NCBI RefSeq assembly: GCF_017310545.1
Contig: NZ_CP066203.1
Location: forward strand, 1,674,001-1,738,000
Direction of reading: 5' to 3'
DNA length: 64,000 nt
Source of the DNA: Methylacidimicrobium sp. B4
GTDB taxonomy: Bacteria > Verrucomicrobiota > Verrucomicrobiia > Methylacidiphilales > Methylacidiphilaceae
Both the position numbers and the translations under genes were made by a program. This document shows positions 1-64,000 of the stretch, in pieces. The notes beneath the pieces were generated by a model. It had not been told where the DNA came from. It saw only the letters and a program-made list of their open reading frames with translations, and did no database searches. Position 1 is the stretch's first letter. The number at the start of each line of letters is the position of its first letter.

Positions 1-32
1 AGCTGGATCCGCCCGTGGATCGCTTCGAGGGC

Positions 33-1649
33 TCACTCCCACTCGATCGTTGCGGGGGGCTTGGAGGAGATGTCGTAGACGACCCGGTTGATCCCACGGA
101 CTTCCTGGATGATCCGGTTGGAGATCCGGGAGAGCACCTCGGAAGGGAGCCGGGCCCAGTCGGCGGTCATGCCGTCGACGCTCTGCACCGCGCGGACGGC
201 GGCGGTGAGCTCGTAGGTCCGAGCATCCCCCATGACGCCCACGCTGCGGGCCGGGAGAAGGACGGCGAAGGCCTGCCAGACCTCCTCGTAGAGGCCGGCT
301 CGCCGGATCTCCTCGATGACGATTGCATCGGCGGAGCGGAGCAGGGCGAGGTTCTCCGGGGTGATCGGGGCCAGGCAGCGGACGGCCAGGCCGGGGCCGG
401 GAAAGGGGTGGCGGTAGAGGATCTCCCGGGGGAGGTCCAAAAGCGCGCCGAGCTCCCGGACCTCATCCTTGAAGAGGAGGCGCAAGGGCTCGACCAGGCG
501 CATCTTCATCCGCTTGGGCAGCCCGCCGACGTTATGGTGGCTCTTGATCACGGCGGGCCTGCCGTGGCCCGCGGCAGCGCTTTCGATGCAGTCGGGATAG
601 AGGGTGCCCTGGGCGAGGTAGCGGACCGGCCCGAGTTTTTGGGCGGCTTCCTCGAAGACCTGGATAAACTCTCTCCCGATGATCTTCCGCTTCCGCTCGG
701 GATCGGCGACTCCCCGGAGCTTGGCAAGAAAGCGCGGAGCCGCATCAATGACATGGAGGGCAAAGCCCATCTCCTCGCCGAAGAGGTGGCGCACGGTCTC
801 GGCCTCGCCCTGGCGCAAGAGCCCGTTATCGACGAAGAGACAGTGGAGCCGGTCTCCGATCGCCCGATGGAGCAGGGCTGCGGTGACGCTCGAGTCGACT
901 CCCCCGCTCAAGCCGAGGATCACCTGCTCGCTCCCCACCTGCGCCCGGATTTCGGCACAGCTTCGTTCCAGGAACGACGAGAGCTTCCAGGTGGCCGGAG
1001 CATGGCAGACCCGGAAGAGAAAGTTGGCGAGAATCTCCTTCCCCAGATCGGTGTGGGTCACCTCCGGGTGGAACTGGAGCCCGTAGAGCCGCCGCTTCGG
1101 GTCGGCGATCGCCGCGTGGGGCTCCTCCTGAGTCCGCGCGAGCACGCGGAACCCCTCGGGCAGCCGAGAAACTCGGTCTCCGTGGCTGTTCCAGACCGTC
1201 GAATGGTTGGGAAGCTCGGCGGAGAGGGGGGAAGCCTCCTGCCATTCGAGGATCGCCCGCCCGTACTCGCCGGACTTGGCCCGTTCGACTTCTCCGCCCA
1301 GGAGCTGCGCCATGGCTTGGAGCCCGTAGCAGATGCCGAGCACCGGAACCCCCAGGGTGAAGATCGCCGGATCGGGCAGGGGCGCTCCTTCCTGGGCGAC
1401 GCTCGAAGGTCCCCCGGAGAGGACGAGCCCCCGCACATGGGCACGAGCCAGCTCGCTGGCAGGGCTCTCCGGGGAGACGATCTCCGAGAAGACCCCGAGC
1501 TCCCGGATGCGGCGGGCGATGAGCTGAGTGTACTGCGAGCCAAAGTCGAGGACGACGATCCGGCTTTCGGCCTCGCCATCGTCCGTCTTCCGCACGCTCG
1601 GCTCTGCTTCTTCGCGCGTTCTTTCCCGATCGCTGGGCGGATGCGCCAT
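33..1649 (-). CDS. guaA: GMP synthase (glutamine-hydrolysing)
   Basis: This enzyme makes GMP from XMP, ATP and glutamine in the cytoplasm, the last step of guanine nucleotide synthesis. The N-terminal glutamine amidotransferase domain (about residues 30-215) has the nucleophile Cys107 in GICYG and the His194/Glu196 pair in FHPEV. The ATP pyrophosphatase PP-loop SGGVDSS lies at about 248-254, and the C-terminal dimerisation domain ends in the family-typical PPATIEWE. At 538 residues it is slightly longer than usual because of a charged N-terminal tail of about 30 residues. It starts 4 bases after the guaB stop with a weak AGG upstream, so the two are probably cotranscribed and coupled. Confidence 0.97.
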
Positions 1650-1653
1650 TACC

Positions 1654-2832
1654 TTAGCGGCTGCCCATCCCGACCGACTGCACCATCTGAAAGAGCTTTC
1701 CTTCCGACTGGATGCTCGGGGCGATGATCACCTCGGTCTCTTGGAATGCCGCAATCGTGGCGGCTCCGACATTGCCCATCGAGGTCATGAGGGCGCCGAC
1801 CAGGTTCTGCGAGCCATCGTCGACCGTTGCGGGCCCGAAGAGGATCTGCCGCAAGGGGCCGCTGATCCCCATCTGAATGCGCGTTCCGCGGGGAAGGTTC
1901 GCATGGGGTGTGGCCATCCCCCAATGACTTCCTTGACCCGGGGACTCTTCGGCCCGGGCGAAGGCCGATCCGATCATCACGGCGTCCCCGCCGCAGGCGA
2001 TCGCCTTGCAGAGATCTCCCCCGCGGCGCATGCCGCCGTCGGTAATGATCGGGACGTAGCGCCCGGTCTTCTTGTAATAGGTATCGCGTGCCGCCGCGCA
2101 GTCGACGGTCGCCGTGACTTGAGGTACCCCGAGCCCGAGCACCCCGCGCGAGGTACAGGCGGCGCCCGGCCCGACTCCGATCAGGACGCCGCTGACCCCG
2201 CATTCCATCAGGTCGAGGACGACGTCGTAGGTGACCGCATTTCCGATGATGACCGGAGCCTTCATCTGGCGGCAGAAGGCGGCAAGGTCGAGGGAGGCGT
2301 ATTGACGGGAGATGTGCTTGGCGGTGCTGACCGTCGACTGGACGACGAAGAGATCGACTCCCGCCTCCTGGGCGATGGCGCCAAAGGCCTGGGCCTTTTG
2401 CGGGATCGCCGAGACAGCGGCCGGCACCCCTTGGGCCTTGATCTCCTCGATCCGCTTCCCGATCAGATGCTCCCGGATCGGAGCCGAGTAGATCTTCTGG
2501 AGGAGCTCGGTGACCTTGCTCTGGTCTGCCGAGATGATCTCCTGGATGACCGCCTTCGGGTCGTCGTAGCGGGTCTGCACCCCTTCAAGGTTGATGATGC
2601 CCAAGCCCCCTTGGCGGGCCATCTCCACGCAGAACGGTACGTCGGTTACCCCGTCCATGGCGCTGGCCAGGATCGGGATCTTGAGCCGGATCGGCTCGCC
2701 CGAGGGATTGGGGATCGTAAAGCTCGTATCCACCTCATCGGGATTGATCGTGATTCTTCCCGGGACGAGCGAAATCTCGTCAAAGCCATAGCACACCCGT
2801 GCCTTTCGATTCTTTCCAATCCACATTCCCAT
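1654..2832 (-). CDS. guaB: IMP dehydrogenase family protein, GuaB3-like, without CBS domains
   Basis: It probably oxidises IMP to XMP with NAD+, feeding the adjacent GMP synthase. The 392 residues form one TIM-barrel domain. The catalytic Cys226 sits in GPGAACTSR, which corresponds to GPGSICTTR in classical enzymes, and the phosphate-binding [11 protein letters not shown] follows. There is no room for the paired CBS (Bateman) module of ordinary GuaB of about 490 residues, so this resembles the GuaB3/GuaB-related branch found in actinobacteria and cyanobacteria. Adjacency to guaA supports a purine role. The start codon lies 2 bases after the stop of the zinc-ribbon gene. Whether it is the only IMP dehydrogenase of the cell cannot be told from the window. 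Confidence 0.9.
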
Positions 2833-2834
2833 GA

Positions 2835-3080
2835 TCAGATTGCCCCTTTCTCCTCATTGGCGATCACTCGTTGCTCCGCCGAGCAGGACGGGCAACGGAA
2901 CTCCTGGCGATTCGGCGGAATCGTGATCTTCTCCCCGCAGAACCGGCAAACGACCCTGATCCGGGCCGAACGCCGCCAAGCGCCTCTCCTTGCGCTAAAA
3001 GACAACCATACCCAAAGAAGGACCGCAAGAGGAACGGCGACATAGAGGAGGAAGGCCTCCGGCATCGTGATCCGCATCAT
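2835..3080 (-). CDS. Small membrane-anchored zinc-ribbon protein
   Basis: I do not recognise a named family. The 81-residue protein has one hydrophobic segment near the N terminus (about 8-28), a basic stretch (RRGAWRRSARIR) and a four-cysteine knuckle pair, Cys45/Cys48 and Cys63/Cys66, in CRFCGEK and CPSC. This predicts a small membrane protein with a cytosolic zinc ribbon. The start is chosen at an ATG that overlaps the stop of the TonB-like gene as ATGA; a longer reading frame would run far into that gene. It sits between the ExbB/ExbD/TonB-like genes and guaB on the same strand. Confidence 0.7.
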   Translation of the reverse strand: MMRITMPEAFLLYVAVPLAVLLWVWLSFSARRGAWRRSARIRVVCRFCGEKITIPPNRQEFRCPSCSAEQRVIANEEKGAI

Positions 3081-3829
3081 GGCGTGCCCTGCTCCCGAAA
3101 ATGCCAGAACACCTTGGCGCGGCCCCAGGTCAGGGGGGCGTCGGAATCGGGCAGGAACCGGAGCCGCTGGATCTCCCGAAGGGCGATCTCGTCGACCTTT
3201 CGCTCCCCGCAGCTTTCCTGGAGCAGGACAACGCAGGGGAAGCCCTGCGCATCGACCGCCAGGCGAACAACGGTAGGGCCTGTCTCCGAAAGCAGCTGGA
3301 CGGAGACGGTCGGGGGCTTCCACCAGCTGCGGAGACGACGGGAGAGCGCCTCGTCGAGCTCCGCGACGCTTTCGGATGGCACCGTGGCCTGCAGGTCCGC
3401 ATTTGCGGGAGAGGGAACGGGGGGGAGCGGGAGCCAGAACGTGCTCCGCGTGTCTGCGGCTCCCTCGGGAAAGAGTTGCGGATCGCTGGGAGAGGCGGCC
3501 AGCTCATCCCCCTTCTCCCGATCGGCGGGGAGCGGTTGCAAGGGAACTGGCCTCGGAGCGGCGAGGAGCGCGTGACGAGGTCGGATCAGACGGCTCGGGT
3601 CAGCCAGATCGAGCCAGAGGCTGACGTTGTGGGTGAAGGTGGGGTTCGGGTCGGAGGGCGAAAAGAGATAGACATGGCTGGTCGGAGTGGGTTCCAGGAG
3701 AGGGGGCACGTAGGTGACATCGCAATAGATCAGGACAAAGAGATGGGCGAGGGCGGCAGCCGCGCAGGTCAGGACCAATCGCAGCCGGAGCTCTCCGACG
3801 GGGGGTTGGCTTCTCTCTGCCGAGGTCAC
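3077..3829 (-). CDS. TonB-like periplasmic protein of an Exb cluster
   Basis: Probable energy-transducing partner of the ExbB/ExbD pair just upstream. After a basic start there is one membrane segment (LVLTCAAAALAHLFVLIYC), a proline-rich linker and a C-terminal region of about 90 residues with a degenerate TonB-like pattern (VRLAVDAQGFPCVVLLQES, then EIALREIQRLRFLP). The usual YP motif before a TonB C-terminal domain is not visible, so outer-membrane receptor contact is uncertain. The start is set at GTG 3829: it overlaps the exbD stop as GTGA and has AGGAGG 4 bases upstream. An ATG at 3880 would overlap exbD by 55 bases and has no comparable site. The product is 250 residues. Confidence 0.7.
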   Translation of the reverse strand: MTSAERSQPPVGELRLRLVLTCAAAALAHLFVLIYCDVTYVPPLLEPTPTSHVYLFSPSDPNPTFTHNVSLWLDLADPSRLIRPRHALLAAPRPVPLQPLPADREKGDELAASPSDPQLFPEGAADTRSTFWLPLPPVPSPANADLQATVPSESVAELDEALSRRLRSWWKPPTVSVQLLSETGPTVVRLAVDAQGFPCVVLLQESCGERKVDEIALREIQRLRFLPDSDAPLTWGRAKVFWHFREQGTP

Positions 3830-4323
3830 GGCCCTCCTGGTTGCTCCCCCTCGGGCTGAGTGGCCAGTAGAACCGACCATTTTTGGGTGAGGGCGATGTT
3901 CATGATCTCGACCAGAAGGCCGGCGGGAGCCTCTTTGTCGGCGCGAATCACCAGGGTTTGCGGAGGGCGGCCGCGGCTCGATTCCTCGAGGAGCTTGCGG
4001 AAGCCCGGCAGGTCGAGCAGCTCGTCGTGGCAGAAGATCAGCGGCTTTCGGCCGCCGTTTCCTTTGGTCTCAGGGGTCAAGGTGACCGAGACGATCCAGC
4101 CCTCGGAAGGCAGCCGCACTCCGAGGGAGCTTTTGGGCAGTTCGACCACGAACCCCGGCTGGGTGACAAACGAGGAGCCGAGGAGGAAGAAGAGCAGCAG
4201 CAGGAAGAGGACGGTGACCAGGGGGACGAGGTCAGTCGTCCCGCGGAGCAGCGCCAAGCGAGGCTGCAATCTCGTCGGGGAAGGGGGCGGCACGGTTGGA
4301 TCTCTTGCCATCGGCGAGGGCAT
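3826..4323 (-). CDS. exbD: ExbD/TolR family proton-channel subunit
   Basis: With ExbB it uses the proton motive force to energise a TonB-type protein. It has a short N-terminal cytosolic part, one membrane helix (VPLVTVLFLLLLFFLLGSSF), and a periplasmic domain with the ExbD-like pattern ending in VIRADKEAPAGLLVEIMNIA. The acidic residue normally seen in the helix is represented by the Asp of TTDLVPL just before it. The ATG at 4323 is preferred because GAGG lies about 7 bases upstream; a TTG at 4335 and an ATG at 4311 are alternatives. The start lies inside the end of exbB, an overlap of roughly 90 bases in another frame, which is unusually long, so a later non-ATG start is also possible. Confidence 0.85.
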   Translation of the reverse strand: MPSPMARDPTVPPPSPTRLQPRLALLRGTTDLVPLVTVLFLLLLFFLLGSSFVTQPGFVVELPKSSLGVRLPSEGWIVSVTLTPETKGNGGRKPLIFCHDELLDLPGFRKLLEESSRGRPPQTLVIRADKEAPAGLLVEIMNIALTQKWSVLLATQPEGEQPGGP

Positions 4324-4981
4324 GCAAGACCTCAATGGCTACTCGATCGATGTCCTGCGCGATCGCCGTAAGGCGCGTTAGAAGGTAATTGTAGGCGATC
4401 GAGGTGGGAATGGCTACCGCGATTCCCGCCGCGGCGCTGACCAGGGCCACCCAGATGCCGGAGGCCAAGTCGCTCACGGAGACCGAGCCCGAGGCCCGAT
4501 TCATGGCCAGAAACGCTTCGATCATGCCGGTGATCGTCCCCAAGAGGCCAAGAAGCGGGGTGATGTAGCTGATCGTTGCCAGGATAGCCAAGTGCGCCTC
4601 GAGCGGGGGCAGGGCGAGCTGGGCCGCCTCCCGCGTCATCTCTCGCAGCTCCGTCGGCGGATAGTCCCTCCGGAGAATGGCTTGGCGGGCGATCTCGGCC
4701 GCCCGTGCGGGTGTCTCCTGGCAGCGGAGCAGCGCTTCGTCGTATCTCCCCTTGCGCAGCAGGTTGCCCAGGCCCGTCAGGAAAGAGTCTACGTTGCACT
4801 CCGCCTTTCGGTAGAAGAGCATCCGTTCCAGGAAGACTCCGGCGGCCAGAATGCTGCAGAGGAGAATGGGCCACATGACCAGGCCTCCTCGGTGGACAAT
4901 CTCGAAGAGGCTGATCGCTTCCGGGACGACGCGAGGGTTGGCCTGGCCGGTTGCCGAAAAGAACAGGGCGTAGGAAAACAT
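4232..4981 (-). CDS. exbB: MotA/TolQ/ExbB proton channel family protein
   Basis: Inner-membrane proton-channel subunit that works with ExbD. The 249 residues show three hydrophobic segments: about 33-52 (LVMWPILLCSILAAGVFLE), about 130-155 (ATISYITPLLGLLGTITGMI) and about 172-195 (SGIWVALVSAAAGIAVAIPT). The second and third carry the family pattern with small residues and the Thr/Pro positions that line the pore. It starts 3 bases after the upstream secreted-protein gene and continues into exbD, TonB-like and zinc-ribbon genes, so all are probably one operon. Which substrate or receptor it powers is not shown by the sequence. Confidence 0.92.
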   Translation of the reverse strand: MFSYALFFSATGQANPRVVPEAISLFEIVHRGGLVMWPILLCSILAAGVFLERMLFYRKAECNVDSFLTGLGNLLRKGRYDEALLRCQETPARAAEIARQAILRRDYPPTELREMTREAAQLALPPLEAHLAILATISYITPLLGLLGTITGMIEAFLAMNRASGSVSVSDLASGIWVALVSAAAGIAVAIPTSIAYNYLLTRLTAIAQDIDRVAIEVLHALADGKRSNRAAPFPDEIAASLGAAPRDD

Positions 4982-4984
4982 GGC

Positions 4985-5506
4985 TTACCAGATAAAGGAC
5001 TTGGCCTGAGCGAGGATCCGGTTTCCGTCGACCAGCGTAAAGCGCCATGCGTAGATCCGCCCATGCTGCGTGAAGTCGTCTCCGGTGACCATGAAGACCG
5101 ACCGGAGGGTGCCGTGGGCCCCTCGAACGAAGTCGACCTGCGACCAGACGGCCTCGCGCGTTCGCGTCTGGCGGTATTCGAAGCGGGCCAGAAGATCCCG
5201 GCTCCTTCCCCCGTTCTTCCAGTTGAAGATGTAGATCTCCCCCTGTCGCACGGCCATCTCCTCGGGGGTGATGGCGCCCCAATTCCAATAGGTCCTCTCG
5301 AAGACCATGCTCTGGTTGCCGAGCTGCTTTCCTTTCTTGGCGGGAGCGTTGAGGAAGTTCCAGATCTTCCCCACCTTGACTCGAGGGTCGGGCGCGAGAT
5401 ATTCCCCACCCGGCTGCATCTCGTAGGCTCGACGCACCTCCCCGGCTACCCCGGACGCCGGGAGCCCGAGCAGCCCAAGCCAGAGAAGAAGCCAGAACTT
5501 CGGCAC
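4985..5506 (-). CDS. Secreted protein of unknown function, first of the exb group
   Basis: I do not recognise this family. The 173-residue product begins with a clear signal peptide (KFWLLLWLGLLGLPASGVAG) with probable cleavage after AGVAG-like residues near position 22. The mature part is rich in aromatic residues and basic/acidic pairs (WNWGAITPEEM, RTREAVWSQVDFVRG, HGRIYAWRF), suggesting a small beta-rich periplasmic domain. It lies 12 bases after rsmI and 3 bases before exbB on the same strand, so it may belong functionally to the Exb/TonB-like set, but that is an inference from position only. Confidence 0.75.
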   Translation of the reverse strand: MPKFWLLLWLGLLGLPASGVAGEVRRAYEMQPGGEYLAPDPRVKVGKIWNFLNAPAKKGKQLGNQSMVFERTYWNWGAITPEEMAVRQGEIYIFNWKNGGRSRDLLARFEYRQTRTREAVWSQVDFVRGAHGTLRSVFMVTGDDFTQHGRIYAWRFTLVDGNRILAQAKSFIW

Positions 5507-5518
5507 CGTTCCTTCCTT

Positions 5519-6373
5519 CTACACTACCTGGGTCGGCCTGAAAAGCGCGGGATCAGAGGAACCGCTCCTCCTTCCGCGGCCGGCCTCGGCCTCGTCCAAG
5601 CCTTCCACCACCACGCAGAACTCCCCCCGCGGTTCCCGGCGCTGAAACTCCAGGAGCAGAGCTTGAGCACTCCCCCGGAGCACCTCTTCGAACTTCTTGG
5701 TCAGTTCCCGGGCCAGGCAGATTCTCCGATCTCCCAGCGCGGCCGCGTCCTGGAGGGAGCGGCGGAGCCGGTGCGGGGACTCGAAGTAGACGGAGGTGCA
5801 AGCGCGCGCCTCCGCCGCTTCCCACTCCCTCTTCCGCGCTCCCCCTTTGACCGGGAAAAACCCTCCGAAGTAAAAGGGAGTGGTCGAAAATCCCGAAGCC
5901 AACAGGGCGGTCAATACCGCGGAGGGCCCCGGGACCACCTCGACCCGGATTCCCTCTTCCGTGCATGTCCTCAGAAGCCGCTCTCCCGGATCGGAGATGC
6001 CCGGCATCCCCGCGTCGCTGACGAGCGCCACCTTCTTGCCTTCGCGCAGGGCCGCCATGAGTCCCGCGAGCCGCTGGGCTTCGTTGAAGCGGTGGTAGCT
6101 CACGAGCGGCTTATGGAGCTCATAATGGCGCAAGAGCTGGCCCGTCCTCCGGGTATCCTCGGCCGCGACCAGGTCGGCTTCCCGCAGGATTCGCAACGCG
6201 CGCAGGGTGATGTCCTCGAGGTTCCCGATCGGGGTCCCGACGACCCAGAGCCGGGGCTCCTGCCCGGTCGCGGAAGCCGGGGAGGAGGCCTCTTCTGGCA
6301 ACGCCTCCCGGCCGGAGGCCTCCTGCTCGGTCTCCTCTCCCTTTCGTTGGCGCGATTTCTTCGCCCTCGTCAC
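5519..6373 (-). CDS. rsmI: 16S rRNA (cytidine1402-2'-O)-methyltransferase
   Basis: It methylates the 2'-hydroxyl of C1402 in 16S rRNA using S-adenosylmethionine, tuning the decoding centre. The 284 residues match the tetrapyrrole-methylase fold: VVGTPIGNLEDITLRAL near residue 45, AAEDTRR, the glycine-rich VSDAGMPGISDPG, and VVPGPSAVLTALLASG with FFPVKGG after it. A charged tail of about 40 residues precedes the conserved part, and the GTG start at 6373 could be replaced by an internal start. It is the most upstream gene of the minus-strand run that continues into exb and guaBA, and it diverges from the tRNA-Leu gene. Confidence 0.96.
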   Translation of the reverse strand: MTRAKKSRQRKGEETEQEASGREALPEEASSPASATGQEPRLWVVGTPIGNLEDITLRALRILREADLVAAEDTRRTGQLLRHYELHKPLVSYHRFNEAQRLAGLMAALREGKKVALVSDAGMPGISDPGERLLRTCTEEGIRVEVVPGPSAVLTALLASGFSTTPFYFGGFFPVKGGARKREWEAAEARACTSVYFESPHRLRRSLQDAAALGDRRICLARELTKKFEEVLRGSAQALLLEFQRREPRGEFCVVVEGLDEAEAGRGRRSGSSDPALFRPTQVV

Positions 6374-6461
6374 GATCCATTTCTCATTACCAGAGAACGG
6401 CCGCTCCGGCGAGCCCCGCCTCGACAGGCGGGTGCGGGAACGCTACGCTCGCTGTCACCCT

Positions 6462-6542
6462 GGGCTCGTGGCGAAACGGTAGACGCGCTAGACTTAGGAT
6501 CTAGTGGGGCAACCCATCCGGGTTCGAGTCCCGGCGAGCCCA
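6462..6542 (+). tRNA. tRNA-Leu (anticodon UAG)
   Basis: An 81-base class II tRNA. The acceptor arms GGGCTCG (6462-6468) and CGAGCCC (6535-6541) pair fully, with discriminator A at 6542. The anticodon stem CTAGA/TCTAG encloses the loop CTTAGGA, giving anticodon TAG, which reads CUN leucine codons. A long variable arm (TGGGGCAACCCA) follows, as expected for leucine, and the T arm contains GGTTCGAGTCC. CCA is not encoded. Confidence 0.95.
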
Positions 6543-6622
6543 CTGGCGGACCATCGGCGAGGCGGGAATGCGGACGGACGCGGTCCTATTCCCAGGCAAA
6601 GGGAGCACCCTCGCAAAGGCTC

Positions 6623-7501
6623 TTGTGGACCGGAGGGGCGGGGAGGCTATACTTCGCTACTCTGTCCACCACCAGCGGAGCTTCTCCCAGCCGAACGGTT
6701 GCCGCGCTCGGCCACGCGACCAACCTCGTGGGAATTCCTTCGGCCCTGCTGGCGAGCCCCGCCTTCAACGAGCACCCGGTCCGACTCTCGATCCATGGCG
6801 TGCGCGAGATGAACCCGGGACTTTTCGCGAAGCTCGGGGAAGCAGGAGACGCGGCGGAAGCGACGAAAATCTTCGAGGACTATATGGACGTCCTCTTTGG
6901 GCTCAACGAGGAGCAGAGGATGCGCTGCGGCCCGGATAGCCGGCGACGATACCGGGCGAGCTACCAGCGGCTTCTCGAAGGTTGGGCTTTTGATTCGAAT
7001 GGCCCGGAAGGTGCTGTGCTCAAAGGATGGGTGGAAAGCCGCTTCGGGCTCTTTCCGACGTTCCACAAGAGCCCGATCGAGCGGTTCTCCTCGCCCGCGT
7101 GGATCCGCTACGTGGAGGAAAAGATGTCGAGCCGCTTTCACAACAATGCGATCCAGATGCAGCTCGACCTCCTCTACGAGTTTGCCCAGTGGTCGCTCGA
7201 TCGGTCGGAGGCGAGGAGGGAGCGCTACCGGACCCTCTATCGGGGCGTCGAGGGATTCGAGGAGAACCAGATCCTGGAGCGCTACGGGAAAGGACAGGCC
7301 CTCGTCCTGCTCAACAACCTCGTTTCCTTTACCGCCGAGCGGGAGGTGGCCGAGCAGTTCGGGGGCTGGATTCTCACCGCGCGGGTGCCGTTGGTCAAAT
7401 TGCTCTTCTTTCGGGAGCTGCTTCCCCATCATGCCCTGCAGAGCGAGGCGGAGCATCTGGTCATTGGGGGAGCCTTCGTGGCCGAGATCGAGCGGCCATG
7501 A
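6623..7501 (+). CDS. draT: NAD+--dinitrogen-reductase ADP-D-ribosyltransferase
   Basis: DraT inactivates nitrogenase Fe protein by attaching ADP-ribose from NAD+ to an arginine when ammonium rises or energy falls. The family N-terminal block is seen in NLVGIPSALLASPAFNEHPV, and the R-S-E elements of ADP-ribosyltransferases are recognisable: LYRGVEGFEENQ, VSFTAERE and SEAEHLVIGG. About 292 residues matches the family. The start is uncertain: no ATG or GTG lies before the conserved block. TTG 6623 with AAAGG upstream is my best choice and CTG near 6674 is an alternative. The stop overlaps the draG ATG (ATGA), so the two are translationally coupled. The gene follows tRNA-Leu by about 80 bases. 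Confidence 0.85.
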   Translation: MWTGGAGRLYFATLSTTSGASPSRTVAALGHATNLVGIPSALLASPAFNEHPVRLSIHGVREMNPGLFAKLGEAGDAAEATKIFEDYMDVLFGLNEEQRMRCGPDSRRRYRASYQRLLEGWAFDSNGPEGAVLKGWVESRFGLFPTFHKSPIERFSSPAWIRYVEEKMSSRFHNNAIQMQLDLLYEFAQWSLDRSEARRERYRTLYRGVEGFEENQILERYGKGQALVLLNNLVSFTAEREVAEQFGGWILTARVPLVKLLFFRELLPHHALQSEAEHLVIGGAFVAEIERP

Positions 7502-8442
7502 CTGGGGTTTCGCGGGAGGAGCGGAGAGCGCGGGCGCTCGGAGCCTATCTCGGGTTTGCGGTCGGCGATGCCCTGGGTGCGACGGTCGAGTTTCTCTCGG
7601 CGCAGGAGATCGCGGAGCGGTACGGAATCCACCGGCGGATGATTGGCGGCGGGTGGCTCGGGCTCAAGCCGGGACAGATTACCGACGACACGGAGATGTG
7701 CCTGGCCCTGGGCCGGGCGATTCTCCGGTGCGGAGGCTTCGCTCTTCCCGCGATGGCGGAGGAGCTCGTCCGCTGGTATCGTTCCCGGCCTGTCGACATC
7801 GGTGCCACCTGCCTGCGGGGCATTCGTCGCTATCTGACCGACGGCTCCCTGGCGGCGGAGCGAAGCCGCTGGGATGGGGGCAACGGCGCTTGCCTGCGGA
7901 ATCTTCCGGTCGTTCTGGCGACGCTGGGGGACGAGGAAGCGTTTCGGCGCCCGACGGTTGAGCAGTGCCATTTCACCCACAACCACCCTTTTTCGGACGC
8001 GGGAACCGTTACCCTCGGGGAGATGGTTCGGAGCCTGCTGGCCGGAGGAGGGATGGCCGAGGCGCGAGCGGCGGCCGAGCGGCTGATCGCCCGCCATCCG
8101 GTCTTCGCCTTCGATCCCTATCCCGTCAGCGCCTCGGGCTATGTGGTCGATACGCTGCAGACGGTCTTCTTCACCTTCTTTGGGACCGATTCTTTCTCCT
8201 CTTGCCTGATCGCGACGGTCAACCGTGGAGGAGACGCGGATTCGACGGGAGCCCTTGCGGGGATGTTGGCCGGAGCGCATTACACGGTCGAGGGGATCCC
8301 GAAGGGGTGGCTTCGGAAGCTCAATCCCAAGGTGGCCGCGGAGATCGAGTCCCAGGTGGATGGTCTGCTCGCCATCGCCGACTCGCGGATGGGGAGAGGT
8401 GCGGCGGGGGGAGGAAGGGCGGGAGTGGGGGAAATGGGGTGA
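7498..8442 (+). CDS. draG: ADP-ribosyl-[dinitrogen reductase] hydrolase
   Basis: DraG removes ADP-ribose from the nitrogenase Fe protein and so restores activity, the opposite reaction to DraT. The 314-residue product has the dimetal motifs of the ADP-ribosylglycohydrolase fold: GDALGATVEF near residue 23, TDDTEM near 62, HNHPFSDAG in the middle and NRGGDADSTG near 245. The C-terminal tail is glycine-rich and probably disordered. It begins within the draT stop. No nif genes or GlnB/GlnK partner are in the window, so the target is inferred from the family and the pairing with draT. Confidence 0.93.
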   Translation: MTGVSREERRARALGAYLGFAVGDALGATVEFLSAQEIAERYGIHRRMIGGGWLGLKPGQITDDTEMCLALGRAILRCGGFALPAMAEELVRWYRSRPVDIGATCLRGIRRYLTDGSLAAERSRWDGGNGACLRNLPVVLATLGDEEAFRRPTVEQCHFTHNHPFSDAGTVTLGEMVRSLLAGGGMAEARAAAERLIARHPVFAFDPYPVSASGYVVDTLQTVFFTFFGTDSFSSCLIATVNRGGDADSTGALAGMLAGAHYTVEGIPKGWLRKLNPKVAAEIESQVDGLLAIADSRMGRGAAGGGRAGVGEMG

Positions 8443-8545
8443 CTCGGGACCCTCGGGGCCGGGCCGTTTATGGTTTTTTGATCCCTGGCCGAGTGCTTTT
8501 GAGTCTACAGGCCGGCCGGGCTGGGATAGCCTCTGGAGAGCAGGA

Positions 8546-8629
8546 ATGGCGGACGTGTTTTACATAGCCGGGACGCTCATCTTCTTCGCGCTGGCGATGG
8601 CCTACGGGGAGTGGTGCGACCGAATCTAG
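8546..8629 (+). CDS. 27-residue membrane protein upstream of kdpF
   Basis: A very small reading frame with a good ribosome-binding site (GGAGAGCAGGA just before ATG). It encodes one hydrophobic helix (VFYIAGTLIFFALAMAY) followed by GEWCDRI. It lies 10 bases before kdpF and is in line with the kdp operon. Short proteins of this type (FY..F...FFAL.....CERL-like) occur before kdpF in other kdp operons as far as I remember, but I cannot name the family. A role as an accessory subunit or stabiliser of the Kdp complex is inference from position. Confidence 0.65.
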   Translation: MADVFYIAGTLIFFALAMAYGEWCDRI

Positions 8630-8639
8630 CGAGGAAGGG

Positions 8640-8720
8640 ATGCTCGCTTTTCTAGGCATCGTCTGCGTGGGCCTTCTGGCCTATCTTTTCGCAGCCATGA
8701 TCTGGCCCGAGAAGTTCTAA
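8640..8720 (+). CDS. kdpF: KdpF, small subunit of the potassium-transporting ATPase
   Basis: A 26-residue hydrophobic peptide (one helix, LAFLGIVCVGLLAYLFAAMI) ending in WPEKF, the usual KdpF ending. KdpF stabilises the KdpABC complex in the membrane. The ATG follows GAGGAAGGG and the stop lies 12 bases before kdpA. Confidence 0.85.
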   Translation: MLAFLGIVCVGLLAYLFAAMIWPEKF

Positions 8721-8732
8721 AGTCTTTCGGAA

Positions 8733-10484
8733 ATGACCACCTCCTTCTGGCTTGCCGTCGGGCTGTTTTTTGCGCTCCTGGCACTCATCAGCTGGGCTTT
8801 GGCCCTCTATCTGCGAGCGGTGCTCGATCCGAACGGCAAGACCTGGCTCGACCCGGTCTTGCGACCGCTCGAGCGGTGGACCTACCGGCTTTGCGGGGTC
8901 GATCCCCGGAAGGAGGAGAGCTGGAAGGGCTACCTCGCCTCGCTGCTGGTCTTCAACCTGGTGGGCCTCTTGCTTACCTATCTCATCCTGCGGATCCAGC
9001 AGTGGCTCCCGCTCAATCCCAAGGGATTCGGCCCGCTTTCGCCCGACTTGGCCTTCAATACGGCCGTGAGCTTCACCACCAACACCAACTGGCAGAACTA
9101 TGCCGGGGAATCGACTCTCTCCTACTTCTCCCAGATGGTGGGGCTTGCCTCGCACAACTTCACCTCCGCAGCCACAGGGATCGCCATTGCCGCAGCCTTC
9201 CTCCGTGCGCTCACCCGGACCGGGGCAAGGACGATCGGCAACTTCTGGGTCGATCTGGTCCGGACCACCTACTACCTGCTTCTCCCTCTTGCGTTCGGGA
9301 TGGCGATCCTTCTCGTCTCCCAAGGGGTTCCACAAAACTTTGCCCCCTATGCCCAGGCGCAGCTCGTCGAGCCGGTCTCGGTCATGGGCGCCGATGGGAA
9401 GGAGCGCCGGATCGAAAGGCAGGAGATCGTTGCGGGTCCGATCGCCTCCCAGGAAGCGATCAAGCAGCTGGGCACCAATGGGGGAGGATACACGAATGCC
9501 AACTCGGCGCATCCCTTCGAAAACCCGACCCCGCTGTCGAACTTGCTCGAAATCTTCGCGGTGCTCTGCATTCCCGGGGCGCTGGCGGTCTACCTTGGGC
9601 TCGCCGTAGGCCGCCGCTCCCACGGATGGGCGGTCTGGGGGGTGATGGCGATCCTTTTTCTCGGAGGCATCCTGGTTTGCTGGCATGCGGAAGCGGGAGG
9701 CAACCCGCTTCTGGTGGAGCTCGGGCTCTCTCCCTCCGAAGGCAACCGCGAAGGAAAGGAGAGCCGCTTCGGGATCCTCGATTCGGCACTTTTTGCCGTC
9801 GCGACGACGGCCACCTCCTGCGGAGCGGTCAACTCGCTGCATGACTCCTATATGCCCCTGGGAGGCCTGGTCCCCCTGTTCAACATGGAATTGGGCGAGG
9901 TCGTCTTTGGCGGAGTCGGATCGGGGCTCTATGGGATGCTCGTCTTTGTGGTCCTCGGAGTCTTTCTCTTCGGGCTCATGATCGGGCGGACTCCGGAGTA
10001 TTTGGGGAAGAAGATTGGAGCGAGCGAGGTCAAGAGGGCCGCCCTGAGCATTCTCGCGCTGACCCTCTCGATCCTCGGGTTGAGCGCCTGGGCGATCGCA
10101 AGCCCCTGGGGCTGGGCGGGAATCGCCAACGCAGGCCCCCACGGATTGAGCGAGGTCCTCTACGCGTTCAGCTCGACCACGGGGAACAACGGGAGCGCCT
10201 TTGCGGGCCTTTCGGGGAACACCCCATGGTACAATACGACCCTCGGGATCGCCATGCTCGCCGGGCGCTACCTGATGCTCGTGCCGGTCCTGGGGCTAGC
10301 CGGACTCTTGGCTGCCCAGAAGACCGTGGCGGCGAGCCAAGCGGCCTTTCCGGTCTCAGGCGGGCTCTTCATCCTCCTGCTGCTGGCGACAGTCTTCATC
10401 GTGGGGGCGCTCAACTTTTTCCCCGTCCTTGCGCTGGGGCCGATCCTCGAGCACTTCCTGCTCCATGCGGGCCAGACCTTTTAA
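8733..10484 (+). CDS. kdpA: Potassium-transporting ATPase, K+ channel-like subunit KdpA
   Basis: KdpA binds and conducts K+ in the high-affinity ATP-driven uptake system. The 583 residues form about ten membrane segments. Selectivity-filter-like repeats are seen in [42 protein letters not shown] and [14 protein letters not shown], matching the four pore loops of the superfamily of K+ transporters. Length is near the family usual of about 560. It stands between kdpF and kdpB in the standard kdpFABC order. Confidence 0.97.
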
Positions 10485-10495
10485 GGGAAAAGACG

Positions 10496-12535
10496 ATGAA
10501 ACCCAAGCAGTTCAGCTTTGCCGACCCGCAGCTCTTGGCCTTCTCTCTGCGCGGGGCGATCCTCAAAGCCAATCCTTTCGTCCTCTGGCGCAATCCGGTC
10601 ATCTTCGTCACCGAGATCGGGGCGATCGTGAGCACCCTCGAAATCTTCCTTTCCCCGGAGTCGAAGCTCTTCACCGTCCAGATCTCGCTCTGGCTCTGGT
10701 TCACAGTCTTCTTTGCCACCTTTGCCGAAGCGATTGCGGAGAGCCGGGGGAAAGCCCAGGCGGACAGCCTGCGGCAAGCGAGGACGATCACGATGGCCCG
10801 GAGACGCCGGGAGGGGAGGGAAGAGAGCGTCTCGGCGAGCGAGCTGCGGAAGGGAGATCTGGTGATTTGTGTCGCAGGCGATCTCATCCCCGCCGATGGC
10901 GAGGTGATCGAAGGCGCGGCGACCGTCGACGAATCGGCCGTCACGGGAGAGTCGGCACCTGTCGTCCGGGAGAGCGGTGGTGATCGGAGTGCGGTGACGG
11001 GCGGAACCAAGGTGATCAGTGACCGGATCGTGGTGCAGATCACGAGCGACCCGGGACAGACCTTCTTGGATCGGATGATTCAGCTCGTCGAAGGGGCCAA
11101 GCGGCAGAAGACGCCCAACGAGATCGCCCTGGGCATCCTCCTGGCGGCGCTCACCTTCCTCTTCCTCTTGGTCATCCTCACCCTGGTCCCCTTCTTGCAC
11201 TATCTCCATGCTCCCGTCTCGATCCCGACGCTGGCCGCGTTGGTCGTCTGCCTGATCCCGACGACAATCGGGGGCCTCCTCAGTGCGATCGGGATCGCGG
11301 GAATCGATCGGCTGGTGCAGCACAACGTGATGGCGACCAGCGGCCGCGCAGTCGAGGCGGCCGGGGACATCGACGTGCTTCTTCTCGACAAGACCGGCAC
11401 GATCACGCTCGGAAACCGGATGGCGACCGAATTCGTTCCCGCGGCGGGAGTCGATCGGCTACGGCTCGTCGACGCAGCGCAGCTGGCTTCCCTCGCCGAC
11501 GAGACGCCCGAAGGCCGCTCGATCGTGATCCTGGCCAAGCAGCAGCACGGGCTGCGGGGCCGGGAGGTGTTGGAGAACCAGGCCCGGTTCGTTCCGTTTT
11601 CGGCGCAGACCCGGATGAGCGGAGTCGACTTTCCCGAGAGTGACGGCGCTCCGGCTCGGATGATCCGCAAGGGATCCGGTGATGCGATCGAGGCCTTTCT
11701 GCGCAAGCAGGGGGGGGCGTTGCCCGCGTCAGTTCAGCAAGCGGTCGATCGGATCGCTCGGGATGGCGGGACACCCCTGGTGGTCGCCGAGGGGAAGGAG
11801 GCGTTAGGCGTCATCCATCTCAAGGACGTAGTCAAAGGGGGGATCAAGCAGCGGTTCGCGCGGCTGCGCCAGATGGGCATCCGGACGATCATGATCACCG
11901 GCGACAATCCCCAGACCGCCGCGGCGATTGCGATGGAGGCGGGGGTCGACGATTTCCTGGCGCAGGCGACGCCTGAGGCGAAGCTCGCCCGCATTCGGCG
12001 CGAGCAGGAGGGTGGGCACCTGGTAGCGATGACCGGGGACGGTACCAACGACGCGCCAGCACTCGCCCAGGCCGATGTGGGGGTGGCCATGAACACGGGA
12101 ACGCAGGCCGCCCGGGAGGCGGGCAACATGGTCGACCTCGACAGCAATCCCACCAAGCTCATCGAAGTGGTCGAGATCGGCAAGCAGCTCCTCGTCACCC
12201 GCGGAGCGCTGACCACCTTTAGCGTGGCCAATGACGTGGCAAAATACTTTGCGATCATCCCGGCGATGCTGATGGGAACCTTTCCGGCAATCGCGCCCCT
12301 GAACATCATGAAGCTGCGGAGCCCGGAAAGCGCAATCATCAGTGCGGTGATCTTCAACGCCCTGGTCATCGTGGCGCTGATCCCGCTCGCCCTGAAGGGC
12401 ATTCGCCTCCGCGGCCTGACGGCCCAGGCCCTGCTCGTGCGCAATGCGTTGATATATGGTCTCGGCGGCTTGGCGGCCCCCTTCGTGGGGATCAAGGGGA
12501 TCGATCTGCTGCTCAGTCTCTTGCCCTGGAAATAG
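10496..12535 (+). CDS. kdpB: Potassium-transporting ATPase, catalytic subunit KdpB
   Basis: P-type ATPase subunit that drives K+ import. The 679 residues contain the phosphorylated Asp298 in [13 protein letters not shown], the actuator motif VTGES near 150, [14 protein letters not shown], and the hinge [19 protein letters not shown], plus the membrane segments around 220-260 and at the C terminus. The ATG at 10496 follows AAGGG and comes 11 bases after kdpA; an in-frame extension upstream would lie inside kdpA and is rejected. All key residues are present. Confidence 0.98.
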
Positions 12536-12546
12536 GGAGGCTCCCG

Positions 12547-13143
12547 ATGAAGGGTCTTTTGTCACGCATCCGGATCTCCCTCGTCCTCACAGGCGTGCTC
12601 TTGGCGACCTTGTGCGGGATCTATCCCTTGGCCGTCTATTGGGTCGGCCAGTTCCTCTTCCCTTTCCAGGCGACGGGGAGTCTCGTTCGCTCTTCGGATG
12701 GGACCGTCTTGGGCTCCGCCCTGCTGGGGCAGAACTTCCGAGGCCCGCAGTATTTCCATCCTCGCCCCTCGGCGGCGGGCGTGGCGGGCTACGATGCTGC
12801 CGCTTCCGGCGGTCGGAACTTGGGGCCGACCTCGAAAGGGCTTATCGATGCGGTATCTCGGAGCGTAGCGGATTACCGGAAGGAAAACCTTCTCTCCCCC
12901 GACCAGAGGATTCCTGCGGATGCGGTCACCGCTTCCGCGAGCGGCCTCGATCCGCACATCAGCCTCGCCAATGCGCTTCTCCAGCTCCCCCGCGTCGCTC
13001 GAGAGCGGAAAAGATCGCACGAGGAGCTGCTTCCGATCCTGGCTCGGTATACGAGCAAGCCCTGGCTGGGACTCTTTGGTGATCCGGTAGTCAACGTAGC
13101 GATGGTCAACTGGGCGCTCGACGGCAAGCTGGGCGGCCGGTGA
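12547..13143 (+). CDS. kdpC: Potassium-transporting ATPase subunit KdpC
   Basis: Single-span periplasmic-side subunit needed for Kdp assembly and K+ affinity. The N-terminal helix (ISLVLTGVLLATLCGIYPLAVY) is followed by GSLVRSSDGTVLGSALLGQNF, YFHPRPSAA and the conserved VTASASGLDPHISLANA. The 198-residue length fits the family. GGGAGG lies 6 bases before the ATG. No kdpD or kdpE sensor-regulator genes follow, so control is either elsewhere in the genome or of another type. Confidence 0.97.
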   Translation: MKGLLSRIRISLVLTGVLLATLCGIYPLAVYWVGQFLFPFQATGSLVRSSDGTVLGSALLGQNFRGPQYFHPRPSAAGVAGYDAAASGGRNLGPTSKGLIDAVSRSVADYRKENLLSPDQRIPADAVTASASGLDPHISLANALLQLPRVARERKRSHEELLPILARYTSKPWLGLFGDPVVNVAMVNWALDGKLGGR

Positions 13144-13233
13144 AAAAGGGAGAAGTGGGGGAGCGGAATCTTCCCCGAACCCGGGGTTGTCAAGAACCCG
13201 GCTCTTCTTCTAAGGTCCCTTCGATTCATCGCC

Positions 13234-15183
13234 ATGTACCCTCTTCCTTCTTTTCACCTTGCTCTTGTCCTGCTCACCGTCGGGCTTTTTCAGGTTCCGG
13301 CGCTCCTTTTCTCCGCCCCACCCGACCGGAAGGCTGCGCCGCTTATCCCCCTCCGGGTGCTTTTCGAAGAGCCGAAGTGGGCCTCGCCGCGGCTCTCGCC
13401 CGACGGGGCAAAGCTAGCGTATCTGGCTCCTCACCAAGGCGTATTAAATGTTTGGGTCCGATCCTTGGGCTCCAAGGACGATCGTCCGATCACGGCGGAA
13501 AAGGGACGAGGCATCCGCTCCTTTTTCTGGTCCCCGGATAGTCAAACGATCTTCTATCTCCAGGACCAGGGCGGAAACGAGAACAACCACCTCTTCGGTG
13601 TCGATCTGGCCAAAGGCTCGGCGAGCGACCTGACCCCGTTCCAGGACGTCAAGGTCCATCTTCAGGCGGATGATCCCGCCCATCCCCGATCCCTTCTCCT
13701 CGCGCTCAATCGACGGGATCCCAAGGTCTTCGACATCTACCGCCTTGCCCTCCCCGACAATCGGCTCAGCCTGCTCGCGGAGAATCCCGGGAATGTGATC
13801 GAATGGGAAGAGGATCATCAATATGCCATTCGGGCCCGGCTTTCGATGCTGCCGGGTGCGCGGCAGGAAGTGAGTGCGAGGGTGGCAGTCGAAGCACCCT
13901 GGAAGGCGCTGGCATCCTGGGGGCCGGACGAATCGGGGAGCCTGGCGGGGTTCTCCCCGGATGACCGCTCGCTCTGGATCCTTTCGACCGTCGGGGCGAA
14001 TGCCGAGCGGCTTTTGGAAATCGATCCTGCGAGCGGAAAGCAGACGGTGCTGGCGGAGGACGCCCACTACGACGTAGCGGCCATCCTGACTCATCCGAGG
14101 ACCTATCGACTCGAGGCGGTGGCTTTTGAGCGCGAGAAGCTCGAGTGGCAGTTCTTCGACGATCGCATCCGCGAGGCCTTCGACTACCTCCAGCGCCAGC
14201 ATCCCGGAGAGGTGATGATTTCCAGCCGCGATTTTGCGGACAAGACCTGGGCGGTCGCCTACTCCTCCGACGTCGACCCCACGAGCTTTTACCTCTTCTG
14301 GCCTGGCGAGAAGAAGCTCGAGTTTCTCTTCTCGTCCCGACCCGAGCTCGCTTCCTATCGCCTCGCTCCCATGGAGCCGATCACCTTCCCGGCGCGGGAC
14401 GGGCTTCTGCTCCATGGTTACCTCACCTTGCCCCTCGGGGCGACCGGCAAGGTACCCTTTGTGCTTCTGGTCCATGGGGGCCCCTGGGCGCGCGACAGCT
14501 GGGGCTTTAGCCCTCTGGTTCAGCTCCTGGCCAACCGGGGGTACGGCGTCCTGCAGGTCAACTTCCGCGGCTCCACGGGCTATGGGAAGGAGTTCGTGAA
14601 TGCGGGAGACCGCGAATGGGGCGGAAAGATGCAGGCCGACCTGATCGATGCCAAGCACTGGGCGGTCGCGCACGGCTACGCCGATCCGGCCCGCTTCGCC
14701 ATCATGGGGATGAGCTACGGCGGCTATGCGACGCTGGCAGCCCTGTCCTTCGTGCCCGGGGAGTTCACCTGCGGGGTCGAGGCGATGGGTCCGTCCAACC
14801 TCATCACCATGAGCCGCTCGATCCCGCCCTACTGGGAGCCGATGCGGGCCCTCTTTGAAAAGCGCCTCGGGAGCCCGGAGAAGGACGAGGCATTCTTGCA
14901 GGAGCGATCCCCCCTCTTCTCCGCGGACCGGATCCGGGTGCCTCTCCTGATCGCCCAGGGAGCCAACGACGTCCGGGTCAAGCGGGTGGAGAGCGATCAG
15001 ATCGTCGAGGCGATGCGCAAGCACGGGCTTCCCGTCGAATACCTGCTCTTTCCGGACGAGGGGCATGGGTTTGTCCGCCCGGAGGATCGTCTCCAGTTCT
15101 TTCGGGCGACCGAACGCTTCCTGGCCAAGCATCTTGGCGGACGGTCCGAGGAAGGGGCGGGGGCCAAAGAGGCGGTCCGCTGA
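13234..15183 (+). CDS. S9 family peptidase (prolyl oligopeptidase / acylaminoacyl-peptidase type), exported
   Basis: Serine peptidase that probably trims short peptides in the periplasm. An N-terminal hydrophobic segment (LALVLLTVGLFQVPALLFSAP) looks like a signal peptide. Residues of about 50-380 form a beta-propeller with repeats such as ASPRLSPDGAKLAYL and IRSFFWSPDSQTIFYL. The C-terminal alpha/beta-hydrolase part has FVLLVHGGPWARDSWGF, the nucleophile near Ser494 in GMSYGGY, an Asp in QGANDVRV and the His in PDEGHGF near 611. The full catalytic triad is present. It stands alone: 90 bases after kdpC and convergent with the next gene. Confidence 0.93.
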   Translation: MYPLPSFHLALVLLTVGLFQVPALLFSAPPDRKAAPLIPLRVLFEEPKWASPRLSPDGAKLAYLAPHQGVLNVWVRSLGSKDDRPITAEKGRGIRSFFWSPDSQTIFYLQDQGGNENNHLFGVDLAKGSASDLTPFQDVKVHLQADDPAHPRSLLLALNRRDPKVFDIYRLALPDNRLSLLAENPGNVIEWEEDHQYAIRARLSMLPGARQEVSARVAVEAPWKALASWGPDESGSLAGFSPDDRSLWILSTVGANAERLLEIDPASGKQTVLAEDAHYDVAAILTHPRTYRLEAVAFEREKLEWQFFDDRIREAFDYLQRQHPGEVMISSRDFADKTWAVAYSSDVDPTSFYLFWPGEKKLEFLFSSRPELASYRLAPMEPITFPARDGLLLHGYLTLPLGATGKVPFVLLVHGGPWARDSWGFSPLVQLLANRGYGVLQVNFRGSTGYGKEFVNAGDREWGGKMQADLIDAKHWAVAHGYADPARFAIMGMSYGGYATLAALSFVPGEFTCGVEAMGPSNLITMSRSIPPYWEPMRALFEKRLGSPEKDEAFLQERSPLFSADRIRVPLLIAQGANDVRVKRVESDQIVEAMRKHGLPVEYLLFPDEGHGFVRPEDRLQFFRATERFLAKHLGGRSEEGAGAKEAVR

Positions 15184-15193
15184 GGCTGGGGAT

Positions 15194-16657
15194 TCAGTAC
15201 CACCACTGCCAGGAGACCGTGGCCATCCAGCCCATTCCGTACTGGACGCCATTCCAGGATTGATAGCAGGGCACCACGATCTGGGCCGTGAGAAAGTTCC
15301 CCTGGAGGGCGCTTTCGGGCGAGGTCGCCATCTTTTGAAACCCATCGCTGGCGAAGCCCGGCATCCGCATGTTGACGCCTAGGCCAACCCCGGCCCACTC
15401 CCCTCCGGTCCAGGCCGCCACGATGTCGGGCATGGCGATGAAGGGAGCGGTCTGGATGGAGAGCTGGTCGACCGGGTTCGCTCCGTGGATGCCCCCTTGG
15501 TAGTTGCCGAGCCCGCTAAAATTGAGGGAGATCGCTTCGGTGAAGTTGTAAGAGATCCACCCCGTGCCGGTGAAGGTGTTCCCCCAGGCGTATCCTTGGG
15601 AGTTCCGTCCCACAGGGATCGTGGCATAGCCCTGAACTCCCCAGCCCCAGTGGCGATCCTCGCTCTGCCCGAGGTAGGTGGCCGCCGTGATGAAAGCGGG
15701 CACGCCCAGGCCGAGCTGCATGTCGTAGGGATAGACATGGTGTCCAGCCATGTCGGGCATGGTCTCGTCGATCGAGCCTGTCGGAACCGAGAAGCCATAG
15801 TTCATCTGGAGCCGGTTCCGGTGAAAGTCCAGGACCTTCCAGATCGCCTGGAAGTTGACATCCCCCAGCCCCAGCGCGGTCATCCCCATCTGCGCACCGG
15901 GAGGCATCGGTTGGAGGGGAAGGCCGTTCTTTCCCATGGCATGGCCCATCCCCATCCCGTGGTGCATCCCCATCCCGGGGCCCATGAAACCACCCATGGG
16001 CAGCCCGACCATCGTCATCTGCTTGTCCCAAATCGGGAACATCGCCATGAAGGTGAGGTTGTCGGTGATCCCCATCATGAGCATCGGCATATACTGGGCC
16101 ATGAACATGTCGATATTGCCCATGGCGACGGGCTTCCCTCCATACTGGACCGCGCCGAGGCCGGTGAGGTTCATGGCATTAGAGCCCTGGTAGTAATCGG
16201 GGCCCATGTTCATGTACATCCACCAGAACCCGATCATCGGCTGGTACTTCCGGTGCATGTGCCCGGTTCCCATGAGGTTGGCCGGGGTGTCGCTCGCAGC
16301 GATCTTGTCGCTCCAGATCTCCGGAGAATCGAGGCTCCATTTCGAGTTTTCCCAGGGTGCGAGCGGCGTCGGCTCCTTGCCGTAGACGACCGTCTCCGCG
16401 GCGGTCGAGGTCGGGAGGTTCTGGGAGAGAAGGGGCTTCCTTAAGGATTGGCCTTGGGATTGGGCTTGCCCCGATGGGGTGGAGGGTTCCTCGCCGGAAG
16501 AGATTTCCGCAGGGATGCTGGGGGGCAAAGCCGCGTAGACCCCGGTCCCCGGCAGCAGCAAGAGGGCCAGCAGCGCAAAAAAAATGATGTATGGGACGGG
16601 GAGACCCCTTCGGCAAAGAAGTCGCCCGCCGACGGAACTGGTGTGAGTCGTTGTCAT
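15194..16657 (-). CDS. Met/His-rich outer-membrane beta-barrel protein
   Basis: I do not recognise a characterised homologue; the C-terminal half resembles barrels annotated as transporter or MetA-pathway phenol-degradation family. The 487-residue product has an export signal near residues 18-42 (PYIIFFALLALLLLPGTGVYA), a polar linker, then many alternating beta-strand-like segments and an aromatic end (WQWWY) typical of outer-membrane proteins. A metal-binding-looking tract, GMGMHHGMGMGHAMG, and several MYMNMG/MPMLMM clusters are striking. ATG 16657 is chosen because AAAGG lies 5 bases upstream; a GTG at 16720 would add 21 residues. It follows the TonB-dependent receptor on the same strand, separated by 600 bases. 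Copper or another soft metal is a reasonable guess only. Confidence 0.7.
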   Translation of the reverse strand: MTTTHTSSVGGRLLCRRGLPVPYIIFFALLALLLLPGTGVYAALPPSIPAEISSGEEPSTPSGQAQSQGQSLRKPLLSQNLPTSTAAETVVYGKEPTPLAPWENSKWSLDSPEIWSDKIAASDTPANLMGTGHMHRKYQPMIGFWWMYMNMGPDYYQGSNAMNLTGLGAVQYGGKPVAMGNIDMFMAQYMPMLMMGITDNLTFMAMFPIWDKQMTMVGLPMGGFMGPGMGMHHGMGMGHAMGKNGLPLQPMPPGAQMGMTALGLGDVNFQAIWKVLDFHRNRLQMNYGFSVPTGSIDETMPDMAGHHVYPYDMQLGLGVPAFITAATYLGQSEDRHWGWGVQGYATIPVGRNSQGYAWGNTFTGTGWISYNFTEAISLNFSGLGNYQGGIHGANPVDQLSIQTAPFIAMPDIVAAWTGGEWAGVGLGVNMRMPGFASDGFQKMATSPESALQGNFLTAQIVVPCYQSWNGVQYGMGWMATVSWQWWY

Positions 16658-17257
16658 GATGCCTTTCGCGTTTCGCCGGAAGCTTAGCGGGGAGGAAAAA
16701 GGTCGGCTACCGACGCGCACACCGGCTGCTTACGGGTGTGGTGGAAAATCGCCCTCGGCCAGGGATCGGGGTAACCCCTAGGGAGGGTGGGGAAGGGCGC
16801 ACTTTTGCCCCGTTGCGATGGGGGAGGCGTCATCCCCTAGCTGCTGGAGGGATTCGGTGCCTTCGGCAGCGAGGACGAGAAAGGCTGTGGAATCCTTTCC
16901 GGCAGCACAAAAGATTCCCCGCCCGCTACCGAGACCGACAGAGCGCCGGCCCAAGATCCGGCTGGGGAGCCCAAAGGAGCTCAAGAATGCCCGAAATCGG
17001 CACTGATCGCGAAGCAAAGAGTTGTCTCTGGATCGGAGCTGATGGTTGGGATTCGGGGTCCGCCATGAGGGTACCAGAAGCATTCCTCGTAGGAATCCTC
17101 CACCGTGCCGATCCTTTGCGAGGAAGCCTCTTGCCGGGACGCGGCTGCCTTGCCTCTGTCTCGGGCTTGGGCCTCTGGCAGAACGCGAAGGGGCGGCGTC
17201 GGGGAGGGGGCCTGAAAAAGGGGGGAAGCCCTGCTGCCAAGGGAGAACGCTCCTTGC
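16658..17257 (-). other. Gene-free stretch between receptor and Met-rich barrel genes
   Basis: About 600 bases with no convincing gene on either strand; the open frames here show no family pattern and no good ribosome-binding site. The part nearest the Met-rich gene contains two adjacent inverted repeats, described separately. I looked for cobalamin- and other riboswitch boxes and did not find a convincing one. Confidence 0.6.
16702..16740 (-). promoter_or_regulatory. Two tandem hairpins, possible attenuator before the Met-rich barrel gene
   Basis: CACACC (16718-16723) pairs with GGTGTG (16735-16740), a 6 base-pair stem with an 11-base loop. GTCGG (16702-16706) pairs with CCGAC (16710-16714). 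Read on the minus strand, the second hairpin is followed directly by CTTTTT, as in a weak intrinsic terminator, 45 bases before the start codon. The stems are short, so function is uncertain. Confidence 0.3.
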
Positions 17258-19807
17258 TCAGAATTTGTAGGCCACTGTGCCTTGCACCCAGAAGGGCATG
17301 CCGGGGACGATGTCTTCGTAGTTGAAGGTGCGGGTCCCATTGGCTCCCATGCCAAAGCTCAGCCAGTAGGGCTCATTGGTGAAGTTATAGAAAGAGAGGC
17401 GGGCCTCCCACCGGGGGGCAGCATAGAAGAGGGCGGCGTTGAGGATGAACTGGGTCGGGATCTTCGTGCCGTAATCGTAACCGAGGTACTGCTCGCTCAT
17501 CACGAGTCCGCCGACGGTGACACCCAGCCCGGTGTCGGTGCGGTAGGTGACCATACCGCTCATGACCTGGTCGGGAAAGCCCAGGAAGTTGTAGATACCG
17601 GCGGGGTAAAGGCCGCTATTGTTGAGCGGGAGGTTCTGCTGGAGGGCGAGGGCCGTCGAGTAGGTCTGGTACATTGGTGGGCCATGGCCGACAGAGGTCC
17701 AGTCTTCTGTGCCGTGCATGTAGGCGTAGCCCAGCTTTGCCCAGAAGTGGCGGTCCGGTTGGTAGGTCATGCTCGCTTCAAATCCCGTGACCGTGGAAGG
17801 CGTGGCTGGGCCCGTGCGGTTGTTCAGGTAGGTATATTGGGAGAAGGCGTCGATGGAGGCGAAGAGGGTGTTCTTGAGCAGGTTGAACTTGAAGCCTCCT
17901 TCATAGAGCTCATTCAGAAGACGGAATTGGGAGCCAGTGAAGAAGGGCGAAAATCCTCCCATGTCGGCAGCATTCACGACGTAGCCCCAGTTGTAGTCGA
18001 AGTAGGCGCTCATCCAGGGGAAGATCCGGTAGACGGGCCCGACCGTAACAAGAGGGGCCAGCTGTGTCGTGTTGAGCTGGGTGAAGAGCACCGCAGGGGT
18101 GCCCGGAGGCGTCTCAGCGGAAACAAAGTAGCCGGTAGCGCGGGCCCCCACTTGAAGAGAGAGTCTGTCAGAAATTTCGAGGCTGTGCTGATAGAAGGGA
18201 GAGACGGCCGCGTAGTGGCAGTCGGTGCTTCCGGCCGCAAGATTCGCCGGTTCGAAGTAGTAGCCGCTTGGTGCACCCGGAATGGGCCATTCGCCTCCGA
18301 AGGGAGCCTTTGGGTTGCCGATGCGGGCCTGAAAGGCCTTAGAAAGGGTAGCGTTCCAGAGGAGCGGGTTCTGGCCGACGAGGCTATAGCTGTTGAGGAC
18401 GATGAAGGAGTCGGAGTTGTAGTCGAGGTTCTTCTGGTAGTGGAGCTCGACCCCCGCATCGACGAGATTGTGGAGGCGCAGCTCTCCCAGGAGGGCTTTG
18501 CCTTCTTTTGGCTCTTCTTGAGCTTCGGCGTGCGGGATGTCAAAGGTGAGCCGGCACTCGGTTCGGTTGTCGATCTCGTAATCTCCGCGGCAAGATTCGC
18601 TATAGAAGATCGGGTGAAGAATCCACTGGTCGTCGTGATACCAGAAGAAGGTGTTGTTGATGATCTGGAGGTCCTCGTTGACCTGGATCTTTTGAATCAC
18701 CTGCATGAGCCCCGTGGTGCCGTATCCGCCGTCGGTCGGGTTAAGGAGCACATCGCGGCGGCTGATGCCAACGGGCGCACCAAGATAGGTGGCCGCTCCG
18801 GGATTATTGACCAAGCCCGTCGTGGCTTGAGAGGGTGGAAGCGCTCCGGGGAGGTAGAGGCCGCTATCGATCAGGGACTGGGTCGGCCGGTTGATCATCC
18901 CCCACATGGGCGTGTAGTCATAGGTGCCAAGATCTCCGTAGAAGTCGACCGTGTACGACTCGTCGGGATGATAGCCCAGGGCGAGATAAAAGTTCTGCTG
19001 ATCGTTGCGCTGGTACTGATAGTAGCTTCCGTTTTCCTGGCCCATGTAACTGAAGCGGTAGCCCAGCTTCTTGTCCTTGTCGATCGGCCCGCCAATATCC
19101 GCCCCCCACATGTATTCCTGGTACATTCCCATCGTATCCCAGAGATACCCTCGAAACTGATCGAAGTAGGGCTGCTTGGTCGTATAGTTCACGTATCCGC
19201 CGGAGACCTGAGTCGCGCCGAAGACGGCGTTGGATGGGCCTTCGACGAGATCCATCGACTCCACCATGTTGTAATTCCACGGGATATTCTGCTCGCTGTT
19301 GTTGTTGAGCGTCTCCTCGATCCCGTTGATCAAGGTGAGCCCGTTGCGGCCGCGGATCGTGGGTGAGCTCGCGATTCCATAGTTGATCTGGGTAAGTGCG
19401 GCGGGGGCGAGCATGGCGGTGGAGAGCGGATCCAGATAGCCGAACTGACCGATCCCTGCGGACTGCGCAAGCCCTCGAGAGATCGGAACCACGTTACGGG
19501 GCGTGTCCATGACGTCGATCGGAATTCCATAGACCGACGAGTTGGGCTGCGCACTCGGAACGATGCTCTCCTCCGTGCCTACTCCCGTCACCGTCACCGC
19601 GGGCAGGGTGACGGGTTGGGAGCCGGAAGGAGGCGTTCCTGGTGAAAGAGCGGCGGGCTTGGCCTTCTGAGAGGCGGAAGGGAGCGGGTCGTCCTCCGTC
19701 GAGAGGCTCGGATCGGTTGCCGAGAAGGCGACTTGGCCCAAGAGGAGCCAAGAGAGAATTGCGATACAAAGGGAGAGAGAAGGCCAGGCAGAGCAAGGGT
19801 CTTTCAT
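17258..19807 (-). CDS. TonB-dependent outer-membrane receptor
   Basis: Ligand-gated outer-membrane channel powered by TonB/ExbBD. The 849 residues begin with a signal peptide (LSLCIAILSWLLLGQVAFSA), a linker and a TonB-box-like LPAVTVTGVGTEE near residue 70. The plug domain is about 85-240 (DTPRNVVPISRG, SSPTIRGRNGLTLINGIEE, VEGPSNAVFGATQVSGGYVNYTT). A 22-strand barrel follows and ends in Phe (VQGTVAYKF). The plug resembles siderophore-type receptors (FhuA/FepA-like), but no siderophore or metal genes adjoin, so the ligand is unknown. The upstream leader carries a 13-base palindrome. TonB is encoded at 53585. Confidence 0.93.
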   Translation of the reverse strand: MKDPCSAWPSLSLCIAILSWLLLGQVAFSATDPSLSTEDDPLPSASQKAKPAALSPGTPPSGSQPVTLPAVTVTGVGTEESIVPSAQPNSSVYGIPIDVMDTPRNVVPISRGLAQSAGIGQFGYLDPLSTAMLAPAALTQINYGIASSPTIRGRNGLTLINGIEETLNNNSEQNIPWNYNMVESMDLVEGPSNAVFGATQVSGGYVNYTTKQPYFDQFRGYLWDTMGMYQEYMWGADIGGPIDKDKKLGYRFSYMGQENGSYYQYQRNDQQNFYLALGYHPDESYTVDFYGDLGTYDYTPMWGMINRPTQSLIDSGLYLPGALPPSQATTGLVNNPGAATYLGAPVGISRRDVLLNPTDGGYGTTGLMQVIQKIQVNEDLQIINNTFFWYHDDQWILHPIFYSESCRGDYEIDNRTECRLTFDIPHAEAQEEPKEGKALLGELRLHNLVDAGVELHYQKNLDYNSDSFIVLNSYSLVGQNPLLWNATLSKAFQARIGNPKAPFGGEWPIPGAPSGYYFEPANLAAGSTDCHYAAVSPFYQHSLEISDRLSLQVGARATGYFVSAETPPGTPAVLFTQLNTTQLAPLVTVGPVYRIFPWMSAYFDYNWGYVVNAADMGGFSPFFTGSQFRLLNELYEGGFKFNLLKNTLFASIDAFSQYTYLNNRTGPATPSTVTGFEASMTYQPDRHFWAKLGYAYMHGTEDWTSVGHGPPMYQTYSTALALQQNLPLNNSGLYPAGIYNFLGFPDQVMSGMVTYRTDTGLGVTVGGLVMSEQYLGYDYGTKIPTQFILNAALFYAAPRWEARLSFYNFTNEPYWLSFGMGANGTRTFNYEDIVPGMPFWVQGTVAYKF

Positions 19808-19825
19808 AGCTTTCGTTAGTAATGT

Positions 19826-19838
19826 TTACGTTACGTAA
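19826..19838 (-). promoter_or_regulatory. Perfect 13-base palindrome before the TonB-dependent receptor
   Basis: TTACGT, a central T, then ACGTAA form a perfect inverted repeat 19-31 bases upstream of the receptor start codon, in an AT-rich patch unlike the surrounding GC-rich DNA. It could be an operator for a metal-responsive repressor. It does not match the canonical Fur box. Confidence 0.4.
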
Positions 19839-19880
19839 GGAAGCAAAAAGCATTCCACACTTTCCATTCAATCCGGAATT

Positions 19881-20321
19881 TCAGGCCGAATTCGTTTCGC
19901 CCGCTCGGAGCGCGTCTTCGAGGGCGTGCCAGGAGAGCATCGCGCAGCTCACCCGCTGCGGGAAGCGCCGGACCCCCGCGAGGGCGGCGAGGTCTCCCGA
20001 AAGCTGGTCTTGGGGCTCGGAAGCGCCGGTGAGCAGCCGCCGGACGCTGGCAACAAGCTGCAGGGCCTCCTCGATGCGCTTCCCGCGAACGGCCAGGGTC
20101 AGGAGGGAAGCCGAAGCGGTGGAGATGGCGCAGCCCGACCCGCTGAAGCGGATCTCCTCGATCCTTTTCTCGGGGGAGATCCGGAGAGAGAGTCGGACCG
20201 CATCTCCGCAGCTCACGTTCTTGGCCGCAGCCGATCGGTCGCATCCTTGGAGATCGCCGAAGTTGCGCGGATGCCGAGCGTGATCGAGGATCGCCTCCCG
20301 GTAGAGTTCGTCGAGCTCCAT
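19881..20321 (-). CDS. sufU: Iron-sulfur cluster assembly protein SufU (IscU-like fold)
   Basis: SufU takes sulfur from SufS for Fe-S cluster building. The 146-residue product has LDELYREAILDHARHPRNFG at its start and the three conserved cysteines in VSCGDAV, GSGCAIS and RVSCAML, the zinc/sulfur-acceptor set of the family. ATG 20321 begins where conservation begins and has AAGGAGG upstream, though at a long spacing of 13 bases; an ATG at 20345 adds 8 residues. It follows sufS closely on the same strand, so they form a sufSU pair. No sufBCD genes are nearby. Confidence 0.92.
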   Translation of the reverse strand: MELDELYREAILDHARHPRNFGDLQGCDRSAAAKNVSCGDAVRLSLRISPEKRIEEIRFSGSGCAISTASASLLTLAVRGKRIEEALQLVASVRRLLTGASEPQDQLSGDLAALAGVRRFPQRVSCAMLSWHALEDALRAGETNSA

Positions 20322-20351
20322 CGCTGCCGTGCGTCCTCCTTGCATTCCCCG

Positions 20352-21575
20352 CTATCCCGCGAAATAGCGGCGCGTCTTTTCGACGGCCTCGACCAGCCGG
20401 TCGACCTCCTCTCGAAGATTGTAGAGGTAGAAGCTCGCGCGGGCCGTGGCGGCGAGCCCGAGCTTGCGGAGCAGCGGCTGGTTGCAGTGGTCTCCGGCGC
20501 GCAGTGCCAAGCCTTCCTGATCGAGGAAGGCCACTAGATCGTGCGCATGCACTCCTTCGAGCACGAAGCTGACGATTCCGGCCCGATGGTCGCGGGGCCC
20601 AAGAATCCGGATGCCGGGAATCGAGGCGAGGCCGGAGGCCGCGTAGGCGGCCAGGGAGGATGTATGCTTCTCCACCATGTCGAGCCCGACGGACTGGAGG
20701 TAGTCGATCGCGGCCCGGAGGCCGATGGCGCCGCCGATATTGGGCGTGCCTGCTTCGAAACGGTGCGGGGGAGCCTTCCAGCTGCTCTGGTCGAGCCGGA
20801 CCTCGGCGATCATCTCCCCACCGGTTTGATAGGGAGGAAGGGCGGACAAGAGCTCCTGCCGGCCGTAGAGAATGCCGATTCCGGTCGGAGCGCACATCTT
20901 ATGGCCAGAAAAGGCGAGAAAGTCGCAGCCGATCTCCCGCACGCTCAGACGCTGGTGGCCCGCGCTCTGCGCGGCATCGACAAGTGTCAAGAGGCCGAGC
21001 GACCGCGCCCGGGCGCAGATCTCCGCGGCCGGATTGACCTTGCCCAGGGAGTTGGAGACATGGGTGAAGGCGAGCAGCCGAACCCGGTGTCTTTTGGCCA
21101 TTTCCTCGATCCGGTTCCAGTCGACGGTTCCCTGCTCGTCCTCGACGGGGAGGAAAGAGAGGCGAATCCCCAAGGAGCCGAGCATCTGCCAAGGGATGAG
21201 GTTGGCGTGGTGCTCCATTTCCGTGAGGAGCACTCCGTCCCCGCGCTGGAGCAGGGAGCGGCCGGCCGTGGAAGCGAGGAGGTTGATCGCCTCGGTCGTT
21301 CCCCGGGTGAAGACGATCTCTTCGGGCGAGGCCGCCCCGATAAAATCCGCAACGCGTCGCCGGGAGGATTCGAACGCTTCGGTTGCCCGGATGCTCAGAT
21401 CGTAGAGACCCCGGTGGACGTTGGCGTAATCCTTCTCGTAGAAGCTGCGGACGGTGTCGAGAACGGCTTTGGGCTTCTGCGTTGTCGCGGCGTTGTCGAG
21501 ATAGGCGAGCGGATGGCCATGCGCGGCCTGGGAAAGAGCGGGGAAATCGGTGCGAAGCTCTTCCGGCGGGCGCAT
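20352..21575 (-). CDS. sufS: Cysteine desulfurase SufS
   Basis: A pyridoxal-phosphate enzyme that converts cysteine to alanine and gives a persulfide to Suf[17 protein letters not shown] marks the N-terminal part. Cofactor-site motifs include [23 protein letters not shown] and the Schiff-base lysine in [11 protein letters not shown]. The active-site cysteine lies near the C terminus in [14 protein letters not shown] 21575 is chosen by family length (407 residues); no good ribosome-binding site is seen, and a TTG at 21635 would add 20 residues. It diverges from the carbonic anhydrase gene. Confidence 0.94.
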
Positions 21576-21808
21576 GCCGTGGGAAGATACGGCGAAGCGC
21601 TCTCCTGCACAAGGGGAAGGAGGGGCCTCCCTCAAGGCGCTTGGGCTTGGTGGAGCGGCAACAGATCTCCTTCCTTAGCTCCGCTGGCTCCCTGGGAGCA
21701 GGCAGAGGCCGCCCATCAGAGGCGGATCGAGGTTTGCGTCGAAGGTCCATGCATCGGATGCGATTGCGAGCATTGACATCGAGAAAGCGCCGGGGTAGCT
21801 ATTTGGAC

Positions 21809-22390
21809 ATGGCTTCAACATTAGAGACAATCCTGGATGCCAATCGGCGATATGCGGAAGGCTTTGGGGAAAAGTGCAACCTGGCGATGCCGCCAGCGCG
21901 GCGTTTTGCAATCCTCACCTGCATGGATGCGCGGCTCGACCCGGCCAAGTTTGCGGGCTTGGCGGAGGGGGATGCCCATGTGGTCCGCAATGCCGGGGGG
22001 AGGGCGAGTGACGATGCAATCCGCTCCCTTGTCATCTCGTATAAGCTGCTGGGAACCCGGGAATGGTTCGTCATCCACCATAGCGATTGCGGAATGGAGA
22101 CCTTTTCGGATGAGGTGATGCGCGGATTGCTCGCGAAGAGCCTCGATCACGCGGTGCTGGAAGCCGATGGATGGCATGACCGAGGATCGGGCCCAGGCAC
22201 TTCGGAAGGGCAGTATATCGACTGGCTGACGATTCGGAACCAGGAGGAGAGCGTCCTGGAGGATGTCCGGCGCCTCCGCGGGCATCCGCTGGTCCCCCCG
22301 TGGATTCCCATCTACGGCTTTATCTACGATGTGCGCTCCGGCGGCCTGCTCCCTGTCCCGGCGGCAACCAAGCTGGGAAGCGCCAAATAG
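21809..22390 (+). CDS. Beta-class carbonic anhydrase
   Basis: Zinc enzyme interconverting CO2 and bicarbonate. The zinc ligands and catalytic dyad are visible: [11 protein letters not shown] (Cys-x-Asp-x-Arg) near residue 38 and HHSDCGM (His-x2-Cys) near 88. The 193-residue length fits the small, actinobacterial-like type II beta enzymes. ATG 21809 fits; the ribosome-binding site is weak. For a cell that fixes CO2 or lives in acid the enzyme would help supply bicarbonate, but the neighbours do not show a dedicated pathway. It converges with acetate kinase, with only 1 base between. Confidence 0.92.
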
Positions 22391-22391
22391 C

Positions 22392-23660
22392 CTAGCCGAA
22401 GGGGTGGCCCTCTTCTCTTCGCGGCAGGGGGGTTAGGTCCGCAGAGAGCTTTTCGGGCTCAAGGGAGGCGCGCCCGGAACGGATGAGCGCCCGGGTCTGC
22501 CGGGCGATCATCCGTTCCTCGTCGGTGGGGACGACTCGGATCTCGACCGGGCTTGCCTCGGAGGAGATGACGGGCTCGTTCTTCTGGTTCCTCTCGGGAT
22601 CGAGCTGGAGGCCAAGGAAGCCGAGCGGGGAGCAGATCCGCTCGCGAATCTCGGGCGCATGCTCGCCAATCCCGCCCGAGAAGACCAGGAGGTCGAGTCC
22701 TCCCAGCGCGGCGGCCAGGGAGCCGAGGAACTTGCGAGCCTGATAACAGAAGATCTCGACCGCGGCGGCTGCTTTCTCGTCGCTCGCCTCGGCGCAGAGG
22801 AGGTCGCGCATCTCGCCCGAGCGCTCGGAGAGGGCGAGGAGCCCCGACTCCTCGGAAAGCAGCCGTGCAACCGTGGTGAGGCGAAGGCCCCGCTCGCGCA
22901 GCAGGTAGAGGACGATCCCCGGGTCGAGATCGCCGCAGCGGGTGCCCATCACGAGCCCCGAGGTCGGCGTGAAGCCCATCGTGGTGTCGACGCTCTTCCC
23001 TTCGCGAACGGCGGTCATGCTCGCCCCTCCGCCGAGATGGGCGAGCACGATGCGGCCCCGTGCCCGCTCCGTTGGGAGGATCGTCTGGAGGACGGAGAGG
23101 AGATATTCGCAGGAGATCCCGTGGAAGCCGTAACGCACCAGGCCCTCCCTCCGAAGAGAGAGGGGTAGGGCGTAGGTCCGCGCCCAAGGAGGCATCGACC
23201 GGTGGAAGGCCGTGTCGAAGCAGCCGACCTGGGGGAGGTCCGGTTGGAGCTTCCGAATGGAACGGACCGCCTCGAGCTCGTGCGGGAGATGCTCGGGGGC
23301 TAGCCCAGAGAGATCCTGAAGCTTCTGGAGGACGGGGGAGGTGAGCAGCCGGGGAGCGCCGAAAGTGGGGCCGCCATGGACGAGGCGGTGGCCGACGGCG
23401 TCGAGGCCGCTCGTCGGAGAGACCGATTCGAGCCAGGAAAAGAAGCGGGCAAGCCCGGCCCGGTGATCGGGGAGAGGCAGGCGTTCCTGCCAGACCGTGG
23501 TCCCTTGCGCATCGTGGGCTTCGCAAAGCCCCTCACCGGCTCCTAGGTGCTCGAGCTTCCCGGAGAGGAGCCGCCGCTCCAAGGAAGCCATCTGGAAAAG
23601 AGCGAACTTGAGGCTCGTCGACCCGCTGTTGATCGTGAGGATCTTGTCAGGGTCAGCCAT
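22392..23660 (-). CDS. ackA: Acetate kinase
   Basis: Interconverts acetyl phosphate plus ADP with acetate plus ATP. The 422 residues carry ILTINSGSTSLKFALF at the N terminus, the HRLVHGG motif, FDTAFHRSMP, VLAHLGGGASMTAV, the substrate loop MGFTPTSGLVMGTRCGDLDP, and FSGGIGEHAPEIRE. All catalytic motifs are intact. The usual partner phosphotransacetylase or phosphoketolase is not adjacent. It is the last gene of a minus-strand series that starts with the Lon-family protease at 29975. Confidence 0.96.
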   Translation of the reverse strand: MADPDKILTINSGSTSLKFALFQMASLERRLLSGKLEHLGAGEGLCEAHDAQGTTVWQERLPLPDHRAGLARFFSWLESVSPTSGLDAVGHRLVHGGPTFGAPRLLTSPVLQKLQDLSGLAPEHLPHELEAVRSIRKLQPDLPQVGCFDTAFHRSMPPWARTYALPLSLRREGLVRYGFHGISCEYLLSVLQTILPTERARGRIVLAHLGGGASMTAVREGKSVDTTMGFTPTSGLVMGTRCGDLDPGIVLYLLRERGLRLTTVARLLSEESGLLALSERSGEMRDLLCAEASDEKAAAAVEIFCYQARKFLGSLAAALGGLDLLVFSGGIGEHAPEIRERICSPLGFLGLQLDPERNQKNEPVISSEASPVEIRVVPTDEERMIARQTRALIRSGRASLEPEKLSADLTPLPRREEGHPFG

Positions 23661-23694
23661 CGCACTTCCTTCGAGACCTTCCGCGCCTGCGGGG

Positions 23695-24810
23695 TTAGAG
23701 GCCCGGGAAAACGGTCCGGGCTCTCCGTTTGCGCTGATCGAGGGCCCCGTGGATCAGCAGAAACTCTCCAATGTTCTCCAAGGAGAGGAGGCCTGCGAGC
23801 TCCCCGTTGTGCATGACGACCGCCGAGCGCTGCCCCAGCTGCTGGAGGCGGGCGATCGCCACATCCGCCATCTCCGAGGCGTCCACCGTGAGGAAGTCGC
23901 GATTCATCACCCCTTCTACGGGACTCTCTTCGCCGAAGCGGGAGAGCCCTTCCACGAGATTGTTTCGGGTGAGGATGCCGACGACGGTCCGGTCGGAGAC
24001 CACAGGGAAGTCGAGGTGGTAGCCAGCCAGGAGGTGATGGACCGCGATCCGGAGGGGGTCATCGGGGCCGAGCGTGTGAAACTCGGTCATCATCAGGTGG
24101 CTGACGGGGATCGCACCGAGGACCGATCGTACCTGGACGAGGCTCGCTTCCTGGGCGGCTCCCATCCAGACGAAGAGGGCGATGAAGAGCAGGAAAGGAT
24201 TATGGCCGAAGAAGCCATAGATGCCAAAAAAGAGCGCCATTCCCTGCCCGACCGCTGCGGCGATCTGGGTGGCTCGGACGGCGTCCATCCGGGAAGCGAG
24301 CAGGGCCCGCAGCACGCGGCCTCCGTCCATCGGGAAGGCGGGCAGAAGGTTGAATCCGGCCAGCACTACGTTGATCCAGAAGAGGTTGAGTAAAAGGTTC
24401 CCGCTGACCCAGTGGAGGTCGGTCCACGATTCGACATGTCCACCGACGAGCAGGATCGCATAGAGGAGGAGGGCAAGGACGACGTTCACCGCGGGCCCGG
24501 CCAGAGCCACCAGCAGCTCCTGCCGGGGATCGTCGGGCATTCGCTCGAGCCGGGCGACCCCTCCGATCGGATAGAGCGTGATGTTGCGCGTCTGGATGCC
24601 GAACCGCTGGGCGGTCAAGGCATGGCCGAGCTCATGGAGCACGATGATGGCGAAGAGCGGAATCAGGAAAAGGACCGAGGAGATGGCGTCGGAAAGGCTC
24701 CCCCTGGGCGCATAGGCGCCGACCGCTACCCAGGCCACAAGAAGGAGGAAGGTGACGTGGACATAGATGCTGATTCCCCGGACGACACCGATTTTCCATG
24801 CCCATCGCAT
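23695..24810 (-). CDS. Site-2-type (M50) zinc metalloprotease with CBS domains
   Basis: Integral membrane protease that probably cleaves membrane-embedded substrates. HELGH at 59-63 gives the zinc ligands and catalytic Glu60, and NLLPAFPMDGGR supplies the third ligand Asp162. About six hydrophobic segments cover residues 10-220. The C-terminal part (about 235-355) is a pair of CBS domains (VSHLMMTEFHTLGPDDPLR, VEGVMNRDFLTVDASE) that commonly bind adenosine nucleotides and may tune activity. Start is 4 bases after the rtcB stop, so it is probably in the same transcript. Confidence 0.93.
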   Translation of the reverse strand: MRWAWKIGVVRGISIYVHVTFLLLVAWVAVGAYAPRGSLSDAISSVLFLIPLFAIIVLHELGHALTAQRFGIQTRNITLYPIGGVARLERMPDDPRQELLVALAGPAVNVVLALLLYAILLVGGHVESWTDLHWVSGNLLLNLFWINVVLAGFNLLPAFPMDGGRVLRALLASRMDAVRATQIAAAVGQGMALFFGIYGFFGHNPFLLFIALFVWMGAAQEASLVQVRSVLGAIPVSHLMMTEFHTLGPDDPLRIAVHHLLAGYHLDFPVVSDRTVVGILTRNNLVEGLSRFGEESPVEGVMNRDFLTVDASEMADVAIARLQQLGQRSAVVMHNGELAGLLSLENIGEFLLIHGALDQRKRRARTVFPGL

Positions 24811-24814
24811 AACG

Positions 24815-26245
24815 CTAGCCCTTCACGCAGATCAGCGGCTCGACTCGAGCCACCCGATGGGCCAGCCCAGCCGCCTCGGCCGCCTCGACGACCGCTGAGA
24901 CATCCTTATACGCTCCGGGGGCCTCTTCGGCTACTCCGCGGTGAGAGCGGGCGCGGATGAGGATGCCTCGGCGCTCCAGATCTCCCAGGAGCTCCTTCCC
25001 TTCCCAAGTCCGGGCCGCCTGGTTGCGGCTCATCCGGCGGCCCGCCCCGTGGACCGCCGAGGAGAAGGCTCTTGCCTCACTCTCCTGAGCCCCGGCGAGG
25101 ATGTAGGAGCAGGTCCCCATGCTCCCTCCGATCAGAATGGGTTGTCCCCAAGGAGCGAAATCGACGGGAAGATCGGGGTGGCCCGGGCCTAGCGCCCGCG
25201 TCGCTCCCTTCCGATGGACAAAGAGCCGAAGGGGTCTTCCCTCGACAGAATGGATCTCCTCCTTGCAGGTATTGTGGGAGACGTCGTAGAGGAGGGCGAG
25301 GTGGCGATCGGGGAAGAATCGCCCAAAGACCTTCCGGATCAGATCGGTGAGAATCTGCCGGTTGGCCAGGGCGCAGTTGATGCCGGCGCGCATCGCTCGA
25401 AGATAGCGCTGGCCCAGCTCGGAAGAAAGGGGGGCGGAAGCGAGCTCCCGCTCCGGCAGCAGAAGCCCGAAAGCTTCCGCGGCGGCCGCCATCTCGCGCA
25501 GGAAGTCGGTGCCAATCTGGTGTCCCAGCCCTCGGGAGCCGCAGTGGAGGGAGATCACAAGATCGCCCGAGGCGAGGCCGTAGGCTCGGGCAATTTCCTC
25601 CTGATAGAGCTCGGTGACTTCCTGGAGTTCGGCGTAATGGTTTCCCGAGCCGAGCGTTCCCATCTCCTCCCGCCCGCGCCTCTTCGCTCCCCGAGAGACC
25701 GCGGCGGGATCGGCCCCATTCATGCAGCCCCGCTCTTCGATTCGATCGAGATCCTCAGGCTCGCCGAAGCCCGATTCGACCGCCCACTGCGCCCCGCCCC
25801 GGAGCATCGCGTCCATTTGGGAATCGTCCAGATGGATCTTCCCCCGGGCCCCGACTCCCGCCGGGATCTCCCGGGCCAGCGCCGCGGCGAGCTCCTCTTC
25901 CCGGCCGGCGATCGATCCTCTTGGCAAGCCCGTCAAGAGGGTTCGGACCCCGCAGGAGATGTCAAAGCCGACTCCTCCCGCCGAGATGACCCCTCCTTGC
26001 TCCGGGTCGAACGCAGCCACCCCGCCAATCGGGAACCCGTAACCCCAATGCGCGTCGGGCAGCGCATAGGCTGCCCGGACGATCCCCGGAAGCGAGGCGA
26101 CGTTCGCAGCCTGCTCGGCAACCTTGTCGTCCATCTGCTCGAGCAGCGACCGGCTACCGTAGAAGATTGCGGGAACCCGCATCGTCCCCTGCGGAGGAAG
26201 CTCCCAGGCGGTCTCGGAGAGTTTCTGGAGGGGAGCAAGGTCCAT
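24815..26245 (-). CDS. rtcB: RNA-splicing ligase RtcB
   Basis: GTP-dependent ligase that joins RNA 3'-phosphate (or 2',3'-cyclic phosphate) and 5'-OH ends. The 476 residues show the family motifs: PDAHWGYGFPIGGVAAF, the manganese-binding Cys in FDISCGVR, GTLGSGNHYAELQEV, LHCGSRGLGHQIG, DVSHNTCKEE and the guanylylated histidine in FVHRKGATRA. ATG 26245 begins the family-like sequence (MDLAPLQKL); the longer frame to 26401 would run into archease. It follows the archease gene by 26 bases, the classic RtcB/activator pairing. Confidence 0.96.
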   Translation of the reverse strand: MDLAPLQKLSETAWELPPQGTMRVPAIFYGSRSLLEQMDDKVAEQAANVASLPGIVRAAYALPDAHWGYGFPIGGVAAFDPEQGGVISAGGVGFDISCGVRTLLTGLPRGSIAGREEELAAALAREIPAGVGARGKIHLDDSQMDAMLRGGAQWAVESGFGEPEDLDRIEERGCMNGADPAAVSRGAKRRGREEMGTLGSGNHYAELQEVTELYQEEIARAYGLASGDLVISLHCGSRGLGHQIGTDFLREMAAAAEAFGLLLPERELASAPLSSELGQRYLRAMRAGINCALANRQILTDLIRKVFGRFFPDRHLALLYDVSHNTCKEEIHSVEGRPLRLFVHRKGATRALGPGHPDLPVDFAPWGQPILIGGSMGTCSYILAGAQESEARAFSSAVHGAGRRMSRNQAARTWEGKELLGDLERRGILIRARSHRGVAEEAPGAYKDVSAVVEAAEAAGLAHRVARVEPLICVKG

Positions 26246-26271
26246 GAGAAAGCGGAGGCGATTCCCCTGCT

Positions 26272-26721
26272 CTAGACATCGACGATGCACTGCGCGACCC
26301 ATTCGCCGACTGGGTTGCGGAAGAGCCGCAGCTCGGTGTAGGTGGCTCCCTTCACCTCGACGGCCGGTTCGTGGCGTTCGGGGTCGATGGGCTCTCCCCA
26401 TGCCTCGGCTTCGAGGCGATCCTCGTACAGCGCAACCAAAAATCGGGAAAAGAGCATCCGGCGGGTAGCCATCTCAAAAATTATGGCGTTGAGCCATTCG
26501 AAGAGCAGGGACTCCCCGCTCGGAGCGGTGCAGGCGATCGACACCGGCTCCCGCGGCACGACTAGCCGCGGATCGGTGATGACCGCCGTCAAGGCGAGTG
26601 CAGCTTGCACGAAGGCTTCTTCCCGGGAAGGACCGATGCCGCGAATCCCGACGTCGGCAACGTGGGGGAAGTGCTCCCAGCGCGCACGGGCAGTAGCGAG
26701 CGAAGATTGTGCGATCGCCAC
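26272..26721 (-). CDS. Archease
   Basis: Activator protein that speeds RtcB guanylylation and allows turnover. The 149 residues show the family patterns [11 protein letters not shown] near the N terminus, an acidic C-terminal half and the ending VAQCIVDV. The conserved aspartate in ADVGI-type metal sites is present. It stands directly before rtcB on the same strand, which supports the assignment strongly. Confidence 0.93.
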
Positions 26722-26745
26722 GGCGACGAGTCTCCCGCTTTCCTC

Positions 26746-27558
26746 TTAGGGAAGCAAGAGAATCGGGCAGAGGGCCTTCGCGCAGATGGATTCGATCTCC
26801 TCGGGTGGGAGGGGAGAGTCTCCGATCGAAAGCGCCAGCAGGCCAAGCCCTTCGTGCGCCGCGGCCGTCAAGATCCGCTGGGCCTTCGGAGGGATGCCGG
26901 TCCGGAGGGTCGAGGAGGGGGCGTCTTGGAGGAGCTCCTGGATTTCGGGATCGAGGGAGCCCCCTCCCCCCGGACCGAGCGAGAGCACGACGAGCTTTCC
27001 CGGGAAGTCTCGGGCCAGGGCCGCAACGAGCCGCAGGGTCCGGACTTCCGAAGGCTTTCCGGAATAGACGACCCCAAACGGGGGTTGGACCGGCGTCCCA
27101 TCGGAGAGATAGAGAACGGCGGCTCCCGAGCGGGAGACGATTTCTCGAGCGAGAGCTTCTCCCCGCGTCGGGATGCCGACATAGAGCTGGGAGCGGAGGA
27201 GGAGAATCAGGTCGGTTGCCGAGGCGGCTTCCGAGAGGGCCTGAGAGGGGATGCCGCGGAGCACCTGAAAGGACCAAGGGATGCGCAGGCGCCGCGCCAC
27301 GCTGCTCACCGCCTCCTGGGCCTGGGAGGCCAGAGTGCGCAAGGTTCGCTCGATCGTGGAGAGCTCGAGCTCGTGCCAGCAGGCGGAGTCGATCCCGATT
27401 TCGGAAGCGAAGGGAAGCCCAGCCAACCGGAGAAGGTTGCTATCCTCCAGGAACAGATAGGCGAGCTTGGCTTCAAAGCGCGCGGCAAGCTCGGCGGCCG
27501 CCTCCGCTCCCCCTTCGGAGAAGGCTTGGCCGAACAAGACGATCCGCTCGATCCTCAC
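26746..27558 (-). CDS. Universal-stress-protein-like double-domain protein
   Basis: I cannot name this protein with certainty. The 270 residues look like two Rossmann-type halves: RIERIVLFGQAFSEGG to the middle, and GVVYSGKPSEVRTLRLVAAL to the end, each with alternating helices and strands and ending in ILLLP, as in tandem UspA domains. The ATP-binding glycine motif (G-x2-G-x9-GS) is not clear, so it may not bind ATP. The start overlaps the stop of the Lon-family gene by 4 bases (ATGA) and archease follows 24 bases later. Confidence 0.6.
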   Translation of the reverse strand: MRIERIVLFGQAFSEGGAEAAAELAARFEAKLAYLFLEDSNLLRLAGLPFASEIGIDSACWHELELSTIERTLRTLASQAQEAVSSVARRLRIPWSFQVLRGIPSQALSEAASATDLILLLRSQLYVGIPTRGEALAREIVSRSGAAVLYLSDGTPVQPPFGVVYSGKPSEVRTLRLVAALARDFPGKLVVLSLGPGGGGSLDPEIQELLQDAPSSTLRTGIPPKAQRILTAAAHEGLGLLALSIGDSPLPPEEIESICAKALCPILLLP

Positions 27559-29975
27559 GTCTTTGCCTCGCCAGACGCAAGGGAGCGTGCCCTGCGGGCA
27601 AACTCGCCGAGCTTCCGTTCGACCCGTCCGTTGATGCTCTCATCCGGATAGCGGCCCTCTGGGTTCCGCTCTCCCGCGGGAAATCCTGTCAAGAGCTCCA
27701 TGGCCTGGTCGACCGTCTGCACAGCATAGAGGTGAAAGAGCCCTTGCTCGACTTTTTCGAGCAGCTCCCGGCGGAGGACCAGATGGTCGACGTTGGCCGC
27801 TGGGACGATTACCCCCTGGTGACCCGTGAGGGTGCGTGCGCGGCAGAGGTCGAAAAAGGCCTCGACCTTTTCGTTGACGCCTCCGATCGCCTGCACTCGT
27901 CCTTTCTGGTTGATTGATCCCGTGATCGCCAGCGACTGCCGGATCGGGAGTTCGGCCAGCGTCGAAAGCAGAGCGCAGAGCTCCGCGCAGGAAGCGCTGT
28001 CCCCTTCGACCACCCCATAGGACTGCTCGAAGACGAGGGTCGCCGCGAGCGAAAGTGGTTCCTCCGGCACGTAGCGGCCCGCCAGGAATCCTGAAAGGAT
28101 GAGGACCCCCTTGGAATGAATCGGACCCCCGAGCTTGGCTTCGCGCTCGATGTCTACCACCTTCCCGCCACCGAAGCGTACACGCGCGGTGATTCGGTTG
28201 GGATGGCCGATGAGCACGCCTCCCGCTTCGAGGACGGCCAAGCCATTGACTTGGCCTACGCTCTCTCCTTCGCTGTCGACCAAAAGGGTGCCACGCAGGA
28301 CCTCTTCGCGGAGGCGCTCCCGGATCCGGCCCGAGCGTGCCTCCGCAGCAGCAACCGCCTTCTCGACGTGGGCTTGGGTGATGATCGGCGCCGAAGCATC
28401 CCGGGCCCAGAAGTCGGCTTCCTGGAGGAGATCGGTCATGGTTCGTCCACGCAGCGAAAGTTTCTTGGCGTCCGCCGCGATCCGGCTCCCTTCTTCCAGC
28501 AGGCGGGCCACCGCCCCGCGGTCCAGAGGCAGGAGATTCCCCTTACGAGCCTCGTCTGCCAGGAACTGCGCATAGGAGACCACGATCGCCTCGCTCCGGT
28601 CGACGTCCTCCTCGAAGTCGACGACGACCTTGAACAGCTCGGAGAACTCGGGGTCGAGCTCGTGCAGCAGGTAGTAGAGCGACCGCTCCCCGAGCAGGAT
28701 CACCTTCAGCTCGAGCGGAATCGGTTCGGGCTCCAGCGAAACGGTGCTGAGGATCCCGAGAGCTTCGCCCAGCGGCTCGATCCGGATCTGCCGGCTGCGA
28801 AGAGCCCGCTTGAGCCCTTCCCAGGAGAAGGGATGGGAGAGGAGGCGGAGCGCATCGATGGCCAGGTAGCCCCCGTTGGCCTTGTGGAGCGAGCCCGGAC
28901 GAATGAGGGAAAAGTCGGTGACCAGCGCTCCCATTTGCGCGATGTGCTCGACCGTGCCGAAGAGGTTCGAAAAGGTCGGATTCTCTTCCAGGACCACGGG
29001 GCAGCCCTTGGCCCCGCATTGATCGATAACGACGTTTACCCGGTAGCGGCGGAGGAAGGCGTCGACCGCATCAGGGCCGATGCCGGGAGGGATCATCCCT
29101 GGAGGCAAGGTGTCGGCTTCCTTGGGAATCCGGAAGTTTTCGGCGTTCTTGAGCGCATCTCTTTCGACCGACTCCAGGTGGGAGCAGATGGCCGGCATCT
29201 CCGCATACTTGGCCTTGAGCTCGTCGAGCAGGTTCGAGACCGTCGAGCGGACGAGCGAGCGGTTGAGCTCGCGCAGCTTCGCCTGCGCTTCCCTCCGCCA
29301 CTTGGGAATCTCCCGGATCACCTTGGTCAGCTCCTCCTGTAGAGCGGAGACCCGCGCCTGGATCTTCTCCTTTTCCTCATCCGGCAGCTTGGCGAAGCTT
29401 TCCGGGTCGAGCACCTCCCCGTTCTTGAGCGGAGCAAACGCGAAGCCGGCCGGCGTCTGGAGAAGGGCGATCGCGTCCTTTTGTGCGCGCTCCCGGAGGT
29501 CCGAGAAGGCCCGCTCCCGCCGCTCGTGGAAGCTCTGCTCGATGTCCTGGGTGCGCGCTCGGTATTCGTCACTGTCGAAAACCGCAGGAATGCCGACGCG
29601 CAGGTCCTCCACGAAGCGATTCATGTCCTCGGCGAACTCCCCCGCCTTTCCCGGCGGAAACGCGAGGGCCCTGGGCCGCCGTTCGTTCTCGAAGGCAAAG
29701 ACGTAAGCCCAATCCCGGGGAATGGTCCGACCCCCCGACCGCTCCTCGAGGAAGCGGAGGACCAGGGAGCGCTTTCCGATCCCGCTCGGCCCCATGACGA
29801 AGAGGTTATAACCCGGCTGCTCCATGGCGACACCAAAGCGCACCGCTTCCATGGCTCGTGCCTGGCCCAGCACACCCGGACTCTCGCTCAGCTCCGCCGT
29901 CGTCTCGAAGGGAAGCCGGCTCGGGTCGATGCGGCGATCGAGAGCCTGGGCATCCAGGCGGAGGTCGGATCTCAC
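27555..29975 (-). CDS. Lon-family (S16) ATP-dependent protease, AAA type
   Basis: Probable ATP-dependent protease of the Lon-related group. The 806 residues include a Walker A motif GPSGIGKRS near residue 61, a long helical insertion with charged heptads (about 160-290), and an AAA lid region. The C-terminal proteolytic domain has the Ser of VEGDSASCAELCALLS and the Lys of GGVNEKVEAFFD, the catalytic dyad. It differs from classical Lon in having the Walker A motif so close to the N terminus without a LAN domain. It starts a minus-strand run with the stress-like protein, archease, rtcB, the M50 protease and ackA, and diverges from a methyltransferase. Confidence 0.88.
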   Translation of the reverse strand: MRSDLRLDAQALDRRIDPSRLPFETTAELSESPGVLGQARAMEAVRFGVAMEQPGYNLFVMGPSGIGKRSLVLRFLEERSGGRTIPRDWAYVFAFENERRPRALAFPPGKAGEFAEDMNRFVEDLRVGIPAVFDSDEYRARTQDIEQSFHERRERAFSDLRERAQKDAIALLQTPAGFAFAPLKNGEVLDPESFAKLPDEEKEKIQARVSALQEELTKVIREIPKWRREAQAKLRELNRSLVRSTVSNLLDELKAKYAEMPAICSHLESVERDALKNAENFRIPKEADTLPPGMIPPGIGPDAVDAFLRRYRVNVVIDQCGAKGCPVVLEENPTFSNLFGTVEHIAQMGALVTDFSLIRPGSLHKANGGYLAIDALRLLSHPFSWEGLKRALRSRQIRIEPLGEALGILSTVSLEPEPIPLELKVILLGERSLYYLLHELDPEFSELFKVVVDFEEDVDRSEAIVVSYAQFLADEARKGNLLPLDRGAVARLLEEGSRIAADAKKLSLRGRTMTDLLQEADFWARDASAPIITQAHVEKAVAAAEARSGRIRERLREEVLRGTLLVDSEGESVGQVNGLAVLEAGGVLIGHPNRITARVRFGGGKVVDIEREAKLGGPIHSKGVLILSGFLAGRYVPEEPLSLAATLVFEQSYGVVEGDSASCAELCALLSTLAELPIRQSLAITGSINQKGRVQAIGGVNEKVEAFFDLCRARTLTGHQGVIVPAANVDHLVLRRELLEKVEQGLFHLYAVQTVDQAMELLTGFPAGERNPEGRYPDESINGRVERKLGEFARRARSLASGEAKT

Positions 29976-30115
29976 AATGGCTTTTTCGGGAACAATCCTC
30001 TTCCTGTAAAGGGTTTTTGCAGCGACCGAGATCCGGAAGAGCGGAAATTTTCCTTCAAAAAAGACCGCGCCATCGCCTTCTTCGGGCGATATGGTTTTTC
30101 GTTCGGGCCCGCACC

Positions 30116-30769
30116 ATGGAACGAGTCGTCCATCCAGCCATTCTCGGTCGGCTTTCGCCGGAAAGCCCCGAGGAGGAGCGGAGGCTCCGGGAGCTTCGCC
30201 GGATCCATCGCCTCATGGGGAACCTGGGCTGGTTCCGCCGTCAGGTGCGTCGGCGCGTAAAGGAGTTTACTCGCGGCATCGAAATCGGCCCCGGTGACGG
30301 GGTGCTCGGTCGACTGCTCTACTTGGATCCCAAGCTGCGGGACAAGCTGGCTTTGACGGGGCTCGATCGGAGCGCCCGTCCGGCGGCTTGGCCTCTTCCT
30401 TGGGAGTGGCGGCGGGAAGACGTGCGGGAGTTTGCCGGATGGGGAGACTACCCCTTGGTGGTAGCAAACCTCGTCTTGCACCGGTTCGTCGACGAGGATT
30501 TGGGAAAGGTCGGCAAGGCGCTCGATCAGTCCTGCCGGCTCCTGCTCGCGGTCGAGCCGGCTCGGCGCGAATTGCATCTGACCGAGCTCCGTCTCCTCCG
30601 GCCCTTTGGCCTAAGCCGAACCGCCTATGAGGAGAGCCGGGCCGCCGTCCGCGCGGGCTTCCTGGGGGGCGAGCTCGTGGAGGCCCTGGGGCTCTCGGTG
30701 AAGCATTGGAAACTCGATGTCGAGATCACCCTCCGTGGGGCCTACCGGCTGGTGGCCGAGCGCCATTGA
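30116..30769 (+). CDS. SAM-dependent methyltransferase-like protein
   Basis: Probable class I methyltransferase of unknown target. The 217 residues contain the cofactor motif GIEIGPGDGVLGRLL near 55-69, an acidic residue after strand 2 (LTGLDRSARP), and a motif IV-like DYPLVVANLVLHRFV. The N-terminal 50 residues are basic and helical (RRLRELRRIHRLMGNLGWF), which could contact nucleic acid or another partner. ATG 30116 is the only good start. It diverges from the Lon-family gene across 140 bases that should hold both promoters. Confidence 0.65.
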   Translation: MERVVHPAILGRLSPESPEEERRLRELRRIHRLMGNLGWFRRQVRRRVKEFTRGIEIGPGDGVLGRLLYLDPKLRDKLALTGLDRSARPAAWPLPWEWRREDVREFAGWGDYPLVVANLVLHRFVDEDLGKVGKALDQSCRLLLAVEPARRELHLTELRLLRPFGLSRTAYEESRAAVRAGFLGGELVEALGLSVKHWKLDVEITLRGAYRLVAERH

Positions 30770-30855
30770 GACAGGGGGAGCAGGATGGGGGGGGAAGGTC
30801 TCGGCCTTGCCGTCGAATCGAGGCGCTAGTACCGTCGAAACGGAAGGAGATGGCC

Positions 30856-31446
30856 ATGACGACGACTCTCGGACCGCACACCGTGAAAGAGTGGCTTGCG
30901 ACTCCCGTGGGAGAGCATTGGCAGCTGATCGATGGGAATCTGATCATGACCGAAGAAAGTTACGGGAATAGCCGGTTGGCAAAGGAGATCGAGCTCGAGA
31001 TCGGATTTTACCTTCGGCAGGAGCCTCTGGGAACGATCGAGCGCAACGTCGCATTTCGTTTTCCTGGGATCGCAAATGCCGATCGCGAAGGAGTGGTTCC
31101 CGACCTCTGCTACATCCCGAGCGATGAGCTGAAAAAGGCCAATCTCAAAGCGAACGTCCAGGAAGGAGTTGTTCCGGCTCTTGTGATCGAGATTCTCTCT
31201 CCGTCGACCGAGAAGATCGACCTGGGACCCAAGGTGGCCATCTACCGGGAAGCCGGGGTTCAAGAATATTGGATTTTTGATTGGGAAGGGGAAACGGCGC
31301 GGATCTATCGTTTTGCGGAATCCGCTGAGAAGCCCGTCGCCGTCAAGAGCTTCGACGACACCTTGACTACGCCTCTGCTTCCCGGATTCTCCTTGGAGCT
31401 GCCGAAGATGCGAGCGGCGCTCGATGCCATACGGCGGCACGGGTAA
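30856..31446 (+). CDS. Uma2 family endonuclease-fold protein (DUF820)
   Basis: Member of the PD-(D/E)xK-like Uma2 family, whose cellular role is mostly unknown. The nuclease-like core is in VPDLCYIPSDELKK and VIEILSPSTEKIDLGPKVAIYREAGVQEYWI. The 196-residue length is typical. ATG 30856 has AAGGAG 6 bases upstream; an ATG 6 bases earlier has no spacing for that site. It is a lone copy here and the AT content is a little higher than in its neighbours, so recent transfer is possible. Confidence 0.9.
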   Translation: MTTTLGPHTVKEWLATPVGEHWQLIDGNLIMTEESYGNSRLAKEIELEIGFYLRQEPLGTIERNVAFRFPGIANADREGVVPDLCYIPSDELKKANLKANVQEGVVPALVIEILSPSTEKIDLGPKVAIYREAGVQEYWIFDWEGETARIYRFAESAEKPVAVKSFDDTLTTPLLPGFSLELPKMRAALDAIRRHG

Positions 31447-31581
31447 GCCTCTTTCCGTCCGCCGCCGTCGCGGAGTCGAGCCGGAGCGCGGCTGCAGGCG
31501 GAAAGTTGAGCTTATCCTCGCCCCGGCCGGTCGCCCGGCGGGATTCGATGCGAGAGGCAAGGTGGAGCTGCCATTGCCCGC

Positions 31582-32532
31582 TCAGGTCCTAGGACTGATT
31601 CGCAGCCAGAGGGTGGCGGGTCCAGTTCCTTCGGGCAGATCCGCGGGATGAGGCAAAGGCGGCAGCGGCTCGACTTTCGCTCCCGCCCGCTCGCCAGCGC
31701 GGGACCCTTCGCGAAAGAGGTCATCGGGATGCCACGGCCCAAAGTTGGTCGAGAGCAGGAGAAGGGCGCCGGGCTCGCAGAGCGGGAAGAGCCCCGAGAG
31801 CAGTCCCGCGAGATCGCGGGGGAGCGAGAAGTCGCCGCCCTTCCGCCCGTGGGCGTAGGTCGGAGGATCGATCACGCAGGCGTCGAAGCGCACCTTGCGC
31901 CGGAGGAGATAGGGGACGATCGCCCGAGCATCCCGCGCCAGAAACCAGTGGGCGTTCGGGTCGAGGCCATTCAAGCGGTAGTTTTCCTTGCCCCATTCGA
32001 GGACGCGGGGGGAGAGATCGACATTCCAGGTTTGGGCGCCCGCCGAGGCCGCCGCGACGCCGAAGGAGCAGGTGTAGGCGAAGAGGTTGAGGAGGCGGAG
32101 CGGCTTCTTCTTCCGAAGGAACGAACGATTCTCCCGCTGATCGAGAAAGAAGCCGGTCGACTCTCCGGCGTCGAAGCGGAGGCGGTAGGCGAGCCCGCTT
32201 TCCTGGGCCGCTGTCTCCATCGGAAGAGAAGGGTCGCCGGAAAGAAGGGTCAGCTTGGGGCTTCCCTGTCTTTCCCACCGCTTGCGCAGGAAGATCCGAT
32301 CGATCGGCAGGGCCAGCCGGCTTTTCCGACCTTCGAGCTCGACCAGGAGGGAAGCGAGGGTTTCGGGGGAGCTGCAGGAAATCAGAAGGTCTCGGCCCAG
32401 CCGTTCGATCCAGCCACCCGGGCCCGAAAAGAGCCGATGCATGGTCGTTCCGGCCGCCGTGAAGGCCGCGATCTGCTCCGGCCCGACCCAACCGGGCTCG
32501 GCTGCTGAGGGGCGGGAAGGAGGCACGGCCAC
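31582..32532 (-). CDS. RlmI/RlmK-like class I rRNA methyltransferase
   Basis: Probable RNA cytosine or guanine methyltransferase. The 316 residues show GESTGFFLDQRENR, the SAM-binding LNLFAYTCSFGVAAASAGA near 150 and the catalytic VIDPPTYAHG near 220, the order seen in the COG1092 group (RlmI, RlmK). The RNA-binding PUA domain at the N terminus of RlmI is not obvious and the N-terminal 90 residues differ. The GTG start overlaps the last base of the peptide-transport ATPase gene, so it is cotranscribed with the dpp genes although the link is probably incidental. Confidence 0.82.
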   Translation of the reverse strand: MAVPPSRPSAAEPGWVGPEQIAAFTAAGTTMHRLFSGPGGWIERLGRDLLISCSSPETLASLLVELEGRKSRLALPIDRIFLRKRWERQGSPKLTLLSGDPSLPMETAAQESGLAYRLRFDAGESTGFFLDQRENRSFLRKKKPLRLLNLFAYTCSFGVAAASAGAQTWNVDLSPRVLEWGKENYRLNGLDPNAHWFLARDARAIVPYLLRRKVRFDACVIDPPTYAHGRKGGDFSLPRDLAGLLSGLFPLCEPGALLLLSTNFGPWHPDDLFREGSRAGERAGAKVEPLPPLPHPADLPEGTGPATLWLRISPRT

Positions 32533-33368
32533 TAGAGAGAGGGTACAGCCGCGAGGAGCTTCCGCGTGTACTCGTTCTTGGGATTCCGGTAGAGCTCCTC
32601 GGGCGGTGCCGCCTCGACGATCCTGCCCTCGTTGAGCACCAGCACCTCGTCGCTCATGTGCTCGACGACCGCCAGGTCGTGGGAGATGAAGAGGTAGGCG
32701 AGGCCGAACTCTTGCTGGAGGTCCTGGAGGAGATTGACGATTTGCGCCTGGACGGAGACATCGAGAGCGCTGACCGGCTCATCGCAGACGATGAGCTCGG
32801 GCTCGACCGCAAGTGCCCGGGCGATGCCGATCCGTTGCCTCTGGCCTCCGGAGAACTCGTGCGGAAAGCGGTCCAGGGAGTCGGAGGGAAGCCCGACGCG
32901 CCGGAGCAGGTCGGCCGCCCGGGAGCGCCGCTCCTCCGCACGGAGGGCCGGAAAGTGGATCTCGAGCGGCTCTCCGAGGATGCGGGCGACCGAAAGCCGT
33001 GGATTGAGGGAGTTGTGCGGGTCCTGAAAGATCATCTGGACGCGTTTCCGGTAGGGATGCAGCCGCGCGCCCGAGAGGCCATCGATTCTCTCCTGCCGGT
33101 AGCGGATCTCCCCCGAGTGGGGCGCGATTAGCCGGACGACCGCTTTCCCGATCGTCGTCTTCCCGCTTCCGCTCTCGCCGACGAGGCCGACCGTTTGGCC
33201 CGCCCGGACGCCGAAAGAGACCCCCTTGACGGGCTCGACGAAGCGGCGAGAGCGAAAAAAGAGGCCGCCGGGCAGCGGGTAGCGGACGACGAGGTCTGTG
33301 ACTTCGAGGAGCATCGGGGCGGGATCGGCCGAATCAGGAAGGGGCGAGGAGGCTATCGAGTCTGGCAT
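32532..33368 (-). CDS. Peptide/nickel ABC transporter ATP-binding protein (DppF/OppF type)
   Basis: One of two ATPases that power the adjacent permease pair. The 278 residues include Walker A GESGSGKTT near 55, the signature FSGGQRQRIGIARAL, Walker B LIVCDEPVSALD and the switch His in FISHDLAVV. The C-terminal oligopeptide extension (EAAPPEELYRNPKNEYTRKLL) is present. The start at 33368 overlaps the upstream ATPase gene by 35 bases; an ATG at 33314, directly before LLEVTDLVV, is an equally good alternative. Confidence 0.95.
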   Translation of the reverse strand: MPDSIASSPLPDSADPAPMLLEVTDLVVRYPLPGGLFFRSRRFVEPVKGVSFGVRAGQTVGLVGESGSGKTTIGKAVVRLIAPHSGEIRYRQERIDGLSGARLHPYRKRVQMIFQDPHNSLNPRLSVARILGEPLEIHFPALRAEERRSRAADLLRRVGLPSDSLDRFPHEFSGGQRQRIGIARALAVEPELIVCDEPVSALDVSVQAQIVNLLQDLQQEFGLAYLFISHDLAVVEHMSDEVLVLNEGRIVEAAPPEELYRNPKNEYTRKLLAAVPSL

Positions 33369-34200
33369 AGTCGATCGTGGTGAGCCGTTTCTTGGATTCT
33401 CCGAGGCGGGGGACGCAGGCGATCAGCGCCTGTGTGTAGGGGTGACGGGGGCGGGCGAGAAGGGAATCGGTGGGCCCCTGCTCGACGATCTTCCCCCGGA
33501 ACATGACGATGACATGGTCCGCGAATCCCTTGACGAGGCCAAAATTGTGGGTGATGAGCAGGATCGCCATCCCGAAGCGGCTGCGAATGTCGCGCAGCAG
33601 GCTCAGGATCTGCGCTTGAATGGTGACATCGAGGGCGGTGGTCGGTTCGTCGGCGACCAGGAGCCGCGGCCGGCAGACTAGCGCCATCGCGATCATCACG
33701 CGCTGCTGCATCCCCCCCGAGAGCTCATGCGGATAGCTCCTCCAGCACCGTTCCGGGTCCCGGATGCCTACCTCGGTCAAGGCCGCGAGCCCGGCTCCGC
33801 GCCGATCCGCCAGATCGTGCCGGTGCAGCGCCATCGCTTCACTTAGCTGGAAGCCCACCGAAAAGACCGGGTTGAGCGAGGTGGAGGGCTCTTGGAAGAC
33901 GTAGGCGATCTTCCCTCCCCGGTAGCGGCGCAGAGCCGGCTCAGGGAGGGTCAGGAGATCGATCCCCTCGAAGAGGATCCTCCCCGAGCGGATGCGGGCG
34001 GGCGGCGAGGGGAGGAGCCGGCCGAGCGAGAGGGCAGTGACACTTTTGCCGCTGCCGCTTTCTCCAACGACGGCGAGGGTCGAGCCGGCTGCCATGGAGA
34101 AGGAGACGCCGTCCACCGCGAGGACCGTCCGTTCCGCGCTCGCAAACTCGATCGAGAGATCGGAAACCTCCAAAAGGGGGGTGACATCTGGAGCGGCCAT
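33334..34200 (-). CDS. Peptide/nickel ABC transporter ATP-binding protein (DppD/OppD type)
   Basis: The second ATPase of the transporter. The 288 residues include Walker A VVGESGSGKS near 45, the signature LSGGMQQRVMIAMAL, Walker B LLVADEPTTALD and switch LITHNFGLV. The C-terminal extension ends in the family-like QALIACVPRLGESKKRL, which carries a peptide-transporter signature. It starts 13 bases after the permease gene. Confidence 0.95.
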   Translation of the reverse strand: MAAPDVTPLLEVSDLSIEFASAERTVLAVDGVSFSMAAGSTLAVVGESGSGKSVTALSLGRLLPSPPARIRSGRILFEGIDLLTLPEPALRRYRGGKIAYVFQEPSTSLNPVFSVGFQLSEAMALHRHDLADRRGAGLAALTEVGIRDPERCWRSYPHELSGGMQQRVMIAMALVCRPRLLVADEPTTALDVTIQAQILSLLRDIRSRFGMAILLITHNFGLVKGFADHVIVMFRGKIVEQGPTDSLLARPRHPYTQALIACVPRLGESKKRLTTIDYARLDSLLAPS

Positions 34201-34213
34201 AGTAAGGAAAGGA

Positions 34214-35284
34214 TTATCGGCTGCCGGTGCGAAAATGGGGGTCGATCACGTCCCGGAGCGTATCCCCGAGCAGGTTGAAGGCGGCCACCGTCAGGAAAAC
34301 CGCCGCTCCGGGCGTGAGGAGCCACCAGAAGTTGCACATGAAGACCTTCATCTCCTGCGCTTGCGCGAGCATCAGGCCCCAGGAAGCCGCCGGCTCCTGA
34401 ATGCCGATGCCGAGGAAGCTCAAGGCGGCTTCCCCCAGGATGTACCCCGGAATGCTGAGCGCCGAGGCGACCAGGAGGTAGCTCGCCAGGTTGGGGAGCA
34501 GATGCCTCCACAGAATACGCCAGGGAGAGAGACCCGTCACGATCGCGGCGTCGACGAAGGTCTGAGCCCGTAGTGAGAGGGCCAGCCCGCGGATGACCCG
34601 AGCCGCCCCCGACCAGCCAAGGAAGCTCAGGATGACTACGATCAGCAGATAGACCTCGCCCGAGCTGAATTGGCTCGCAAAGGCTCCTCGCAGGGCCAGG
34701 AGCAGATAGAGCCCCGGAATCGCCATCAAGAGCTCGGTCGTCCGCATGACGAGCGAGTCGAACCAACCGCCGAAGTATCCGGCGAGGCCGCCCGCGATCA
34801 GGCCCACGCCCAGGCTGATCGAAATCCCGATCAAGCCGATGCTCAGCGAGACCTGCGCCCCGTAGAGCAGGCGGGTGAAGACGTCGCGGCCGGTGCTGTC
34901 GCTGCCCAGAAGATAGATCTTTTGCGGGGGTTCGACTCCGAAGAGATGGCGACGGCAGGGGAAGAGGCCGAAAAGGCGGTAGGGATGGCCGAGCGGCAGC
35001 CAGCGGACGACGGCTATCTTGCCGGGGATCGGCTGGTAGAGCGCCTGGGTGGGGTCGGCATTTTCGTAGAGGCGGACGGAGAGGCCTTCCCGCGTCCAGG
35101 TCAAGGCCATCGGGGGATGATAGGTCCTTTGGAGATCCTGGTCGCTGGGCCCGTAAGGGGCCAGGAAGGGGGCGAAGAGAGCGCAGAGGTAGAGAAAGCC
35201 GAGGAGCCCGAGAGCGAAGGCTCCCTGCGGGCGGGAGATCACCTGACGCCAGAGACCGGAGCTTTTCGCGGGAGGAGAGTTCAT
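34214..35284 (-). CDS. Peptide ABC transporter permease (DppC/OppC type)
   Basis: Inner-membrane permease. The 356 residues have a first helix at about 21-43 (FALGLLGFLYLCALFAPFL), a large periplasmic insertion of about 100 residues, and the C-terminal five helices with the EAA-type loop (RGLALSLRAQTFVDAAIVTGLSPWRI) that contacts an ATPase. The insertion around residues 80-140 (QALYQPIPGKIAVVRWLPLG and a Cys-containing segment) is longer than in classical OppC. It overlaps the other permease gene by 4 bases. Confidence 0.93.
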   Translation of the reverse strand: MNSPPAKSSGLWRQVISRPQGAFALGLLGFLYLCALFAPFLAPYGPSDQDLQRTYHPPMALTWTREGLSVRLYENADPTQALYQPIPGKIAVVRWLPLGHPYRLFGLFPCRRHLFGVEPPQKIYLLGSDSTGRDVFTRLLYGAQVSLSIGLIGISISLGVGLIAGGLAGYFGGWFDSLVMRTTELLMAIPGLYLLLALRGAFASQFSSGEVYLLIVVILSFLGWSGAARVIRGLALSLRAQTFVDAAIVTGLSPWRILWRHLLPNLASYLLVASALSIPGYILGEAALSFLGIGIQEPAASWGLMLAQAQEMKVFMCNFWWLLTPGAAVFLTVAAFNLLGDTLRDVIDPHFRTGSR

Positions 35285-36252
35285 CGGGCGGGGAGACGGA
35301 CGCGGGGATCGACCCAGGCGAGCAGGATATCGGAGAAGAGGTTGCCCAAGACGAGCAGGATGCAGCTGAGGACGACTGAGGCCAGGACCACGAACTGATC
35401 CTGGCGAATGAAGGCCGAATAGATGAGCTGCCCCAGGCCGGGATAGCTCATCACGTTTTCCACGAGCAAGGAGCCGCTCAGGAGTCCCGCGACGACGTAG
35501 CCCAGGGTGCTCAAGAGGGGATTGACCGCATTCCGGAAGACATGTCGCCAGATCACGACGTTTTCCGGAAGCCCTTTGGCCCGCGCGGCGGTGACATATT
35601 CGGCGCGGATGACATCAAGGAAGTTGGCGCGCAGAATGCGCATCAGGGTAGCGACTCCGCCGAGGCCGAGGACGAAGGTCGGGAGTACCAGATGGTAGGC
35701 GATGTCGGCGAGGCGGCCGACGGGGGAAAAAAACTCATGTTCGATCGACATGAGGCCCCCGAGCGGAAACCAGCCTGTACGCGCAGCGAAATAGACGGCG
35801 AGAAGCGCGAGGAAGAACTCCGGGATCGAGAGGGAAGCGTAGGCGAGGAAAGCGGTCAGGCGATCCCACCAGGAATTTCGATGAACGGCCGCGAGGACAC
35901 CGAGAGGGATCGCGACCGTCCAGGCGAAGGCGAAGCTCGTCAGATTGAGGAGGAGGGTCGCGGGCACCCGTTGCCAGAGCAGATCGACGACAGCAACCTT
36001 ATAGGTCCAGGAATAGCCAAAGTCCCCGTGCAGTACGTTGCGCAGCCAGAGGAGATAGCGGGTGTACCAGGGCTGGTCGAGCCCAAAGCTCTTCTCGAGG
36101 GCGGCGAGAAACTCGGGGCTGATGTCGCGCTGGGCCTTGATCGGGGTCAGAAAGTTGCCTGGCGTGAGCGACATGAGGAAAAACACGAGCAGAGTTACGC
36201 CGAGGAGCAGAGGGAGGAGAAAGAGCAGGCGTCGGAGAACGAATAGAACCAT
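35281..36252 (-). CDS. Peptide ABC transporter permease (DppB/OppB type)
   Basis: Inner-membrane permease and first gene of the permease/ATPase run. The 323 residues show six helices and the typical N terminus LRRLLFLLPLLLGVTLLVFFL, the motif FGLDQPWYTRYLLWLRNVLHGDFGYSW and the EAA-type loop VIRAEYVTAARAKGLPENVVIWRH. Its promoter should lie in the 160 bases before the AsmA-like gene, which is transcribed the other way. Confidence 0.94.
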   Translation of the reverse strand: MVLFVLRRLLFLLPLLLGVTLLVFFLMSLTPGNFLTPIKAQRDISPEFLAALEKSFGLDQPWYTRYLLWLRNVLHGDFGYSWTYKVAVVDLLWQRVPATLLLNLTSFAFAWTVAIPLGVLAAVHRNSWWDRLTAFLAYASLSIPEFFLALLAVYFAARTGWFPLGGLMSIEHEFFSPVGRLADIAYHLVLPTFVLGLGGVATLMRILRANFLDVIRAEYVTAARAKGLPENVVIWRHVFRNAVNPLLSTLGYVVAGLLSGSLLVENVMSYPGLGQLIYSAFIRQDQFVVLASVVLSCILLVLGNLFSDILLAWVDPRVRLPAR

Positions 36253-36414
36253 CGGAAAGAGGCTGGTCGCCTTTCGAGTTTTGGCTCTTGATAAGGGCTC
36301 GGAAGTGGGGGAAAGACAATACTTTTCCTCGGGCGGGAAACGGGCCGCAGCCGATCGGGGGAGGAGAGAGCGTTGGATCTTTGGGAAGATTGGGAAGATG
36401 CGGCCGGGAAAAAG

Positions 36415-37752
36415 ATGGTGAAGAAACTTTTCGGACTACTGGGATTGGTCTTCCTGGGGGCCTTGGCTATCGTCTTTTGCGTGGCGGCGGCCTACTGGAA
36501 CGGAGAGGGCTTCCGTTCCTACCTCTCGCGGGCGGTCGCGAAGGCGATCGGGGTTGAGGGTCGCTTTTCCCCGCTCCGGTTTCGCGGCATTGCGCTCGGA
36601 AGCGACGAGTTTTCCGGGGTCGGCGGCCCCAGCTCCCCGATCGCGGAGCTGCGGGCCGAGCGCCTGGAGGCCCGCGTTCCGTTCTCCGCGCTGGCCCATG
36701 GGATCTGGCGAATCGATCCTCTCCGGGTTGGCCATCTGGAGCTTGCCTTTCGCTCCGTCGGGCCGGAGGAAAAGCCCATGCGCTCCGGCGCCCAGCCAGC
36801 CGCGCGGCAAGAGGCGAGCGGAGCGCCCGAGCTGGCGGCGGGGCTCGGCCGGGTGAGCCTCGATCGGGGAGACATCGAAACGGCGGATCTCCGCTGGCCC
36901 GCATCCATCCTCGGTGGGGGAGCCTTGACGGGAACCCGCGTGACGATGGAGGCGGACGCATCGGCGTGGAACGGCAGGGCGAGCGGAGGCAGGCTCACTT
37001 GCGCCTCATTACCGAGCCTCGCCCTCGAAGAGCTCCGATTCCGCCTCGACTCGGGTGCGATCTCCTTGGAGGAGGGGAAGCTCCACTCCGAGGGCTCGGG
37101 ATCGATCCGCCTCGCCGGGAGCTTTCGATGGGAGGAACCGGAGCGGGGCGAGCTCCATTTTTCGTCCTCGGGAGTCGCGCTTTCGCCGTGGCTGCCTCAG
37201 GCGTGGCGGAATCGGGTCGAAGGGGAGTTGGAGGCCAAAGGGGAGCTGGACGCCGCCCGCGGGCGGCCGTGGAAGGTGGATGCCGATCTATCCTTGTTCC
37301 ACGGGAAGCTTGAGGATCTCCCCTGGCTCGTGGGGCTGGCGCTCAAGGGTGGTGCGGGCGAGGCGCTTCCCCTCGACCAGGCAGAGGCGCATCTGAGAGC
37401 GGGACCCGAGGGGCTCACCTTCGAGCGGATTGCGATCGAATCCAAGGGTCGGCTGCGGGTCGAGGGGGACCTCCGCGTCCAAGGAGAGCAGCTCCATGGC
37501 AGCTTGATGGTGGGTCTCTCCCCGGAGCGGGTGGCCCTCTTGCCGGGCGCTCGGGAAAAGATCTTCTCCGAGGAGCGGGGCGGATATCTCTGGGCTCCGG
37601 TGGCGGTGACCGGGACGGTCCGGGATCCCCAGGAGGACCTCAGCCCGCGGGTCGCCGCCCTCGCAAGGGAAGCGGTGAAGGCCGGGGTCGAGCGGGCGAT
37701 CCACTCGGCCTTGGATTTCCTGCGACGCTCCCAGCAGCCGCCCAAGCCATAG
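36415..37752 (+). CDS. AsmA/YhdP-like membrane-anchored protein
   Basis: Probable periplasmic-side protein of the AsmA-like superfamily, which helps move or place lipids or proteins in the envelope; exact function unknown. One N-terminal helix (KKLFGLLGLVFLGALAIVFCVAAAYW) is followed by a periplasmic domain of about 410 residues made of many short beta-strands with repeats such as LEARVPFSALAHGIWRIDPL and GRLRVEGDLRVQGEQL. ATG 36415 is preferred over TTG 36373, which has no ribosome-binding site. It is transcribed against its neighbours and stands between the permease and binding-protein genes of the peptide transporter. Confidence 0.65.
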   Translation: MVKKLFGLLGLVFLGALAIVFCVAAAYWNGEGFRSYLSRAVAKAIGVEGRFSPLRFRGIALGSDEFSGVGGPSSPIAELRAERLEARVPFSALAHGIWRIDPLRVGHLELAFRSVGPEEKPMRSGAQPAARQEASGAPELAAGLGRVSLDRGDIETADLRWPASILGGGALTGTRVTMEADASAWNGRASGGRLTCASLPSLALEELRFRLDSGAISLEEGKLHSEGSGSIRLAGSFRWEEPERGELHFSSSGVALSPWLPQAWRNRVEGELEAKGELDAARGRPWKVDADLSLFHGKLEDLPWLVGLALKGGAGEALPLDQAEAHLRAGPEGLTFERIAIESKGRLRVEGDLRVQGEQLHGSLMVGLSPERVALLPGAREKIFSEERGGYLWAPVAVTGTVRDPQEDLSPRVAALAREAVKAGVERAIHSALDFLRRSQQPPKP

Positions 37753-37869
37753 CGCCTCGGGAGCCGCGTCGCTGGTGCCGGAAAAGACAGGAAAGTCCTG
37801 GTGGAGTTGGCCGAACTGGCGATCGAAGGATCAATCTGGGATTTTCGACGGACTCTGCGAGCTGTGTGC

Positions 37870-39651
37870 CTATGGGCACCAGACCTCTTCCAGATTCCAG
37901 ACGACCGAGCCGATCTTCGGGATCTGGACGTTGCGCCATTTGTCCCGCAGCCCCGCGTAGATGTTGGGTGTAACTAGATAGATGTAGGGAACTTCTTCGC
38001 TGAGGATCTGCTGGACTTCGTCCCAATCGCGCTTGCGAACCGTTTCGTCCAAGGTCGTGAGCTGGGCGAGCATGAGGGAGTCGATCCGGGCCTCCCAAGG
38101 AGTGGAGGGCTCGGGCTCGCTCGGATGCCACTGGTGCAGCCGTCCCTTGCTCATGAAGACCGACATGCCGTCGGCGGGATCGCCTCCTCCCGTCAAGCCG
38201 AGCAGGCAGGCCTCGTAGTCGAAGGAGTCGCTGATCTTGGTCACCAGCGCCCCGAAGTCGAGGAATTGGAGCCGCGCATCGATGCCCAGCGCCTTCATGT
38301 TCTGCTGGAAGACCGTCGCCATCGCCGTGCGCAGGGAGTTCTCCTGGTTGGTCAGGAGGGTGAAGCCCACCGGATGACCCTCTGCATCCTCGAGCGTGCC
38401 GTCTCCCCGACGATGGAAGCCCGCTTCGGTCAGCAGCTGCTCGGCGCGTGCGGGATCAAAGGGATACTGGCGGATTCGCGGGTTGAACCACTTGGTGTTG
38501 GCCGGGCTTTCCGGTCCCCACAGAGGCTGGCCGCGGCCGAAGAGGATGCCCTTGACCATGCCCTCCCGGTCGATCCCATAGGAGATCGCCTGTCGGAAGC
38601 GGCGGTCTTGGAACCAACGGAGCTTATAGGGGGTCACGAAGGGCTTGCCGCTCTTGTCGCGGCCCGGATTCTGGTTGAACCAGAGGAAGGTCGATGCGGT
38701 AGAGGGGCCCCGGTCGTGCACCGTGTAGTGGTAGATCGTCTCCCCGCGACGGACCCACGCGACGTCGTCGGGAGGAATCGTGTCGGCGTCGGTCTGCCCG
38801 GAGGCGAAGGCGACCACGCTGGCGTTCTGGTCCTTTACGAACTTGACGATCAGAAAGTCGACGTAGGGGAGACGGCGGCCCTCTGAATCGACCCGCCAAT
38901 AGCGGGGATTGGCATCGAGAATGATCAGCTGGCCGGGTCGGTAGCTGTGCAAGCGGAAGGCGCCGCTGCTCGCAATCGCCCCGGGCGTCTTTTGCGCGGT
39001 AAAGATGCTCCAGGCACGGAGCAGGGTTCCGTCCTCATAGGCGCCTTGGAGGAGATGCTTCGGCATGATCGTCACCCCGGACATGTAGCGCAGGAAAGGG
39101 GCGAAGATCTCCGGGGTGCGGATCCGCACGGTATGGCGGTCGAGCTTCTCGACCAGGAAGGGCTTGCCGTTGACCGAAAGGTCGTAGGAATTCCGGTTGG
39201 GATACCGCGGGTCGTAGACGCATTGAAAGGTGAAGAGAACGTCATCGGCGGTCAGGGGGACGCCGTCGCTCCAAGTCAACCCTTCGCGAAGGTGAAAGGT
39301 GAAGGTGCGGCTATCCGCCTCGACCTCCCACGATTTGGCCAGTGCCGGAACGACTTCTTCCCGAATCGGGTTGTACGAGGTAAGCCCATCGAAGAGCAGG
39401 CCGAGAAAGGAGGCCGAGGAGGCGTCTTCAGCGACCAGCCAGTTGAAGGTATTGGGCTCTCCGGGGCTGACCTCGACGAAGAGGCCGCCCCGTTTCCCCG
39501 GCTGGGCCTGGGAGACGTCGGCGTCCTTGGGAATCGGGAAGATCGGCCGCTCCCCGAGGTGGGAGGGGCGGGAGCAGGAGAGGGTTGCCAGCCCCAGGCC
39601 GACCGAGAGAAGCGCATGGAGCGGGCGAAAGCTTGTCTTCCTGCCGATCAT
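37870..39651 (-). CDS. Peptide ABC transporter substrate-binding protein (SBP_bac_5), lipoprotein-like
   Basis: Periplasmic solute receptor for the peptide transporter. The 593 residues begin with a signal-like segment ending in a weak lipobox (LATLSC, Cys near 26). FDGLTSYNPIREEVVPALAKSWEVEADSRTFTF-type blocks, REGLTWSDGVPLTADDVLFTF, the middle domain and a long C-terminal lobe match the SBP_bac_5 family. It lies on the same strand as the permease/ATPase genes but 1.6 kb upstream of them, with the AsmA-like gene between, so it has its own transcript. Confidence 0.93.
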   Translation of the reverse strand: MIGRKTSFRPLHALLSVGLGLATLSCSRPSHLGERPIFPIPKDADVSQAQPGKRGGLFVEVSPGEPNTFNWLVAEDASSASFLGLLFDGLTSYNPIREEVVPALAKSWEVEADSRTFTFHLREGLTWSDGVPLTADDVLFTFQCVYDPRYPNRNSYDLSVNGKPFLVEKLDRHTVRIRTPEIFAPFLRYMSGVTIMPKHLLQGAYEDGTLLRAWSIFTAQKTPGAIASSGAFRLHSYRPGQLIILDANPRYWRVDSEGRRLPYVDFLIVKFVKDQNASVVAFASGQTDADTIPPDDVAWVRRGETIYHYTVHDRGPSTASTFLWFNQNPGRDKSGKPFVTPYKLRWFQDRRFRQAISYGIDREGMVKGILFGRGQPLWGPESPANTKWFNPRIRQYPFDPARAEQLLTEAGFHRRGDGTLEDAEGHPVGFTLLTNQENSLRTAMATVFQQNMKALGIDARLQFLDFGALVTKISDSFDYEACLLGLTGGGDPADGMSVFMSKGRLHQWHPSEPEPSTPWEARIDSLMLAQLTTLDETVRKRDWDEVQQILSEEVPYIYLVTPNIYAGLRDKWRNVQIPKIGSVVWNLEEVWCP

Positions 39652-39795
39652 CCCCTATGGCATACCGCATTCCGCGCCCTTCTCGCCAGCCGAGTCTTGC
39701 GTCCGCGCGGCGGGAAGCCGTTGCGCAGGAGCCGCGATGAGAAGAAGCTTTTCGTTTCCTGGATCCCAGGTTAGACGAAGCAGGAGGAGAAGAGA

Positions 39796-41109
39796 GTGAT
39801 TCGACAAAAGACTTTGCGCGAGCCCGTTCGGATCGAAGGGAGCTCCCTGCACACGGGCCAACCGGTGTCCCTGGTGTTGCGTCCGGCCGACCCCGACACG
39901 GGCTACCTGTTCAAGCGGGTGGATCTGCCCGATGAGCCCACCGTCGCCGCCCGCATCGAGCATGTGCGGCAGACGGAGCGGGCGACGACCTTGGGGGAAG
40001 GCAACGTGAAGATCCACACGGTCGAGCATGTCTTGGCGAGCCTGCGGGGCAGCGGGGTCGACAACGCTCTCATCGAGCTCAGCGCCAACGAGCCGCCGAT
40101 TGGGGACGGCAGCGGAAGGATCTATGTCGAGGCGATCCGGCGCGTGGGGCTCGTCGAGCAGGATCGGCCGGTATCGTTCTTCGAGTTGCGGGATCCTCTC
40201 TACGTCCAGGGCAGGGATGGAGCCTACCTCGTCGCTTGGCCGAGCTCATCCTTCTCTCTCACCTGTACCCAGGTGACGCATACCGGAAAGTTCACGCAGT
40301 TCCTCCATTGGGAGCATGACCCCGAGCGCTTTGCCGCGGAGATTGCCCCCGCCAGGACCTTTGTCTTTTACGAGGAGGTACAGCCTCTGATGGAAAAAGG
40401 ATTGATCAAGGGGGGGAGCCTCGAAAATGCGATCGTGATTCGCGGGGATACCGTCTTTTGTCAGGAGCCCCTCCGGTTCGAGGATGAGTTCGTCCGTCAT
40501 AAGGTCTTCGACATGATCGGGGATCTCGCCCTCTTCCCGCACCGGCTCAAAGCGCATATCCTTGCGGCGAAGCCGAGCCACACCCTGAACGTGGAGATGG
40601 CGCGGGCACTCCAGAAGGCGCACCGGGATTATGTTTCCCAGCTCATGCCGCTTGAGAATATTCCCACGGGCGAAGGGGCTCTGGACATCCGGGAGGTCCT
40701 CAAGATTCTTCCGCACCGCTACCCCTTCCTGATGATCGACCGCGTCCTCCGCTTCGAAGGAAACGCCAAGGCGGTCGGGCAGAAGGCGGTGACCATGAAC
40801 GAGCCCTACTTTCAAGGCCACTTCCCCGGACATCCGATCATGCCGGGTGTGCTACAGCTCGAGGCCATGGCCCAGCTGGCCAGCATCCTCTTGCTCCGGC
40901 AGGCGGGCAATGCGGGGAAGCTCGGATTCTTCATGAGCGCAGACAAGGTGAAGTTCCGCCGGCCGGTGATGCCGGGGGATACGCTCATCGTCGAAGCGGA
41001 GCTCGTCAGCTTCCGGGGCAAGATCGGCCGGGCTTCGGGAAGGTGCCTGGTCAACGACCAGGTATCCTGCGAAGGGGATCTCCTCTTCGCGCTGGTCGAC
41101 TCCATTTGA
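39796..41109 (+). CDS. lpxC-fabZ: Bifunctional UDP-3-O-acyl-N-acetylglucosamine deacetylase / 3-hydroxyacyl-ACP dehydratase
   Basis: One protein carries two lipid steps. The LpxC part (about residues 1-285) deacetylates the lipid A precursor: HTVEHVLASLRG holds the catalytic Glu and a zinc His, HKVFDMIGDL holds the other His and Asp, and SHTLNVEMARAL carries the C-terminal His. The FabZ part (about 295-437) dehydrates 3-hydroxyacyl-ACP: LPHRYPFLMIDRV and GHFPGHPIMPGVLQLEAMAQ contain the His/Glu pair. Both sites are complete. The GTG start has AGGAG about 9 bases upstream. The fusion is known in Bacteroidetes, Chlamydiae and relatives. lpxA follows 9 bases later. Confidence 0.96.
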   Translation: MIRQKTLREPVRIEGSSLHTGQPVSLVLRPADPDTGYLFKRVDLPDEPTVAARIEHVRQTERATTLGEGNVKIHTVEHVLASLRGSGVDNALIELSANEPPIGDGSGRIYVEAIRRVGLVEQDRPVSFFELRDPLYVQGRDGAYLVAWPSSSFSLTCTQVTHTGKFTQFLHWEHDPERFAAEIAPARTFVFYEEVQPLMEKGLIKGGSLENAIVIRGDTVFCQEPLRFEDEFVRHKVFDMIGDLALFPHRLKAHILAAKPSHTLNVEMARALQKAHRDYVSQLMPLENIPTGEGALDIREVLKILPHRYPFLMIDRVLRFEGNAKAVGQKAVTMNEPYFQGHFPGHPIMPGVLQLEAMAQLASILLLRQAGNAGKLGFFMSADKVKFRRPVMPGDTLIVEAELVSFRGKIGRASGRCLVNDQVSCEGDLLFALVDSI

Positions 41110-41118
41110 CGGCAGACG

Positions 41119-41895
41119 ATGGCGACCTCGGTCCATCCCACCGCGATCCTGGAGCCTGGGGCCCTGCTGGCAGACGGCGTTGAGGTGGGACCCTACGCCT
41201 TCGTCGGCGCGGAGGTGCGCCTGGGGGAGGGATGCCTCCTCCATCACCACGCATCGGTGGTGGGAAGAACGGAGGTCGGGCCCGGCAACGAGTTTTTCCC
41301 CTTCGCCTCGATCGGGCAGAAGAGCCAGGATCTCAAGTATCGCGGGGAGCCGACCTATCTCTCCATTGGCTCAGGCAATCGATTCCGGGAATTCGTGACG
41401 GTCAATCGAGCGACCGGAGCGGGTGGACGAACGGTGATCGGCTCAGACAACGTTTTTCTTGCCTATGCCCATGTTGCCCATGATTGCGTCGTCGGGAGCG
41501 GCTGCGTCTTCTCCAATAACGCCACCCTGGCGGGTCATGTGCAGGTTGGGGATCATGTGACGATCGGCGGGTTGACGGCGGTTCACCAGTTCTGCCGGCT
41601 CGGCGCGCACTCGATGCTGGGAGGCTGCACCAAGGTCGTTCAGGATGTTCCGCCCTATTGCCTGGTCGATGGGAATCCGGCGCGCCTTCGTGCCCTCAAC
41701 CTGATTGGGCTCAGGCGGCGCGGGTTCGTCGAAGAGAGGGTGCAGAGCCTGCGCCGGGCGTACCGGCTCCTTTTCGAGGAGGGCAAGAACCTGAGCCAGG
41801 GGATCGAGGCGGTCGAGGCGAGCGGGGAATCGACCGCGGAGGTGGCGACTCTTCTCGAGTTCTTGCGCTCCTCCGAGCGGGGCGTGACGCGCTGA
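41119..41895 (+). CDS. lpxA: Acyl-ACP--UDP-N-acetylglucosamine O-acyltransferase
   Basis: First enzyme of lipid A synthesis, adding a 3-hydroxyacyl chain to UDP-GlcNAc. The 258 residues form a left-handed beta-helix of hexapeptide repeats (ATSVHPTAILEPGALLADGV, VIGSDNVFLAYAHVAHDCVV) followed by a helical C-terminal part. The catalytic His is in YAHVAHDCVVG near residue 120, and FASIGQKSQDLKYRG is the family ATP-free motif near residue 65. It is cotranscribed with lpxC-fabZ. Confidence 0.97.
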   Translation: MATSVHPTAILEPGALLADGVEVGPYAFVGAEVRLGEGCLLHHHASVVGRTEVGPGNEFFPFASIGQKSQDLKYRGEPTYLSIGSGNRFREFVTVNRATGAGGRTVIGSDNVFLAYAHVAHDCVVGSGCVFSNNATLAGHVQVGDHVTIGGLTAVHQFCRLGAHSMLGGCTKVVQDVPPYCLVDGNPARLRALNLIGLRRRGFVEERVQSLRRAYRLLFEEGKNLSQGIEAVEASGESTAEVATLLEFLRSSERGVTR

Positions 41896-42030
41896 GCAGG
41901 CTCCCGAGCTCGGGCTCGCGCCGGTCTTGCCAAGCCGGTAGAGCCTCGATAAGCTCATTTTCATCCACTCCCGCTAGCCCAGGGCGATCCCGCTTCAGGG
42001 CATGGCCGGGCCAACCCCCAGGAGGACCAG

Positions 42031-42972
42031 ATGAGTCTATCGCCCATCCAGAAAGCGCCGCTCGATGTCCCGAGCGATCTGCGGCGGCTCTATGAGCAGA
42101 ACTTCGAGGAGATGACCCGAGGAACCGGGCGGCTCATGATGATGGCCGCCGACCAGAAGGTCGAGCATTTGAACGACGACTTCTACGGGCCCGGAATCTC
42201 CGAGGACGATGCCGATCCCGAGCATCTCTTCCAGATCGCCTCTCGCGCTCGAATCGGGGTCATGGCGACCCAGCTCGGCTTGATCGCTCGCTATGGAGCG
42301 GACTACCCGGGCATTCGCTACGTCGTCAAGCTCAACAGCAAGACGCATCTGATCCCCACCAAGCTGGGCGATCCGGAGAGCTACCAGTGGCTCGACTTCG
42401 AGCAGCTCGACCGGTTTCGGGAAAACTCTTCCCTGCCGGTTTTAGGTGTCGGCTATACGATCTATCCCGGCAGCCGAGCGGAGCCGGAAATGCTGCCGGA
42501 GGCGGCCCGCCTCGTCTTCGAGGCGCACCAGCGCGGCCTCTTGGCAATCCTTTGGGCCTATCCCCGCGGGGAGGCTGTTTCGAGCGAGCAGGACCCTCAT
42601 CTGATCGCCGGAGTGGCCGGGCTCGCCGCTTGCTTGGGAGCCGATTTTGTGAAGGTCAACGAGCCGAAGGCGGAGGACGGACGGAACGCGGCGGCACTCC
42701 GGGAGGCGGTCCGCGCGGCGGGGCGGACTCGCCTGATTTGTGCCGGAGGCAAAGAAGAGAGCGTGCCCGACTTCCTGGCGCGGCTCCATGCGCAGATCCA
42801 TGAGGCGGGAGCTTCGGGGAATGCGACCGGCAGGAATATCCATCAGCGGGCCCTGCCCGAAGCTGTGGCCTTCTGCAATGCGATCTCGGCGATTACCCTG
42901 GACGGAGCGAGCGTGGAGGAGGCGACCGCGTTGTATCAGAAGGAGCTTGCTCACGCTTCCGCGGCCGGATAG
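42031..42972 (+). CDS. Class I fructose-bisphosphate aldolase (archaeal/DhnA-like)
   Basis: Splits fructose-1,6-bisphosphate into two triose phosphates through a Schiff base. The 313 residues match the DeoC/FbaB-like aldolases: MMMAADQKVEHLND near 36, a YPGSR motif, LAILWAYPRG and ADFVKVNEPKAEDG near 200-215, where the Lys of FVKVN is the likely Schiff-base residue. The C-terminal GRNIHQRALPEAVAFCNAIS closes the barrel. It has a decent upstream region of 135 bases after lpxA. Its last 22 bases overlap the end of the opposite-strand symporter gene. Confidence 0.9.
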   Translation: MSLSPIQKAPLDVPSDLRRLYEQNFEEMTRGTGRLMMMAADQKVEHLNDDFYGPGISEDDADPEHLFQIASRARIGVMATQLGLIARYGADYPGIRYVVKLNSKTHLIPTKLGDPESYQWLDFEQLDRFRENSSLPVLGVGYTIYPGSRAEPEMLPEAARLVFEAHQRGLLAILWAYPRGEAVSSEQDPHLIAGVAGLAACLGADFVKVNEPKAEDGRNAAALREAVRAAGRTRLICAGGKEESVPDFLARLHAQIHEAGASGNATGRNIHQRALPEAVAFCNAISAITLDGASVEEATALYQKELAHASAAG

Positions 42973-44576
42973 AGGCGCGCGGAGGAGCGGAAGCAGAGGC
43001 CGACCAGGAAGGTCGAGATGCTGCCCACGAAGACTCGCCAAGGGAAGGAGACGCTCGGGAACCAGGCCAGCCGGCCCGCCTCCGCCGGCGAAACGAGGCC
43101 GAGGAGGGCCTGAGGTGCCCCGCTCAGCAGGGCAACCACCGCCAGGCCGCAACTCATCGCCAGGCAGTTCCCGAGGTCGCTTCCCCGGCTTCGGGTGAGC
43201 ACTCCGAGGAGGAAGACGCCCAAAAGAGGGCCGTAGGTGTATCCGAAGAGCCCGAGGACGATCGGAAGGATGCGGGATTTCGGCGAGTGGAGGGCGAAGA
43301 AGGCGGTCGCGCAAGCGATCGCCACGCTCAGCAGAGCGAAGAGTACCGTAGAGCCCCGGAGAAGGCGCACCCGGGCCTTCTCGTCGGAGGCAACGGGAAG
43401 GAATCGGAAGGCCCAGTCCTCGCAAAAGGAGGTCGCCAGAGCATTCAAGGCGGCCGAGAGCGAGCCCATCGCGGTCGCGAAGATGGCCGCCACCAGGAGG
43501 CCGCGTACACCCGGAGGGGTTTGGCAGAGGATGAAATAGGGAAAGACCTCGTTGGCCTGTGCGGGGAGACGAGGGTCGCTTGTGGAGCGCGCCAGGAGGC
43601 CGAGAAAGATTCCGATGGTCAGGAAGAGGAAGACCAGCGGTACGTCGGTCAGCCCGGAAAGAATCAGCGAGAGCCGGCTCCGGTGATGGTTCTTGGCCGT
43701 GAGAAGGCGCTGCACCAGGTCCTGGTCGGCTCCGTGAGTCGCCATCGTGATGAAGGTCGAGCCGATCAGCGCGGCCCAGATCGTATAGTCGGAGGAGAGC
43801 ACGAAACCGAGGTTCTCCCAGAGATTCCGGTGGGGATCGATTCCCGTTTCGGCCCAAGGGAGGGCGGCCAGGAGGTGAGCGGCTTCGGTGAGCGGAGAGC
43901 TCGATCCCCACGGGATCTTTTGGAAGAGCAGCAGGAGAGTCAGGAGGCCACCGGAAAGCATGAGGCCGGCCTGGAGCAGATCAGTCCAGATGACCGCACG
44001 AATCCCTCCGGCGACTGTGTAGAGTGTTGTGAAGAGCGTGAGCAGCAGGGCCGAGGCGGTATAGATCGAGAGCTCCTGCCCGGCGGAGACGCCACCTCCC
44101 CAAAGCAGCTTGACGGCGAGTACCGGCAAGATGGAGGCAACGTAGAGGCGGGCACCCGAGGCGAGCAGGCGGGTCAGCAGGAAGGTCGCGGATGCGGCCG
44201 ACTTGGTCTTTGGGCCGAAACGGAGATCGAGGAACTGGTAGATCGAGGTGACACGGTAGGTAAAATAGGGCTTGACGAAGAGGTAGGCGACCAGGACGCG
44301 GGCGAGGACCGTTCCCAGCGAAAGCTGAAGATATTCATAATTTCCGAGCGCGTAACCCTCCGCAGGGGTTCCCAGGAAGAAGGCCGCGCTGGTCTCCGCC
44401 GCGATCAGGGAGCCGAGGACCGCCCACCAGGGCATCTTGTGCCCGCCGAGCGCGAACTGCTCGACCGTCTTCGGTCGCTTCCCCGCCCGGAGTCCTACCC
44501 AGAGGACGGCGATCAGGTAGAGGAGGAGGACGGCGGCATCCATTGCGGGGAGGCCGCCGGAGAGAGGAGGCCTCAT
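42951..44576 (-). CDS. Sodium/solute symporter family (SSS) transporter
   Basis: Membrane transporter that probably uses a sodium gradient; the substrate is unknown. The 541 residues show about 13 hydrophobic segments, the family start DAAVLLLYLIAVLWVGLRAGKRPKTVEQFALGGHKMPWWAV, TVAGGIRAVIWTDLLQAGLM, and FATAMGSLSAALNALATSFCED. ATG 44576 overlaps the stop of the phosphohexomutase gene as ATGA and is taken as start; an ATG at 44543 directly before the family-like sequence is the alternative. Confidence 0.9.
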   Translation of the reverse strand: MRPPLSGGLPAMDAAVLLLYLIAVLWVGLRAGKRPKTVEQFALGGHKMPWWAVLGSLIAAETSAAFFLGTPAEGYALGNYEYLQLSLGTVLARVLVAYLFVKPYFTYRVTSIYQFLDLRFGPKTKSAASATFLLTRLLASGARLYVASILPVLAVKLLWGGGVSAGQELSIYTASALLLTLFTTLYTVAGGIRAVIWTDLLQAGLMLSGGLLTLLLLFQKIPWGSSSPLTEAAHLLAALPWAETGIDPHRNLWENLGFVLSSDYTIWAALIGSTFITMATHGADQDLVQRLLTAKNHHRSRLSLILSGLTDVPLVFLFLTIGIFLGLLARSTSDPRLPAQANEVFPYFILCQTPPGVRGLLVAAIFATAMGSLSAALNALATSFCEDWAFRFLPVASDEKARVRLLRGSTVLFALLSVAIACATAFFALHSPKSRILPIVLGLFGYTYGPLLGVFLLGVLTRSRGSDLGNCLAMSCGLAVVALLSGAPQALLGLVSPAEAGRLAWFPSVSFPWRVFVGSISTFLVGLCFRSSARLYPAAEA

Positions 44577-46471
44577 CGGGAACGGCGCGACTCCACCTCG
44601 GCCTCGATGGTTTGCCACCAAGAGGAGAGGCGCGCCTCCGCCCGCTTTTCCTGGGCGCGGAGGTCGTCTTCCGCCTCGGCCCGGTGGAAGAGATAGAACT
44701 TCATCTTGGGCTCAGTACCGGAGCAGCGGATCGCCAGACGCTCTCCCCCGGGAAAGGAGAAGCGCAGAAAAGCTTCTCTGGGCAGGAGATCTCCATCGGC
44801 ATCCCAATGGCGCTCCCGGTCGAAGTCCTCCGTGTCCATGGGGAGAACGCCGTCGGGTCCGACGGGAGGTGACTGCCGAAACGACCGCAGAAGCCGGCTT
44901 CTTTGCTCGGACCCGTCGGCGCTTTCCAGCGTCAGGGTCTCCAGCCTTTCGGCGAAGAAGCCGAAGCGTCGGTAGAGCGAGTCCAGGAGGCCCAGGAGGG
45001 TCTTCCCCTCTCTGGCAGCCCATCCGGCCACCTCGACGAGCTGAAGAGCTGCAGCGTTGCCATCCTTCTCGCGCACGCGATCGGTCGCCAGGCTGCCGTG
45101 GCTCTCTTCGCCTCCAAAGACAAGCCAGTGGCGATCCCGCGGATCGCCTGACGCCATCTCCTCGTACCGTCGAAGCTTGGCCGCAATATACTTGAATCCG
45201 GTCAGCGTCTCCACGCAGCGGACCCCAGAAGCCTCGGCGATCGCGCGGAGCAGGTCGGTCGTCACGAAGGTCTTGAGCAGGACCGGGGTTCCAGAGATCC
45301 GGTCCTTTCCGCTTCGATGGACGGTTCGCTCGCACCGGTGATAGGCGAGCAAGGCCGCGATCTGATTCCCAGTCAGGATGCGCCACCCGGCGGCGGGATC
45401 GAAGGTGGCGGCACCCAGACGATCGGCGTCGGGATCGGTGCCCAGAACAAGATTGGCTCCCTCCGCTTCCGCTTGCCGGATCGCCTGTGCGAGCGACCGG
45501 GGATCCTCGGGATTCGCCGAGGAGACGCCGGGAAATCGCCCATCCGGTGATTCCTGGCCGATCGCAAGGGAGCAGGCAATCCCTTGGCGGGCGAGGAGAG
45601 CGGGAACCGCGTGGACCCCGACCCCGTGCAAAGGGGTATAGACGATCCGGATCGACCGCCGGGCGCTCTCGATCGCATCTGGCTCCAGAATCGTCGATTC
45701 GATCGCCTCGAAGTAGGCCTGGTCGCAATCGGCCCCGAGATGGCAAAGAGTTCCGGGTGCTTCTCCTTCTGGCACTGGGCTAGCGAAGGAGATCGCCTCG
45801 ATGGAGCGGCTCACGGCTTCGGCCGCCTCAGCCGTGATCTGGCTGCCGTCGGAGAGGTAGACCTTGAGTCCATTGTCCCAGGGCGGGTTGTGACTCGCGG
45901 TCACCATGATGCCGGCGTCGGCGGCGAGCCGACGGATCGCAAAGGAGAGCTCCGGGGTGGGGCGCTCCACGGGAAAGAGCCAGATTTGGAAGCCGAGCTT
46001 TCGGAGGGTCTCGGCGCAGACATCGGCAAAAGCGGCCGAGAAGAGCCGCGTGTCCCGAGCGATCACGACGGAAAGCGGCCGTCTGGCCGACGCACGCCGC
46101 AAGTACTCTGCGAACCCGAGCACGGTCCGGCGGACCGTCCTCTCGTTGAGCATCGCGCTTCCCACCGCCGGGAAGCGCGGGGGATCCGCAGGATCGGCGC
46201 CCCCTCGCTCCGCCGCCGTGGGAACGCGGCCGATCGTCCGGCTGCGAATGCCGCCAGTTCCAAAAAACAGGCCTCTCCCGAACCGGTGCTCAATCTCCTC
46301 CCATCGCGCATCGGCGAGCAATTCGGCAATGCTTCCCGCCTCGACAAAGGAGAGATCGGGAAGGGCGAGAAAGTCGGAAAGAAGTGCTGCGGTACGCGGC
46401 GCAAGGTTGTCCTGCGCCCGTTCGGGCAGCCGGAAGGAGGCGGGAGAATGAGACGTTTCGAGCGGCCGCAC
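44573..46471 (-). CDS. Phosphoglucomutase/phosphomannomutase family protein (phospho-sugar mutase)
   Basis: Moves the phosphate group between C1 and C6 of a hexose phosphate. The 632 residues carry the serine phosphate site TASHNPPWDNG near 190, the magnesium loop GTDPDADRLG near 330, the sugar-binding GGEESHG near 440 and the phosphate loop RCSGTEPKMK at the C terminus. The length and the GRGLFFGTGGIRSRTIGR N-terminal block fit the large bacterial/PGM2-like mutases, so glucose or a pentose bisphosphate mutase activity is possible. The start codon at 46471 is GTG. It precedes the symporter gene with an overlap. Confidence 0.93.
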   Translation of the reverse strand: MRPLETSHSPASFRLPERAQDNLAPRTAALLSDFLALPDLSFVEAGSIAELLADARWEEIEHRFGRGLFFGTGGIRSRTIGRVPTAAERGGADPADPPRFPAVGSAMLNERTVRRTVLGFAEYLRRASARRPLSVVIARDTRLFSAAFADVCAETLRKLGFQIWLFPVERPTPELSFAIRRLAADAGIMVTASHNPPWDNGLKVYLSDGSQITAEAAEAVSRSIEAISFASPVPEGEAPGTLCHLGADCDQAYFEAIESTILEPDAIESARRSIRIVYTPLHGVGVHAVPALLARQGIACSLAIGQESPDGRFPGVSSANPEDPRSLAQAIRQAEAEGANLVLGTDPDADRLGAATFDPAAGWRILTGNQIAALLAYHRCERTVHRSGKDRISGTPVLLKTFVTTDLLRAIAEASGVRCVETLTGFKYIAAKLRRYEEMASGDPRDRHWLVFGGEESHGSLATDRVREKDGNAAALQLVEVAGWAAREGKTLLGLLDSLYRRFGFFAERLETLTLESADGSEQRSRLLRSFRQSPPVGPDGVLPMDTEDFDRERHWDADGDLLPREAFLRFSFPGGERLAIRCSGTEPKMKFYLFHRAEAEDDLRAQEKRAEARLSSWWQTIEAEVESRRSR

Positions 46472-46637
46472 GCAAGGGACACCCTACTGAGCGGGAGAGC
46501 GGCTGACAAGAGACCGGGAGGAAGAACTTGCGCCGCATCGGTCGTGCCTGCCCCAGCAGCGAGCGAGCATCAAGCTCGACCGGAAGGCCGCATTCCCTGT
46601 TTTCCCGGGGTGAACGCATCCTGCCGTGAGAAAACAA

Positions 46638-46666
46638 TTGGCCAAGCGCAACCTTTCTGATTATTT
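46638..46666 (+). promoter_or_regulatory. Possible sigma70-type promoter of rpsO-pnp
   Basis: TTGGCC (46638-46643) and TTATTT (46661-46666) are separated by 17 bases in an AT-rich patch 21 bases before the rpsO start. The match to consensus is modest, especially at the second box. Confidence 0.3.
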
Positions 46667-46686
46667 TACCCGAAAAAGAAAAAGCG

Positions 46687-46953
46687 ATGCTCGATCAGGA
46701 GAAGAAACAAGCAATCATCACCGGGTTTCGTCGTCATGACGGCGACACGGGATCGGCAACCGTACAGGTGGCCCTCCTTTCCCAAAGAATCCAGCAACTC
46801 ACCGATCACCTCCGACAGAACCAGAAGGATCATAGCTCGAGGCGCGGACTATTGCGGATGGTGAGTCGTCGGCGCAAGCTGCTGGATTACTTGAATCGGA
46901 CGGAGCCTGTCAGCTACCGCGACCTGATTGGTCGGTTGTCGTTGCGCAAGTAG
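46687..46953 (+). CDS. rpsO: 30S ribosomal protein S15
   Basis: Small-subunit protein that binds 16S rRNA early in assembly. The 88 residues match the family throughout: [30 protein letters not shown] and [13 protein letters not shown]. The gene order rpsO-pnp is conserved in many bacteria, and the S15 mRNA is often autoregulated, though I see no clear pseudoknot here. Confidence 0.98.
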
Positions 46954-46972
46954 CCGTTGCTACTGGAGCAGC

Positions 46973-46996
46973 GGAGCCCTGTATTTTTGGGCTTCC
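46973..46996 (+). promoter_or_regulatory. Hairpin between rpsO and pnp
   Basis: GGAGCCC (46973-46979) can pair with GGGCTTC (46989-46995) over 7 positions including one G-T pair, with a 9-base T-rich loop. It sits in the 71-base gap where E. coli has a terminator and RNase III processing site. No T-run follows the stem, so processing or mRNA stability is likelier than strong termination. Confidence 0.35.
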
Positions 46997-47024
46997 ACGT
47001 ATCGCAGAGAAGAAAGGACTAGGA

Positions 47025-49166
47025 ATGGAACTTCCAGTACGCGTATCGGTCGCTTGTGGCGAATCACCGATCACATTACAAACCGGGGAATTGGCCAAGC
47101 TCGCGGACGGCGCCGCCGTGGTCAGTTGTGGAGAGACCGTGGTCTTGGCGACCGTGGTCTCCACAAAATCAGTCAAGCCGGAGCAGGATTTCCTGCCCCT
47201 CCAGGTGGAATATCGGGAGCGGGCGGCCGCCGCAGGTCGGATTCCGGGAGGGTATTTTCGACGGGAGGGGCGTCCGACCGAGAAGGAGATTCTGACCGCG
47301 CGGATGATCGACCGACCGCTGCGGCCTCTCTTTCCCAAAGGATATTTTTACGAAACACAGGTCATCATCGCCCTGCTGTCGGCAGATGCACAAAACGACC
47401 CGGATATCCTGGCCATCAATGCTGCATCCCTTTCCTTGATGGTATCGGACATTCCTTTTGCCGGTCCTGTCGGTGCGGTTCGCCTGGGCCGACTGGAGGG
47501 GAAATGGGTGATCAATCCCACCCACCGGGATCGCGAGTTCAGCGATCTCGATCTGGTCTACGTGGGAACGGAGACCGAGGCGCTCATGATCGAAGGGAGT
47601 GCCCGGGAGCTGCCGGAGGCTGACTTCCAGCGTGCGCTCGAGGTGGCGCAAGAGGCCATCGAGGGCTTGATCCAGGGGCAGAAGGAGATCGCGGCCAAGG
47701 TTGGCCGGCCAAAGAGGAGTTATTCTGCTTATCTGGCAGACCCCCAGATCGTCGCATTCTCCGCCGAGCAGATGGGCAGCCGGCTGGAGGAAGCCCTCTA
47801 TCTCCCGCAGAAGCAGGACCGGGAGAACGCACTGGATCGACTGAACGCCGAACTGGCCGAGAAGATCCGCGAGCGTTTCCCGACGGCTTCGGACGCCGAC
47901 ATCGCCAGGGCGTTCACGAAGCTCCAGGTGCAGATGTTCCGCCACCGGGTCCTGGAAGAAGGGAAACGGTGCGACGGGAGGAGATTTGACGAGGTGAGGC
48001 CTCTATCGGCTCGGACGGGGATCCTTCCGCGGGTTCACGGAACGGCCCTCTTCTCGCGCGGAGAGACCCAGGCGCTCTGCATGGCGACCCTGGCCTCGCT
48101 GAGCGAGGCGCAGGAGATCGACGCCTACGGGGGTGGGGAGACGACCAAGCGATTCCTCCTTCATTACAACTTCCCGCCGTTCAGCGTCGGGGAGGTGGGG
48201 CGAATCGGAGGGCAGAGCCGACGGGAGATCGGCCATGGCGCGCTGGCCGAGCGTTCCATTTTGCAGGTCGTCCCACCGGAATCGAGCTTCCCCTATGCCA
48301 TTCGGGTGAACTCGGAGGTTCTCGAGTCGAACGGGTCGACCTCCATGGCTTCGGTCTGCGGGGGCACGCTCTCCCTCATGGACGCCGGGGTGCCTCTGAA
48401 AGCTCCCGTGGCGGGGATTTCCGTGGGGCTCGTGACCGAAGCGGACGATGCGGGCAGTATCGGTCGTTACGTGCTTCTCACCGACATCCTTGGCTTGGAG
48501 GATCATTACGGCGATATGGATTTCAAGCTGGCGGGCACCGAGCAGGGGGTCACGGGGTTTCAGCTCGACCTGAAGCTTCCAGGGATTCCGATCCGGCTCT
48601 TGCAGGAGGCGATCGGGCGGGCCGCCGAAGCCCGGCGCCAGATCCTGGCCTTCATGCAGCAGGTCTTGCAGGCGCCGCGCAAGGAGCTTTCCAAGCATGC
48701 GCCCCGCATCGACACGCTCAAGATTCATCCGGACAAGATCGGGCTGCTGATCGGACCAGGCGGCAAGAACATCAAGCGGATTTCCGCCGAGAGCGGTGCG
48801 GAGCTCAGCGTGGAAGACGACGGGACCGTCCGCATCTATTCGCCCGATGGCAATGCGATGGCGCTCGCGCGGGAGATGGTGGAGGAGCTGGTCGGCGAGC
48901 TGGTCGTGGGCGGGCTCTACCGGGGGCGCGTGAGCGGGATCAAGGACTTTGGCTGCTTCGTCGAAATTCGCGGCAAGGGAGAGGGCCTGGTCCATATATC
49001 GGAGCTTGCGGAGACACCCGTCCGCCGGGTCGAGGAGGTCGTCCGGATGGGGGAAGAGGTCTGGATCAAGTGCATCGGCATTGACGATCGCGGGAGGTAT
49101 AAATTTAGCCGCAAGGCGGCTCTGCGCGACAAGCGTCTGGAGGAGGAGCAGCCGACCGCGCAGTAA
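47025..49166 (+). CDS. pnp: Polyribonucleotide nucleotidyltransferase (PNPase)
   Basis: Phosphorolytic 3'-5' exoribonuclease of RNA decay. The 713 residues contain two RNase PH-like domains (about 10-230 and 300-550) with the linking helical domain, GGGETTKRFLLHYNFPPFSVGE and DILGLEDHYGDMDFKLAGT, a KH domain with GLLIGPGGKNIKRI near 580, and an S1 domain with GGLYRGRVSGIKDFGCFVEI near 630-700. AAGGA lies about 6 bases before ATG. It follows rpsO by 71 bases. Confidence 0.98.
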   Translation: MELPVRVSVACGESPITLQTGELAKLADGAAVVSCGETVVLATVVSTKSVKPEQDFLPLQVEYRERAAAAGRIPGGYFRREGRPTEKEILTARMIDRPLRPLFPKGYFYETQVIIALLSADAQNDPDILAINAASLSLMVSDIPFAGPVGAVRLGRLEGKWVINPTHRDREFSDLDLVYVGTETEALMIEGSARELPEADFQRALEVAQEAIEGLIQGQKEIAAKVGRPKRSYSAYLADPQIVAFSAEQMGSRLEEALYLPQKQDRENALDRLNAELAEKIRERFPTASDADIARAFTKLQVQMFRHRVLEEGKRCDGRRFDEVRPLSARTGILPRVHGTALFSRGETQALCMATLASLSEAQEIDAYGGGETTKRFLLHYNFPPFSVGEVGRIGGQSRREIGHGALAERSILQVVPPESSFPYAIRVNSEVLESNGSTSMASVCGGTLSLMDAGVPLKAPVAGISVGLVTEADDAGSIGRYVLLTDILGLEDHYGDMDFKLAGTEQGVTGFQLDLKLPGIPIRLLQEAIGRAAEARRQILAFMQQVLQAPRKELSKHAPRIDTLKIHPDKIGLLIGPGGKNIKRISAESGAELSVEDDGTVRIYSPDGNAMALAREMVEELVGELVVGGLYRGRVSGIKDFGCFVEIRGKGEGLVHISELAETPVRRVEEVVRMGEEVWIKCIGIDDRGRYKFSRKAALRDKRLEEEQPTAQ

Positions 49167-49241
49167 GGCTCGGACGATCAGCCGCTCCCTCTTTCGGCGG
49201 CAGAAGGCCAAGCGAGCTTGGGAAGGGGAAAGGAGGACCCG

Positions 49242-49718
49242 ATGGCGCTACCGGTAGGAACAGCAGCACCCGACTTTGCGCTCAAGAGCAAGACACCGGA
49301 AGGGCTCGTCGAAATCCGGCTGAGTTCCTTTCGTGGCAGAAAGGTCGTCCTTCTCTTCTTTCCTCTAGCGTTCACGAGTGTCTGCACCGAGGAGATGTGC
49401 CGCATGACCGAGGCGCTCAACGCCTACGGGCGACTCGATGCGTCCATCCTTGCGGTGAGCGTGGACAGCCCTTTCGCGCAGGAAGCATGGGCGCAGCGGG
49501 AAGGAATCCACATTCCCCTTCTTTCGGATCTCAACAAGGAGGTTACCAGGACCTATGGGGTCCTGCTTCCCGGGGTTCTGGGCATCGGTGATGTGGCCGC
49601 CCGGGCGGCCTTCGTGATCGACCGGCAGGGGAAGATCGCCTATGCGGAAGTGACCGCCAATCCGACCGTCCTTCCCCGGTTTTCCGCGATCGAAGAGACC
49701 GTGGGTCGACTCGACTGA
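49242..49718 (+). CDS. Peroxiredoxin (AhpE/redoxin-like)
   Basis: Thiol peroxidase that detoxifies peroxides in the cytoplasm. The 158 residues have the thioredoxin fold, with GTAAPDFALKSK at the start and the active-site motif PLAFTSVCTEEMC, where the first Cys is the peroxidatic residue near 50; a second Cys follows five residues later. The start ATG 49242 has AAAGGAGG about 6 bases upstream, so the upstream ATG at 49218 is not used. pfk follows by 49 bases. Confidence 0.92.
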   Translation: MALPVGTAAPDFALKSKTPEGLVEIRLSSFRGRKVVLLFFPLAFTSVCTEEMCRMTEALNAYGRLDASILAVSVDSPFAQEAWAQREGIHIPLLSDLNKEVTRTYGVLLPGVLGIGDVAARAAFVIDRQGKIAYAEVTANPTVLPRFSAIEETVGRLD

Positions 49719-49767
49719 AGAGCCGACGAGAGGAAGAAGAGACGGCGGACGCGGGCAATAGGGCGGT

Positions 49768-50862
49768 ATGGCGGCGTTCCGTGTCGGCATCCTCACGAGC
49801 GGCGGAGACTGCCCGGGTCTCAATGCGGTGATTCGCGCTGTGGTGGCGGCCTCCTCTCAGCGCGGATGGGAGGTGTTTGGGTTCATCGATGGCTTCGAGG
49901 GGCTCCTCTCTCCGGTTCGCTATCGAATCCTTGAGGATCCCGCGACCGTCGGGATCGCGAGCCTTGGCGGCACCATCCTGGGTACGACCAACCGCGGCCG
50001 ATTTGCAACCCGAGTAGGGCTCGGCGAGATCCACCAGATCCCCAAGGCGGTGCTCGACGAGGTCTGGGAGACGGTCGAGGGCTTGGAAATCGGGGGGCTC
50101 ATCTGCATTGGAGGGGATGGTTCGCTCACCGCCGCGCAGCAGCTCTTCGAGGCGAAGCTACCGATCGTCGGCGTTCCCAAGACGATCGATAACGACATCT
50201 CGGCGACCTCGATCTCCTTTGGCTTCTACTCGGCTGTCGAGTTTGTCACTCAGGCTCTTGACCGTTTGCGTTCGACGGCGGTCAGCCACAAGCGGGTCAT
50301 GGTCGTCGAGGTCATGGGAAGATATGCCGGTTGGATCGCGCTCTTTGGCGGCCTGGCGGGCGGTGCCGACGTGATCCTTCTGCCCGAGATCCCCTTCCAC
50401 TATGAAAAGATCGCCCACGAGGTGCGCAAGCGCGTCGCCGAAGGGGCCCTGCAGACGATGATCGTCGTCGCGGAGGGGGCTCGTCCGGATCACGGCCAGT
50501 TTGTGACGCAAGACGACGAGATGGAAAAGGGATTCCTGGGGGAAATTCGGCTGGGAGGGATTGGCCGGCATGTGGCCAAGATGGTCGAGCAGATGACCGG
50601 CCGGGAGAGCCGGGAGGTCGTGCTGGGACATCTCCAGCGCGGCGGTCCTCCCACGGCGATCGATCGGAATCTCGGAATGCTCTTCGGGGTGGCCGCCGTG
50701 CGGCTCGTGGAGCAGAAACGCTTCGGAGAGATGGTCGCCTTTCAGAACGAGCGCGTGGGATCGGTGCCGATTCTTGACGCGGTCCGCGAAAGCAAGACCG
50801 TTCCGCTCGACTGCGAGGAGATCGCCGCCGCGCGCGCGGTCGGCATCGCCTTCGGGGATTGA
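49768..50862 (+). CDS. pfkA: 6-phosphofructokinase (group III type)
   Basis: Phosphorylates fructose-6-phosphate. The 364 residues have GILTSGGDCPGLNAVIRA at the start, the nucleotide loop IGGDGSLTAA, PKTIDNDIS, EVMGRYAGWIAL and the C-terminal VVLGHLQRGGPPTAIDRNL. The residue after GGD is Gly, the ATP type, whereas PPi enzymes have Asp there; the PKTIDND Lys is the position that is Gly in E. coli PfkA. This combination is known from group III enzymes such as that of Streptomyces coelicolor, which use ATP. The phosphate donor should therefore be ATP, but this is inference. Confidence 0.93.
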   Translation: MAAFRVGILTSGGDCPGLNAVIRAVVAASSQRGWEVFGFIDGFEGLLSPVRYRILEDPATVGIASLGGTILGTTNRGRFATRVGLGEIHQIPKAVLDEVWETVEGLEIGGLICIGGDGSLTAAQQLFEAKLPIVGVPKTIDNDISATSISFGFYSAVEFVTQALDRLRSTAVSHKRVMVVEVMGRYAGWIALFGGLAGGADVILLPEIPFHYEKIAHEVRKRVAEGALQTMIVVAEGARPDHGQFVTQDDEMEKGFLGEIRLGGIGRHVAKMVEQMTGRESREVVLGHLQRGGPPTAIDRNLGMLFGVAAVRLVEQKRFGEMVAFQNERVGSVPILDAVRESKTVPLDCEEIAAARAVGIAFGD

Positions 50863-50914
50863 CCGGAGCCCATGCATGCGACGCGCTGACCAGGCGTCGG
50901 CAACGGAAGCCTGA

Positions 50915-51484
50915 TCATTGAGGAACGGTCATCGGAGGAACCGAGCCCCAGGTATTGCTCCAGCCCTTTCCGGGATACCCCCAGACCCAATCCCTCCTTG
51001 GATAGGAGGGAGAGTCGCGCTGCCCTCCATATTGGGGCCACAAGTGGATCTCCATCGCGGCGACCAGGGGGTAGGTGTAGGGCCGATCGCCGATCTGCCC
51101 CGCCTGTATGCCAAGGGCGTGCCCCAAAACCGTGACATCACGCCCTTTGCGATAGACGGATGGATCCAAAAAGGTCGCGCTCCGTGCGAGGAAACGGCCA
51201 CCGATCCGGTCGGAGGCGATCGGTCGATCGGAGCCGTCAAGCCGCTCCTGGAGAACTTCGAGCAGTGTACCCGCCTTGAGGTTCGTTGTTCGCAGGATGG
51301 CCCCTCCGAGCATTACGATGCGGCCCTGGTAGGAAGAAGGCTTCTGCACAAGCGCGCTGAAGGAAGGTTGGTCGCGGACCCGCCGCCTCACTTCGTCAGA
51401 AAATGGGCTGCTGCAGCCGGCAAGAAGCACCGCGAGAGCGAGGCAACCGATCGTTCTCCTTTTGCCATCGAAGAGCCGATTCAT
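50915..51484 (-). CDS. Slp-family outer-membrane lipoprotein, copy 1 of 4
   Basis: A 189-residue lipoprotein with the lipobox LLAGC (lipid-bearing Cys24). The Slp-like core contains QPSFSALVQKPSSYQGRIVM, LGGAILRTTNL, EVLQERLDGSDRPIASDRIG and GRFLARSATFLDPSVYRKG, then a Gly/Trp/Pro tail (WVWGYPGKGWSNTWGS). ATG 51484 starts the signal peptide; the longer frame to 51658 has no support. Slp proteins are stationary-phase or acid-stress outer-membrane lipoproteins in enterobacteria, with unknown activity. Four related genes lie in tandem here. Confidence 0.85.
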   Translation of the reverse strand: MNRLFDGKRRTIGCLALAVLLAGCSSPFSDEVRRRVRDQPSFSALVQKPSSYQGRIVMLGGAILRTTNLKAGTLLEVLQERLDGSDRPIASDRIGGRFLARSATFLDPSVYRKGRDVTVLGHALGIQAGQIGDRPYTYPLVAAMEIHLWPQYGGQRDSPSYPRRDWVWGYPGKGWSNTWGSVPPMTVPQ

Positions 51485-51537
51485 CAACCCCGTGCCTCTT
51501 CCAACCCCCGCGAACGCCGCTCCCTTCGGGCCACCCT

Positions 51538-52098
51538 TTACCAGAAGGTCAGCGGCGGCATCAAGGGCCAGCCCATGCCCCAATCCATCCCGGGATAGCC
51601 CCAGCCCCACTCGACGCGTGGATCGTTCCAGTGGTCGTCCACCACGTGCTCCCGCCACAGATGGATGGACCTCGCTGCAATCAGGGGGTAGGTGTAGCGC
51701 CTCTCCCCGATTCGCCCTGGCTGGGGCCCGACGACCCGTCCGACGATCGTGATCTCGCGGCCCTTGCCATAGACCTTGAGGTCGAGAAGGGTCGAGGTTC
51801 CCGCCACGAAGCGGCCTCCGGTTCGATCGGAGGCGATCGGCCGGTCGTAGGCATTGAGCGGCTTCTCGAGCACTTCCAGGTAGGTGCCGCCCTTGCGATG
51901 CTTGGCATAGAGGATGGTTCCGCCGACCATCACCGTGCGACCCCGGTAGGCGGAAGGATTGCCTCGAATCGTCGCGAAGGAGGGTTGATTCTGGACCTGC
52001 TGCTGGACCTCGTTGGGAAATGGGCTGCAGCTAACGGCGACCAGAGCGAACAGCGGGAGAAGATGCCGCCCCAGCCGCCTCCAGAAGAGCGTGTTCAT
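51538..52098 (-). CDS. Slp-family outer-membrane lipoprotein, copy 2 of 4
   Basis: A 186-residue paralogue of its neighbours. The signal peptide ends in the lipobox VAVSC. The core repeats the family order QPSFATIRGNPSAYRGRTVM, VGGTILYAKHRKGG, DRPIASDRTGGRFVAG and LDLKVYGKGREITIVGRV, and the C-terminal tail is Trp/Gly/Met-rich (WGWGYPGMDWGMGWPLM). ATG 52098 with AAGGA 11 bases upstream is chosen over the ATG at 52155. The copies are clearly diverged in sequence. Confidence 0.85.
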   Translation of the reverse strand: MNTLFWRRLGRHLLPLFALVAVSCSPFPNEVQQQVQNQPSFATIRGNPSAYRGRTVMVGGTILYAKHRKGGTYLEVLEKPLNAYDRPIASDRTGGRFVAGTSTLLDLKVYGKGREITIVGRVVGPQPGRIGERRYTYPLIAARSIHLWREHVVDDHWNDPRVEWGWGYPGMDWGMGWPLMPPLTFW

Positions 52099-52246
52099 CG
52101 CTTTCGATCCTTCCCCGAGAGGATTTGGATCGGCACGAGGAGCCAGCTTCGGCATTCAGGAATGTGCCACTACGGAATTTAGCCGCCGATTCGAGCCGGT
52201 GCAAGCGCGCGCATGGGAGAGGGCGGTGCCAGCCTCAAGGGGACTG

Positions 52247-52804
52247 CTACCACCACCAAGGGCCAAAGCCCCACCCCATGCCCAATCCCATCCCCGGATA
52301 GCCCCAGCCCCAGCCCATGCCGGGATAGCCCCAGTAGGAGTCGGCGGCCGTGTATTGCGGCCACAAGTGGATATGGGTCGCGGCGACCACGGGATAGGTG
52401 TAGGGCTTTTCGCCGATCACCCCCGGCTGGGGCGCAGCGAGGCGTCCGACGACCGTGACATCGCGTCCCTTGCTGTAGACCGACGGGTCGAGAAAGGTCG
52501 AGGTCCGGACAAGGAAGCGACCACCGATCTTATCCGAGTCGATCGGTTGATCAGAGCTATCGAGCCTTTCCTGGAGCACTTCGATTAGCGTGACGTCCTT
52601 GAGGTTCTTCGTTTGGGCGATCGTCCCCCCGAGCATGACCATGCGACCTCGGAAGGCGGAAGGGTTCTGCCGAATCGCGGCAAAGGACGGCTGACCCTTC
52701 ACCTGCTGCTTTACTTCGCTTGAGAATGGGCTGCAGCTGGACAGAAGCGTCGCAAGAATCAGGCAAGCGAGAGCCCGCGGCCACCCCTGAAATTGCGGAG
52801 CCAT
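52247..52804 (-). CDS. Slp-family outer-membrane lipoprotein, copy 3 of 4
   Basis: A 185-residue paralogue with lipobox LLSSC. The core has QPSFAAIRQNPSAFRGRMVM, LGGTIAQTKNLKDVT, DSSDQPIDSDKIGGRFLV and STFLDPSVYSKGRDVTVVGR. The tail is the most extreme of the four: repeats of GYPGMGWGWG and GLGMGWGFGPWWW. ATG 52804 opens the signal peptide; an upstream ATG at 52855 lacks support. It is closest in sequence to copy 1. Confidence 0.85.
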   Translation of the reverse strand: MAPQFQGWPRALACLILATLLSSCSPFSSEVKQQVKGQPSFAAIRQNPSAFRGRMVMLGGTIAQTKNLKDVTLIEVLQERLDSSDQPIDSDKIGGRFLVRTSTFLDPSVYSKGRDVTVVGRLAAPQPGVIGEKPYTYPVVAATHIHLWPQYTAADSYWGYPGMGWGWGYPGMGLGMGWGFGPWWW

Positions 52805-52826
52805 ACAAGCGAATCCCTTCTGCCGC

Positions 52827-53405
52827 TCACCACATGCCGAAGCCCGGCATGCCAAAGCCCGGGAAGAAGCCCATTCCCGACCCCCACATGCCCGGCTCGT
52901 AGCCCCAATTCATCATCGCCCAGTCGTAATCTGCCCCCACGCTGCTCTCGGGCTGCCAGAGATGGATCTGAGAAATCGAGACGACAGGGTAGGAGTAGCT
53001 TCTCTTCCCGATGGTTCCCGGCTGGATGCCGCTGACACGACCGGCCACGGTGACCTCGCGGCCGCGCTTGTAAATCGAAGGATCGAGGAACTTGGGAGTC
53101 ACGGCGAGAAAGCGCCCGCCCGATTGATTGGTCGAGCGCGGGCGTTCGTCGCCTCCCAGCGGTCTTTGGACGATTTCCAGGACTGTCGCGTTCTTCTGGT
53201 TCTGGATTTGGGCGATCTTGCCGCCCAAGATCACGAGTCGGCCCCGGTAGGCGGCGGGGTCCTGGCGCAGGGCACCGAACGAAGGTTGGTCCTTGGCAGC
53301 CTCCAGGGTAGATTCGGCAAAGGGCCCGCCGCATCCGGCCAGGGTAGCAAGCAGGAGAGCCGCGAGAGTCGACCCGAGACTGAACCGCACGCGTTGACTA
53401 CTCAT
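52827..53405 (-). CDS. Slp-family outer-membrane lipoprotein, copy 4 of 4
   Basis: A 192-residue paralogue, the most diverged and the first transcribed of the array. The lipobox is TLAGC. The core has QPSFGALRQDPAAYRGRLVI, LGGKIAQIQNQKNATV, NQSGGRFLAVTPKFLDPS and YKRGREVTVAGRVSG, and the tail is Gly/Met/Phe-rich (WGSGMGFFPGFGMPGFGMW). ATG 53405 is preferred over the frame start at 53450. The promoter should lie in the 179 bases between it and tonB. Confidence 0.82.
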   Translation of the reverse strand: MSSQRVRFSLGSTLAALLLATLAGCGGPFAESTLEAAKDQPSFGALRQDPAAYRGRLVILGGKIAQIQNQKNATVLEIVQRPLGGDERPRSTNQSGGRFLAVTPKFLDPSIYKRGREVTVAGRVSGIQPGTIGKRSYSYPVVSISQIHLWQPESSVGADYDWAMMNWGYEPGMWGSGMGFFPGFGMPGFGMW

Positions 53406-53534
53406 CGCCACTGACCTATGGGCGATCGGCAGCCCCTCCGTCAAGGCCAAACCGGCTTTCCGCGAGCACGGTCGAGCTCATCCTTCCAGCGGCAAAAATG
53501 TCTTTGGCGGCAACCGGATCCATGCGAAGGTATG

Positions 53535-53565
53535 CCACTGCCAAGCGGCCGCCTGCGGGCAGTGG
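53535..53565 (+). promoter_or_regulatory. Strong hairpin just upstream of tonB
   Basis: CCACTGCC (53535-53542) and GGCAGTGG (53558-53565) are perfect inverted repeats of 8 bases with a 15-base loop. The hairpin ends 20 bases before the tonB start codon, in the gap between tonB and the divergent lipoprotein array. No T-run follows, so it could be a translation-control structure or a protein-binding site rather than a terminator. Confidence 0.4.
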
Positions 53566-53584
53566 GACAGGAAGAGATCAGGGG

Positions 53585-54232
53585 ATGGAACGGAGACGGT
53601 GGATCGGCCTTTTGGCCTCCGTGGCGCTGCATGCAGGCATCCTGCTCGGAACCGATGCCTGGGTCGTCAAACGGGCCGAGTATGGGATGGCGCTGGGAGA
53701 GAGGTCGATCGCCGTCGACCTGGTAGAAGGGGCGTCGGAACCGGAAGTGACCCCGCAACCGCTTCCGCAACCCGAACCGCCCACCAAGCCGCTTCCCGAG
53801 GAGATGGCGCAGGCGGTCGAGCGGAAGCCCGCTCCCCTGGCTGCACTGCCCAAGGAGCCGGAGAAGGCTGCGCGGAAGTCTCATTCAGTGGCCGAGCGAG
53901 GGAAGGGCGTTTGGGGAGCGGGGCGGGACGCGACGACCCTGAGGCGCGCAAGCGGCACCAGCGCCCAGCCGGACTATCTGAGCAACCCGCCCCCTCCTTA
54001 TCCCGAGGAGTGCCGTTGCCGGGGCGAGCAGGGGACGGTGGTGGTGAAGGTCCTGGTCTCTCCTCGCGGAACGGCGCAATCGGTCGCACTGAGCCGGAGC
54101 TCGGGGTTCGGCCCGCTCGATCGCGCCGCGCTCGAGGCGGTCCGGCGGTGGCGGTTTCGGGCGGCAACGATGGGAGGGCTTCCCATCGAGTCCTATGTGA
54201 TGGTTCCGATCCGCTTCGTCCTCGAGAACTAG
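53585..54232 (+). CDS. tonB: TonB family energy-transducing protein
   Basis: Transfers inner-membrane energy to outer-membrane receptors. The 215 residues show an N-terminal helix with the TonB-type His (WIGLLASVALHAGILLG), a proline-rich spacer (about 55-90) and the C-terminal TonB domain with DYLSNPPPPYPEECRCRGEQ, GTVVVKVLVSPRGTAQS and ALEAVRRWRFRAAT. The Pro-Tyr-Pro before the domain is canonical. Two cysteines in ECRC are unusual for this family. No exbB/exbD gene stands next to it, so it may work with the pair near 4.3 kb. The start ATG 53585 follows AGGGG. Confidence 0.92.
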   Translation: MERRRWIGLLASVALHAGILLGTDAWVVKRAEYGMALGERSIAVDLVEGASEPEVTPQPLPQPEPPTKPLPEEMAQAVERKPAPLAALPKEPEKAARKSHSVAERGKGVWGAGRDATTLRRASGTSAQPDYLSNPPPPYPEECRCRGEQGTVVVKVLVSPRGTAQSVALSRSSGFGPLDRAALEAVRRWRFRAATMGGLPIESYVMVPIRFVLEN

Positions 54233-54258
54233 CGTGGGCCTTCTCTGGGGAGGCCGCA

Positions 54259-55029
54259 TCAGATCCTGACCTGAATGTCCCGGTAGGCGGCCCAGCCGAT
54301 GAGCGTAAAGGGAACCGATTGGACGGCGAAGAAGAGCAGCAAGAGGATCAGCCGGAGCCGGGGAACGAGCTTCGGCGTCTGCGCATCAAGCTCCCGCTTG
54401 ATGTAGTTGGCCACGATCTCGATTGCCCGAGTATCCGGATAGATCGAATAGACCTGGATGTATTGCTGCACGTCCCGGGAGACCGCCTCTTGTGCCGCGC
54501 CAGTTCGGACGGAGAGGATCCAGCTCAGGAAAGGGTGCATCCGCTGGAAATTCCGAGCAGCGCCCTTCGCGTAGATCTTGGCGACGACAAACGTTGTGTT
54601 TTGGTTCGTGAGCGGGATCTTCGGGGCCCCGAGCTCATCATACCACTTGGCCGGGTCGTGGGGCTCCTGGCCGAGCTGCCAGACGGTCTTCCGAGCCGCC
54701 TGGAAGGTGCTGCTCTTCCAGGCTTGGTCGACCTGAAGCGAAGCAGCCCAAAGATTGACGAACTGCTCGCCGGCCGTCTTCGCATGGCTGAGGGCGAAAT
54801 AGAGGAGTGCGCCCAGCAAGGTGGCTGCTGCGGCGACGGCACAAAAGATGTGATGAATGGGGCTCGCGTGAAAGAGGAGATTCCAGAGCTTGGTGTAGTG
54901 GCTCGCCAGCCACCAGCAGCCGCCTGCCAGGAGAACGGCGACCGCGCAGGCGAGCACGAACTGCCCCGTTGCCTCGAGCAGGAAAAGTAGGATGCAGGAG
55001 CTGGTTACGGTGATCAGATCTCCGATCAT
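54259..55029 (-). CDS. Membrane protein of unknown function
   Basis: I do not recognise this family. The 256 residues have two hydrophobic segments near the N terminus (about 8-42), a third at about 60-80 (IFCAVAAAATLLGALLYFAL), a soluble region of about 130 residues and a final segment (LILLLLFFAVQSVPFTLIGW). The soluble part is helical, with no motif I can assign. It converges with tonB, ending 26 bases from it, and diverges from the tubulin-like gene, so a shared regulatory region with that operon is possible. Confidence 0.75.
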   Translation of the reverse strand: MIGDLITVTSSCILLFLLEATGQFVLACAVAVLLAGGCWWLASHYTKLWNLLFHASPIHHIFCAVAAAATLLGALLYFALSHAKTAGEQFVNLWAASLQVDQAWKSSTFQAARKTVWQLGQEPHDPAKWYDELGAPKIPLTNQNTTFVVAKIYAKGAARNFQRMHPFLSWILSVRTGAAQEAVSRDVQQYIQVYSIYPDTRAIEIVANYIKRELDAQTPKLVPRLRLILLLLFFAVQSVPFTLIGWAAYRDIQVRI

Positions 55030-55154
55030 AGGGAGGCCTTCGGGTTGTAAGGAGAGGGAGAGGGGCGAGTCAAGACGCAGGGTGGCCGCTCGATGCGCGC
55101 TCGACCGCTCGTGCCCCCGCGTCTTTCCAGGATAGGAGGCGCTCGCAAGGCTTC

Positions 55155-55178
55155 AGAGCAAAAGGGATTGCTTTTTTT
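55155..55178 (+). terminator. Hairpin followed by T-run, terminator or attenuator-like
   Basis: AGAGCAA (55155-55161) can pair with TTGCTTT (55168-55174) over 7 positions including one G-T pair, and seven T residues (55172-55178) follow on the plus strand. It lies about 170 bases before the tubulin-like start codon. No plus-strand gene ends here, so it could shield the operon from read-through or act as an attenuator. Confidence 0.35.
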
Positions 55179-55190
55179 CCCTGCGCGGGT

Positions 55191-55347
55191 AATCCGATTC
55201 AGGATAGCTCTCGACTGCGCGCGATTTTGCTGCAGCCGAGGAGGTTTCTGCTGATGATGCGCAGAGGGGGCAACCGGTCGGCGAAACGAAGGGCGAGGCG
55301 TGGGTCGGACGGTGTGAATCCAAGCAGGATACCAGGCGAATCGGATT
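55191..55347 (+). promoter_or_regulatory. Long-range inverted repeat framing the tubulin-like gene leader
   Basis: AATCCGATTC (55191-55200) is perfectly complementary to GAATCGGATT (55338-55347). The second arm ends one base before the start codon ATG at 55349, so pairing could mask the initiation region and control translation. Chance is not excluded for a 10-base match over 160 bases. Confidence 0.35.
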
Positions 55348-55348
55348 G

Positions 55349-58300
55349 ATGAATCCCAACCACATGATCATCGGCCTCGGCGGAACGGGAGGCAAAATCA
55401 TCCGGGCCGTCCGAAAGACCATCTTTCAGGAATTTCGAAGCTTGAGCCCGGAAGAGGTGAGCGTCGGGTACCTCTACGTCGATTCGAGCGATGAGCTGAT
55501 GCGCCTTGACGATCCGACCTGGAAGATCCTGGGGCAGAGCGTTCAGCTGGGCCCGAACAGCCAGCTTCACATTCGGTGCGCCAACCTCTCCTCCATTCTG
55601 GAAAATCTGACCAACTACCCGGGAATCCGCCCCTGGATCGGCGACCGCGCGATCTGGAACGATATCTTGGGAGGGATCGTGGGCGATGCGATCGGCGGCC
55701 AGAAACGGAGGCTCGGTCGATTCCTCTTTGCCAACCATGCGACCGAGTTTTGCGATCGGCTCACCACGCAGGTGCGCGAGCTCCAATCCGGTGGGGAGAC
55801 AAGCGTGACCTTTCACGTCTGCACTGGTCTTGCGGGAGGGACCGGAAGCGGGACGATCATCGACACGCTTTGCCAGATTCGACGCCTCTATCCCGACTCC
55901 CTGCAATATCGCATCATCGGGTATCTTCTCCTTCCCGAGGAGCATCCGAAGCCCAATTGGAACACTGGGAACTACCATGCCAACGGCTATGCGGCGCTGG
56001 CGGAGCTCAACGCGCTGAGCATCGGGAAATTCGTTCCCTGCAACATTGCGGGCAACGGCGGCAAGATGACCGATCTGCAGACGCCCTTCAACGGTGCCTA
56101 TCTCTTTACCACTCATAATGAGAATGGGCTCGCGCTCGGCGTCGACGACATTCCCAACGTGGTCGCGGACTTTCTCTATCAGAAGATCGTTACGGTCCGA
56201 AAGGTGAACTGGGCGAGCCTCGCCCGGCAGGAAAACGCGGAAAATGGAGACGGGATGCCCGAAACCATCCCGGGAACCAACAGTGGCGTCCGATCCAAAA
56301 GGTGGCTCACCTTCGGTGTGAAGAGAATCGCCGTGCCAGAGGAAGAGATCGCCGAATATCTCGCCTACCAGTTTGCCCGGCAGGCGGCCCTGCAGCTTCG
56401 CTATAACAACTGGTCGGAGACGGAGGGCTACCTGCCCAACGCCAAGAACGTCGATCTGATGAGCTACGTCACCGCCCCGGAACAGCTCGAGCGGTGGCTT
56501 CTTTCCGACGAGCACCTGATCTTGTCGGCCGCCGTCCTGGAGGCCGATGGGACGCAGGGCCGGTGGCAGCCGATCACGCGCTACTGGACGACCGTTGCCG
56601 GGGCCTTCAAGCAGGAGATCGAGGAGAGGGAGGAGGGAGCCAAATGGCTCGACAGCCTCAAGGGGAGGCTCGAGGTCCGCTTCAGCGACCAATACCGCGG
56701 TCACGGCGTGAAAGCCTTCTATCAGACCGTATCGGCCTCCGCCCGGGAGCGGGCGCGGGAGATCCGGCAGAAGCTCGAAAGAGAGCTTTTCGGCAACTGG
56801 CGCGACGGCATTCGATCCGTCCATGAGATCAGTGGCCTGGTCGGTGCCGTGATCACCTACTTACGCAGCCGTTTCGAGCGCTTCGATGACGATGTGACCA
56901 GAGCGAAGGCGCAGGAGGAGGCTCTCGCCAAGAAGCTCAAGGATCAGGAGAAGGAGTGGGTGAAGGTCGGTGTCATTTCCGACATGTTCGGGAAGCGGAA
57001 GCGGATCTTCGATGCGTGTGCGCTGACGCTCCAGGACCTCTATGCCACCCGGACGCGCATCGAAGGCTGGCAGTTCGCCAAGAAGTTTACCCCGGTCCTC
57101 ACGGAGGAGATCACCCAATTGAAAGCCGAGCTCGACCGAAGCTCGGCGATGATCTCCGAGGCGGTCAAGAGCTTCGAGGAGCAGATCGCCGAGCGTTGCG
57201 TCGACGAGGGTGGGGAGGTCGATTATCGGCAGCAGATCATCCGATTCTATGACCCGGACCTGGTCCGAACGGTGACGCGTCGGTTGACCAAGGACGCCCG
57301 AGAGCAGCTCACGCAGACGCAGCGTGTGCGCTCTGCGCTCGTCGCCATGCTGGGCGACAAGCTCGATTTCCGCACCTTCAACGAGAGAATCAACCGAACG
57401 ACCTTCCTGGACGTGCTCGAGAACCAGTGCATGGAGAATGCGAAGATCTCCCACAATAACCTCATCGAGAGCAGCAAGGAGAAGCTGATCGGTGTCAGCA
57501 TCATCGACAAGCTGCGCGACCGATACGGCGATCGGCAGGCGCTCCGGCTCTTTATCGATGGAATCGTCAAGTCCGCCGGCAACTACTTGATCTTCAACCC
57601 GGACGAGATCAAGAGATCGGCCCCCGGAATCAATCCGGGCGCGCAAATCTGTGTCTCCACCTTCACGGTGATCCTCCCCAGAGCGCCGGAAGCGGAAGAT
57701 TTCGTGAAGATGCTGCGGGAGGTCTTTTGGGAGTGCGTGCAGACGACGGCTCGGGAGTTCCTGGACGGCAGCCGGCCCAACGAGATCATCTTGACCAGCG
57801 TCACGAATCTCTTTCCGCTTCGCGTCGTCCAGCTGCTCTCCTTTCTCCGGGCTCGCTATCTTGAGCGGGTGAATGGCCCCAATCCGGCGCGGGCCCGGAT
57901 GGAGATTCATATCGAGGAGGATGGGCAAACCCTTCCGAGCCTCTTTCTCCCGAGCCGTGGGGAGCTCCAGGACCGGATTGCACCCGGTCTTCTTCTCGGT
58001 AGCGCCTTGGGGCTGGTGGCCGACCGGGAGAACGAGCGGGGTGTGAAGGAGCTGGCGATGATCGTCAAGGACGAGTTTGGGATCGAAACGCCGATCTTCC
58101 TGGAAGGATCGACGATTCCGGAGGCGCTGGCCAACCTCCCCGAACCGAAGGCCCTCGTCTTAGAAGAAACGGTGGGCAAGCATCTCACGGATCCGGAGCT
58201 GCGCCGGGAGCCGAGGCGTACCGAGCTGACCCAGAGGCTGGCTGCCATGGTCAACGAGCTCTCGCGTCAGCTCCCTCCATCGGATCCTCGGACCAAGCTC

Positions 58301-58351
58301 TTCCCGGACTGGGGGCGGCGGGCGATCAAGCTTCTCCGCGGGGAGGGATAA
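55349..58351 (+). CDS. Tubulin-like (FtsZ/tubulin superfamily) protein, large
   Basis: A 1000-residue protein whose N-terminal third looks like the bacterial tubulin-like family (Pfam Tubulin_2 type), a GTP-binding relative of FtsZ. The first glycine-rich loop is MIIGLGGTGGKIIRAV at residues 6-21. The tubulin signature loop is LAGGTGSGTIID near 160, matching the GGGTGSG of FtsZ. An FtsZ-like T7 loop is not obvious. The region of about 500-720 is strongly helical and charged (SRFERFDDDVTRAKAQEEAL), a probable coiled coil. The last 300 residues are globular and unassigned. The start ATG 55349 is used instead of TTG 55346. It heads an operon-like run of envelope proteins with similar orientation. 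Confidence 0.85.
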   Translation: MNPNHMIIGLGGTGGKIIRAVRKTIFQEFRSLSPEEVSVGYLYVDSSDELMRLDDPTWKILGQSVQLGPNSQLHIRCANLSSILENLTNYPGIRPWIGDRAIWNDILGGIVGDAIGGQKRRLGRFLFANHATEFCDRLTTQVRELQSGGETSVTFHVCTGLAGGTGSGTIIDTLCQIRRLYPDSLQYRIIGYLLLPEEHPKPNWNTGNYHANGYAALAELNALSIGKFVPCNIAGNGGKMTDLQTPFNGAYLFTTHNENGLALGVDDIPNVVADFLYQKIVTVRKVNWASLARQENAENGDGMPETIPGTNSGVRSKRWLTFGVKRIAVPEEEIAEYLAYQFARQAALQLRYNNWSETEGYLPNAKNVDLMSYVTAPEQLERWLLSDEHLILSAAVLEADGTQGRWQPITRYWTTVAGAFKQEIEEREEGAKWLDSLKGRLEVRFSDQYRGHGVKAFYQTVSASARERAREIRQKLERELFGNWRDGIRSVHEISGLVGAVITYLRSRFERFDDDVTRAKAQEEALAKKLKDQEKEWVKVGVISDMFGKRKRIFDACALTLQDLYATRTRIEGWQFAKKFTPVLTEEITQLKAELDRSSAMISEAVKSFEEQIAERCVDEGGEVDYRQQIIRFYDPDLVRTVTRRLTKDAREQLTQTQRVRSALVAMLGDKLDFRTFNERINRTTFLDVLENQCMENAKISHNNLIESSKEKLIGVSIIDKLRDRYGDRQALRLFIDGIVKSAGNYLIFNPDEIKRSAPGINPGAQICVSTFTVILPRAPEAEDFVKMLREVFWECVQTTAREFLDGSRPNEIILTSVTNLFPLRVVQLLSFLRARYLERVNGPNPARARMEIHIEEDGQTLPSLFLPSRGELQDRIAPGLLLGSALGLVADRENERGVKELAMIVKDEFGIETPIFLEGSTIPEALANLPEPKALVLEETVGKHLTDPELRREPRRTELTQRLAAMVNELSRQLPPSDPRTKLFPDWGRRAIKLLRGEG

Positions 58352-58410
58352 CGCCGTGCCATGCGAGCCTGGAGGGCTGCTGCGCCGGGCGGGCAGCCGC
58401 AGGAGAAAGC

Positions 58411-60039
58411 TTGGGAGATATGCCGGGTAGACGAGGCCTTTGTCGGAATTACGGAAACTGTCCGACGCGCGCCGATACGCGCGAGGTCATCGAAGTTCCC
58501 GAAGGCAAGGAGTTCGTCTGCCCGGACTGCGGGAGTCCTCTCGTTCCGGAAGAAGAGGCGATGCACCGTCCGAGGAGGAGGAAAAGGCCTGGAGCCGTGC
58601 TCTTCCTGCTCCTCCCCCTGTTGGTGGTGGGAGGTACCGTGCTCTGGCTTTTTCTTCGCGGGCATCCGCAACCCGCGCCCACTCCGGCGTCCCAATCCCC
58701 TCCCGCGTCCCGGGAGGTCCCTCCCGCCAACGAGCGGACGCTCTTTACGATTTCGGGCTCGCGCATCTTGGGGGAGAAGCTTGTTCCTGGTCTGGTAAAG
58801 GCTTTCTTCTCGGACGAGCTGCGCGCAGAGGCGGTTGCCGTGCGGCGGGAGAAAGACGGACGGTCTCTTGCGATCGTGGGCAAGGTGCCCAACGGGGAGG
58901 AAGCGATTGCGGTCCGGATCGTCTGCTCGAGCACTTCCGATGGATGGAGAGATCTGGCGGGCGATGGGGCGCAGATCGCGATGGCCTTCCGCAAGATTAC
59001 TTCGGAGGAGGCGGCGCCCTTCGGCAAGACGGTCAACCTCACGGCTCCGGATTCCGAGCATGTGATCGGGGTCAGCGGTGTCGTGGCCGTCGTCTCGGCC
59101 GCCAATCCACTGTCGAAGCTCTCTTTGGCCGAGCTGCGCAGGGTCTTCGGAGGATCGGTCGCAGACGGCCAGGCGGTGGGCTTCCCTCCGGGGAAAATCG
59201 TCCTCTACGCCTCTCCGGTCGCCTCGGGGATCTGGCAGCTCTTTGCCCAGCACGTGCTGGAGGGTTCGTCTGGGTCAGCCGACATCGTTCGCCTGGAAAA
59301 CGGAGCGGAGATCTCCTCCCGAGTCGCTGCCGACGCGCACGCCCTGGGGATCGTCGACCTGCCTCACGTCGGAAGTTGCAAGGCCTTGGCCCTTTATGAG
59401 AAGGGAACCCTGCCTCTTGCCCCGACTTTCGCATCCCTCGAGTCGGAGTCCTACCTCCTTTCGACCCGGCTCTACCTCTACACCAAGGGGAGCGGACGGA
59501 ATCCCGATGTCGATGCCTTCATTCAATTCGTTCTCTCCGATCGAGGCCAGCAGGGGGTGCAGGAGGCGGGGTTCGTTGGGGCGGCGACGAAGTCCCCGAA
59601 AGGGGCCGAGTCCTTGATTCAACCGGAGATGGCAATCCCGCGCGATGCTCCCACGGCCTACCGGCACCTCGTCCAAGGGGGCAACCGGGTCGCCTTCGAC
59701 GTCCGCTTTCGGACGGGGAGCGCCGAGCTGGACAACAAGGCGCTCGTCGACATCCGGCGGCTGGCGAAGCTGATGGGTGAAAGGGAAGAGAAGAGCCAAG
59801 CGGTTCTCCTGATCGGCTTTACGGACAACGTGGGGGATCGGGCCTACAACCTGCGCCTTTCGGTTGAGCGGGCGCAGAGCGTCGGGCAGGCGCTTCGCGT
59901 CCTGGGCATCCCCGTTGCGGCAACCGCAGGAGAGGGAGACCAGATGCCCGTGGCCTCAAACGACTCTCCGGAAGGTCGGGAGAAGAATCGTCGCGTCGAG
60001 CTTTGGATCGTTCGGGGGAAGGCTTCCGAGAAGCCTTGA
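58411..60039 (+). CDS. Zinc-ribbon, membrane, PstS-like and OmpA fusion protein
   Basis: A modular envelope protein of 542 residues. It has a cytosolic Cys4 ribbon (Cys11, 17, 37, 40; pattern C-x5-C-x19-C-x2-C), a membrane helix at about 61-83 and a proline-rich linker. A PstS-like substrate-binding domain follows at about 111-400 (TLFTISGSRILGEKLVPGLV, FRKITSEEAAPFG, VSGVVAVVSAANPLSKLSL). The C-terminal OmpA-like peptidoglycan-binding domain is at about 425-535 (FDVRFRTGSAELDNKALVDI, GFTDNVGDRAYNLRLS). The binding-protein part is probably a fixed sensor rather than a transporter partner, since no permease is near. Start TTG 58411 has AGGAG 5 bases upstream; ATG 58420 is the alternative. Confidence 0.85.
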   Translation: MGDMPGRRGLCRNYGNCPTRADTREVIEVPEGKEFVCPDCGSPLVPEEEAMHRPRRRKRPGAVLFLLLPLLVVGGTVLWLFLRGHPQPAPTPASQSPPASREVPPANERTLFTISGSRILGEKLVPGLVKAFFSDELRAEAVAVRREKDGRSLAIVGKVPNGEEAIAVRIVCSSTSDGWRDLAGDGAQIAMAFRKITSEEAAPFGKTVNLTAPDSEHVIGVSGVVAVVSAANPLSKLSLAELRRVFGGSVADGQAVGFPPGKIVLYASPVASGIWQLFAQHVLEGSSGSADIVRLENGAEISSRVAADAHALGIVDLPHVGSCKALALYEKGTLPLAPTFASLESESYLLSTRLYLYTKGSGRNPDVDAFIQFVLSDRGQQGVQEAGFVGAATKSPKGAESLIQPEMAIPRDAPTAYRHLVQGGNRVAFDVRFRTGSAELDNKALVDIRRLAKLMGEREEKSQAVLLIGFTDNVGDRAYNLRLSVERAQSVGQALRVLGIPVAATAGEGDQMPVASNDSPEGREKNRRVELWIVRGKASEKP

Positions 60040-60173
60040 GCGAGAGCGGCCCGCAGGGCCAGGAGAGGGCTCAGGAAGGGGCTGCAGCGCGCACAATCTG
60101 CTTTTGCGGTCTTACTTTGACAAAGCGGCGAAAATGAGAGAAGATCGGTTGGCAGCAAAGGCCCAGGAGATGC

Positions 60174-61856
60174 ATGAGCGATCTTGTTGACCCCGATGCG
60201 GATGTGAAGCCGAAAAGCCGCCCGGGGAACCCGGCGGCGAAGGGATACGCCAACGGAGCTCCCGCCTCACCGCCTGCGGAGGGCGCTTCCGGACGCACGC
60301 AAAGGGGGAAATGCCCGAATGTCGGAGAGTGTCCGAACGGTGGAATGGTCGTGGAGGTGCCGAAGGGGGCGTCATTTGTCTGTCCGGAATGCCATAGCGA
60401 GCTTCTCTCGGAGCGAAGCCGCGGAGCCAGAAGCCGCAAGAAGCTCCTGACGTTGGCTGTGCTGGTGGGAGCACTCTGCCTCTTGGGGGCGGTCTCCTAC
60501 TTCGCCCTGGTACCGTTCGTGATCAGCCTGAATGGGAAAAAGGCGACCGAGGGTTCCGGAACCATGGTGGGAAGCAATGGGTCTCCTTCTGGCTCGCAGA
60601 AGAGCGAACCTCCTCCGCCTGCTCCTCTGGAGAAAAAGCCGACCCTCGCCGAGGCGGAAGCGGCCTTGCGGAAGGAGTTGCCCAAAGGAATCGAGCTCGC
60701 CTCTCTCAAGCCGGTCGAGGGGCAGAAAAACCCGGATGGCTCATGGAACCTCACCTACGATGCGACCATCGTGGCCCAAAATGGCCAATATTGGGTTCCC
60801 ATCGCCGACCTTGATGCGGCCAACCTCACGAAGCGGTTGAACGAAGTCCCCTCTCCCGAGCGTTCCTGGGCGCGTCGGCATTTGAAAGATCTGGTGCTGA
60901 CGCAGGATCAAGCTCCCGGGCAGGAATATCTCTTCAGCCGGAAGAAGCCGCTTGCTTCTCTGACGCCAGGCACCCCGTTCCCGTTTGCCTGGAAGGCGGT
61001 GGCGACGCCTGGGGAGGAGGGGAGCTGGAAATTCGTCCCGACCTCCCCCCTGCCTTTTGCGGCCCCCGCTCCGAGCGAGGGGGGGGCAGACACGCGGGTC
61101 GTGCTGCGGAGTAGCCCGGAGCTCGAACAGGCGCAATTGCTTGATGAGCAGCGCTGGAATCGATTCGTCGAGCGCCTCAAGGAGATTGAGCGGGAGGCGC
61201 GGAGCCGATACCGGCAGGTCATGGATAATGCGCCCGCTCGAGTCCGGAGACCCGATGTCTTCCGGGCCGGCAGCGGCGGACCGACGACCATGGGAGAAGG
61301 AGCCGGGATCGGTGCCGCCGGTGGAGCCATGGGAGGAGCGATGTTCGGCGGGGGGGAGGGAGCGGCCATCGGGGCAGGGGTCGGTGCCCTCTTGGGAGCG
61401 CTGGGTGGAGGAATCTATTCCCATCAGAAGCAGCAGAAGCAATACGAGGCAGCGTTGGCCGAGCGACGCAGCTACGAGCGACAGGCAGCCTCCGCCGAGC
61501 GCGAAGCGCGGGAGCAGCTCCTCTCCCAATACGGCCAAGACCTGGAGGAGCAGGCGCAGCGGCAGCTCGCGCAGTTGGCGGGCGGGACGACCGGGGCTCC
61601 CAATCCATCGTCTTCCGGGGGAAGCACGGCTGGTCCCGCGAATCCTCCTTACTCACCCTATGGTTCCTCGCCATCGACCTCGGGGCCTCCACCCATGCCT
61701 CCGTTGCCGGCGCAACAGCCCTATGGAGCTCCTCCGGGATCGACACAGCCACCGGATGGTCCTCCCCCGGATCAGAATCCGTTTGGAGGCGCCTCCTCGC
61801 CGCCTCCAGCGGGTGATGGACCTCCCCCGCCGCCGCCTCCTCCCCCGCCTTATTGA
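60174..61856 (+). CDS. Zinc-ribbon, membrane, glycine-zipper, proline-rich protein, twin A
   Basis: A 560-residue protein of no named family. Residues 1-75 are cytosolic and carry Cys47, 53, 70 and 73 (C-x5-C-x16-C-x2-C, CPNVGECPNG and VCPECHSE). A membrane helix is at about 91-116. A soluble region with a repeated strand pattern (PDGSWNLTYDATIVAQNGQY) is followed by a helical segment (ELEQAQLLDEQRWNRFVERL), a glycine-zipper-like hydrophobic stretch at about 378-425, a charged coil, and a proline/glycine tail ending in ten prolines before Tyr. AGGAG lies 5 bases before the ATG. The next gene is a clear duplicate. Confidence 0.85.
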   Translation: MSDLVDPDADVKPKSRPGNPAAKGYANGAPASPPAEGASGRTQRGKCPNVGECPNGGMVVEVPKGASFVCPECHSELLSERSRGARSRKKLLTLAVLVGALCLLGAVSYFALVPFVISLNGKKATEGSGTMVGSNGSPSGSQKSEPPPPAPLEKKPTLAEAEAALRKELPKGIELASLKPVEGQKNPDGSWNLTYDATIVAQNGQYWVPIADLDAANLTKRLNEVPSPERSWARRHLKDLVLTQDQAPGQEYLFSRKKPLASLTPGTPFPFAWKAVATPGEEGSWKFVPTSPLPFAAPAPSEGGADTRVVLRSSPELEQAQLLDEQRWNRFVERLKEIEREARSRYRQVMDNAPARVRRPDVFRAGSGGPTTMGEGAGIGAAGGAMGGAMFGGGEGAAIGAGVGALLGALGGGIYSHQKQQKQYEAALAERRSYERQAASAEREAREQLLSQYGQDLEEQAQRQLAQLAGGTTGAPNPSSSGGSTAGPANPPYSPYGSSPSTSGPPPMPPLPAQQPYGAPPGSTQPPDGPPPDQNPFGGASSPPPAGDGPPPPPPPPPPY

Positions 61857-61970
61857 GCCGTGGAGATCCTAGAACGGGTCTGCCGCTCGCACGATCTATC
61901 CTTCGGTCTTGCTTTCGGAGAGGCGCGGACACGACAGAAGGCTCAAGGCAGGGCAAAGCTACGGAGTCCT

Positions 61971-63626
61971 ATGGACTGTCGGATTGATCCCGATGCGCAG
62001 GCAAAGCCGAGAAGCCGGCCGGCGATTCCGGCGGCGAACCGCCATGCCAACGGAGCTCCCCCGCGCTCGGAGGGCGCTTCCGGACGCAGCCAAAAGGGGA
62101 GATGCGCGAATGTCGGAGAGTGCCCGGACGCCGGAATGGTCGTGGAGGTGCCGAAGGGGGCGCCGTTTGTCTGTCCGGAATGCCATAGCGAGCTTCTGCC
62201 GGAACGAAGCCGTGGGGCCAGAAGCCGCAAGAAGCTCCTGGCGTTGCTTGTGCTGGTGGGAGCACTCTGCCTTTTGGGGGCGGTCTCCTACTTTGCGCTG
62301 GTACCGTTCGTTGCCAGCCTGAATGGGAAAAAGGCCGCCGATACTGGGACAACGGTGGGAAGCAGTGAACCTCCTCCGCCTGATGCTGCGGACATGAAGC
62401 CAACCCTCGCCGAGGCGCGAGCGGCCTTGCAGAAGGATCTGCCCAAGGGGATCGAGCTTGCCTCTCTCAAACCGGGTGAGGAGCAGAAGAATCCGGACGG
62501 TTCTTGGAACCTCGCCTACGAGGCGACCGTCGTAGCCAACAAGGGCCAATATTGGGTCCCCATCGCCGACCTCGATGCGGCCAACCTCACGGAGCGGTTG
62601 GGCAAAGTCTCCGAGGACGTGGGTTCCTGGGCGCGTCGGCACTTGAAAGATCTGGTGCTAACGCAGGATCAACCTCCCGGGCAGGAGTATCTCTTTGGCC
62701 GGAAGAAGCCGCTCTCTTCGCTGAGCCCGGGCACCGCCTTTCCCTTTACCTGGAAGGTAGTGGTGGCGCCAAGGGAGGATGGAAGCTGGCAATTCGTCCC
62801 GACCGTCCCGTTGCCATTCGCGGCACCCCCCCCGAGCGAGGGGGGGACAGACACGCGGGTCGTGCTGCGGAGCAGCCCGGAGCTCGAGCAGGCGCAATTG
62901 CTCGATGAGCAGCGCTGGAATCGATTCGTCGAGCGCCTCAAGGAGATTGATCGGGAGGCTCAGAGCCGATACCGGGAAGTGATGGAGGATGCCCCCGGTC
63001 GAGCCCGGCGACCCGACGTCTTCCGGGCGGGCAGCGGCGGACCGACGACGATCGGGGAAGCCGCTGGAATGGGTGCGGTTACCGGAGGTACTATTGGCCT
63101 GGCAGCCGGCGGAAGGACAGGAGGGCTTATCGGTTTAATATCCGGCGGCACCTTGGGTGCGATAACCGGAGCCCTCGTTTCGCATCACAAGCAGCAGCAG
63201 CAATACGCGGCGGTAGTGGAGGAGCGAAGCAGGTGCAGGCGCCTGGCGGCGTCCGCCGCGCACAAAAGGCGGGAGGAGCTCCTCTCCCAATATGAACAGG
63301 AGCTGGAGCAGGAGGCGCAGGGGCGGCTCTCGCAGTTGGCGGGGGGAACGACCGGGGCTACCGATCCATCGCCTTCCGGGGGAAGCACGGCTGGTCCCGC
63401 GAATCCTCCTTACTCGCCCTGCGGCTCCGCACCGTCGAGCTCGGACCCGCCGTCCAACCCTCCGTTACCGCCGCAACTGCAACAACCATCTGGAGCCGCT
63501 CCGGAGTCGACGCAAGCCCCTGGTTATGGTGGACTTCCCCCGGGGCAGAATCCGTTTGCCGGTGATTCCTCGCCGCCTCCTGCGGGTGATGCGCCTCCTC
63601 CTCCCCCTCCTTCTCCGCCGAATTAA
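61971..63626 (+). CDS. Zinc-ribbon, membrane, glycine-zipper, proline-rich protein, twin B
   Basis: A 551-residue duplicate of the preceding protein. The ribbon is Cys45, 51, 68 and 71 with the same spacing (CANVGECPDAG, VCPECHSE). The membrane helix, the soluble core and the helical ELEQAQLLDEQRWNRFVERL segment are nearly unchanged. The glycine-zipper and the proline tail have diverged (GEAAGMGAVTGGTIGLAAGG; PPPPPPSPPN at the end). ATG 61971 is aligned with the start of twin A and has CGGAG 5 bases upstream, so the earlier frame start at 61860 is rejected. No terminator is obvious after it. Confidence 0.85.
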   Translation: MDCRIDPDAQAKPRSRPAIPAANRHANGAPPRSEGASGRSQKGRCANVGECPDAGMVVEVPKGAPFVCPECHSELLPERSRGARSRKKLLALLVLVGALCLLGAVSYFALVPFVASLNGKKAADTGTTVGSSEPPPPDAADMKPTLAEARAALQKDLPKGIELASLKPGEEQKNPDGSWNLAYEATVVANKGQYWVPIADLDAANLTERLGKVSEDVGSWARRHLKDLVLTQDQPPGQEYLFGRKKPLSSLSPGTAFPFTWKVVVAPREDGSWQFVPTVPLPFAAPPPSEGGTDTRVVLRSSPELEQAQLLDEQRWNRFVERLKEIDREAQSRYREVMEDAPGRARRPDVFRAGSGGPTTIGEAAGMGAVTGGTIGLAAGGRTGGLIGLISGGTLGAITGALVSHHKQQQQYAAVVEERSRCRRLAASAAHKRREELLSQYEQELEQEAQGRLSQLAGGTTGATDPSPSGGSTAGPANPPYSPCGSAPSSSDPPSNPPLPPQLQQPSGAAPESTQAPGYGGLPPGQNPFAGDSSPPPAGDAPPPPPPSPPN

Positions 63627-63735
63627 CCCGGGGAGATCGGAGGCGGAAGCGAGGCCTGACGGAGGTGCAAGGGAGCGGGTCGCATCCAGGCACGCTCTGT
63701 GGGGCATCGGATGCAAATTTTGTGAAAGATGGAGC

Positions 63736-63948
63736 CTATCCGCCGGCGACGACGCGCAGGATCTCTACGCGGTCGTCCCGCTCAAGCCGGCGTTCGGCCC
63801 ATTCTCGCCGGGGAAGGACCTCTTTGTTGAGCTCGATGAGCACCATCTTGACGGGATAGCCGAGCAGCTGCAGGAGATCCAGGACGGAGCTCCCGGTCGG
63901 GACCGTTCGCTCCTTCCCGTTTACGTAGATGCGGCACTCGTCAGGCAT
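63736..63948 (-). CDS. thiS: Sulfur carrier protein ThiS
   Basis: A ubiquitin-fold sulfur carrier for thiamine thiazole synthesis, activated at its C-terminal Gly-Gly. The 70 residues show IYVNGKERTVPTGSSVLDLL, PVKMVLIELNKEVLPRREWA and the ending VAGG. ATG 63948 is used, with AAGGA about 10 bases upstream; GTG 63966 would add six residues. No thiG or thiF is in the window. It converges with the twin B gene. Confidence 0.88.
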   Translation of the reverse strand: MPDECRIYVNGKERTVPTGSSVLDLLQLLGYPVKMVLIELNKEVLPRREWAERRLERDDRVEILRVVAGG

Positions 63949-64000
63949 TCGTCCCAATCCTTCCACACGGGCTCATACCCGAGCTCGCGAATCCGATCGG
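63921..64000 (-). CDS. C-terminal end of an unidentified gene at the window edge
   Basis: A frame open to the window edge ends at TAA 63921-63923 and encodes a plausible protein tail (DRIRELGYEPVWKDWDEC). It overlaps the start of thiS by 28 bases, which is long for coupled genes and lowers confidence. If real, it is the upstream gene of a thiamine-related unit. I cannot assign a family from 25 residues. Confidence 0.35.
   Translation of the reverse strand, partial: DRIRELGYEPVWKDWDECLTSAAST

Follow-up and report, generated by a model that had tools for sequence, protein, structure and literature searches.

A 64,000-nucleotide stretch of the Methylacidimicrobium sp. B4 genome (contig NZ_CP066203.1, positions 1,674,001 to 1,738,000; hereafter the window) contains four consecutive genes of the Slp family. 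We interpret these genes, with a probability of roughly 0.5, as an old and stable tandem array encoding non-interchangeable outer-membrane lipoproteins, most likely involved in a barrier against acid and organic acids. The features of the array and its surroundings are listed in Table 1.

Table 1. The slp array, its neighbours and the single slp copies (window positions; for copies A to C, positions in the source genome)
Feature	Position	Strand	Remarks
pfkA	49768-50862	+	convergent with slp array; named by eye
slp c1	50915..51484	-	last gene of array; lipobox LAGC-SS; tail end PPMTVPQ; PF03843 143.3 bits
slp c2	51538..52098	-	lipobox AVSC-SP; tail end MPPLTFW; PF03843 132.8 bits
slp c3	52247..52804	-	lipobox LSSC-SP; tail YWGYPGMGWGWGYPGMGLGMGWGFGPWWW; PF03843 154.9 bits
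slp c4	52827..53405	-	first gene of array; lipobox LAGC-GG; tail end GMPGFGMW; PF03843 149.4 bits
intergenic region, slp array (-) / tonB (+)	53406..53584	.	5-genome alignment
tonB	53585..54232	+	divergent from slp array; TonB_C PF03544 78.7 bits
tubulin-like gene (PF13809)	55346-58351
single slp copy A	near 964.5 kb
single slp copy B	near 2299.4 kb
single slp copy C	near 1877.3 kb

Identification of the slp array

All four genes matched the Slp family (PF03843) well above its cut-off of 22.5 bits, with E-values ranging from 9e-39 to 1e-45, and their products all present a lipobox Cys by motif, the box of c2 being a loose match. The first-pass annotation, which had placed four consecutive Slp-type lipoproteins on the minus strand at 50915-53405, was hence borne out in both family and coordinates. 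With the related model TIGR00752 (cut-off 88.45), c1, c3 and c4 scored above the threshold and c2 slightly below it (84.6). The core motifs that the same annotation had listed as common to the four proteins stood only in part. The QPSF motif is invariant in all of them, but RPIASD is found only in c1 and c2 and VTV.GR only in c3 and c4, while FLDPSVY is present in c1 and c3, with variants in c4 (FLDPSIY) and c2 (LLDLKVY).

Gene starts were taken as the ATG codons that place the lipobox Cys at residue 24-25. The residue following this Cys is Ser in three of the proteins and Gly in the fourth, never Asp, a pattern that fits the outer-membrane sorting rule of E. coli, which would apply to Verrucomicrobia by analogy. 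From the chosen starts, the genes are separated by 22 (c4-c3), 148 (c3-c2) and 53 (c2-c1) bases, and a single c4-c3-c2-c1 transcript is therefore plausible. The array also lies where it had been described, beside tonB, the next gene upstream, and near the gene for a tubulin-like protein. The region beyond tonB (54259-60039) encodes a 256-residue protein without Pfam match, the tubulin-like GTPase and a phosphate-binding-like/OmpA protein, and its gene order beside tonB is kept in the related Methylacidimicrobium loci that extend that far.

Distribution and history of the array

The source genome, a single contig of 2,371,269 bases, encodes seven Slp proteins, corresponding to the array and three single copies. 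Among 40 genomes sampled from the genus, family and order, the source genome included, Slp was detected in every one of the 13 members of the acidophile family but in no genome among the 27 from the rest of the order. When 288 genomes were drawn from across the phylum, eight contained Slp, seven of them from the same family and one from elsewhere (G195).

For the relatives, the first-pass annotation had named a single ancestral copy in all of them without lipoprotein processing as one outcome that would speak against its reading; instead, the array was found in all seven genus members, with the c4-c3-c2 order kept in each and with c4 orthologues throughout, one of them cut by a contig end. The last gene, c1, is intact in four of the seven, presents an internal TAG codon in G003 and is absent from G004 and G005, and it is hence dispensable. 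The TAG codon interrupts c1 in frame in a draft genome (L043:2656-3480) and may denote either a broken gene or an assembly error. In G002, approximately 2 kb of additional DNA between c3 and c2 splits the array at that point (L042:1381-3401).

A tree of the Slp cores, inferred without tails from 73 rows and 139 columns, placed every copy in a clade of its own (c1, 99/95; c2, 100/99; c3, weakly, 87/86; c4, 100/99) and c1, c2 and c3 jointly in one clade (98/97), although with so few columns many of its forks are weak. Partial rows (G003_L043_2656, 2950 and 4556, and G009_L078) were left out of both the tree and the count of C-terminal residues given below, as was a second, weak Slp match in G008. 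Given the joint clade of c1, c2 and c3, these genes most likely derive from duplication within this lineage. In Methylacidiphilum, the equivalent position beside tonB is occupied by a single counterpart or by two.

Copy-specific conservation of the tails

The tails of the four proteins (157 residues) had been described as rich in Trp, Gly and Met, and their composition agrees with this description. They contain 13.4% Trp, 20.4% Gly, 8.3% Met and 12.7% Pro, versus 1.4, 9.2, 1.9 and 6.1%, respectively, in a set of 32 crude gene calls from the window. The reported strong divergence of the tails among the four copies was likewise evident in a mean identity of 39% for paralogues within a genome (31 pairs, range 0.22-0.53), versus 81% between orthologues (63 pairs, range 0.53-1.00), the pairs in neither set being independent. 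For the core, the corresponding values are 53% and 79%. Tails are hence similar across species and distinct across copies, which indicates that they are copy-specific and have been kept.

Comparison of orthologues with G000 yielded tail dN/dS values of 0.03-0.41, denoting purifying selection in 20 of 20 comparisons, and core values of 0.05-0.46; the tail dS estimates behind these ratios are rough, coming from Trp- and Met-rich stretches with few synonymous sites. Tail dN was lower than core dN in 12 of the 20 comparisons, equal in one and higher in seven. In c1, tail identity to the G002 and G006 orthologues reached 92 and 88%, with core identities of 60 and 65%. Gaps were excluded from the tail identity and dN/dS figures against G000, and two genes of G003, c1 (stop) and c4 (contig end), were left out of the dN/dS analysis. 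Overall, these sequence patterns argue for the four array copies being stable, specialised paralogues.

A further feature of the tails is an aromatic last residue. Of the 69 Slp rows that are complete in the 13 genomes of the family, 64 close with Trp, Tyr or Phe, rows within an Slp group not being independent; the same holds for 3 of the 32 crude gene calls made in the window. The exceptions are four c1 rows, which end in Gln, and one G008 row, which ends in Pro, so that c1 is the only array copy without a C-terminal aromatic residue. Beyond the family, the Slp of Methylomonas ends in Trp, and E. coli Slp and YeaY and the Slp proteins of A. caldus and Hafnia have non-aromatic ends. Outer-membrane barrel proteins also feature aromatic last residues, and a link between both kinds of ends is speculation on our part.

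Tails of other kinds occur elsewhere in the family. Copy A, present as a single copy (L053, L056, L059, L064, L065, L068), has no clear lipobox Cys and a tail of repeated YGPMGM-like units that vary in number between species. In an Slp relative from five Methylacidiphilum genomes (L074, L075, L079, L083, L087), the tail is reduced to four residues after the core, and four of the five proteins also lack a lipobox by motif.

Predicted fold of the Slp core

Two AlphaFold2 models were obtained from 18-row alignments, one led by c3 and one by c4. Both present five strands, predicted with pLDDT values mostly above 90 and in line with the five-stranded barrel of an OB-fold, followed by a tail with pLDDT below 50. 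We hence predict with confidence that the Slp core is OB-fold-like and that the tail is unstructured. Foldseek searches with the c3 model returned OB-fold proteins at the top, with a best E-value of 2.4e-4, ten matches at or below 0.001 and modest TM-scores. VIA-align ranked AspRS/AsnRS and OBody chains first for the same model (Z up to 10.5; rmsd 2.8 over 95 residues). The best solved matches of the c3 model comprised domains of AspRS/AsnRS, SSB, RPA and MCM, chains that we take to be OB-folds; sequence searches for solved relatives of the array proteins returned none up to an E-value of 1. An OB-like fold in common does not indicate any function.

Recurrent association of slp with tonB

The tonB gene is divergent from the array in all ten genomes of two genera in which this could be assessed (5/5 Methylacidimicrobium and 5/5 Methylacidiphilum), the contigs of G002 and G003 ending short of tonB. 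In the two Methylacidiphilum genomes inspected gene by gene (G007 and G012), an ORF of 128-129 residues lies between slp and tonB. A second pairing involves copy B (group B), which is divergent from a second tonB gene in five of six loci of genus members; in the remaining locus (G005), a distance of approximately 2.2 kb, with other DNA in between, separates the two genes. The TonB protein of the array is 29% identical to that of copy B and 37% identical to two unlinked TonB proteins, and the slp-tonB pairs are therefore not simple duplicates of each other.

The source genome contains six TonB_C matches, the weakest barely above the cut-off, and two of them adjoin slp. Under random placement of the four slp loci, the probability of at least two lying near a TonB_C match is 0.0003, and that of a further pair given the first is 0.02. 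This placement test was devised after the first pair had been noticed, and the tonB neighbourhood was pursued only from then on; the association is hence a lead and not proof. In an unrelated acidophile, Acidithiobacillus caldus, a plasmid-borne slp is divergent from exbB-exbD (L095:1043-3408), a similar neighbour. In G000, copy B and the tonB paired with it (L111:2650-7832) have as neighbours genes for ZnuA, an ABC ATPase, an ABC-3 permease and a Fe/Mn superoxide dismutase, which is a metal-uptake setting.

One possibility is that the Slp proteins of these bacteria are outer-membrane accessories of the TonB system, working with TonB or with TonB-dependent receptors, and that they are encoded beside tonB for this reason; they might, for instance, dock the tip of TonB or keep a receptor in place. 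The recurrent pairing in two genera, the copy B pair, which is no simple duplicate of the array pair, the placement statistics and the A. caldus locus speak in favour of this possibility. Against it, no TonB was found within about 2 kb of copies A and C of the source genome or of the other Methylacidiphilum slp loci examined, nor beside E. coli slp and yeaY or, in the stretch examined, Methylomonas slp. Divergent neighbours, moreover, may have only their promoter region in common, and the statistical test followed the sighting of the first pair. On balance, we regard an accessory role as rather unlikely. A more specific version, in which acidophile Slps are outer-membrane partners of TonB-ExbBD, with the aromatic tail as the point of contact and the different copies serving different TonBs or receptors, appears distinctly unlikely. 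Any reading in terms of an Slp-TonB interaction is based on gene neighbourhood, and we consider the candidate link to the TonB system the least expected lead of the analysis.

Within the gap between slp and tonB, a block around CGTCAAGGCCAAA (plus strand) is nearly invariant in the five aligned genomes. A consensus scan returned no promoter, with 0.3 expected by chance, and terminator-like sites provided no signal (3 versus 2.6 expected). By eye, a TTGACG element can be seen on the minus strand (53444-53416), spaced 17 bases from CCATAG, a weak match that we do not rely on.

Alternative roles considered for the tails

The composition of the tails also raises the possibility that they bind copper or another soft metal, in the service of methane monooxygenase or of detoxification. 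Each of the c2, c3 and c4 tails contains 3-6 Met and 4-7 Trp residues, largely kept between species, and the genes next to the second tonB-slp pair, including those for ZnuA, ABC-3 and superoxide dismutase, would suit such a role. The four tails contain no Cys, however, and His in c2 only, and Met is missing from the Tyr/Trp/Gly/Pro tails of E. coli Slp and of the five main counterparts in Methylacidiphilum. The feature retained is hence the aromatic and Gly content and not Met, making metal binding very unlikely.

The surface variation proposed in the first-pass annotation, whereby copies would diversify and recombine to alter their exposed tails, could draw on the divergence among paralogues and on small indels between species in the c4 tails (at most 11 gap columns), but it was rejected as extremely improbable, given that the tails are conserved across species under purifying selection and that the core tree keeps the four copies in separate clades (c3 weakly), which implies no recent exchange of cores.

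Relation to known Slp systems

According to the text of the relevant studies, M. infernorum has six Slp paralogues (PMC2474590), and acidophilic Verrucomicrobia carry five to seven slp copies, with none in neutrophilic ones (PMC9543262). The latter study also describes rampant duplication, deems a horizontal origin likely and proposes an acid barrier. This expansion concerns the same family and the same bacteria as the array. Both it and its acid reading being in print (PMC2474590, PMC9543262), the core finding, multiple Slp copies in acidophilic methanotrophs read as acid defence, is already known. Term searches and the passages covered in these papers showed no mention of a tandem array, copy-specific conserved tails, an OB-fold or a tonB pairing. 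The text of PMC9543262 also states that no Slp mechanism has been proven in any organism and places slp upstream of aguAB; copy C, divergent from a CN-hydrolase and PAD_porph gene, fits this arrangement.

Like the array proteins, E. coli Slp and YeaY are PF03843 lipoproteins; both possess a lipobox, and their tails are rich in Trp, Tyr, Gly and Pro. In contrast to the array, they are encoded by separate single genes without an adjacent tonB, and their tails end in Lys or Glu. Within the acid fitness island, the E. coli slp gene is a neighbour of hdeAB and gadE, and its product has also been linked to adherence (PMC6561548, PMC13193606). Acidihalobacter, as described in the text of PMC9062700, likewise presents adjacent slp copies in an acidophile, but these are two genes (slp-1 and slp-2) that the paper finds far apart on the Slp tree and beside a cardiolipin synthase gene, whereas c1-c3 form one clade here.

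An abundant lipoprotein of M. fumariolicum, WP_009060351, was considered as an Slp and set aside, having 139 residues and a different described domain (PMC10260701, in the main text of which the term Slp is missing). Slp is mentioned in passing in the text of PMC6119699 and PMC8886135 and is not named in the main text of PMC6688271. Literature searches combining Slp with OB-fold, Slp with TonB and ExbB, or using the term "Slp family lipoprotein", returned nothing relevant.

A proposed role in the acid barrier of the envelope

The preferred reading, that of stable paralogues of the acid envelope, can be laid out as follows. Each copy would carry a lipoprotein signal, undergo acylation at the lipobox Cys and then probably be sorted to the outer membrane. 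There, a small OB-fold-like domain would sit at the membrane, and an unstructured tail of 37-42 residues, rich in Trp, Gly, Pro and Met or Tyr, may touch either the interface with lipid or a further protein of the envelope. As each copy retains its own tail, it probably has its own partner or site, and the four copies would not be interchangeable. Their most likely role would be to help the envelope keep out acid and organic acids, in line with proposals made for Slp in other settings, and the array may be co-expressed with the divergent tonB.

The acid role is the default interpretation, and a putative one. It is based on which genomes carry slp genes, and Slp is also present in Methylomonas, Aeromonas and Hafnia, which are not, to our knowledge, acidophiles. 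The acid-tolerance layer suggested in the first-pass annotation is nevertheless right in kind, in view of the 13/13 versus 0/27 distribution, and was already in print in the text of PMC2474590 and PMC9543262. A literature search for expression or mutant data on these slp genes found none.

The lipoprotein Slp occurs widely and has been associated with survival in acid, yet is without a known mechanism; the array provides four natural variants of it in one genome, with tails fixed by selection. The copy-specific conserved tails and the repeated pairing with tonB are the parts of this analysis worth testing, and the recurrence of tonB or exbBD as a neighbour of slp is itself testable. Should the TonB link hold, it would place Slp in a molecular context, and the more specific partner reading would, if true, provide the orphan Slp family with a first molecular role; otherwise, the array would stay a neat instance of an expansion already in print.
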